Shown here: positions 1 through 33,137 of the stretch, one piece after another | Position numbering within the stretch: position 1 is the stretch's first letter | Layout: the number at the start of each line of letters is the position of its first letter | Source of the DNA: Alphaproteobacteria bacterium | GTDB lineage: Bacteria > Pseudomonadota > Alphaproteobacteria > Caulobacterales > Aquidulcibacteraceae | DNA: 33,137 bases | Assembly (NCBI GenBank): GCA_027488965.1 | Contig: JAIYAO010000034.1 | Span: forward strand, 1-33,137 | Direction of reading: 5' to 3' | Position numbers and translations under genes: made by a program | Notes under the pieces: generated by a model | Database searches by the model: none | What the model saw: the letters and a program-made list of their open reading frames with translations, nothing else | Told to the model about the DNA's origin: nothing

Positions 1-2
1 AC

Positions 3-941
3 ACCGCCGACGTGTTCCAGAACGGCAACGACGGCGGGTCGCAGCTGACGTCCACGATCCAGCAATCCGGCGATCTGCTGACCGCTACGGTCACCCAGAT
101 CGGCGTCACCGCCACCTCGAACGTGACCCAGTTTGGCGCCCAGAACGGCGCCACCGTGAACCAGAACAGCAATGGCGGCGGCGAACTGTACTCCGACATC
201 CTGCAGCGTAATGATGGTAACATCGCGGACGTCACCCAGCGCGGCGACGAAGCCTCCTCGATGATCACGCAGCGCGGCTTCACGGGTATGGCGACCGTGT
301 CGCAAACCAGCACCGGCGGCGGGCTGCTTGAGTCCGCAGTCCTGCAGACAGGCATGACCGACACGGCTACCGTCACGCAACGGGGCGCCTCCGCGGCGTC
401 GAACGTCGAGCAACGCGGCGGCGACATGCTGGTCGCTACGGTCAGCCAGAACAGCACCGGCTCCGGCCAGCTAGACTCGGAAGTCATCCAGCGCGGCGCA
501 TCCAACACAGCCACGGTGACGCAGAACGGTGACACGGCGGAGTCCGACGTCAACCAGCGCGGCTCTAACCAGATGGCGACGGTGCTCCAGGTGGGCGGCG
601 GCAGTGGCGCACACTACTCGGACATCAAGCAGATCAACAGCGACCACATCGCCAGCGTCACCCAGCGCGGCGACGGGCCGACGTCCTCGACGGTCGATCA
701 GAGCGGCTTCTTCATGACCGCCACGGTCGTGCAGAACGGCTCCGAGCTGTCTTCGGATGTCATCCAGACGGGCGGCACGGGCAGCATCGCCAGCGTGACG
801 CAGACGGGCGAGTTCAAGATCTCCACGATCAGCCAAACCGGCGACGGCCACATGGCGACGGTGATGCAGCAATGGGGCACGCCGGCCGTCTCGGAAGTGA
901 CCCAGACCGGCACGACGAACACGGCGACGGTTCGTCAGTAG
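3..941 (+). CDS. Curlin-repeat amyloid protein (5' end outside window)
   Basis: The reading frame is open to the left edge, so the true start and signal peptide lie upstream; a GTG at position 12 is probably internal. The visible ~313 residues are almost entirely Q-x-G / A-T-V-x-Q strands, the Gln/Asn-rich pattern of curlin (CsgA/CsgB) repeats, with no Cys and few aromatics. Curlin proteins are exported unfolded and polymerise outside the cell into beta-helical amyloid fibres. It is much longer than E. coli CsgA (about 150 residues), and its strands are grouped into a ~47-residue supra-repeat. The next curlin gene begins 1 nt after the stop, so the two are almost certainly co-transcribed. No CsgG/E/F secretion genes are visible; they may lie upstream. 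The family call is confident; the major or minor subunit role is not known. Confidence 0.85.
   Translation, partial: TADVFQNGNDGGSQLTSTIQQSGDLLTATVTQIGVTATSNVTQFGAQNGATVNQNSNGGGELYSDILQRNDGNIADVTQRGDEASSMITQRGFTGMATVSQTSTGGGLLESAVLQTGMTDTATVTQRGASAASNVEQRGGDMLVATVSQNSTGSGQLDSEVIQRGASNTATVTQNGDTAESDVNQRGSNQMATVLQVGGGSGAHYSDIKQINSDHIASVTQRGDGPTSSTVDQSGFFMTATVVQNGSELSSDVIQTGGTGSIASVTQTGEFKISTISQTGDGHMATVMQQWGTPAVSEVTQTGTTNTATVRQ
33..875 (+). repeat. Six tandem ~47-codon supra-repeats in the curlin gene
   Basis: Units start at about 33, 174, 315, 459, 594 and 738, giving periods of 141, 141, 144, 135 and 144 nt. Each opens with a Gly-rich turn (GGS, GGG, GSG, GGGSG or GSE) followed by a short S-D/E/A-x-I/V-x-Q strand. 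Each then has three more Q-ended strands, so one unit equals two classical ~23-residue curlin repeats. The last unit runs into a short C-terminal tail. Divergence between units is high at DNA level, so this is an old protein-level repeat. Confidence 0.75.
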
Positions 942-942
942 C

Positions 943-1527
943 ATGAACGACGGGAGATCCGGCGTACGTCCCGTGCGCTGGATCTCGCTGCCGATCGGGA
1001 GAAGGCCAGTGCCTGTGTCGCGCTTCCTGCTCGTCTGCTTGATGGTACTGGCGGTGGCCCGGCCCGGTGCAGTGCACGCCGATCCGGTGAACACAGCAGA
1101 GCTGTCGCAGGATGGCGAAGAGCTGGTCGCATCGATCACGCAGGAACTGGCGGGCAACCGGGCCGATGTCGCTCAGACAGGCGCACGCAACACCCTCGAG
1201 CTAAGCCAGGCGGGTGCGTCACATGCGTCCGTGCAGCAGATGGGCGCCGGCAATAGCGCAACGGTCACGCAGCGCGCGGCCTGGGGGGCTTTGTCCCATA
1301 TCAGCCTCATCCAGCATGGTGAGCAAAACACCGCGAGCGTGCTGCAGGAGGGGGCTGGCAACGAGGCGATCCTGCTGCAGGATGGCGCCCAGAATGGGAT
1401 CGATCTTGTCCAGCTTGGCGGCGGCAATGCGCTGACGCACCAGCAGGTCGGCGTCGACCTGCAGCTCGTGGTGACCCAGATGGGCGGCGCAACAATCGCG
1501 ATCACGCAGACAGGGCCTGCCCCGTGA
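943..1527 (+). CDS. Small secreted curlin-repeat protein (CsgB/CsgA-like)
   Basis: After a hydrophobic signal segment (residues ~26-47, FLLVCLMVLAVARP then an AVHA cleavage-like site), the ~145-residue mature region has repeated curlin strands: ELSQAGASHASVQQMG, NSATVTQ, NTASVLQEG and VVTQMG. Length and repeat number fit E. coli CsgA/CsgB. A plausible role is fibre subunit or nucleator for the larger curlin protein encoded just upstream. The ATG at 943 gives an unusually long N-region. GTG at 1015 is an alternative: it has a GGGAGAAGG Shine-Dalgarno about 9 nt upstream and starts directly at the signal peptide. The 3' end overlaps the next gene by 4 nt (GTGA), indicating an operon. The family is clear; nucleator versus subunit cannot be decided. 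Confidence 0.8.
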   Translation: MNDGRSGVRPVRWISLPIGRRPVPVSRFLLVCLMVLAVARPGAVHADPVNTAELSQDGEELVASITQELAGNRADVAQTGARNTLELSQAGASHASVQQMGAGNSATVTQRAAWGALSHISLIQHGEQNTASVLQEGAGNEAILLQDGAQNGIDLVQLGGGNALTHQQVGVDLQLVVTQMGGATIAITQTGPAP

Positions 1528-2009
1528 GCGGCCCGCAGGTGCAGCATTCTGGCATGTGCGTCGTGGCTTTGCTGCTGCTGGTTGTCCATGCGTCAGGCAT
1601 CGCAAGCGCCCAGCCCCAAGGTGCGATGGAACAGGTGGCGCAGGCGCCGCCGCGGGCGGGGATCGCCGCGCCGCCCGCTCAGATCGACAAGCCGGCCACC
1701 AGCGATCGCGCGACCATGACCCAGCTCCCGCGCGATCTCAACGAGCGCGCAGGCGTGCCGGCGGCTCCGATGGACGGCGCCGCTTTGCCTTCGCATCCGG
1801 TCGCACCGCCCGTCGCCGCCGCGCGCAACGCAGCCTCAGTTGACCCCGACGAGATCGCGCGCCTGCTGGCGCGGGGCGAGGCGGCTTCCATCGACGCGGC
1901 CGCCGCCATCGCCACCGGCCTTGCGCCGACGGGCGGCACGGAGCCCATGGCGCCGGAGATGGAGCCCGATACGTCCCGGACACGGATGCGGACGCTGCCA
2001 CCAGCGTGA
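1524..2009 (+). CDS. Secreted Pro/Ala-rich protein of unknown function
   Basis: The gene starts with GTG inside the stop of the preceding curlin gene (GTGA overlap), so it is translationally coupled to it. Residues ~11-29 form a signal peptide (VVALLLLVVHASGIASA, probable cleavage after ASA). The mature ~130 residues are low-complexity, rich in Ala and Pro (PPRAGIAAPPAQ, VAPPVAAARNAA), with one likely short helix (DPDEIARLLARGEAASIDAA) and an acidic/Met stretch (EPMAPEMEPD). No curlin strands, Cys or recognised domain are present. Position suggests an accessory factor for the curlin proteins, possibly a periplasmic chaperone or fibre-associated component, but this is inferred from context alone. 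The nucleotide composition matches neighbouring genes, supporting a real gene. Confidence 0.6.
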   Translation: MSGPQVQHSGMCVVALLLLVVHASGIASAQPQGAMEQVAQAPPRAGIAAPPAQIDKPATSDRATMTQLPRDLNERAGVPAAPMDGAALPSHPVAPPVAAARNAASVDPDEIARLLARGEAASIDAAAAIATGLAPTGGTEPMAPEMEPDTSRTRMRTLPPA

Positions 2010-2259
2010 TTATGCCGCAACGGCAATCACTTTTGCGCAATTGAGAGTCGTTTGTCCGTTCTGCCTTCGCGCGCAACGATCTGCCAAATCCACGCTCTCA
2101 ATATCGTGCAACCAGAGAAATTATCCCGTTCGCGGCGATAGGGAACCCGATTGTCGGGGAACCGGCATTCCTCGCAAAAATGCAATGTGCGCGAAGGCGC
2201 GCATTCTTGGGCGCGGGCGGCGCCCGGCAGGCCACCGTGTGGCGGTGCGGGGACGAGAG
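2010..2259. promoter_or_regulatory. Non-coding gap before oxidase operon, with repeated GGAACC
   Basis: This 250-nt stretch is visibly AT-richer than its flanks. A short hairpin (TGCCG-CAA-CGGCA, 2013-2025) followed by TTTT at 2031 could be a weak terminator for the curlin operon. Two GGGAACC/GGGGAACC copies lie 16 nt apart (2141-2163). GGAAC is the -35 core of several ECF sigma promoters, but I see no matching CGTT-type -10, so a sigma assignment is not supported. The frame of the downstream oxidase stays open through the gap, but without coding-like composition. The operon promoter probably lies here. Confidence 0.3.
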
Positions 2260-3378
2260 ATGAATCGGCGGAAGTTCCTAGCCTACGGCATGATGGGCGG
2301 CGCGGTCACGGTGCTCGGCGCTACGGAAAGCGCCGTCGGACAAGTCGCCCCCACCGTCGTGTACGAACTCGATATCGAGCCTGTCGATGTCGAGATGATC
2401 GACGGCAAAAAAGTCTACATGCTGCTCTATTACAGTCGCGGTAGCGGTACGCCGACGCCGCGGCCCGTGCTGACAGCGACGGAGGGGGACCGCGTCACCA
2501 TCCGCGTGCGCAACAATGCGCCGGAAGCCCACCGTTTCCAGATCCCGGGCGTGACCGGCGCCAGCATCACGTCGATCCTCCCCGGCAGGACCCGCGAGGT
2601 CACGTTCACCGCGCCCGTGGGCGGCACCTATCTTTACCTCGACCCGCTCAATGCGCCGGTCTATCGCCTTCTGGGCCTGCACGGCGCCTTCATCGTCAAA
2701 CCGAAGAACGGCGGCCTGACCCTGGGCGGCAAGCCCACGCCCTACAGCACGTCGATGCACACGCCGGCGCTCAACGCCGTGTTCGATGCGTTCGGCACAC
2801 CGCGCTTTCCAGGCAATCCCTGGGTTCCCAACGGCATTGGACGCGATCTGATCTGGCTGTTCTCGCAGGTGGACCCTGCCCTGAACCGCAAGGTGGAGTT
2901 GGGTCAGGTGGTCGATCCGGCCTCCGTAGTCAGCACATTTGTGCCGCGCTATTTCACCATCAATGGCCTCAGCGGGTTCGATCTCGACGGCGACGACACA
3001 GTCTGCCCGAAAGGCTACGAGGGCCAGCCGACGCTGATCCGCACGCTTAACGCGGGCCTCGCGCGCCACTCTCCGCACATCCACGGCAATCACGTCATGC
3101 TGCTCAGCGGCGTCAGGACCAATGGTCAGATCGTCGTGCGCGACAACATCTTCGAAGTGGACGTCTGGTCGATGGCTCCGCTGGAGCGGAAGGACGTTCT
3201 CCTGCCGTTCGAGAAGCCGCCGGATGTTCCGGCCGCCAAGTGGCCACCCGTGCAGGAGCCGTTCCCGATGCGGTATGTCATGCACTGCCACACGGAAATG
3301 TCGCAGACGGCCGGCGGCGGGAACTACCCGCAGGGTCTTGTCACACACTGGGAATTGCTGGGTCCGCGTCAGGTCTGA
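2260..3378 (+). CDS. Multicopper oxidase-like protein, Tat-exported (chain A)
   Basis: 372 residues. The N-terminus MNRRKFLAYG followed by a hydrophobic stretch is a twin-arginine signal, implying folded export to the periplasm; this fixes the ATG at 2260. Residues ~60-140 form a cupredoxin fold, but the usual first-domain copper motifs are gone: the HxHG position reads AHRFQIPG (H91) and the HSH position reads YLYLDPL. The C-terminal cupredoxin (~210-370) keeps HSPHIHG (H270, H273, H275) and HCH (H342, C343, H344), the type 1/2/3 ligand motifs of a terminal MCO domain. The second type 1 His, expected three residues after HCH, is S348. It lies 33 nt before a second MCO-like gene that carries the missing first-domain ligands. 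The substrate is unknown; copper or Mn(II) oxidation are candidates. Confidence 0.85.
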   Translation: MNRRKFLAYGMMGGAVTVLGATESAVGQVAPTVVYELDIEPVDVEMIDGKKVYMLLYYSRGSGTPTPRPVLTATEGDRVTIRVRNNAPEAHRFQIPGVTGASITSILPGRTREVTFTAPVGGTYLYLDPLNAPVYRLLGLHGAFIVKPKNGGLTLGGKPTPYSTSMHTPALNAVFDAFGTPRFPGNPWVPNGIGRDLIWLFSQVDPALNRKVELGQVVDPASVVSTFVPRYFTINGLSGFDLDGDDTVCPKGYEGQPTLIRTLNAGLARHSPHIHGNHVMLLSGVRTNGQIVVRDNIFEVDVWSMAPLERKDVLLPFEKPPDVPAAKWPPVQEPFPMRYVMHCHTEMSQTAGGGNYPQGLVTHWELLGPRQV

Positions 3379-3411
3379 CGCTACAACTGAATTGGAAAGG
3401 CCGACTGAGTC

Positions 3412-4437
3412 ATGGCTGGGCAGACGATCCCCTTCGAGGAAACAGGCGTTCTCGGCGAACTGACGTTCGACACGTTCGGCTGCAACGTGTTCAAGGCGGA
3501 CAATCTGCCGACGCCGGATCGTCTGGAACCCGACATCTTCTTCGAGCGGGGCGTCCGCTTCGGCATGAACCTGCGCACGCCGGATGGGAAGACCATCGAG
3601 GTCTGGCGGTTCGAGGACGAGCTCAACCCCCGCGAAGTGTGGCCTTCGCCGCCGATCCGTGTGCGCGTCGGCCAGATCGTGCATTCGAAAATTTACGCAC
3701 GAAACAATACCCACACGATCCACCACCATGGTATGGAGCCGACCACGTTCAACGATGGCGTGGGGCACGTCTCCTTCGAGGTGGGCGATACCTACACCTA
3801 TCAGTTCCAGCCCAGCACGCCCGGAACCTATTTCTACCACTGCCACAAGAACACCGTTCTCCACTTCGAAATGGGGATGTACGGGCTTCTGATCGTGGAT
3901 CCCCCTGAAGGGCCGGGCTACCTGTACTCTGGCGGTCCCCGCTACGACGTGGAGACGGCTTGGGTTGCGGATGATCTTGATCCCAAGTGGCGCGAACTGG
4001 GCCACAGCGCAGGCCTCTGCGGCGAGGATGCCGGGCTGAACGTCTTCAAACCGAAGTACTTCGTGATCAACGGCGTGTTCGCGCCGAACACCATGTACGA
4101 CCCGCGCGTGTCCATGCGCATTGCGCGCGGCAAGACGGGTTTGATTCGCTTGTTGAACGCCAGCTACTCGGTTCTCTCGGTGACGCTGGGTGTGGATGTG
4201 CAGTGCGTCGCATACGACGGCCACGGCCTGGGCACCAGGAATAACCCATGGTGCCGTCCCTTCACTATTCGCGCCGGCACGCCGATCGAGCTGACGACCG
4301 CATCGCGCTGCGATCTCCTCGTGAAGCCGACACGCCAGGGCGTCTATCCGGTCCGCATGGAGTTCCGCGACTGGATCACTGGTGCGATCCAGGACGAGGG
4401 CCGCGGGATCGCCGAAACCCAGATCGTGGTGACCTGA
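3412..4437 (+). CDS. Multicopper oxidase-like protein without signal peptide (chain B)
   Basis: 341 residues. After a ~75-residue N-terminal extension, a cupredoxin domain carries HTIHHHG (H101, H104, H106) and YHCHKNTVLHFEMGMYG (H143, C144, H145, H151, M156). These are first-domain trinuclear-cluster ligands plus a Cys/His/Met set resembling a type 1 site, though HCH-x5-H is two residues longer than the usual HCH-x3-H. Residues ~195-340 form a copper-free middle-type domain (KYFVINGVF, GLIRLLNASY, PIELTTASRCDLLV). There is no Tat or Sec signal, unlike chain A. The family is normally 450-600 residues with three domains in one chain, so A and B look like complementary parts of one enzyme. The stop overlaps the Sco start by 1 nt. 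The family is clear; assembly with chain A is inferred. Confidence 0.85.
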   Translation: MAGQTIPFEETGVLGELTFDTFGCNVFKADNLPTPDRLEPDIFFERGVRFGMNLRTPDGKTIEVWRFEDELNPREVWPSPPIRVRVGQIVHSKIYARNNTHTIHHHGMEPTTFNDGVGHVSFEVGDTYTYQFQPSTPGTYFYHCHKNTVLHFEMGMYGLLIVDPPEGPGYLYSGGPRYDVETAWVADDLDPKWRELGHSAGLCGEDAGLNVFKPKYFVINGVFAPNTMYDPRVSMRIARGKTGLIRLLNASYSVLSVTLGVDVQCVAYDGHGLGTRNNPWCRPFTIRAGTPIELTTASRCDLLVKPTRQGVYPVRMEFRDWITGAIQDEGRGIAETQIVVT

Positions 4438-5099
4438 TGCGGGTGCTTACGGCCTTCGCTGCCGCCACGGCGCTGCTGCTGGCTGCGGGTATTGCGGGCG
4501 CAGAGGCGCCTAAGTCGAACCATACCCATTCGCGGCCCGATCCGGCGACCATGGGCGGCACGTACGCCCTCCGCGATATCGCCGGTCGCACCGTGACGTC
4601 CGATAGCCTCAAGGGCCGTTGGACGCTGTTCTACTTCGGCTACAGCCGCTGCACCGATACGTGCCCGCTGGCGCTGCCCACCATCGTGGAAGCCGCCCGC
4701 ACGCTCAACCAACGCGGCATCCCCGCACGGGCCGTGTTCGTCGATATAGAGCCGCCGTCCGGTACGATCACGCCCCGCAATCCCGGCATCGCGCCTACCC
4801 AGCACGGCCATCACGGCGCCAGCAACGACGGCGCCGCCATGACCGAGATCGCCCAGCGCTTTGCCGGCGGTCTGCTTGTGCTCACCGGATCGCGCAGCCA
4901 GCTCAACGCGGCGACCGTGGCCTTCCAGGTGCGTCGCGAGCATACGCCGCCGCGTCCCCTGGAAAAGGGACACTCGATCAACCACACGTCGTTTATCTAC
5001 ATTGCGTCCCCCACCGGGACCGTCACGGGATACCTGCCGTACGATGCGCCGCCCGCGAACGTGGTCCGGGCGGTGCGTGACAAGGCTTCGGGCAGCTGA
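4437..5099 (+). CDS. SCO1/SenC-family copper chaperone
   Basis: 220 residues with a Sec signal (LTAFAAATALLLAAGIAGAEA). The thioredoxin fold carries the Sco copper site CTDTC (C72, C76) and the conserved distal His (H183, NHTSFIYI). Sco proteins bind Cu and pass it to, or reduce cysteines of, copper enzymes, classically the CuA site of cytochrome oxidase. Here it overlaps the end of the MCO chain B gene by 1 nt, so its likely client is the MCO pair. Between strand VFVDIEPPSG and helix AAMTEIAQRF there is a His-rich insert (PTQHGHHGASND) in place of the usual DPERDTPE segment, possibly an extra metal site. A second, more typical Sco is encoded at 15675. Confidence 0.9.
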   Translation: MRVLTAFAAATALLLAAGIAGAEAPKSNHTHSRPDPATMGGTYALRDIAGRTVTSDSLKGRWTLFYFGYSRCTDTCPLALPTIVEAARTLNQRGIPARAVFVDIEPPSGTITPRNPGIAPTQHGHHGASNDGAAMTEIAQRFAGGLLVLTGSRSQLNAATVAFQVRREHTPPRPLEKGHSINHTSFIYIASPTGTVTGYLPYDAPPANVVRAVRDKASGS

Positions 5100-5103
5100 G
5101 GTC

Positions 5104-5523
5104 ATGCGGGCGGCGATCGGTCTCTGTGCGTTCGTCCTGACGGTCGCCGCCGGCACGCTCTCTCCCGCGTGCGCCGTCGTCGCCGTACGTGAGACCAGCA
5201 TTGCCGAGGGCGAAACGTTCGAACTCAGTCCCTTCGCCATCGAGGTGCGCTTCTCGCAGGCCGTGCAGCTCGTGAATGCGCGCCTTGTCGATCAGCAGGG
5301 CCGCGAGGCGCCGCTGGATCTGTCGTTTTACCGCACCCCGGCCCAGGCGTTCGTGATCGAGCTGCCCGTCCTTCCGCCGCACGGCTATCGCTTCGCATGG
5401 CGCGTGCGCGGCGGGCAGGGACCCGACCAGCAGGGCTCCATCGGCTTCATCGTGAAGGGCTGCGAGGATCCGCGCGCCGTGGCGGCCACCGCACGCGCAG
5501 CCGCGCCGGCCCGTCGCCCCTAG
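5104..5523 (+). CDS. CopC-like periplasmic protein, ligands not conserved
   Basis: 139 residues: a signal peptide (IGLCAFVLTVAAGTLSPACA) followed by a ~95-residue beta-sandwich-like region. It shows the CopC/PcoC pattern: FELSPFAIEVRFSQAVQLVNARLVD and a terminal GYRFAWRVRGGQGPDQQGSIGFIV. CopC domains normally bind Cu(II) through an N-terminal His of the mature chain and a His in a S-x-D-G-H-P loop. Here the mature N-terminus has no His, and the loop reads RGGQGPDQQG. It may therefore bind copper differently or act structurally. It is the last gene of the MCO-MCO-Sco operon, 4 nt after Sco. The fold assignment is moderately confident; function is not shown. Confidence 0.65.
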   Translation: MRAAIGLCAFVLTVAAGTLSPACAVVAVRETSIAEGETFELSPFAIEVRFSQAVQLVNARLVDQQGREAPLDLSFYRTPAQAFVIELPVLPPHGYRFAWRVRGGQGPDQQGSIGFIVKGCEDPRAVAATARAAAPARRP

Positions 5524-6183
5524 GCGGGCGAGTACGGTTCGCCGGACAGCCGAACTGCCACCGCCAACTCCCCCAATGTGCACTACCGTACCGTGGCTGA
5601 CGCTCACCGCGCAGAGGGCAAAACGATTGGCATGATGCTTGTGTCCGTAACCGCCTCGGCCATTGCGCCTGTCATCCAATTCACGGAAACGTGATCGCCT
5701 CTTGAGCAACTGCAGCGGGCGCCAGTTGCGAACTGTTCTGACTGTTCGATGCTCACAATCCATCGCGTGCCGCGCGAGCAATCCATCGGCGCGCGCGTTC
5801 GAGGCGAACCATATCCGCACCACGCGAAGCTTTCGCGTGCTGGACGACGCGCGATGTAAACGCGACGGAGGTCGTCGATCGCGCGAGCGCAACAGAGTTG
5901 TGCCGCGCAGCGTTGTGAAAGATGTGCTTGCATACGTTCTGTCGCACTCATTGCCGCCGCTGCGGAGCGATCGGTGCTCGTGATCAGCTATTGAGAGCGC
6001 AGACGACGCCACAGCACTCCATGCACCTGCGAGGCGAGTGGCGATGCACGCGATACACCTTGCAGGACGTCGACGAAGTTAACAGCGCGCCATATCGGTT
6101 TCGCCCATAACGCTTCGCGCGGAATTGGCCCTTGGGGCCGCCGGTTTGCGGATCATTGGCGAAGCGCAGTTGTGGGGATCGCC
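5524..6183. other. 660-nt non-coding region upstream of the haem peroxidase
   Basis: No open frame here has a ribosome site or protein-like composition; the short ORFs on both strands are Arg/Ser-rich shadows. Base composition is more balanced than in the flanking genes. It contains a perfect 8-bp inverted repeat at 5821-5839 and a small GC hairpin at 6127-6139 (GGCCC-TTG-GGGCC), about 45 nt before the peroxidase start. It probably holds the end of the copper operon and the promoter and control sites of the peroxidase; a small RNA is possible but unsupported. Confidence 0.5.
5821..5839. promoter_or_regulatory. Perfect palindrome CACGCGAA-GCT-TTCGCGTG, putative operator
   Basis: An 8-bp perfect inverted repeat with a 3-nt spacer lies in the long gap between copC-like and peroxidase genes. 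There is no T-tract, so a terminator is unlikely. A dimeric regulator site is the simplest reading, but the regulator is unknown. Confidence 0.35.
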
Positions 6184-9100
6184 ATGGTTACGCTTATTCG
6201 TTCGGATCTCGAGTTCATCCTCGCGCAGATCAAGATTTCCGAAGCGCACGCGGCGGGGGCTTCTCTCACCAGCCTGATCCCGAACACGGAGCTGCCGTGG
6301 GGCCTGCGCACGGTCGATGGGCGCGACAACAACCTGCTGCCGGGGCAAAGCGAGTTCGGCGCCGCTGACATCGAGTTTCCGCGCGCCCTGCACCCGTTCT
6401 ACCGCGACGACCAGGACGGCGACTCCTTCGACTTCAACGGCCCGACCCAGGAAGGCGGCCTCGTCGTCAACACGAACTACGGCGCGCTCGGGACCAACGT
6501 TGCAGACGCCGATCCGCGTATCATCTCCAACCTTATCGTCGACCAGACCCCGAACAATCCGGCGGCCGTGCTCGCCGCGCTGAAGTTTGCCGGGTCGGAG
6601 GATCCGACCGCCGATCTCGCCACGTTCCAGGGCGCCTACACGCCGATGAAGTCCGCGATCGCTGCGTCCAACGCCGCCGACGCGGCTGCAGCGAGCGCGC
6701 TTGCTGCGCTGAACGCCGCCATCGCGCAGGGCCAGCCCCCGGAAGTGATCGCGCCGCTGCAGCAGGCCTCCGACACCGCCGCCGCCGTGGCGACGACTGC
6801 GGCTGCGCTTGAAGTGTCCACGACGGCAACGTTCACCAACGTCTATACCGATCTCGGCCTCACCATCGAGAACGGTTCCCTGGTCATCCCGAACGTGGCG
6901 GCGGACGAGGGCCTGTCGGCGCCGTTCAACTCCTGGATGACGTTGTTCGGCCAGTTCTTCGATCACGGCCTCGACCTGGTGGCGAAGGGCGGGGCGGGCA
7001 CCGTCTACATGCCGCTGTCGCCGGACGATCCGCTCTATGTGCCGGGTGGCCGCACCAACTTCATGGTGCTCACGCGCACCACGCTGACGGACGGCGAAGC
7101 GACGAACCTGACCACCTCCTGGGTGGACCAGAACCAGACCTACACGTCCCATCCCTCGCACCAGGTGTTTCACCGCGAGTACGTGCTGAACGCCGATGGA
7201 AAGCCGGTGGCCACCGGGCGGCTGCTGAACGGCGCCGACGGCGGCATCGCCACCTGGGCCGAAGTGAAGGCGCAGGCGCGCAACCTGCTGGGCATCGAGC
7301 TTGACGACGCCGATGTCACCGACCTCCCGCTGCTGGCGACCGACCAGTACGGCAAGTTCATTCCCGATCCCGACACGGGCTTTGCCCAGATCGTCGTGGC
7401 CGCTGGCCCGCCGCCCGTGCTCGTTTCGGGGACGCCCGGCAGCCCGGTGGATGCCTCGCTCGCACTCCGCACCGGCCACGCCTTCCTCGACGATATCGCC
7501 AACAGCGCCGGCCCTGTGTTCGTCAACGGCGTGCTCGCGCCGGACGCGGACGATGTCGCCGGCAATGCGGTGCCGACCAATCCCAACACCGGCCAGCGGC
7601 TGGCGTACGACGACGAACTGCTCGACGCGCACTACATCACGGGCGACGGTCGCGGTAACGAAAACATCGGCCTGACCGCCGTGCACCACGTCTTCCACTC
7701 CGAGCACAACCGGATGGTGGAGCAGATCAAGGGCATCGTGCTGGCCACGCAGGACCAGGCGTTCATCGCCGAATGGCTGCTCCCCGGGGCCAATCAGGCC
7801 GACGGCGTCGACGCTCTCGAATGGAACGGCGAGCGCCTCTTCCAGGCGGCCAAGCTCCCCACCGAGATGCAGTACCAGCACCTCGTGTTCGAGGAATTCG
7901 CGCGCACCGTGCAGCCGCTGGTGGACGTGTTCAACGACTACAACGCAACGATCGATCCCTCGATTCTCGCGGAGTTCGCGCACGTCGTCTATCGTTTCGG
8001 CCACTCGATGCTGACCGAGACGCTGGACCGCTTCGACGAGAACTTCGAGGTGGTGGGCGACGCTGATCCGAATACGCCGGAAGCCGAGCAGCTGACGCTC
8101 ATCGGCGCGTTCCTCAATCCGCTCGAGTTCGTGGCCAGCGGCGTGGACGCCGACGCGGCAGCGGGCGCCATCGTGCGCGGCATGACCCGTCAGCGGGGCA
8201 ACGAGATCGACGAGTTCGTCACGGACGCCGTGCGCAACAACCTGCTCGGGCTGCCGCTCGATCTGGCGGCCATCAACATCGCCCGCGGCCGCGAGACGGG
8301 CGTGCCGTCCCTCAACGCCGCACGGCGCGAGTTCTTTGCAGGCTCCGGCGACAGCCAGGTCCGGCCGTACACCAGCTGGGCCGACTTCGCGCTTTATCTG
8401 AAGAACGAAGCATCGGTAATCAACTTCATCGCCGCCTACGGCACGCATGAGGTGATCACCAACGAGCTGACCACCGAGGGCAAGCGCGCCGCAGCCATGG
8501 CGATTGTGTTCGGCACGGATCAAGTTCTTTCCAGCGGTCGGACGATCCAGGCGCCCGAGGACAGCGTCGCGTTCCTGAACAGCACCGGCGCATGGGCCAA
8601 CATCGCCGGCGGCGTGACCATCTCGGGACTCGACGACGTCGACCTTTGGATCGGCGGCCTCGCCGAGAAGAAGATGATCTTCGGCGGCATGCTGGGCTCG
8701 ACGTTCAACTTCGTGTTCGAGAACCAGCTTGAAGCCCTGCAGAACGGCGACCGGTTCTACTACCTGTCGCGTCTGGCCAACACGAACCTCACGGCGCAGC
8801 TTGAGAACAACAAGTTCGCCGAGATGATCCACCGCAACACGGATGCCACGCACCTGCCTGGCAACGTGTTCAGCACGCCGGACTACATTCTGGAGATCAA
8901 CCAGAGCCGCCAGTTCAACGGCGACCTCGGCAGCGCTGACCCGACCGGCGGTACGATCCTCAACCCGCTCGTTATCCGCGGGCCCGGCTCCATCCACTAC
9001 ACCGGCGCCGAGCACGTGGTTCTGGGCGGCACGGAAGGCAATGACACGATCACCGGCGGCCTCGGTGACGACACCATCTGGGGCGACGGCGGCGACGACC

Positions 9101-11979
9101 GTCTTGAGGGCGGCGAAGGCGTCGACTTCATCTTCGGCGGCGAAGGCGACGACGTCATCACCGACCTCTTCCTCGACGATGAAATCCGCTCCGGCGGCGG
9201 CAACGACGTCGTCAACAGCGGCCCGGGCTTCGACCTGATCATCACCGATACGGGCAGCGATTACGTCTACGGTGGGGAAGACCTCCACGAAGTGCTTGCC
9301 GGTCAGGACAACGACTGGGTGATCGGCGGCGAGGACCAGGACTTCATCGTGGGCGGTGAGGGCGACGACTGGCTGGAAGGCGGCGGCGCCAACAACCTGC
9401 TGCTGGGCGACAACGGCGACCTGATCCAGGGCCTGCCCATCAAGATCGGCGTGCTGGGGCTGCAGGTCGGCCACGACGTGCTGCTCAGCGGTTCCGGCAA
9501 CGAAGACTTCGATGCCGAGGGCGGTGACGACATCATGGTCGGCGGCCTCGGTACGGACCGGTACTTCGGCCAGCAGGGCTTCGACTGGGTGACGCACAAG
9601 GACGATCCGTACGGCGTCGAGGCCGACATGGAGATCCGTCTCTTCGCGCCGCCGCCGCTGCCGGGCTCGCCGGGGTCCATCCTCGATCGCTACGCCACGG
9701 TGGAAGGCCTCTCGGGCTCCCACCACTCCGACATCCTGCGCGGCGACAACGAGACGACGTTTGTGGACAACGAGCTCGTCCGCATCTCGCTGATCGACGG
9801 CCTCCAGGACTTCCTGGGCGCAGGCGTCCTCGAGTTCTCGGCCGGCAACATCATCTTTGGCGGTGACGGCAGCGACCTCATCGAAGGCCGCGGCGGCAAT
9901 GACCTGATCGACGGCGACCGCTGGCTGAACGTGCGCATCAGCGTGCGGGAGAACGTCGACGGCACCGGGGCGGAACTGTTCACCCTCGACCGCATGACGG
10001 ACTCGCTCAGTGAAATGATGCTGACCCGTCAGCTCAACCCCGGCCAGCTGCGCATCGTCCGCGAGATCCTGATCGCCGACGCCACCAACGATGTGGACAC
10101 CGCACTCTTCACCGATGTGCGCGCCAACTACATCATCGAAGGCGAGAACGGCGTCGTCGTCGCCGAGGACATCGACGGCGATGGGTTCATCACCGTCACG
10201 CACAGCATCGCGGGCGTGATCGGCTCGGACGGGGTGGACAGGCTGAAGAACATCGAGCGCCTGGCGTTCGCGGACCGCACCCTCAACATCGGGCCGAGCA
10301 CCAACGATCTGCCGGTTGGGCTCGCAACCATCAGCGACACGACCCCGACCGAGGACCAGATCCTGACCGCATCGCTCGCCAACGTGCGCGATCCGGACAA
10401 CACGGCGACGGCCGGCGTCATCTCCGGACCCATCGGGGTGTTCTGGCAGGTCGAGCTCGACCCGGGCACGGGCATCTTCACGGACATCGAGGTGGAGCTT
10501 GCGGGCGAAGTCGTGCCGGCCTCCGGCCTCACGTTCGCGCCGACGGACAACGAGGTGGGCCTGCGTCTGCGGGCGCGGGTGATCTACGAGGATCAGGAAG
10601 GCGTCATCGAGACGGTGTTCTCCGCGCCGACGGCGGCGGTGGCCAACGTCAACGACCTGCCTGTGGGCACGGTGTCCGTTTCCGACACCTCGCCGACGGA
10701 AGGGTCCCTCATCACCGCCTTCAACAACCTCACCGACGCCGACAGCGGCGGCGTGGCTGCGGGCGCCTTGCCCGTCACCTACCAGTGGCAGCAGTCGGTC
10801 AACGGCAGCAACGTCTGGACGAACATCGCGGGCGCCGTGGTGTCCTCGTTTACGCCGGGACCCGCCCAGGTGGGGCGCCTTCTTCGCGTCGTCGCCACGT
10901 ACACGGATGGCCAGGGCACGGTGGAAACCAGGCCATCGGCCCCGACCGACATCGTCGGCGATCTGATCATCGGCACCAACACCAACGCCACGCACAACGG
11001 CACGGCCGGCGCCGACTTCATCGACGGCCAGGGCGGTGCGGACATCCTCAACGGGCTTGCCGGTGATGACATCCTCATCGGCGGAGCCGGAAACACCGCA
11101 GACAGGCTGGACGGCGGCCTCGGCGCCGACCGGATGGAAGGCGGCAACGGCAGCGACACATATGTCGTGGACAATGTCGGCGATGTGGTGGTCGAGGAGC
11201 TCAACCAGGGCGCCGCGGACGTGGTGCAGACCACGCTCAACACCTACACGTTGCCGGCCAACGTGGAACGGGTCGACTTCGTCGGAACCGGCGACTTCGT
11301 CGGCACGGGCAATGCACTCAACAACGTGCTTGCCGGCGGCTCCGGCAACGACACGCTGACCGGCGGCGGCGGCAACGACACCTACATCGGCGAGGGCGGC
11401 GACGACACGTTCGTCATCTCGACAAACACCGCCACCATCACCGAGACGGCGGCGGGCGGCATCGACACGGTGCTGGCTTCGGGCGCGTCCTTCACGCTGG
11501 GCGCCAACGTGGAGAACCTCACCTACGTGGGCGCGGGCAACTTCACCGGAAATGGCAATACGGCCGCGAACATCATCACCGGCGGCGGCGGCATTGACGA
11601 CCTCTCCGGCGGCGGCGGCGCAGACCAGATCTTTGGCGGCGGCGGTGCTGACATCCTCAATGGCGACGGCGGCAATGACATCATCACCGGCGGCGCCGGC
11701 AACGACGTCATGGCTGGCGGCGGCGGTGCGGACACGTTTGTCTTCGAGGCGGGCTTCGGCGCCGACCGGATCACGGGCTTCGGCTTCAACGCCGGCGCCA
11801 CCCAGGATCTGCTCGACATCTCGGCCCTCGGTGTGACGGCGGCGGACTTCGACACCCGCGTGACGATCACCGACCTGGGCGCCCACATCCTCGTGACGCT
11901 CGATACCGGGGACTCGATCCAGTTGGACAACGTGAACCTGCCGACGAACATCACGTCAGCGGATTTCATCCTCGCCTGA
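6184..11979 (+). CDS. Giant animal-type haem peroxidase with RTX repeats (MopA-like)
   Basis: 1931 residues from ATG 6184, which has GGGGA 5 nt upstream; GTG 6172 is an in-frame alternative. The N-terminal ~900 residues are an animal haem peroxidase. They have the distal site GQFFDHG (Q257, D260, H261), catalytic GDGRGNE (R490, E493) followed by SEHNRM, and proximal YRFGHS (H607). H607, R490 and the two haem-linking acids match the myeloperoxidase pattern, so the enzyme should be active. Glycine-rich GGxGxD calcium-binding RTX repeats follow, then two Ig-like modules (nt ~10306-10950), more RTX blocks and a C-terminal end ...SADFILA typical of type I secretion substrates. This architecture matches MopA-type Mn(II)-oxidising peroxidases of Aurantimonas and Erythrobacter. 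Likely secreted, Ca-dependent and possibly Mn-oxidising; the substrate is inferred. A strong terminator follows. Confidence 0.92.
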   Translation: MVTLIRSDLEFILAQIKISEAHAAGASLTSLIPNTELPWGLRTVDGRDNNLLPGQSEFGAADIEFPRALHPFYRDDQDGDSFDFNGPTQEGGLVVNTNYGALGTNVADADPRIISNLIVDQTPNNPAAVLAALKFAGSEDPTADLATFQGAYTPMKSAIAASNAADAAAASALAALNAAIAQGQPPEVIAPLQQASDTAAAVATTAAALEVSTTATFTNVYTDLGLTIENGSLVIPNVAADEGLSAPFNSWMTLFGQFFDHGLDLVAKGGAGTVYMPLSPDDPLYVPGGRTNFMVLTRTTLTDGEATNLTTSWVDQNQTYTSHPSHQVFHREYVLNADGKPVATGRLLNGADGGIATWAEVKAQARNLLGIELDDADVTDLPLLATDQYGKFIPDPDTGFAQIVVAAGPPPVLVSGTPGSPVDASLALRTGHAFLDDIANSAGPVFVNGVLAPDADDVAGNAVPTNPNTGQRLAYDDELLDAHYITGDGRGNENIGLTAVHHVFHSEHNRMVEQIKGIVLATQDQAFIAEWLLPGANQADGVDALEWNGERLFQAAKLPTEMQYQHLVFEEFARTVQPLVDVFNDYNATIDPSILAEFAHVVYRFGHSMLTETLDRFDENFEVVGDADPNTPEAEQLTLIGAFLNPLEFVASGVDADAAAGAIVRGMTRQRGNEIDEFVTDAVRNNLLGLPLDLAAINIARGRETGVPSLNAARREFFAGSGDSQVRPYTSWADFALYLKNEASVINFIAAYGTHEVITNELTTEGKRAAAMAIVFGTDQVLSSGRTIQAPEDSVAFLNSTGAWANIAGGVTISGLDDVDLWIGGLAEKKMIFGGMLGSTFNFVFENQLEALQNGDRFYYLSRLANTNLTAQLENNKFAEMIHRNTDATHLPGNVFSTPDYILEINQSRQFNGDLGSADPTGGTILNPLVIRGPGSIHYTGAEHVVLGGTEGNDTITGGLGDDTIWGDGGDDRLEGGEGVDFIFGGEGDDVITDLFLDDEIRSGGGNDVVNSGPGFDLIITDTGSDYVYGGEDLHEVLAGQDNDWVIGGEDQDFIVGGEGDDWLEGGGANNLLLGDNGDLIQGLPIKIGVLGLQVGHDVLLSGSGNEDFDAEGGDDIMVGGLGTDRYFGQQGFDWVTHKDDPYGVEADMEIRLFAPPPLPGSPGSILDRYATVEGLSGSHHSDILRGDNETTFVDNELVRISLIDGLQDFLGAGVLEFSAGNIIFGGDGSDLIEGRGGNDLIDGDRWLNVRISVRENVDGTGAELFTLDRMTDSLSEMMLTRQLNPGQLRIVREILIADATNDVDTALFTDVRANYIIEGENGVVVAEDIDGDGFITVTHSIAGVIGSDGVDRLKNIERLAFADRTLNIGPSTNDLPVGLATISDTTPTEDQILTASLANVRDPDNTATAGVISGPIGVFWQVELDPGTGIFTDIEVELAGEVVPASGLTFAPTDNEVGLRLRARVIYEDQEGVIETVFSAPTAAVANVNDLPVGTVSVSDTSPTEGSLITAFNNLTDADSGGVAAGALPVTYQWQQSVNGSNVWTNIAGAVVSSFTPGPAQVGRLLRVVATYTDGQGTVETRPSAPTDIVGDLIIGTNTNATHNGTAGADFIDGQGGADILNGLAGDDILIGGAGNTADRLDGGLGADRMEGGNGSDTYVVDNVGDVVVEELNQGAADVVQTTLNTYTLPANVERVDFVGTGDFVGTGNALNNVLAGGSGNDTLTGGGGNDTYIGEGGDDTFVISTNTATITETAAGGIDTVLASGASFTLGANVENLTYVGAGNFTGNGNTAANIITGGGGIDDLSGGGGADQIFGGGGADILNGDGGNDIITGGAGNDVMAGGGGADTFVFEAGFGADRITGFGFNAGATQDLLDISALGVTAADFDTRVTITDLGAHILVTLDTGDSIQLDNVNLPTNITSADFILA
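9028..9432 (+). repeat. First RTX (GGxGxD) calcium-binding block
   Basis: Tandem nonapeptide motifs such as GGTEGNDTI, GGLGDDTIW, GGEGVDFIF, GGEGDDVI and GGEGDDWLE form the parallel beta-roll that folds on Ca2+ outside the cell. The block directly follows the peroxidase domain. Confidence 0.85.
10999..11739 (+). repeat. C-terminal RTX blocks
   Basis: Three clusters of GGxGxD nonapeptides (about 10999-11170, 11323-11418, 11575-11736) alternate with beta-strand linkers (NVERVDFVGTG, NVENLTYVGAG). They end just before the type I secretion-like C-terminal tail. Confidence 0.85.
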
Positions 11980-12022
11980 CGCATCCGCCCCCTTTGGGGC
12001 GGGCGCCAGCTATGTCGAAGGG

Positions 12023-12053
12023 ACGGCCGGGTGCAGACCCGGCCGTTCTTTTT
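12023..12053 (+). terminator. Rho-independent terminator of the peroxidase gene
   Basis: A perfect 10-bp stem (ACGGCCGGGT / ACCCGGCCGT) with a GCAG loop is followed by TTCTTTTT. It lies 43 nt after the peroxidase stop and isolates it from the regulator genes downstream. Confidence 0.9.
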
Positions 12054-12251
12054 CTCTATCGTGGCGTAAAGACCGCACGTGCCTTCGCCCTCTGCGCGAA
12101 CGCAAACCTCTGTCTCTCGCGGGTAGGGTGACTTGCATTGCGGCAGGTCTGCGGAGGTTCCATGCACCATAGTTAACGACCCGGGAGAGCCGGTCACGTG
12201 CATGGGGAGGGTGTCCGGCCGACGGCTGATCGCCACGGCTGGCAACGGAAC

Positions 12252-12917
12252 ATGAAAATTCTTGTCGTCGACGACGATCCAAAGACGGCCAACCTGCTCA
12301 AGCGCGGCTTGAGTGAGGAAGGGTACGTCGTGGATGTCTGCCACGACGGTCAGGATGGGCTCGATGGGGCGCTGAGCGGCCAGTATGACCTGCTCGTCCT
12401 CGACATCATGCTGCCCGTCCTCGACGGCTGGAGGGTGCTGCAGGAACTGCAGCGCCAGGACCGGGACCTGCCCGTGCTGGTGCTCACGGCGCGCGATGCG
12501 CTGAAGGACCGCCTTACGGGGCTTTCGCTCGGCGCCGACGATTACCTCGTCAAGCCGTTTGCCTTCGCCGAGCTTCTGGCGCGGGCCAAGGCGGTGCTGC
12601 GCCGCAAGGGCGTGCGCAACAGCGAAGTCCTGCAGTGTGCCGACCTCACGCTCGACACCCAGCGTGGCCGCGCATTCCGCGGCGACCGTCAGATCGAGCT
12701 CACGGCCAAGGAGGTCCAGCTGCTGGAACTGCTCCTGCAGCACCGCGAGGAGATCCTGTCTCGCACCTACATCGCCGAGCGTGTGTGGGAGATGAACTTC
12801 GAGAGCGACAGCAACGTCATCGACGTGAACATCCGCCGTCTCAGGTCCAAGGTGGACGATCCGTTCGACCGCAAGCTCATCCACACGGTGCGCGGACGCG
12901 GCTATGTCGTTCGTTGA
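12252..12917 (+). CDS. OmpR-family response regulator, CusR/CopR-like
   Basis: 221 residues. Receiver domain (1-~115) with acidic pocket D7-D9, phospho-acceptor D51 (LLVLDIMLP), T at LVLTAR and K in LVKPF. The C-terminal winged helix (~125-221) ends SNVIDVNIRRLRSKVDD...RGRGYVVR, the signature seen in heavy-metal regulators such as CusR and CopR. The ATG at 12252 starts directly at MKILVVDDD and is preferred to upstream in-frame codons. The gene overlaps the sensor kinase by 14 nt, so the pair is one transcription unit. Genes for copper chaperones (PCu(A)C, Sco) lie just downstream and a copper oxidase operon upstream, so copper or another metal is the likely signal. I find no clear copper box in the 270-nt upstream gap. 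Confidence 0.9.
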   Translation: MKILVVDDDPKTANLLKRGLSEEGYVVDVCHDGQDGLDGALSGQYDLLVLDIMLPVLDGWRVLQELQRQDRDLPVLVLTARDALKDRLTGLSLGADDYLVKPFAFAELLARAKAVLRRKGVRNSEVLQCADLTLDTQRGRAFRGDRQIELTAKEVQLLELLLQHREEILSRTYIAERVWEMNFESDSNVIDVNIRRLRSKVDDPFDRKLIHTVRGRGYVVR

Positions 12918-14376
12918 CGGCAGGGCCGCCGCCGGCGCGGGGGCCGCGCCGCAGCACGCCGGCAGCGAGACGGCGGCAGGTGAAGGCCGCAAGAGCCGCC
13001 TTCATCTCGTCTATTTTGCGCTCGCCGGCTTCGATATTCTCGCCATATCGTGCTCGCTGTTCCTCTCGCATACCATCATGTCCACCTACGAGAGCAGCGT
13101 ACGGGCCAGCCGCGACTGGGCCTCGCATGTGAGTGACCTGGCCGTTCTGGGCGAGCTTGCGCGCCAGACCAATGCGCCGGGAAACGACGTGTTCGAAACG
13201 GGCGACGTGGCGCTGGAGCGCGCCCGCCGCGATGCCGCTCTCGCGCAGTTCGACGTCCAGTGGGAGAAGCTCACCAAAGGGATCGCCGCCAGCATCGCCG
13301 CCGACGATCTCGAACCCTTCTCCCATTCCACCACGGCCATCCGCCAGTCCATGGATGAGATGGTGCTCGAATCGGAAAAGATTTTCCGGTGGATCGAAAC
13401 GGGCGACGAGGCGCGGGCGGGTCAAATGATGGCGTCCATGGACCGCAGCTACGGCCGCCTGACCCGCAGCATCCTGAATGCCGTCAACGAGATGCAGGCC
13501 ATCCAGATCGACCATCTGACAAATCAGGTTCAGGTGGCGCAACGTTTGCGGGTGCTGGAGTTCGTCATCGGCGGCCTCATTGTCACCATCGTCATAAGCG
13601 TGGCGATCTACGGCAGCAAGATCGCCGAGCACGTACGCCGCAACGAAGAGCGGCACGGCGTCATGATCACGAGGCTCAAGGAAGCGCAGGCGGCGCTGCG
13701 GCACTACGCCGACAACGTGGCCCACGAACTGAGAAGTCCCATAAACAAGATCCTTGTGGAATCCGAAGTGGTGCTGTCGCGGACGCGCTCGGTGCAGGAG
13801 TATCAGGAAGCGCTCCTGTCCAACATGGAGGAGTCCCAGAGCCTCGCGCGCATCGTCGACAGCCTCCTGTTTATGGCCAAGGCCGAGCACGTGGGCGGCC
13901 AGCTGGACCGCCACCCCGTAAGCATCGCGCGGGAGCTGGGTCTGATAGAGTCCTTCTATGAGGCCACCGCTGCGGAAGCCGGCGTCACCATCGTCATGGC
14001 CTGCGATCCCGATCTCGTCTTCAACCTGGACCGGGTGTTGTTCCAGCGTGCGATCGGCAACCTCGTATCGAACGCCATTTCGCACACGCCGCCGGGCGGA
14101 TCGGTGACGGTGAGCGCCACGACCGGGGAGGGCGGGCTGTCCGTGATTGTCGCCGACACCGGCGAGGGCATCGCCGAGGATGCGCGGGACCGCATCTTCG
14201 ACCGCTTCTACCGCGCCGATCAGGCGCGGTCGGCGACCAGCGGTCGGTTCGGCCTTGGGCTGCCGATCACCAAGAGCATCGTCGACCTGCACGGCGGCGC
14301 CATCAGCCTCAGCAGCGAGGTCGGGCGGGGTACATCCGTGGCGCTCGCATTTCCCGCAGCGCCCGCTGCCGCGTGA
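12904..14376 (+). CDS. Sensor histidine kinase paired with CusR-like regulator
   Basis: 490 residues. TM1 lies at ~34-54 (YFALAGFDILAISCSLFL) and TM2 at ~219-238 (VIGGLIVTIVISVAIYG), with a ~160-residue mostly helical periplasmic sensor between them. The H-box NVAHELRSPINK has H274; the kinase domain shows an N-box (NLVSNAISH), DTGEGI and GLGLPI. TM2 and H274 are only ~36 residues apart, too short for a normal HAMP domain, so signal transfer must differ from CusS. The periplasmic part has no obvious His/Met copper cluster. A 14-nt overlap with the regulator gene indicates coupling. The kinase call is certain; the ligand is inferred from neighbours. Confidence 0.9.
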   Translation: MSFVDGRAAAGAGAAPQHAGSETAAGEGRKSRLHLVYFALAGFDILAISCSLFLSHTIMSTYESSVRASRDWASHVSDLAVLGELARQTNAPGNDVFETGDVALERARRDAALAQFDVQWEKLTKGIAASIAADDLEPFSHSTTAIRQSMDEMVLESEKIFRWIETGDEARAGQMMASMDRSYGRLTRSILNAVNEMQAIQIDHLTNQVQVAQRLRVLEFVIGGLIVTIVISVAIYGSKIAEHVRRNEERHGVMITRLKEAQAALRHYADNVAHELRSPINKILVESEVVLSRTRSVQEYQEALLSNMEESQSLARIVDSLLFMAKAEHVGGQLDRHPVSIARELGLIESFYEATAAEAGVTIVMACDPDLVFNLDRVLFQRAIGNLVSNAISHTPPGGSVTVSATTGEGGLSVIVADTGEGIAEDARDRIFDRFYRADQARSATSGRFGLGLPITKSIVDLHGGAISLSSEVGRGTSVALAFPAAPAAA

Positions 14377-14523
14377 CGTACAGCGGGTCCGCAGCATTAA
14401 AGTTAACAAGCATGTCAGCCGGGAGTCATTCTGGTGTAATTGTCGGTTTCGTAGAGTTCCCACGCGGTGGTGGAGAGGGCGTCGCCCGCCGCCGACCTGA
14501 AGTGTCCGTGCGGGGAAATCGGC

Positions 14524-14787
14524 ATGCGGTGGAAGCGTCATTCTCCCGAAGAGATCATCGCCAAACTTCAACAGGCCCAGGCGTTGATCGCGAAGGGATC
14601 GACCTCTGCGGAGGCCATCGCCGCCATCGGGGTGACGGACGCCACCTATTTTCGCTGGAAACGCGAGTACGGCGGGCTGACCATGGGCCAGATCGCGCGC
14701 ATGAAGCAGCTCGAGATCGAGAACGCGCGCCTGCGCCGCGCCATCGAAGACCTTGAGACCTCCGGTCGTCCGGCGACGCACGGATGA
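14524..14787 (+). CDS. Orphan IS3-family OrfA-like HTH protein
   Basis: 87 residues resembling IS3 (IS407-type) OrfA. The opening KRHSPEEIIAKLQQAQALIA, the helix-turn-helix ATYFRWKREYGGLT and the leucine-zipper-like KQLEIENARLRRAIEDL match OrfA order and spacing. A full element would have OrfB (DDE integrase) immediately after, usually by frameshift. None is present here, and I see no terminal inverted repeats. It is either an IS remnant or a domesticated DNA-binding protein. The ATG at 14524 gives the standard N-terminus; an in-frame GTG at 14467 would add 19 unrelated residues. Confidence 0.75.
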   Translation: MRWKRHSPEEIIAKLQQAQALIAKGSTSAEAIAAIGVTDATYFRWKREYGGLTMGQIARMKQLEIENARLRRAIEDLETSGRPATHG

Positions 14788-15119
14788 AGGTGCGCGAGGC
14801 GGCGGTGCACAAGAAGCCATCGTCGGTCGTGCGCGCGCAGCAGCGCGCCAGCGCCGTTGTCTGTAGCGCGCGGGCAAGCCAGTCGCGGTGGCTGCCCCGC
14901 ATGCGCACCCCTGACAGGCGGCAGTCCTCGACAGGGGCCTCGCGGCATGGTTCGCCGGACGCAATGGCGCCGCGCCGGCGCCGGCGGCAGGGCAATGACG
15001 GGCGGCGGACGGAGCACCGCTTCGGATTGAGTGCGCGGGGCGTCACCCTGCTGCTGGTCCTGCTCCTCACCGTGGCATTCTGGGCCCTGCTCGCCGTCTC
15101 GGTGCTCGCGCACACGTAG
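14784..15119 (+). CDS. Small basic membrane protein, unknown
   Basis: The frame overlaps the OrfA stop by 4 nt (ATGA). The first ~60 residues are Arg/Ser-rich and look non-coding. The last 51 residues, from an internal ATG at 14964, are more protein-like: a basic segment (MAPRRRRRQGNDGRRTEH) and one transmembrane helix (GVTLLLVLLLTVAFWALLAV). The shorter version is the more likely product. No family is recognised. Its place directly before the PCu(A)C gene hints at, but does not prove, a link with copper handling. Confidence 0.4.
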   Translation: MKVREAAVHKKPSSVVRAQQRASAVVCSARASQSRWLPRMRTPDRRQSSTGASRHGSPDAMAPRRRRRQGNDGRRTEHRFGLSARGVTLLLVLLLTVAFWALLAVSVLAHT

Positions 15120-15157
15120 CGCGTCCACGGGAAGACGGGCGATGCGCTGAACAGGGC

Positions 15158-15700
15158 ATGGGGTGGATGATGAAACACGGCGCCGTTGCAGGACTTCTTC
15201 TGGCTGCGGCCGGTCTGGCGCCCGGCGCCTGCTCGCCTGCGCCAACCCCGGCGGCTGTGGAGGCGCCGTCCGCAACGGTGGCCCAGCCGGCGCCGGCGTC
15301 GTCGCCCATTCTGGTGTCGGGCGCCTGGGCTGCCGCCACCCCGACGGGCGCCAAGGTCGCTGCCGGCTATCTGTCCATCGCCAACGCCTCCGGCGCCGCC
15401 GACCGGCTCGTCGCGGCGTCCAGCCCGCGGGCGGCGCGCGTGGAAATCCACGCGATGTCCATGGATGGCGAGATCATGCGCATGCGCAAGCTGGACGGCC
15501 TCGATGTGCCCGCGCAGGGCGCCGTCCTGCTCGCGCCGGGCGGCTACCACCTGATGCTCATCGGCATCGACGCACCACTCATCGAAGGCGAGACGGCGCC
15601 GGTGACGCTCACCTTTGCCGGCGCCGGCGTGCGCGATGTCACGCTGCCGGTGCGCGCGCGCGAGGCCGGCGGTCATGGCGGCGGCCATGCCGGACACTGA
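15158..15700 (+). CDS. PCu(A)C-family periplasmic copper chaperone
   Basis: 180 residues. An N-terminal export signal (AVAGLLLAAAGLAPGAC) contains a Cys, but the lipobox is imperfect (PGAC). The PCu(A)C domain carries the full Cu(I) motif H-x10-M-x21-H-x-M: H98, M109, H131, M133. The C-terminus ends in a His/Gly tail (GGHGGGHAGH) that could bind more metal. PCu(A)C delivers Cu(I) to the CuA site of cytochrome oxidase together with Sco, and an Sco gene overlaps its 3' end by 26 nt. ATGs at 15167 and 15170 are alternative starts; the latter has GGGGTGG in front of it. Confidence 0.9.
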   Translation: MGWMMKHGAVAGLLLAAAGLAPGACSPAPTPAAVEAPSATVAQPAPASSPILVSGAWAAATPTGAKVAAGYLSIANASGAADRLVAASSPRAARVEIHAMSMDGEIMRMRKLDGLDVPAQGAVLLAPGGYHLMLIGIDAPLIEGETAPVTLTFAGAGVRDVTLPVRAREAGGHGGGHAGH

Positions 15701-16355
15701 AGCGTCGTCGACGCGCGCCCGTGCGGTGTGGCGCGGCGGCATGATCGCGCTGGCGCTGGCGGGGGTCGTGGGGATTGCCCTTGCGGTGGCGCCGCTCGTC
15801 GCACGGCCGACGGAAGCGCCCGCCGTCGCAGCGGATGCCGCGCCGCCGTCCGCCTCTCCCTATGCTCGGCTGGGCAGGGGGGTTGACGATGTGCGCCTGA
15901 CGGCAAGCGACGGCCGCGCGGTGCAGTGGGGCGATCTCAAGGGGCAGCCGCGCGCTGTCTTCTTCGGCTTCACGCATTGCCCTGAAGTGTGCCCCACGAC
16001 CATCGCGGAGCTCTCCGCCGCCATGGCGCGTCTGGGACCGCACGCGGACGCCTTGCGCGTGGATTTCGTCACCTTCGATCCTGAGCGCGACACGCCGGAA
16101 GTTCTCGGTGATTACCTGTCGGGTTTCGGTCCTGGATTCCGCGGCTACTCCGGGGAGGCCGCGGCCATCGACCGCCTGGCAAAGGCTTATCGCGCCGCCC
16201 AGTCCCGCACGCCGCTCGACGGCGATGACTACACCATCGACCACACCACCACGGTCTATCTGCTCGACCCCTCGGGCGCAGTGATGGACATTCTCGCCTA
16301 CCAGTCCGCCCCCGAGGTGGTGGACGAAAAACTTGCGAGACTTCTGGCGCAGTGA
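15675..16355 (+). CDS. SCO1/SenC-family protein (second copy)
   Basis: 226 residues with an N-terminal membrane anchor (MIALALAGVVGIALAVAPLV). The thioredoxin fold has HCPEVCP (C102, C106), the typical DPERDTPE segment and distal H190 (IDHTTTVYLLDPSG), so it is a canonical Sco, unlike the copy at 4437. It probably works with the overlapping PCu(A)C gene to load copper into cytochrome oxidase. The start at 15675 has GAGG 9 nt upstream; ATG 15687 is also possible. The signal-anchor rather than cleaved-signal reading is inferred from hydrophobicity. Confidence 0.92.
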   Translation: MAAAMPDTEASSTRARAVWRGGMIALALAGVVGIALAVAPLVARPTEAPAVAADAAPPSASPYARLGRGVDDVRLTASDGRAVQWGDLKGQPRAVFFGFTHCPEVCPTTIAELSAAMARLGPHADALRVDFVTFDPERDTPEVLGDYLSGFGPGFRGYSGEAAAIDRLAKAYRAAQSRTPLDGDDYTIDHTTTVYLLDPSGAVMDILAYQSAPEVVDEKLARLLAQ

Positions 16356-16378
16356 GGCAACGGTGCTGGAAACAACCA

Positions 16379-16453
<75 letters not shown>

Positions 16454-16470
16454 GTCACCAAGGGTTGGTC

Positions 16471-16499
16471 CGTATAGACGCCGTCGCGGGGGCTCGCAA
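16471..16499 (-). promoter_or_regulatory. Sigma-70-type promoter of tRNA-Val
   Basis: On the minus strand TTGCGA (16494-16499) and TATACG (16471-16476) are separated by 17 nt. The -10 box lies 17 nt before the tRNA 5' end, as expected for a short tRNA leader. Confidence 0.55.
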
Positions 16500-16510
16500 G
16501 CGCCGGGGCG

Positions 16511-17059
16511 TCAGCGCTTGGCGCCCGCGTATTCGAACCGCTGGACGTCGTAGCCGAGGGCGCGGGCCCGGGCCACGGCGGCGGTCACGGCGGCTTCCGG
16601 GGGCGCGGGATCGCGGAACATCACCCAGATGAAGCGTCCACGCGGGTCGCCCACCAGCGCCCACCGGGCCGCGGGATCATTGTCGAGGATCCAGTAGTCC
16701 TGGGACCAGAAGCCCGCGAAGGTCAGGCGCACCTTGGCGTTGGCGCCCGGGTCCAGGATGCGCCCGCTGGAGCGGAACGTGCGCCCGTTCTTGCCGTCCA
16801 CCGGTTTGCAGCGTTGCACGGCGCGGACCTTCTCACCCTCCAGCGTGTAGTCCACCGAAGGCTCGGCGCAGTTGCGCTGGAAGCGGTTCGGCAGGCGGGC
16901 GATCTCGTACCAGCGGCCCGAGTAGTTCGACGCGTCCACCCGCCGCGCCGGCTCAGGCGCGGATGCAGCGGCCGGGGCGGGGGCGGCGGCCAGAAGCGCC
17001 GCGGCCAGAAGCCAGGCGGACCAGGATCGTCTTGCCGGGGTTGCAGGGGCGGGGCGCAT
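16511..17059 (-). CDS. blc: Bacterial lipocalin (Blc family)
   Basis: 182 residues. A hydrophobic Ala-rich signal (SWSAWLLAAALLAAAPAPA) is followed by the lipocalin barrel. It has the first signature NYSGRWYEIARLPNRFQRNC, a mid region KVRLTFAGFWSQDYWILDND and the closing YDVQRFEYAG. Blc proteins are periplasmic or outer-membrane carriers of lysophospholipids and similar lipids. Most bacterial Blc are lipoproteins; here I see no lipobox Cys, so this one is probably soluble. ATG 17059 is chosen over 17074 because GGAGAG lies 7 nt upstream. It is divergent from the P450 gene, with a shared palindrome in the gap. Confidence 0.9.
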   Translation of the reverse strand: MRPAPATPARRSWSAWLLAAALLAAAPAPAAASAPEPARRVDASNYSGRWYEIARLPNRFQRNCAEPSVDYTLEGEKVRAVQRCKPVDGKNGRTFRSSGRILDPGANAKVRLTFAGFWSQDYWILDNDPAARWALVGDPRGRFIWVMFRDPAPPEAAVTAAVARARALGYDVQRFEYAGAKR

Positions 17060-17148
17060 GGCCAGTCTCTCCATCGTTGCCAGATTTACGCAGCGACAGT
17101 CGGGGCTGGATCAGGGGGCGGGACGGTCGCGCGCAGTGACCACAAAAA

Positions 17149-17164
17149 ATGACGCAAGCGTCAT
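17149..17164. promoter_or_regulatory. Palindrome ATGACGC-AA-GCGTCAT, putative operator
   Basis: A perfect 7-bp inverted repeat with a 2-nt centre sits between the divergent lipocalin and P450 genes, 52 nt before the P450 ATG. Its size fits a dimeric TetR/GntR-type operator. No such regulator gene is adjacent. Confidence 0.45.
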
Positions 17165-17215
17165 ATCGCTTTCCAGGGGCCGGTCGGCTACCTTGCACCT
17201 TCTGTGGAGGGCCCC

Positions 17216-18415
17216 ATGCGCACGCTCACTGACCTGCCGGAAATCCCGATGTTCGCGGCCTCGGACGTCGATCCCTACGCCTTCCTCCGGGACCTGCGGG
17301 CCCAGACGCCGCTGGCGCGGGGGCCGCTGGGAATGACCCTGGCCCTACGGCACCGCCACCTCGATCTCGTCACCAGCGGCCAGACCCGCCAGATCGAGAC
17401 CGAGACCAAGATCATGCAGGGCATCTCGTCGGGCCCGATCTTCGATTTTGTCGATACCGCCATGCTGTTCGCCAACGACGATGCGCACCGCCGCCGCCGC
17501 GCGCCGATCACCCGGACGTTTGCGTTCAAGCTGATGGACGCCATGCGGCCGAAGGTCATCGCCATCGCATCCGAGCTCGTGACGGAGCGGCTCGGCAAGG
17601 GGCCCATCGATTTCGTGGGCGAGATCGCAGCCCAGGTGCCGGCGCGCATCATCGCCGAAATCCTCGGCATCCTGCGCGCGGACCTGCCGGTGTTCATGCA
17701 GTGGATCGAGGACACCGCCGAGGCGCTGGGCTTCATCGACGTGTCCCGACGCGAGAAAATCGAGGCGAGCCTGCTGGCGTTCAACGCCTACGTGGGCGAC
17801 CTGCTGGAAAGTCGCCGCCATGCGCCGCAGGAGGATTTCCTCTCGGACTACATCGCGGCCACCACGGCGGGCGGCGAGCTGACCGAACAGGAAATCCGCA
17901 CGCAGGTGGTGGGCCTCATCCTGGCGGGCTCCGACACCACGCGCGGCTCGCTGTGCATGACGCTGGCGCAGCTGCTGGCCCACCCCGAACAGTGGCGCGC
18001 CTTCTGCGCCGATCCCGATGGCCACAAGCGCGGCGTGGTCAACGAGGGCCTGCGCTACGAGCCCATCATCTCCGCCATCCCGCGCGTGGCGCTGCAGGAC
18101 ATCGAGATCGACGGCTACACGGTGCCCGCAGGCGGTATCGTGGCGGTGTCGATCCTGTCGGTGCTGCGCGACCCGGACGTGTACGCCGATCCCGAAACCT
18201 TCGACATCACCCGAACGGACCATCCGCGCTGGCATCCCGTGTTCGGCGCCGGCGCCCACCGCTGCGCGGGCGAGGCGCTGGCGCGTGCTGAGATGGAAGA
18301 GACGCTGGCCACCATCGCGCGGCTGGCGCCGGACACAGAGATGGTGGGCGCGTTCCCGAAGCTCGCGCCCGGCGCCATCCGTAAAATCGACCAGATGAAG
18401 GTGGCGCTGAAGTAG
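17216..18415 (+). CDS. Cytochrome P450
   Basis: 399 residues, the usual size of soluble bacterial class I P450s. The I-helix oxygen-activation motif is LAGSDTTR (236-243), the K-helix ExxR is E277/R280, and the haem-binding loop FGAGAHRCAGEALA has ligand C350. It should catalyse monooxygenation of a small lipophilic substrate using electrons from a ferredoxin, but no ferredoxin or reductase gene is nearby. ATG 17216 is chosen because GGAGG lies 5 nt upstream; GTG 17204 would place the Shine-Dalgarno inside the gene. The gene ends just before a hairpin shared with the convergent DUF4139 gene. The substrate cannot be predicted. Confidence 0.93.
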   Translation: MRTLTDLPEIPMFAASDVDPYAFLRDLRAQTPLARGPLGMTLALRHRHLDLVTSGQTRQIETETKIMQGISSGPIFDFVDTAMLFANDDAHRRRRAPITRTFAFKLMDAMRPKVIAIASELVTERLGKGPIDFVGEIAAQVPARIIAEILGILRADLPVFMQWIEDTAEALGFIDVSRREKIEASLLAFNAYVGDLLESRRHAPQEDFLSDYIAATTAGGELTEQEIRTQVVGLILAGSDTTRGSLCMTLAQLLAHPEQWRAFCADPDGHKRGVVNEGLRYEPIISAIPRVALQDIEIDGYTVPAGGIVAVSILSVLRDPDVYADPETFDITRTDHPRWHPVFGAGAHRCAGEALARAEMEETLATIARLAPDTEMVGAFPKLAPGAIRKIDQMKVALK

Positions 18416-18420
18416 GCTCA

Positions 18421-18437
18421 CTGCCGCAACGCGGCAG
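18421..18437. terminator. Hairpin between convergent genes
   Basis: A perfect 7-bp stem CTGCCGC / GCGGCAG with an AAC loop fills the gap between the P450 stop and the end of the minus-strand DUF4139 gene. There is no T-tract on either side, so intrinsic termination is uncertain. Confidence 0.45.
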
Positions 18438-18439
18438 CG

Positions 18440-20014
18440 CTATCCCTCGATCCACCGCACGCGATACGTCAAGGTCATCCGCGCGTTGGCGGGCACAGCG
18501 ATCGTCCACGTGGGCGCGCCGTCCTTCATGGCGTGGCGGGCGCTGCCGTTCTGGATGCGCTGGGAGGCGCCCATGATCTCCTGGACGATCTCCACGGTCT
18601 GCACCATGTCTGTGGCGTTGGCGATCTCGAGGGCGCGCTCCTCCGTGATGCGCGCACGGTCGCCGCTGATCGCCCGTTCCGCGCGCGACAGCGTTACGGC
18701 CCGCACCGTCACATCGTGGCTCACGCCGGTCTCGAGTTCCCAGTCGAGACCCACGGCGGTATCGCGCGTTTCGGCCTCCCCGGAGTAGAGCACGCCCATG
18801 TCCGCGAACGGGGCGAACACGCGGGCCGTGCCGCGCGGCAGGGGGTCGCCCAGACCCTTGGCATCCTCGTTCTTCGTGCGCAGCAGGACGGTGGTCGCCT
18901 CCACATCGCGCCCGCCCGGTTCGACGTAGCCCGCGCGATACTGCAGCACGCGGGCGAAGGTGACGGCGTCCTTCGCCAGGAACATCACCTGCTTGGTCTG
19001 TTTGGGCGCCACGCCCGTACGCTCATCGAGGGCATAGAGCTGGTAGTCGCCGAGTTCCTCGCGCGTGGCCTTCGCCGCACCGGTGACAACGATGTCCATC
19101 GCCATCTCGCGCGCCATCATGGCGGGCGCGGGCATCGCCATGGGCGGCGGCGGTGGAGGCGGGGGCGGCGGCGGCGGGGCAGGGAAATCCGTGGTGGTGT
19201 TCATCGGCCAGCAGGCGCGTTGCGCAAGGCGCTGGAAGCCGCTGCGGGTCTGCGGGGACCACGTGCGCGACAGGTCTCCCGCGACGACGCCGACCGTCGC
19301 ATCCGCAAAGCCTTCCTCGCCGGCGTTGGTCAGCGTGATCCACGCGGCCACGCGTCCCTGTGTGGCGTCATCGTTGAGCGTGACCACGTAGTCCGTCTGC
19401 CACTCGATGCCGGTGGCGAGGTAGGACAGCGTCACCTCCCGCGGCCCCGCCGCGGCGTCGGCGACGATGGTCGACAAGGCGGGGCGTGCGGTCAGCCCGT
19501 CGGGAATCCGCGTGAACACGAGCTTTTCCGGCAGGCCCGCACAGCCCAGCGCCTCCGTGCGGTCGGCGTACTGCAGCATCACGCCGTCGCCCGCCGCGGC
19601 CACCGTGGCGTCCTCCGTCGTCTCGGCGCCCGTGCCCGGATTGGTGCGTACCACGCGCACCGCCGCGCCGATGGAGCGCCACAGCAGGCTCATGGGGTTG
19701 AGCCCGTCGAAATCAAAGTTGCGCTCGCGCTCGGCCCCTTCAAGGCCGCGCACGATGGCCGATTGCGGGATCGCGCGGTCCAGCACGCCGTCGAACACTA
19801 CGCGCACCGGCCCTCCGGGCAGCTCCACGCGCCGCGTCTCGGTGATCAGCGCGAGGTCATCGCGGTACACGGTGACGGCGACGGTGGTCGGTGCACTGGC
19901 GTGGATGTCCTGCGGGACCTGCGCCTCGGCGGGTGCAAGCGCGATCAGACCGACAAATACAAGCAAGGCGCCTCCCCCTTGCAGCGGGAGGAGAGACCAC
20001 AGGCGAAAGCTCAC
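18440..20014 (-). CDS. DUF4139-domain secreted protein with Pro12 tract
   Basis: 524 residues from a GTG that overlaps the upstream paralogue's stop (GTGA); longer starts would run into that gene. A signal peptide (ALLVFVGLIALAPAEA) precedes an N-terminal domain (VAVTVYRDDLALITETRRVELPGG) and a DUF4139 beta-rich domain (TLSYLATGIEWQTDYVVTLN, FADATVGVVAGD). A run of 12 prolines (encoded at 19142-19177) followed by a Met/Ala segment (MAMPAPAMM) forms a disordered loop before the second half. DUF4139 proteins are periplasmic or surface proteins of unknown function. It is paired with a shorter paralogue in the same operon, so the two may act together. The polyproline run should need EF-P for efficient translation. 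Confidence 0.8.
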   Translation of the reverse strand: MSFRLWSLLPLQGGGALLVFVGLIALAPAEAQVPQDIHASAPTTVAVTVYRDDLALITETRRVELPGGPVRVVFDGVLDRAIPQSAIVRGLEGAERERNFDFDGLNPMSLLWRSIGAAVRVVRTNPGTGAETTEDATVAAAGDGVMLQYADRTEALGCAGLPEKLVFTRIPDGLTARPALSTIVADAAAGPREVTLSYLATGIEWQTDYVVTLNDDATQGRVAAWITLTNAGEEGFADATVGVVAGDLSRTWSPQTRSGFQRLAQRACWPMNTTTDFPAPPPPPPPPPPPPMAMPAPAMMAREMAMDIVVTGAAKATREELGDYQLYALDERTGVAPKQTKQVMFLAKDAVTFARVLQYRAGYVEPGGRDVEATTVLLRTKNEDAKGLGDPLPRGTARVFAPFADMGVLYSGEAETRDTAVGLDWELETGVSHDVTVRAVTLSRAERAISGDRARITEERALEIANATDMVQTVEIVQEIMGASQRIQNGSARHAMKDGAPTWTIAVPANARMTLTYRVRWIEG

Positions 20015-21411
20015 CGCGGCGTCTCCCGGCGCTTGCCTTCGCGCACGGTGAAGGTGAGCTTCGTCTCGCCGCGGGCGGGGACCGCCACATCCCACGCGTA
20101 GGTGGTGGCGTCGACCTGCCGGGGCGGCGCGCTGGGGCGCTGGATGTCGTGGTCGCCGTTAAGGCCGCCCTGGCGGAAGGCGATGGTCACGGCCTCTGCG
20201 CGCGCATTGCGGAACACGTACGTCATCTGCGTCACGCTCACGCCTTCGGCGGGCGCCTCGCGGGACTCCACGGTGGACTGCGCGGTGACGTCGAACGCCG
20301 TGCCCACATCGAGCTCGATGTCGGAGCCCTGCGCGATGTGGTCGATGCGGTCCTCGCCGATGAACTGCGCGCGGCCGGTGCTGTCCTTGGCGTAAAGCCG
20401 CACGGTCCCCGCCGGCAGCGGCGCGCCGAGGCCGGCCTCGCGCGAATTGGTCAGCGCAAGGCGCACCGCCGCACCGGAAGCGAAGCGCTCCGTGCCGAAG
20501 CCGTTGCGCTCCACCGAGTAGATCTTTTTAGCCCGCGCCCCGGCGGCGTCGAGGAAGCTCACCTGCTTGGTCTGGTTCTCCGCAATCGTGGTGGCTTCGG
20601 GGAGGGGATAGATGTGGTAGTCGGCGAAGCTGGATGCATCGCTCTCTGCGCCGCCCGTGCCGCCGGACACCGCGCCGCTGCGTCCGCGGCCGCCGCGGCC
20701 CATCTGCCCCGGTTCGCCCGCCACCAGAAGGGTTTTCGCATTGGCGTATGGCGCGCCGGAGGTGTTGGTCAGCGTCACCCAGCCCTGCAGGTCAAGCCGG
20801 CCCGCGCGATCGTCGAACACGCCCACGTAGTCTGCGCTCCAGCCGATGCCGCGCGTGAGGTACCGCAACGTGGCGGGTCTGGCGCCCGCGCGCTGGCTGT
20901 CCACCGTGACGCCCAGCGTGGGGCGCGCGCGCAAGTTGGGCGGAATGCGGTCGAACAGTACGCGCACGGGCAGGCCGTCGTCGCGCAGCACCTCGATGCG
21001 GTCGCCGATGCGTAGCACCACGCCCTGGTTGGCGGACAGGATCTCGGCGGTCTCGGTCACCTGCGCGCCGGTGGCGGGATTGGTGCGCACGATGCGCACG
21101 CGCGAGCCCACGGCCTTTTCCATCATCTTGAACGGGGTCAGCAGGTCGAAGTCGAAGTTCTGCTCCACGATGGAGACGCCATCGGCCACGAGGGAGGCCG
21201 TCTCCGGCTGGATTTCCGCGGACACGCCGGGGAAATCGATGCGCGAGCGGCCCGCGGCGATGTCCACCGTGCGCACGTCCTCCACCAGCGCGATGTCGTT
21301 GTTGTAGATGGTGATGGCGATGCGCGGCGCCTGCTGCGCGGACGCGGTGGTGGCGAGGACGGCGGCCCCGAGAACGAATGTGGAGGCCAGACCGAAGAGT
21401 GCCCGCTTCAT
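20011..21411 (-). CDS. DUF4139-domain secreted protein
   Basis: 466 residues. Start ATG 21411 (MKRALFGLASTFVLGAAVLA) has AGGGGA upstream and opens a clear signal peptide ending TTASA. The mature part is beta-rich with the DUF4139 pattern: IAITIYNNDIALVEDVRTVD, then TLRYLTRGIGWSADYVGVFD and WVTLTNTSGAPYANAKTLLVAG. A Gly/Arg-rich loop (GRGGRGRSGAVSGGTGG) occupies the same place as the proline run of the paralogue. It ends overlapping that paralogue by 4 nt, so the two are translationally coupled duplicates. Function is unknown; an envelope location is expected from the signal peptide. Confidence 0.8.
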   Translation of the reverse strand: MKRALFGLASTFVLGAAVLATTASAQQAPRIAITIYNNDIALVEDVRTVDIAAGRSRIDFPGVSAEIQPETASLVADGVSIVEQNFDFDLLTPFKMMEKAVGSRVRIVRTNPATGAQVTETAEILSANQGVVLRIGDRIEVLRDDGLPVRVLFDRIPPNLRARPTLGVTVDSQRAGARPATLRYLTRGIGWSADYVGVFDDRAGRLDLQGWVTLTNTSGAPYANAKTLLVAGEPGQMGRGGRGRSGAVSGGTGGAESDASSFADYHIYPLPEATTIAENQTKQVSFLDAAGARAKKIYSVERNGFGTERFASGAAVRLALTNSREAGLGAPLPAGTVRLYAKDSTGRAQFIGEDRIDHIAQGSDIELDVGTAFDVTAQSTVESREAPAEGVSVTQMTYVFRNARAEAVTIAFRQGGLNGDHDIQRPSAPPRQVDATTYAWDVAVPARGETKLTFTVREGKRRETPR

Positions 21412-21502
21412 GGAGTTTCCCCTGTGATGGGGAAGACTTAGCGCCAAAGTTTGTGGCGCGTCGATGGCGTCGGGCGGTTTCGCGTGGTGGGGGAATCGGC
21501 GT

Positions 21503-22108
21503 TCAGCGCATCCGCTCCAGCACCTCCGCCACCATGGCGTCCAGCGCGTGGCACAGGCGTTCTGCGTCCAGCACCACGTCGGCGCCCTCGGCCTGCGTCT
21601 GCGCGTGCTGGAGGAACGAGGTACGCACGGTGCGTTCGTACTGGTCGAGCACGCTTTCGATGCTGCGGCCGCGTTCGGCCACGTCGCGGCGCACGCGGCG
21701 CAGCAGGCGCAGGTCCCCCGGTGTGTCCAGCCAGACAGCGAGATCGTAGGCGGCGCGCACGTCGGCGTCGGCCAGTGCGAGGATGCCTTCGACGATCACG
21801 TACTCCGCCGGCGCCACCGTCTCGGTCTCGGCGCGCCGGGTGTGGGTAACGTAGTCGTAGAGCGGCTTCTCGATGGGCCGGCCCTGCTTCAATGCGGCCA
21901 GATCGGCCGCGAGACGCGCCATGTCCTTGGAGTCGAGCGCATCGAAATTGTGCGCGCGGGGATCGAAGTCGGGCACGGCGGTGGAGCACCGGTAGTAGTC
22001 GTCCTCCGCGATGATGCGCACGGAGGGGCCCAGCGCCTGCGCCAGCGCGCGCGCCAGCGTCGTCTTGCCGGAGCCCGAGCCGCCCGCGATGCCGATGAGC
22101 GTGGTCAT
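21503..22108 (-). CDS. udk: Uridine kinase
   Basis: 201 residues. The P-loop GGSGSGKTT lies at residues 9-17, followed by the uridine kinase motifs EDDYYRC, the nucleoside-site region KPLYDYVTHTR, VIVEGILAL and RRVRRDVAERGRS. The order and spacing match E. coli Udk (213 residues), which phosphorylates uridine and cytidine with ATP or GTP in pyrimidine salvage. It starts 5 nt after the PetR-like regulator stop and is probably co-transcribed with it and the MarR gene. Divergence within the phosphoribulokinase/uridine kinase superfamily makes exact substrate preference slightly uncertain. Confidence 0.88.
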   Translation of the reverse strand: MTTLIGIAGGSGSGKTTLARALAQALGPSVRIIAEDDYYRCSTAVPDFDPRAHNFDALDSKDMARLAADLAALKQGRPIEKPLYDYVTHTRRAETETVAPAEYVIVEGILALADADVRAAYDLAVWLDTPGDLRLLRRVRRDVAERGRSIESVLDQYERTVRTSFLQHAQTQAEGADVVLDAERLCHALDAMVAEVLERMR

Positions 22109-22113
22109 GCGTG

Positions 22114-22824
22114 TCAATCCACCGCCAGCCGGTAGCCGATGCCGCGCACCGTCTGCAGGAAGATGGGCGCTCGCGGGTCCGCTTCCAGCTTGCGGCGCAG
22201 GCGCGTGACCTGCACGTCCACGCTGCGCTCCAGCCCCGCACTGGTGCGCCGGGCCAGCTCTTCCCGCGTCACCGTCTCGCCGCCGCGCAGCGCGAGGATC
22301 TTCAGCAACGTCGCCTCCGCTTCCGTGAGGCGCACGGGTGCGCCGTTGCACGTCAGTTCGCCGCGGGCGAGATGGAACGCGTGCGCGCCGAAGCGCACTT
22401 CCGTGGGGCCGTCGCCGCCGCCGCCGCGCGCCACGGTGCGGCGCAGGATGTTGTTGACGCGCAGCGCCAGCTCCGCCGGTTCGAACGGCTTGGGCACGTA
22501 GTCGTCGGCGCCGAGGCCGAGGCCCTTGATGCGATCCTCCGGCAGGCCGCGCGCCGTCAGCAGCAGGATCGGCACGCTGGAGCCGCGTCGCACGCTCTCC
22601 AGCAGCGAGAAGCCATCCTCCTTCGGCATCATCACGTCCACGATCAGCAGATCGAACTCGAAGGAGCCCAGGAACTTGCGCGCGGCGTCCGCGTCGGCGG
22701 CGGCGGAGACGCGCGCGCCGCAGCCGATGAGAAACTTCTTCAGCAGTTCGCGGATGCGATCGTCGTCGTCGACCACGAGGATGTGGGCGGGCCGCTGCAG
22801 GGCGTCGATGGCGAGGTCCGTCAC
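22114..22824 (-). CDS. OmpR-family response regulator, PetR-like
   Basis: 236 residues starting with GTG inside the MarR stop codon (GTGA). Receiver domain: acidic cluster D19-D22, phospho-acceptor D63 (LLIVDVMMPKEDG), LLLTARG and VPKPFEP. The winged-helix DNA-binding domain ends RSVDVQVTRLRRKLEADP...RGIGYRLAVD. Coupling to an upstream MarR-type gene repeats the petP-petR arrangement described in Rhodobacter and seen near ilvE in related bacteria. No kinase follows it. The EnvZ-like kinase at 25994, about 3 kb away on the other strand, is a plausible partner, but that is inference. Confidence 0.9.
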   Translation of the reverse strand: MTDLAIDALQRPAHILVVDDDDRIRELLKKFLIGCGARVSAAADADAARKFLGSFEFDLLIVDVMMPKEDGFSLLESVRRGSSVPILLLTARGLPEDRIKGLGLGADDYVPKPFEPAELALRVNNILRRTVARGGGGDGPTEVRFGAHAFHLARGELTCNGAPVRLTEAEATLLKILALRGGETVTREELARRTSAGLERSVDVQVTRLRRKLEADPRAPIFLQTVRGIGYRLAVD

Positions 22825-23324
22825 GAGGCATCCTCCCCGATGTCGGCCAGCGCGGCCAGTACGGCGCGGGCGCCGGCCACCGCATCTGCGCCGGCGGTGC
22901 GGAACACCTGGCCCAGGCGTTCGCGCAGGGCGGCGCTGGCGGCGCGTTCGGCCTCGCGGCCGAGGTCGGTCAGGGTCAGCAGGCGCTCGCGCCGGTCCCG
23001 CAGGCCGGGCGCGCGCGCCAGCAGCCCGGCGGCCTCCAGTTCGTTCAGCACCCGCTGCAGGCTCTGTTTGCGCACGCCGAGGCGCGCCTGCAGGGCTTTG
23101 ACGGCCAGGCCCTCCTCGCGGCGGATCGCGGCCAGCGCGCGGTAGTGGGCGGGGCCCAGCGCCTGTTCGGCCAGCGGGCCTTCGGCGGCGCGCCAAAAGG
23201 CGCGGGCGGCGCGGAAGACAAGCTCCGCCGCCCGGTCAAGCTCATCCTCGCGGAGGTAGAGCCGGCCGTCCACGCGCGCCGGATCGGCGGGCCGCAGCGG
23301 CGGAATCGTCGGGTTGACAGCCAT
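22821..23324 (-). CDS. MarR-family transcriptional regulator, PetP-like
   Basis: 167 residues. An N-terminal helical dimerisation part (ELVFRAARAFWRAAEGPLAEQ) leads into the winged HTH (LGPAHYRALAAIRREEGLAVKALQARLGVRKQSLQRVLNEL split over residues ~56-97). The wing is GLRDRRERLLTLTDLG, where the D-x-R-x-R/K pattern is the usual MarR signature. It overlaps the response regulator by 4 nt, so both come from one transcript. It is divergent from ilvE with only 59 nt between start codons, so it may control ilvE and its own operon. The effector is not apparent. Confidence 0.88.
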   Translation of the reverse strand: MAVNPTIPPLRPADPARVDGRLYLREDELDRAAELVFRAARAFWRAAEGPLAEQALGPAHYRALAAIRREEGLAVKALQARLGVRKQSLQRVLNELEAAGLLARAPGLRDRRERLLTLTDLGREAERAASAALRERLGQVFRTAGADAVAGARAVLAALADIGEDAS

Positions 23325-23383
23325 GTCCGTGCGCGAGAATGGTCGCTCGCGCGCACAAGCTCAAGAGCGCATGGAGCATCCCC

Positions 23384-24262
23384 GTGACAGAGCCTCCCTA
23401 CCATGATCGCGATGGCTGGATCTGGATGAACGGGGAATTCGTGCCGTGGCGGGACGCCAGCGTGCACGTTCTTACCCACGCCCTGCACTATGCCTCCGCC
23501 GTCTTCGAGGGGGAGCGGGCCTATGGCGGGTCGATCTTCCTGTCGCGCCAGCACAGTGAACGCCTGCATTACTCGGCGAAGCTCATGGGCTTCGAGATCC
23601 CCTACAGCCTCGATGCGCTGGATGCCGCCAAGCAGGAAACCGTCAACCGCACCGGCCTCGACAGCGCCTATGTGCGCGCGTTCGCGTGGCGCGGGTCGGA
23701 GAAGATGGGCGTGTCGGCGCGGGAGAACCGGATCAACGTGTCCATCGCCGCCTGGCACTGGGGGGACTACTTCCCCGACAAGCTCAAGGGCATCCGCCTG
23801 ATGATGGCGCCGTGGACCAGGCCCGCCCCGCACACCGCGCCCTGCCAGGCCAAGGCGTCCGGCCTCTACATGATCTGCACGCTGTCCAAGCACGCGGCCG
23901 AGAACGCCGGCTTCAACGATGCCCTGATGCTGGACTGGCGCGGCCAGGTGGCGGAAGCCACCGGGGCCAACATCTTCCTGGTGCGCGACGGCGCGCTGCA
24001 CACGCCCACGCCGGACAGCTTCCTCAACGGCCTCACGCGCCAGACGGTGATCAAGCTGGCCCGCGCGCGCGGCATCGAGGTGATCGAGCGCGCGATCTGG
24101 CCCAATGAACTGGCGTCCTTCAACGAGGTGTTCCTCACGGGCAGCGCCGCCGAGATCACGCCGGTGGCGGAGATCGCGGGCATGAAGTTCACGCCGGGGC
24201 CCGTGACGATCGCGCTGCTGGACGATTTCGCGGCGCTGACCAAGCGCAAGAACGCGGCCTGA
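23384..24262 (+). CDS. ilvE: Branched-chain amino acid aminotransferase
   Basis: 292 residues from GTG 23384, which has GGAG about 8 nt upstream and gives the family's usual N-terminus (TEPPYHDRDGWIWMNGEF); ATG 23339 would add 15 residues. It is a fold-type IV PLP enzyme: THALHYASAVFEGERAYGG, the Schiff-base lysine K157 in QAKASGLY, the GQVAEATGANIFLV cofactor-binding stretch and FLTGSAAEITPV. It catalyses the final transamination to Leu, Ile and Val using glutamate, in the cytosol. It is divergent from the MarR gene and overlaps the following lipoprotein gene by 1 nt. Confidence 0.93.
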   Translation: MTEPPYHDRDGWIWMNGEFVPWRDASVHVLTHALHYASAVFEGERAYGGSIFLSRQHSERLHYSAKLMGFEIPYSLDALDAAKQETVNRTGLDSAYVRAFAWRGSEKMGVSARENRINVSIAAWHWGDYFPDKLKGIRLMMAPWTRPAPHTAPCQAKASGLYMICTLSKHAAENAGFNDALMLDWRGQVAEATGANIFLVRDGALHTPTPDSFLNGLTRQTVIKLARARGIEVIERAIWPNELASFNEVFLTGSAAEITPVAEIAGMKFTPGPVTIALLDDFAALTKRKNAA

Positions 24263-24765
24263 TGAAGCGCGCGGCCGTCGCGCTCGCGGCGCTGGCGGGC
24301 GCCTGCGGGGGCTTCGGCGGCGTGCAGTCCGGGGCCAGCCTGTGCGCGCTCGTACCAGAGGAGATGGCGACCGCCGCCCTCGGCGTCGTGGTGGTGGAGG
24401 TGGCGCCGGTGGACGGCGATCACCCCGCCTGCCAGTGGACGGGCGCACCGCCGCCGGACGGGCTGCCGCGCGTCATGACGGCCGATCTCTGGCGCGAAAG
24501 CGCGTTGCGCCGCGCCGACCGGACGATGAGCGGCGCGCTCTTCTTTGAAAGCCAGCTGCACCTTCTGGAGAAGGACTACGGCCGCACCCGCGTGATCGGC
24601 GGGCTGGGCGAAGCAGCGGTGTACGGCTTCGGCGACATCGGCGACGAGCGCTTCAGCGGCGCCATCCTCGTGCGTCGCGACGGCGATGTTTTCTCGCTGC
24701 GCATCGAGGGGGCCGATCCCGCCGCGTTCGAGGATGTGGCCAGACAGATCGCAGCGGGCCTCTAG
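24262..24765 (+). CDS. Putative lipoprotein, unknown function
   Basis: 167 residues. The N-terminus MKRAAVALAALAGACGG fits a lipoprotein signal with the acylated Cys after LAGA. The mature region has a paired Cys pattern (SLCALVPEEM and PACQWTG) and an alternating beta pattern, loosely like DUF3558-type lipoproteins, but I would not assign a family. The ATG overlaps the ilvE stop by 1 nt, so it is probably co-transcribed. There is no catalytic motif. Confidence 0.65.
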   Translation: MKRAAVALAALAGACGGFGGVQSGASLCALVPEEMATAALGVVVVEVAPVDGDHPACQWTGAPPPDGLPRVMTADLWRESALRRADRTMSGALFFESQLHLLEKDYGRTRVIGGLGEAAVYGFGDIGDERFSGAILVRRDGDVFSLRIEGADPAAFEDVARQIAAGL

Positions 24766-24798
24766 TCCGCGCACCGGCATCGACGGACGGAGCACGCC

Positions 24799-25281
24799 AT
24801 GGCCAAGTCGCCCGAAGACCTCCTGCGCGACCTGCGCGTGCGCGCCCGCACCCGGCCCCCGCCGACCGAGGCGAGTCCCGAAGCGCCGCTGTCGTTCTCG
24901 GAGCGCGCCGCCTCCGTCATCGCCAACGCCGTGGGGTCGTGGCGCTTCGTGATCGTCCAGAGCACCTTGCTGGTGGCGTGGCTGATCTACAATTCGGTGA
25001 GCGACGCCAGGGTCGATCCCTATCCCTTCATCCTGCTCAACCTGCTGCTGTCGTTCCAGGCGGCCTACACCGCGCCCATGATCCTCATGAGCCAGAACCG
25101 GCAGGGCGACATCGACCGCCGCCGCGACGTGGAGGACTACGAGACCAACCGCAAGGCCGAACTCGAGATCGAGACCCTGCACGAGAAGATCGATCTCCTG
25201 CGTGAGCAGGAAATCGCGCGGCTGACCGCGGCGGTGGAGAATCTCACGCGGCTGCTGGAGCGGCGCGCACCGGGAAGCTAG
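24799..25281 (+). CDS. DUF1003 family membrane protein
   Basis: 160 residues. A cytosolic N-terminal segment is followed by two transmembrane helices (~47-66 WRFVIVQSTLLVAWLIYNSV and ~75-96 PYPFILLNLLLSFQAAYTAP). Next comes the DUF1003 hallmark MILMSQNRQGDIDRRRDVEDY, split by the membrane exit, and a long Glu/Leu-rich coiled-coil (IETLHEKIDLLREQEIARL). The family is widespread and uncharacterised; the coiled coil suggests oligomerisation. Its last 4 nt overlap the end of the convergent NUDIX gene. Confidence 0.88.
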   Translation: MAKSPEDLLRDLRVRARTRPPPTEASPEAPLSFSERAASVIANAVGSWRFVIVQSTLLVAWLIYNSVSDARVDPYPFILLNLLLSFQAAYTAPMILMSQNRQGDIDRRRDVEDYETNRKAELEIETLHEKIDLLREQEIARLTAAVENLTRLLERRAPGS

Positions 25282-25760
25282 CGCCGCGCCCAGTACGCGG
25301 ACGGCGGCGCGCCGGCGAACATCTCGTCCAGCCGCGCGCGCGTGCTCGCGCTGACGCCGTCGGGCAGCGCATCCAGCGCAAAGAAGCCGCGCTCGGCGAT
25401 CTCGCCGTCATTTGCGGTGGGGCAGGGCCGCCAGGCCGGCACGCGGAACAGCAGCACGTGGTCGTTGGGGAAAGCCGGTCCCTGCGCGAAGACGCCCACC
25501 AGCTCCGACGCGCCGTCCACTTCGACGCCTGCTTCCTCGGCCATCTCGCGGGCCAGCGCGGTGTGCGCGGTCTCGCCGTGCTCCACCCCGCCGCCGGGAA
25601 AGAACCAGCCCGCCACGTAGGTGTGGCGCACCAGCAGCACGCGGCCCTGTTGGTCCAGCGCGACGCCCCGAACTCCAAGCGTCATGCCCCGGCTGAACCG
25701 CCACCAGGTGCGGAACAGCGGCGTGAGCACGGGCTCCAGGGCAAGACGCAGGCGGGACAT
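25278..25760 (-). CDS. NUDIX hydrolase
   Basis: 160 residues with a complete Nudix box at residues 57-79 (G57-x5-E63-x7-REM-x-EE-x-GV), preceded by LLVRHTYVAGWFFPGG. Nudix enzymes hydrolyse a nucleoside diphosphate linked to another moiety with Mg2+ or Mn2+; the substrate cannot be told from the box. A hydrophobic, basic N-terminus (ALEPVLTPLFRTWWRF) precedes the domain and could touch the membrane. The gene is convergent with DUF1003, with a 4-nt overlap of stops. Confidence 0.9.
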   Translation of the reverse strand: MSRLRLALEPVLTPLFRTWWRFSRGMTLGVRGVALDQQGRVLLVRHTYVAGWFFPGGGVEHGETAHTALAREMAEEAGVEVDGASELVGVFAQGPAFPNDHVLLFRVPAWRPCPTANDGEIAERGFFALDALPDGVSASTRARLDEMFAGAPPSAYWARR

Positions 25761-25884
25761 CCGCCCCGGGCGCTAGCATGGCCTGCGCCGATTTGCCTAG
25801 GCGCTGGGGCCGCCCGGCGGGGGGAGCGCGCTTCCACCGGGGCAGGCGACGCACTAGAACGCGGACTCAAGACTAGGAGTTCCC

Positions 25885-25965
25885 ATGGCCGCGATCGCCC
25901 TCATCGGCACGTTCATCGTGATCGTCTTCGCCCTCAACATCGTCGATTTCGGACGCCTCGACTGA
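25885..25965 (+). CDS. 26-residue single-pass membrane peptide
   Basis: ATG 25885 is preceded by a strong Shine-Dalgarno (AGGAG, 25875-25879) at ideal spacing. The 26 codons encode one hydrophobic helix (AALIGTFIVIVFALN-like core, residues ~3-18) ending in polar DFGRLD. The stop is 28 nt before an EnvZ-like kinase gene, so both are likely on one transcript. A good ribosome site plus a clean membrane helix support translation; no known family is recognised. A role as a small partner of the kinase is possible but untested. Confidence 0.6.
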   Translation: MAAIALIGTFIVIVFALNIVDFGRLD

Positions 25966-25993
25966 GGCCCCGTGCCGCCTCCGGGGCCTGAGC

Positions 25994-27322
25994 ATGGCGC
26001 GTCGGCGCATGCGTGACATCCTGCCCAAGGGCCTCTACTGGCGCACGCTGCTGATCATCGCGGCGCCTGCGGCGATCCTGCAGCTGATCATCACCGTCGT
26101 CTTTCTCAACGATCACTGGGAAGCCACCTCCAAGCGCATGAGCCAGGCGGTGGCGGCGGACGTGGCGCTGGTGATCCAGCTCTACGAACGCGATCCCACG
26201 CCGGAGCGGTTCGCATGGATCGCCGCCATGGCGTGGCAGCCGCTGCGCCTCGACATCGCGCTGGAGCCCGCAGGACCGCTGGAGGCTGCGCGCTGCCGGC
26301 CCTACGGCCCCGCCATCGATCGCTACCTCACCAACTCCCTCGAACTCGAGCTGAAGCGCCCGCTCTGGTACGACAGCACCTGCCCGGGCACGCAGGTGAA
26401 GATGCGCATCCCCATCGAGGGTGGCGTTCTCAGCGTGAAGGCGTTCCGCGACCGGGTGCAGGCGCGCTCGGGGCCGCTGTTCGTGCTGTGGATCTTCGGC
26501 GCCACGGTGTTTCTCGTGATCGTCTCCATCGTGTTCATCCGCAACCAGGTGCGGCCCATCGAGACGCTGGCGAGCGCCATGGAGATGTTCGGCCGCGGGG
26601 AAGATCCCGGCGTGTTCGGCGTGCGCGGCGCGCGCGAGGTGCGCCAGGCCACGCACGCGTTCTTCGACATGCGCCAGCGGATCAAGCGCCACATCGACCA
26701 GCGCGGCCAGCTGCTTGCCGGCGTCAGCCACGACCTGCGCACGCCGCTGACACGGCTGAAGCTGCAGTTCGCCCTGATGCCGCCGTCGCCCGATCTGGAG
26801 GACGCCAAGCGCGATCTGGAGGAAATGCAGGCCACGCTCGACGAGTATCTCGCCTTCGCGCAGGGCCAGTGGTCGGAAACGCCGGAGGCGGCGGACGTGG
26901 GCGCGCTGGCGGCGGAGGCGGTGGCGGCCGCCGCGCGCGCCGGCGCCGACGTGACGCTCACCCGCGACGGCGAACTTCTTGCGCCCGTGCGCGCAGGCGC
27001 GGTGCGGCGTGCGCTGTCCAACCTCATCGACAACGCGGTGGCGCACGGGGACATCGTGCGGCTGCACGCCCACGTGGCCGCATCCGCCATCAGCATCGAC
27101 GTGGACGATGACGGCCCGGGCATTCCCGCCGACCTCTACGAAGACGCCTTCCGCCCGTTCTCCAGGCTCGACGAGACGCGCACGAAGAACACCAAGGGCG
27201 TCGGCCTCGGCCTCGCCATCGCCCGCGACGTGGCGCGCAGCCACGGCGGCGATGTGGTGCTTTCCAGGAGCCCGCTGGGGGGCCTGCGGGCCACGCTGCG
27301 CCTGCCGCTGGCGGGGGGATAG
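25994..27322 (+). CDS. EnvZ-like sensor histidine kinase
   Basis: 442 residues. TM1 ~17-37 (LLIIAAPAAILQLIITVVFL), a ~115-residue periplasmic sensor with two Cys (RCRPYG, STCPGT), TM2 ~157-178 (LFVLWIFGATVFLVIVSIVF) and a HAMP region (RNQVRPIETLASAMEMFGRG). The H-box GVSHDLRTPLTRLKL has H246; the N-box is NLIDNAVAHG and the ATP lid motifs are DDDGPGIP and GVGLGLAIA. The order matches EnvZ-class kinases that signal to OmpR-type regulators. The nearest candidate partner is the PetR-like regulator at 22114. It probably shares a transcript with the 26-residue peptide just upstream. Confidence 0.92.
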   Translation: MARRRMRDILPKGLYWRTLLIIAAPAAILQLIITVVFLNDHWEATSKRMSQAVAADVALVIQLYERDPTPERFAWIAAMAWQPLRLDIALEPAGPLEAARCRPYGPAIDRYLTNSLELELKRPLWYDSTCPGTQVKMRIPIEGGVLSVKAFRDRVQARSGPLFVLWIFGATVFLVIVSIVFIRNQVRPIETLASAMEMFGRGEDPGVFGVRGAREVRQATHAFFDMRQRIKRHIDQRGQLLAGVSHDLRTPLTRLKLQFALMPPSPDLEDAKRDLEEMQATLDEYLAFAQGQWSETPEAADVGALAAEAVAAAARAGADVTLTRDGELLAPVRAGAVRRALSNLIDNAVAHGDIVRLHAHVAASAISIDVDDDGPGIPADLYEDAFRPFSRLDETRTKNTKGVGLGLAIARDVARSHGGDVVLSRSPLGGLRATLRLPLAGG

Positions 27323-27338
27323 CCCGGCCCCGCTTAAA

Positions 27339-27367
27339 TTGACATTAGGCGTGCCAATATCTATCGG
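27339..27367 (+). promoter_or_regulatory. Candidate sigma-70 promoter of the DUF1330 gene
   Basis: TTGACA (27339-27344) and TATCGG (27362-27367) are spaced by 17 nt, 39 nt before the ATG. The -35 is consensus and the -10 is only moderate. Confidence 0.45.
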
Positions 27368-27405
27368 TGGAGCGGTCCTCAACCCGCCGTCGCCCGGAGG
27401 CCGCC

Positions 27406-27873
27406 ATGCAGGTCGTCAACGAAGTCTTCCCCAGCCAGCCCGCGCAGATGCAGGGCCTGATGCAGCCCGGCCCCGACGGGCCGATCTTCATGGTCAACCT
27501 GCTGAAGTTCAAGGAAAAGGCGGAGTACGAGGACGGGCGCGCCACCGATCTCAGCGGGCGCGACGCATACATGATCTACGGCCGGGAAGTGACGAAGCTC
27601 CTGCCGAAGTTCGGCGGCGTGGCGATCTTCGCGGCGGACGTCACGTACCTCTCGCTCGGCCAGGTGGAGGAGCTGTGGGACGAGGTGGCCATCGCCATGT
27701 ATCCCAAGCGCGGCGACATGGTGCGCATGTCCATGTCGGAGGAATGGCGCGCCATCGCGGTGCATCGGTCCGCGGGACTGAAAGGGCAGCTCAACATCGA
27801 AACGGTGGCCATGGACGGCGGCGCGGGCACCATGCTGGCGCAGCTGATCGCGGCGGCGACAAAGGCGGGCTGA
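27406..27873 (+). CDS. DUF1330-like protein
   Basis: 155 residues from ATG 27406, which has GGAGG in front; an earlier GTG at 27367 lies in the promoter region. The segment PIFMVNLLKFKEKAEY, followed by LSGRDAYMIYGREV, is the DUF1330 (dimeric alpha-beta barrel) pattern. The second half (EELWDEVAIAMYPKRGDMVRM) continues the same fold. The function of the family is unknown. No signal peptide is present, so it is cytosolic. It stands alone, convergent with the GST-like gene 23 nt away. Confidence 0.8.
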   Translation: MQVVNEVFPSQPAQMQGLMQPGPDGPIFMVNLLKFKEKAEYEDGRATDLSGRDAYMIYGREVTKLLPKFGGVAIFAADVTYLSLGQVEELWDEVAIAMYPKRGDMVRMSMSEEWRAIAVHRSAGLKGQLNIETVAMDGGAGTMLAQLIAAATKAG

Positions 27874-27896
27874 GACGACGCGCCGGGACAACCCAC

Positions 27897-28937
27897 TCAC
27901 CCCAACAAAACTTCGCAGCCCGTGCCGCCAAGAATGTCCCGCGCCGCGGCCTGGTCAGCGACGGTCAGCGCTGCAAAGCCCTCCCGGATCCAGCCGAGGC
28001 ACTTGGCCTGGTAGGGGAACGTGGGCTGCGTCCACGGCCGCCCGTCGATCTCGGTGGTGAACTCCGGCGCGCCCGCCATCGCGGCCTGCGCGTTGGCCAG
28101 CAGGAATGGCGCATAGACGCGGCCGATCTCGCCCAGCAGCGGCGCCAGCGCCTCGCGGGCGGCGGCGCGATCGATCCAGTCCTCGTCCTTCGGCTCCAGC
28201 CCCGAGAGATCCTCCACGCGGTCGAGCCACGCCCGCAGCCGCATGGCGCGCGCGCGGGTCTGTGCGGCGGAAGTGGGCTCGATGATGGCGAGCTGCGTGA
28301 GCTGTCCGAACAGCGCGAAGTCTGCAGACGCGGGCCGCGCGCCGAGCACATAGCCGCGCCGCTGGATCAGCGCGTCGAGCACGGTCACGAGGCGCAGGTA
28401 GCTCGCCTCGATGGTCTCGCCCGTCACCGCGTTGGAGCCGACCACGTAGAGCCGGTCGATCTGGCGTTGCGAGATGGCGGCGGCGGCGCCGGCGGCCACA
28501 TCATCCGGCAATGTGGGATCGGACCAGAACACCAGCATGGGCCCGGCGTTGGCGATGTCTGCGGCGTGCGCCCAGCGGTAGTGGAACATAGCCTTCGTCA
28601 GCCACTCGTCGGCGTAGTCCTCGATGAGGTCGTTGATGAAGGCGAGGACGGGATCGGCAGGCAGCACGGACCGGCCGGCGTGTTCGGACTCAAGTCGCCG
28701 CACGATGGGCGTGGAATCCACCACCGCCTCCAGTCCGCCCGTCTCGTCGGGAAAGTAGAACGTGGGCAGCAGGCGCACCTTCGGCGCCGGCAGCGCGAGG
28801 TCCGCGCGGTGGTGGCCGCCCCAGAGCATGGCGTGCGGGATGCGCCGGTAGCGCAGCAGCGACAGCATCTTGCGGGTGTAGGGGGAGCCGGGCGCGCCCA
28901 TGAGCCGGAGCGGGGCGGATGCGGGGTCTGCGGCCAT
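27897..28937 (-). CDS. Glutathione S-transferase-like protein
   Basis: 346 residues from ATG 28937, preferred over 28970 because AGAGGGTGG lies 7 nt upstream. The N-terminal thioredoxin-like part (LRLMGAPGSPYTRKMLSLLR, LPTFYFPD, VVDSTPIVRRLE) matches the GST fold: the SPYTRK turn replaces the catalytic Cys/Ser region, and DSTPI is the glutathione-binding turn. The C-terminal helical part is longer than the usual 210-240-residue GST total. It is divergent from the ArsR gene, with putative operators between them. Substrate and activity are unknown. Confidence 0.8.
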   Translation of the reverse strand: MAADPASAPLRLMGAPGSPYTRKMLSLLRYRRIPHAMLWGGHHRADLALPAPKVRLLPTFYFPDETGGLEAVVDSTPIVRRLESEHAGRSVLPADPVLAFINDLIEDYADEWLTKAMFHYRWAHAADIANAGPMLVFWSDPTLPDDVAAGAAAAISQRQIDRLYVVGSNAVTGETIEASYLRLVTVLDALIQRRGYVLGARPASADFALFGQLTQLAIIEPTSAAQTRARAMRLRAWLDRVEDLSGLEPKDEDWIDRAAAREALAPLLGEIGRVYAPFLLANAQAAMAGAPEFTTEIDGRPWTQPTFPYQAKCLGWIREGFAALTVADQAAARDILGGTGCEVLLG

Positions 28938-28965
28938 CGGCGGTCCACCCTCTGACGTTATTATT

Positions 28966-28980
28966 GGCACGGCTAGTGCC
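28966..28980. promoter_or_regulatory. Inverted repeat GGCAC-GGCTA-GTGCC
   Basis: A 5-bp inverted repeat with partial extension (ATTGGCAC / GTGCCGAA) lies upstream of the GST-like gene, in the divergent gap. It could be an operator or 5'-leader hairpin; evidence is limited to the symmetry. Confidence 0.25.
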
Positions 28981-29015
28981 GAAACATCGCGTTCGCGTCA
29001 AGCGCGCCCGCAACA

Positions 29016-29084
29016 CTTAAGTCATTGCCGAAGTTTTCACTTGCGCGCCCGGCGATCCCGCGAATACTTAAGCATATGCCTAAG
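29016..29084. promoter_or_regulatory. Two operator-like CTTAAG sites, one over the ArsR start codon
   Basis: Site 2 (29067-29084) reads CTTAAGCATATGCCTAAG, an 18-bp palindrome with one mismatched pair, centred on the ATG at 29076. Site 1 (29016-29033) reads CTTAAGTCATTGCCGAAG, a direct, less symmetric copy 51 bp upstream, close to five helical turns. The arrangement suits autoregulation by the ArsR-type protein and joint control of the divergent GST-like gene. No Shine-Dalgarno precedes the ATG, so the mRNA may be nearly leaderless. Confidence 0.5.
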
Positions 29085-29423
29085 CATGCCGCCGCCCTCA
29101 ACCGCATGTTCACCGCCCTGGCCGACCCCACCCGGCGCGCCATGGTGGAGCGGCTGGCGCGCGGCCCCGCGAGCGTCAGCGAGCTGGCGCGGCCCCTGCC
29201 CATGAGCCTGCCGGCGGTCGTCCAGCACCTGCAGGTGCTGGAGGAGAGCGGCCTCGTGGCCAGCGAGAAGGTGGGGCGCGTGCGCACCTGCCGGATCGAA
29301 CCGGGCGCGCTCGGCGTTGCACAGGACTGGCTCGCACAACAGCACGCGCACTGGACGGCGCGTTTCGACAGGCTGGACGCCTATTTGACGGAGACGAAAG
29401 ACGATGACGACACACCCCAATGA
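29076..29423 (+). CDS. ArsR-family transcriptional regulator
   Basis: 115 residues. Winged-helix HTH: MFTALADPTRRAMVERLARG, VSELARPLPMSLPAVVQHLQ and LEESGLVASEKVGRVRTCRI. The CVCDL metal motif of ArsR/SmtB sensors is absent, which fits the subgroup that pairs with SRPBCC (AHSA1-like) proteins. The C-terminus, AQDWLAQQHAHWTARFDRLDAYL, is also typical of that subgroup. It overlaps the following SRPBCC gene by 20 nt. The ATG lies inside a palindrome, suggesting tight self-repression. TTG 29025 would be a poorer alternative start. Confidence 0.88.
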   Translation: MPKHAAALNRMFTALADPTRRAMVERLARGPASVSELARPLPMSLPAVVQHLQVLEESGLVASEKVGRVRTCRIEPGALGVAQDWLAQQHAHWTARFDRLDAYLTETKDDDDTPQ

Positions 29424-29880
29424 CCTCGAAATCTCCCGCTTCCTCGCCGTGCCGCGCGCAAAGGTGTGGAGGGCGTGGAGCGATCCGGCGCTGCTGGCGC
29501 AGTGGTGGTGCCCCAAGCCGTGGACCACCGAGGTGCGCGGCTTCGACCTGCGGCCCGGCGGCGTGTTCCACACCATCATGCGCGGTCCCAATCCGGGCGA
29601 GATCAGCGGCGGCGATGACGACGCGGGCATCTTCCTTGAGGTCGTACCGATGGAGCGCATCGTCTTCACCAGCGCGCTGGCGCCCGGTTGGCGGCCGGTG
29701 GCGTCGTGGCTGGTGATGACGGCGGTGTTGACCATGGCCGACGAAGGCGACGGCACGCGCTACACCGCGCTGTGCATGCACAAGGACAAAGCCGACGCCG
29801 ACAAGCATGCGGAGATGGGCTTCGAGCACGGCTGGGGCGTGGCCATCGCGCAGCTCGAAGATCTCGCCAAAGGGCTGTGA
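29404..29880 (+). CDS. SRPBCC (AHSA1-like) family protein
   Basis: 158 residues. The family opening is LEISRFLAVPRAKVWRAWSD followed by LLAQWWCPKPWTTEV. The core is FDLRPGGVFHTIM and the end GFEHGWGVAIAQLEDLAKGL. These START-like proteins form a helix-grip fold with a hydrophobic cavity and bind small lipophilic molecules. The 20-nt overlap with the ArsR gene marks a classic ArsR-SRPBCC operon. The ligand is unknown. Confidence 0.9.
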   Translation: MTTHPNDLEISRFLAVPRAKVWRAWSDPALLAQWWCPKPWTTEVRGFDLRPGGVFHTIMRGPNPGEISGGDDDAGIFLEVVPMERIVFTSALAPGWRPVASWLVMTAVLTMADEGDGTRYTALCMHKDKADADKHAEMGFEHGWGVAIAQLEDLAKGL

Positions 29881-29882
29881 CG

Positions 29883-30338
29883 ATGTCGTCGCCGCAGCAT
29901 GGCGCCTTCACCATCGATCGCAGATTCCGCGCCAGCCCGGCGCGCGTGTTCGACGCGTTCCGCGATCCCGCGAAACGCAGGCGTTGGTTCGTGAACAGCG
30001 CCGCCTCCGAGACGCTGGAGTTCGTCACCGAATTCCGCGTCGGCGGGCGAGACTTCTTCCGCTTCCGTTTTGCGGGCATGCCGGAGATGTTCAACGAGGG
30101 CTTCTATCTGGAGATCGTCCCGGATGCGCGCATCGTGCTGGCCTACGCCATGGGCACGGACGCCGGGCGCTTCTCCGCCTCGCTCATCACCATCACGCTG
30201 GCGCCCCACGGCGACGGTGCGCAGATGACCGCCACAGAACAGGCCGCGTTCTTTGAAGGCGGCGACGGCATCGTGATGCGCGAGCAGGGCTGGCGTGTTC
30301 TGCTGGATGCGCTGGCGACGGAGCTGGGCGAGGGGTGA
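29883..30338 (+). CDS. SRPBCC (AHSA1-like) family protein, second copy
   Basis: 151 residues starting at ATG 29883, 2 nt after the first SRPBCC stop. It shows the same order: FTIDRRFRASPARVFDAFRD, RRRWFVNSAASE, EFRVGGRDFFRFRFAG and a C-terminal helix GWRVLLDALATELGEG. It differs clearly in sequence from its neighbour, so it is not a recent duplicate. Together with ArsR it forms a three-gene operon. The two proteins may handle different ligands, or one may form heterodimers with the other; neither can be shown from sequence. Confidence 0.9.
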   Translation: MSSPQHGAFTIDRRFRASPARVFDAFRDPAKRRRWFVNSAASETLEFVTEFRVGGRDFFRFRFAGMPEMFNEGFYLEIVPDARIVLAYAMGTDAGRFSASLITITLAPHGDGAQMTATEQAAFFEGGDGIVMREQGWRVLLDALATELGEG

Positions 30339-30351
30339 AGCCGGCGCGGGG

Positions 30352-30753
30352 TCAGCGCGCCGCCGTGTCCGCCGTGCGCGGCGTCACCAGATGGAAGATT
30401 GCGCCCGAAATCACCAGTCCCGCCAGCGTGGCGCCGATGTCGTGCATGTCGAAGACGAGATTGTCGCTCGTGCGCTGGAAGACTTCCCACCCCAGCAGGC
30501 CCACGCCCGAAATGGCGGCGGCGATCGCGAACCAGCGGCGGGCGGCGGGATAGGCGACCTGCTTCTGCTGGTCCGCCCAGACGCTCAGCACCACGAAGGT
30601 TATGGCCACCGCGGCGCACAGGTTGGGCGCCACGCCGATGAGATAGTCGGAGGCGTCGCCACGCGAGAAGCGGATCTCCCGCAGCCAGTGCACAAGCGAC
30701 AGCCCCGCCAGGGCCGCGATGCCCGCAAGGCCGTACCGCGTCGATGCCTTCAT
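30352..30753 (-). CDS. Small four-helix membrane protein, unknown
   Basis: 133 residues from ATG 30753, which has GGAGG about 8 nt upstream; the longer frame to 30852 adds a basic, non-coding-like leader. Four hydrophobic segments are visible: YGLAGIAALAGLSLVHWL, YLIGVAPNLCAAVAITFVV, RWFAIAAAISGVGLLGWEVF and DIGATLAGLVISGAIFHLV. The layout suggests an inner-membrane protein of the DoxX/VanZ-like size class, but I do not recognise the family. Confidence 0.65.
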   Translation of the reverse strand: MKASTRYGLAGIAALAGLSLVHWLREIRFSRGDASDYLIGVAPNLCAAVAITFVVLSVWADQQKQVAYPAARRWFAIAAAISGVGLLGWEVFQRTSDNLVFDMHDIGATLAGLVISGAIFHLVTPRTADTAAR

Positions 30754-30964
30754 CCGCGCGGCCTCCAGCGCAGGTCTTTCTCCGGAAGGGTTTGCTGCCT
30801 GACGTCGGTGTGCGGCGGTGCAGGGCGCACGCCCTCGACCTCGTGGCGGCAACTGAAGCGCATGCGCCTTGATCCCCCGTAAAGTCTCGGCATTAGCATG
30901 ATTTCTTCTGTAGAAGCAGGTCGCTCTCGGACGACCGCCATCCGAATCGCTTCAAGAGGATTTT
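30754..30964. promoter_or_regulatory. Control region upstream of the TonB-dependent receptor
   Basis: This gap between divergent genes contains a small palindrome (CTTCT-GT-AGAAG, 30905-30916), 48 nt before the receptor start, and a Shine-Dalgarno AAGAGGA at 30954-30960. A CTTGAT at 30868 could serve as a weak -35. No Fur box or cobalamin riboswitch features are recognisable. Confidence 0.3.
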
Positions 30965-32941
30965 ATGGACGCTCGCATCGCGGTCTCGCAAGTTTCGCTG
31001 GTCGCCCTCGGCGCGCTCCTTGTGACCGCGGCGTGTGACGCACAGGCACAGGCGCCGGCGCAGGTCGATGACGCGCCGGAGCATGAGGAGAAGGCCGACG
31101 AGATCATCGTGCAGGCCACCCGTTCGCAACGCCGCGTCCAGGATGAACCGATCCGCGTCGAGGTGATTCCGCGCGAGGAGATCGAGGAAAAGGCCATCAT
31201 GAGGCCCGGCGCCATCGCCATGTTGGTGAGCGAGACCGCCGGCGTGCGCGTGCAGGTGACGTCGCCGGCGCTCGGCGCGGCCAACATCCGCATCCAGGGT
31301 CTGACCGGGCGCTACACGCAGCTGTTGACGGACGGCCTGCCGTTGTACGGTGGACAGTCACTCGGTCTTCTGCAGATTCCGCCCACGGACTTGGGCCAGG
31401 TCGAAGTCATCAAGGGCGCAGCTTCGGCGCTTTATGGCGGGTCGGCGCTCGGCGGCGTCATCAATCTGGTTTCGCGCCGACCCGGCGAAGACGCCGAGGC
31501 CGAGACGCTGTTCAATCTGACAACACGCAACGGCCAGGACTATACCGCCTATGCCGCCGCGCCGCTGACGGCGGGTTTCAGCGGATCGATAACCGGCGGG
31601 TATCATCGGCAACTGCGCCACGATCTCGATGACGACGGCTGGATCGACATCCCCGAGCACGAACGTTGGACCGCACGCCCGCGTCTTTTCTGGGAGGGCG
31701 CAAGAGGCGCGGAAGCCTACCTCACGCTCGGCGCCATGGAAGAGCGCCGTGTGGGCGGCACGTTGTCCGGAAGCACGACGCCCGACGGATTGCCGTTTCC
31801 GCAAACGCAGGAGACAAGCCGCTTCGATGCGGGGCTCACGGCGACGATTCCCATCGACGGCCTCGGCATGCTCAACCTGCGCAACGCCGCGATGCGGCAG
31901 GATCACGATCACCGTTTCGGCGCCGTGCTGGAAACCGATCGTCACGAGTCCTTCCTGAGTGAAGCGTCCCTGTCCGGGCGCACGGGCGGCGCCTCCTGGG
32001 TCGCGGGCGTCGCCTATCAGGAGGATGCCTTCCGGTCCGAGACGTTTCCGCAGTTCGACTATTCGTACCGGGTTCCGGGCGCCTTCGCGCAGGTCGAACA
32101 GGATGTCGGCGCGGATTTGGTGCTCGCGGCGAGCGCCCGCTACGATGATCACAGCGAATACGGCGTGCAGTTCAGCCCGCGGCTCTCGGCGCTCTACCGG
32201 CCGGGCCTCTGGACCATCCGCGCGTCGGTCGGCCAGGGCTACTTCGCGCCGACGCCCTTCGTGGAAGAGATCGACGCAGCCGGCCTGTCGCGGCTGGAAG
32301 CGCTGCAGGGCCTGGAGGCGGAAACCGCCACCACCGCATCGCTCGACGTGGGCTGGGCGCGTGGGCCGCTGGAGTGGAGCGCGACGCTGTTCGGCGCCGA
32401 TCTCGACGACGTCACGCAGCTTGTGACGACCGCGCCGGACCGCGTGCGCCTCAACAACGTTGACGGGACCACGCGCGTGCGCGGATCGGAACTGCTGCTG
32501 CGATATTGCATGGGCGACTACAAGCTCACGGGCAGCTACGTCTTCATCGACGCTACGGAGCCCGATCCTGCAGGCGCGGGACGGCGCGACGTGCCGCTCA
32601 CCCCCCGCCATTCCGGGGGTGTCGTCGCCATGTGGGAGCAGCACGGGCGCGGGCGGCTCGGGATCGAAGCGTACTACACCGGCCAACAGGCGCTCGACGA
32701 CAACCCTTATCGTACGGAAGGCAGGCCGTATGTGCATCTCGGCGTGCTGGGTGAGATCACGCTCGGTCGCGCGAGCCTGTTCTTCAACGCCGAAAACATC
32801 CTCGATGTCCGCCAGACCGACGACGACAGTCTCTTGCTCCCGCAGCGCGCCGCCGACGGCCGCTGGACGGTGGACGCCTGGGCGCCGACGGACGGTTTCA
32901 TCTTCAACGCGGGCGTGCGCCTGCGCTTCGGCGGGGCTTAG
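30965..32941 (+). CDS. TonB-dependent outer-membrane receptor
   Basis: 658 residues. Signal peptide (VSLVALGALLVTAACDAQA) and TonB box near residues 45-52 (DEIIVQAT). The plug domain (~55-172) has IRIQGLTGRYTQLLTDGLPL and VEVIKGAASALYGGSALGGV, followed by a ~480-residue beta-barrel that ends FNAGVRLRFGG, an outer-membrane insertion-like terminus. It imports a scarce nutrient or metal complex with TonB energy. The size is in the colicin I/ferric siderophore/BtuB range rather than the ~900-residue sugar receptors. No transporter or siderophore gene is adjacent in the window, so the substrate is open; metal uptake is a guess. Confidence 0.9.
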   Translation: MDARIAVSQVSLVALGALLVTAACDAQAQAPAQVDDAPEHEEKADEIIVQATRSQRRVQDEPIRVEVIPREEIEEKAIMRPGAIAMLVSETAGVRVQVTSPALGAANIRIQGLTGRYTQLLTDGLPLYGGQSLGLLQIPPTDLGQVEVIKGAASALYGGSALGGVINLVSRRPGEDAEAETLFNLTTRNGQDYTAYAAAPLTAGFSGSITGGYHRQLRHDLDDDGWIDIPEHERWTARPRLFWEGARGAEAYLTLGAMEERRVGGTLSGSTTPDGLPFPQTQETSRFDAGLTATIPIDGLGMLNLRNAAMRQDHDHRFGAVLETDRHESFLSEASLSGRTGGASWVAGVAYQEDAFRSETFPQFDYSYRVPGAFAQVEQDVGADLVLAASARYDDHSEYGVQFSPRLSALYRPGLWTIRASVGQGYFAPTPFVEEIDAAGLSRLEALQGLEAETATTASLDVGWARGPLEWSATLFGADLDDVTQLVTTAPDRVRLNNVDGTTRVRGSELLLRYCMGDYKLTGSYVFIDATEPDPAGAGRRDVPLTPRHSGGVVAMWEQHGRGRLGIEAYYTGQQALDDNPYRTEGRPYVHLGVLGEITLGRASLFFNAENILDVRQTDDDSLLLPQRAADGRWTVDAWAPTDGFIFNAGVRLRFGGA

Positions 32942-32968
32942 TGCGTCGGCGCGAAGGGCGGACGGCGC

Positions 32969-33137
32969 TCAGCGTTTCTTCGTGAAGCCCAGCCGTTCGC
33001 CCCATTCCTCGGCCTGGCGGAGGCTCTTGTCGAGCGCGGCCATGGTTTTCACGAAGTCGCCGTCGGCGTCGTCGCGCCAGGCCTGGTGGGCGCGGGTGAG
33101 GATGACGGCCAGCGCCTGCACGCGGGCTGCGCCATCG
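32969..33137 (-). CDS. C-terminal end of a COQ9/TetR-like protein (5' end outside window)
   Basis: Only the last 55 residues are visible, running off the right edge. The stretch ALAVILTRAHQAWRDDADGD followed by FVKTMAALDKSLRQAEEWGE is wholly helical. Its D-x-D...TMAALDxxL arrangement recalls the C-terminal domain of COQ9-family or TetR-like proteins. The match is short and I would not name it further. It is convergent with the TonB receptor gene, whose stop lies 27 nt away. Confidence 0.5.
   Translation of the reverse strand, partial: DGAARVQALAVILTRAHQAWRDDADGDFVKTMAALDKSLRQAEEWGERLGFTKKR

Follow-up and report, generated by a model that had tools for sequence, protein, structure and literature searches.

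Models of multicopper-oxidase evolution assume that symmetric trimers of two-domain chains, with several clusters, were converted into asymmetric one-cluster proteins by way of duplication and site loss. Two-domain oxidases build the cluster from domain 1 of a protomer together with domain 2 of the adjacent one, and in type C it is the N-terminal domain that carries the type-1 copper (PMC13151041). In six-domain bacterial oxidases such as MnxG, domains 2 and 3 share the trinuclear site, and those of the MnxG/MofA kind carry a type-1 site in domain 2 (PMC3600357). MnxG needs the small accessory subunits MnxE/F (PMC5622069). Export of signal-less subunits as hitchhikers is known as well, for instance from E. 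coli PaoABC (PMC4273604). A heteromeric or split multicopper oxidase was not found described in the literature searched, where absence proves little, and the same literature yielded no report of a multicopper oxidase exported by Tat hitchhiking.

The present study deals with two adjacent genes, A and B, on contig JAIYAO010000034.1 of a bacterium of the Caulobacterales (assembly GCA_027488965.1). The whole stretch of DNA that was analysed, 33,137 nucleotides long, is referred to as the window. Sequence comparisons and structural models suggest, with a probability of roughly 0.82, that A and B are two different subunits of one secreted hetero-oligomeric multicopper oxidase derived from a duplicated two-domain oxidase.

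Results

Gene A (positions 2260-3378, forward strand) and gene B (3412-4437, forward strand) are separated by 33 nt. Their translated open reading frames of 372 and 341 amino acids both match Pfam Cu-oxidase_3 (1.2e-7 and 1.5e-12, respectively). A sequence-only reading of this DNA had described them as two adjacent oxidase genes with complementary copper ligands, and both the reading frames and the residue numbers proved correct. Subunit A consists of a Tat-type signal (MNRRKFL), a ligand-free cupredoxin domain 1 and a domain 2 with the half-site H273/H275/H342/H344. Subunit B is without a recognisable signal; its domain 1 combines the half-site H104/H106/H143/H145 with the type-1 ligands H101/C144/H151/M156 and is followed by a ligand-free domain 2.

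The next gene encodes a SCO1/SenC-family protein (copper chaperone/thioredoxin-like; 4437-5099, forward strand; Pfam SCO1-SenC 2.6e-22), and its start at 4437 overlaps the stop codon of B. It is followed by the gene of a CopC-domain protein of 139 aa (5104-5523, forward strand; Pfam CopC 5.7e-8), which is probably the last member of one copper-handling operon comprising A, B, SCO1/SenC and CopC. A SCO homologue lies directly downstream of B in 12 alphaproteobacterial loci, i.e. the window and 11 others. Together with CopC in the window, this arrangement suggests a role in copper loading or copper stress. Flanking genes of the loci were called by codon usage and these calls are still rough; longest-ORF calls gave many antisense ORFs in GC-rich loci. 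Upstream of A, the window contains genes for two adjacent curlin-associated-repeat proteins (12-941 and 943-1527, forward strand), and a curlin-repeat protein is likewise encoded upstream of the pair in locus L040.

Conservation of the copper ligands was evaluated in 37 A and 39 B sequences. H273, H275, H342 and H344 of A are invariant (37/37), and so are E346, N277 and Y356 around the HxH pairs. As had been proposed from the sequence, A keeps terminal-type motifs and has lost the first-domain ligands: at the positions matching the B ligands, domain 1 of the window's A has Q94, P96, L127 and P129, no conserved His pair exists there, and His is found at position 127 in 9 of the 37 sequences only. 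Domain 2 of A lacks the second type-1 His, its C343 is kept in 25/37 only, and domain 1 of A has no type-1 ligands. In B, the residues H101, H104, H106, H143, C144, H145 and H151 occur in all 39 sequences, and the axial position 156 is occupied by M in 23 and by L in 16 of them. By its ligand pattern, domain 1 of B holds a complete predicted type-1 site, H101-C144-H151-M156, beside half a trinuclear site. The sequence-only reading had missed this type-1 site but rightly reported that B retains its first-domain motifs (His in 39/39) and that its second domain is copper-free; there are no ligands at the positions corresponding to those of A.

In every relative, the domain-1 half-site is absent from A and the domain-2 half-site from B, and the non-complementary ligand positions are free to vary in the 37 A and 39 B sequences. 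Four histidines from A and four from B add up to the eight that a trinuclear cluster has. The eight cluster histidines suggested earlier hold in this form, with four from each half-site; H270 of A, kept in 32/37 only, and C343, present in 25/37 and replaced by D, S or G in the remainder, fall outside the eight.

The best single-sequence matches of A domain 1 in PDB and NCBIfam are nitrite reductases, as would be expected if the pair were a variant copper nitrite reductase whose subunits share no more than a mononuclear type-2 site. However, H-C-H and HTIHxH in B (39/39 at His and Cys) form the two-His-each pattern of a trinuclear site, to which A adds two HxH pairs (37/37), and the best PDB profile matches of B are type-C two-domain oxidases (3g5w, 6.2e-25; 2zwn, 1.6e-23). 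NirK itself, whose single type-2 copper between subunits takes one His from beside the type-1 Cys and another from domain 2, is ruled out by the B H-C-H and A HxH motifs, and a variant of it is extremely improbable. We also regard it as very improbable that B is the enzyme and A a non-catalytic export escort or structural partner. Such a division of labour would fit the only Tat signal being on A and the type-1 copper on B, the better conserved of the two chains, but an escort would have no need of the HxH pairs, E346, N277 and Y356, all kept throughout the A family, and domain 2 of B has no ligands with which to complete a cluster with another B.

Homology and the structural model agree that A and B are each a complete two-cupredoxin-domain protein, in which domain 1 of A and domain 2 of B are present but have lost their ligands. 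A profile comparison of the two families by hhalign gave an alignment from domain 1 into domain 2 (99.4%, 1.6e-21). A single-chain two-domain oxidase from Deinococcus ficus, which has both half-sites and a type-1 site in domain 1, aligned over domain 1 into domain 2 with A (6.9e-23) as well as with B (3.5e-30). As A and B share homology with each other and with a one-chain two-domain oxidase, the simplest history is a duplication followed by complementary loss of half-sites. From their anatomy, A and B thus look like paralogues of a type-C two-domain oxidase that have lost opposite half-sites. A split three-domain oxidase is ruled out by the mutual homology of A and B and by their homology over both domains to the two-domain oxidase.

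Because B follows A in the same reading frame across the 33-nt gap, the pair could be folded as one chain with the TGA read as W. The read-through was purely a means of modelling both chains at once; no claim is made that it takes place. AlphaFold2 predicted the window's read-through chain of 725 residues with a mean pLDDT of 89.5 and a pTM of 0.90, the linker being below 50, and that of a Nitrospiraceae pair (L063) with a pLDDT of 84.4 and a pTM of 0.88. With VIA-align, ceruloplasmin 1-697 was superimposed on residues 31-725 of the window model (518 residues, 4.2 A) and on residues 44-788 of the Nitrospiraceae model (512 residues, 4.2 A). Structurally, B was matched best by a type-C two-domain oxidase (Z 24.4, 2.4 A). 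The four domains appear to be placed like ceruloplasmin domains 1-4, a layout that the artificial tether between A and B may favour. Domain 2 of A is predicted to pack on domain 1 of B as ceruloplasmin domain 2 does on domain 3, where the tether could again bias the model. By the pseudo-symmetry of ceruloplasmin, its 2/3 interface corresponds to the 6/1 interface, where its cluster is located.

Foldseek placed ceruloplasmin and MnxG at the top ranks for both models, MnxG (9bxa) being first for the Nitrospiraceae and third for the window model. These ranks, and the location of the trinuclear site of six-domain bacterial oxidases at the boundary of domains 2 and 3, which corresponds to the order A-B (PMC3600357), might indicate that the pair represents domains 1-4 of a six-domain oxidase of the MnxG/MofA kind, shortened and/or split into two genes. 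This scenario would alter the history only and leave the mechanism the same. We consider it conceivable but unlikely, because the type-1 site of those enzymes lies in domain 2 and that of A-B in domain 3, and the sequence match to MnxG is not significant (E 0.11) compared with 6e-25 for the match of B to two-domain oxidases.

To follow the pair through other genomes, B loci were gathered from a one-genome-per-species collection with B alone as bait. In all 38 loci obtained, a relative of A is located directly upstream on the same strand, at a distance from B between -17 and about 300 nt. The pair occurs in alphaproteobacteria, Desulfuromonadia, Nitrospirae and Acidimicrobiia. Within the family of the window, A and B are present in the same 4 of 60 genomes, one of which (REEB506) contains three adjacent A-B pairs. 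Two copies are located on Indioceanicola plasmids. The tree distances of A and B at 34 loci correlate with r = 0.849, the largest value among 2000 permutations being 0.30, and 15 of 31 bipartitions are common to both trees.

Class- and phylum-wide genome searches, in which the top few candidates were scored per genome, found the pair to be rare. Under this scoring and apart from the window's own genome, no A candidate exceeded 85 bits phylum-wide and no B candidate about 110 bits class-wide. Two A candidates of 80-85 bits with long ORFs (G583, G704) and three B candidates of 91-110 bits (G047, G164, G266) were provisionally taken as other oxidases. A scan of viral contigs with the A alignment returned zero relatives. 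The rare and scattered occurrence of the pair suggests horizontal transfer.

Several loci contain additional or damaged copies. L069 has a tandem A-B-A', after which the next B begins and reaches its HTIHWH motif before the contig stops. At about 4850-6000 of L072, a decayed second pair was observed, in which a deletion has fused an A-like Tat signal to the C-terminal part of a B-like sequence. The window's own genome (G000) contains a second A-like gene (C132:60-1139, 60% identity) and a second B-like gene (C169:3-614, 62%), each cut at or near a contig end; the two are probably members of a second pair that an assembly gap has separated. In the Hyphomonadaceae loci L041 (about 5174-5261) and L042, A is distributed over two overlapping frames with different break points next to an intact B, owing to assembly error or decay.

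Fused versions had been suggested as worth a search, and one frame-disturbed A-B fusion came to light on a plasmid of Arthrobacter sp. FW305-BF8 (L079 7150-7250). There, the frame of A stays open into the N-terminal portion of B until a 1-nt shift; two overlapping genes are annotated, and the shift may be a sequencing error, a programmed shift or a mutation. The continuous frame up to the shift implies that a single ORF joins A and B in the usual order, or did so until recently. Plasmid pTC1 of Paenarthrobacter aurescens (L098 5398-6978) encodes an A-like Tat protein with all four cluster histidines beside mntH, and a search of that plasmid for B was negative. It is the single exception to the expectation, formulated with the sequence-only reading, that neither gene would regularly occur alone.

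The A without a neighbouring B on pTC1 would be explained if each chain acted alone as a homo-oligomer, with B serving as a type-1-copper electron carrier or holding an incomplete cluster, A binding copper independently and their neighbourhood reflecting no more than co-regulation. Two-domain oxidases and nitrite reductases are in fact homotrimers. As neither A nor B has both half-sites, however, a homotrimer of either would have no complete cluster, and yet the four cluster histidines are invariant in each chain. The strict linkage of A and B, their co-divergence, the fused form and the lack of an export signal on B also argue against separate homo-oligomers, which we judge improbable.

An RRx[FLIVMW] Tat motif is present in 33 of the 37 A sequences; among the remaining four, three have start codons picked too far downstream and one reads RRAAL. 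The N-termini of the B proteins show no strong hydrophobic segment, except that an alternative upstream start in three Rhizobiales loci (L050, L051, L054) would add a hydrophobic stretch that could be a signal of its own. A copper cluster shared with the Tat-exported A would imply that B leaves the cytoplasm with A. The signal-less B is thus probably exported together with the Tat-bearing A as a folded hitchhiker.

Discussion

The notion of one oxidase divided between two genes survives in a modified form. Linkage at 38/38 loci, co-divergence and the structural model make it very probable that the two chains meet in one cluster, but the pair is not a divided three-domain oxidase.

We propose that the ancestor was a type-C enzyme whose trinuclear cluster was always completed where domain 1 of a subunit met domain 2 of the next. 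After the duplication, A would have kept the domain-2 half-site only and B the domain-1 half-site together with the type-1, electron-entry copper. With the halves divided in this way, a working cluster could form only at the contact between A domain 2 and B domain 1. Substrate electrons would enter at the type-1 copper of B and travel along the H143-C144-H145 bridge; at the trinuclear cluster they would reduce O2 to water. The complex itself, its copper content and its oxidase activity are deduced. Folded B would be carried out of the cytoplasm by means of the Tat signal of A, and the neighbouring SCO and CopC proteins may serve copper loading. The stoichiometry might be AB, A2B or other; in a ring of three subunits there would be room for no more than one complete cluster.

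Gene neighbours hint at metal or peroxide chemistry and provide a tentative lead to a metal-ion substrate such as Mn(II), although we regard this as doubtful; any naming of a metal ion, perhaps Mn(II) or Cu(I), is a guess. Downstream of the pair, the window encodes a 1935-aa protein (6172-11979, forward strand) that combines an animal haem peroxidase domain with RTX calcium-binding repeats, a MopA-like architecture. Relatives of this gene also follow A-B in four further alphaproteobacterial loci of Hyphomonadaceae or related bacteria (L043, L046, L048, L067). The Mn(II)-oxidising MopA belongs to this kind of animal-haem-peroxidase RTX protein (PMC6247904). A di-haem CCP/MauG protein is encoded near the pair in four deltaproteobacterial-type loci. 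An Nramp (mntH) transporter gene adjoins both the Arthrobacter fusion and the A gene of pTC1, and in Arthrobacter the Nramp metal transporter is accompanied upstream by a DtxR-type regulator.

The A-B pair looks like the evolutionary step from a symmetric trimer to an asymmetric protein caught as separate genes, and the idea is therefore directly testable. If true, the pair would offer a clean natural test of the order of copper loading, subunit assembly and Tat export. It also holds a warning: annotating one gene by itself ('multicopper oxidase domain-containing protein') or expressing a single gene would yield a dead enzyme. In broader terms, it is reasonably likely that the pairs constitute an obligate hetero-oligomeric family spread over several phyla, with one cluster, four histidines per paralogous subunit and a signal-less catalytic half carried by its partner through Tat, and that they arrived at the asymmetric one-cluster architecture of MnxG and ceruloplasmin independently, by way of two genes.

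Compared with the homotrimeric type-C two-domain oxidases (2zwn, 3g5w), the similarities are two cupredoxin domains per chain and, in B, a type-1 site in domain 1 with the spacing H...HCH......H....M/L; A is without a type-1 site. In contrast to these enzymes, neither chain combines both half-sites, which are placed on two proteins. Three-domain laccase/CopA carries its four copper motifs on a single chain and its type-1 copper in the last domain; this class is ruled out, as in A-B the motifs extend over two chains and the type-1 site is in domain 1 of B. The resemblance to Tat hitchhiker complexes such as PaoABC lies in one subunit with a Tat signal and a co-encoded, signal-less partner, whereas co-export of A and B is deduced only. 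In ceruloplasmin, domains 1-4 match the predicted four-domain layout of A-B (about 515 residues, 4.2 A), but it is a single six-domain chain whose cluster lies between domains 1 and 6, with type-1 sites in domains 2, 4 and 6. With MnxG and the MofA-like oxidases of Leptothrix, the pair shares the order of half-sites, a second-domain type followed by a first-domain type, so that the order regarded as reversed in the sequence-only reading is no anomaly (PMC3600357). It differs from them in having two chains and four domains instead of one chain and six, and a type-1 copper in the third domain (domain 1 of B) instead of domain 2; unlike A and B, the MnxE/F subunits of MnxG are not oxidase-like. 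In its predicted mode of action the pair nevertheless resembles both the two-domain and the MnxG-type enzymes. The order of the half-sites is a known solution; what is new is that two genes share them.
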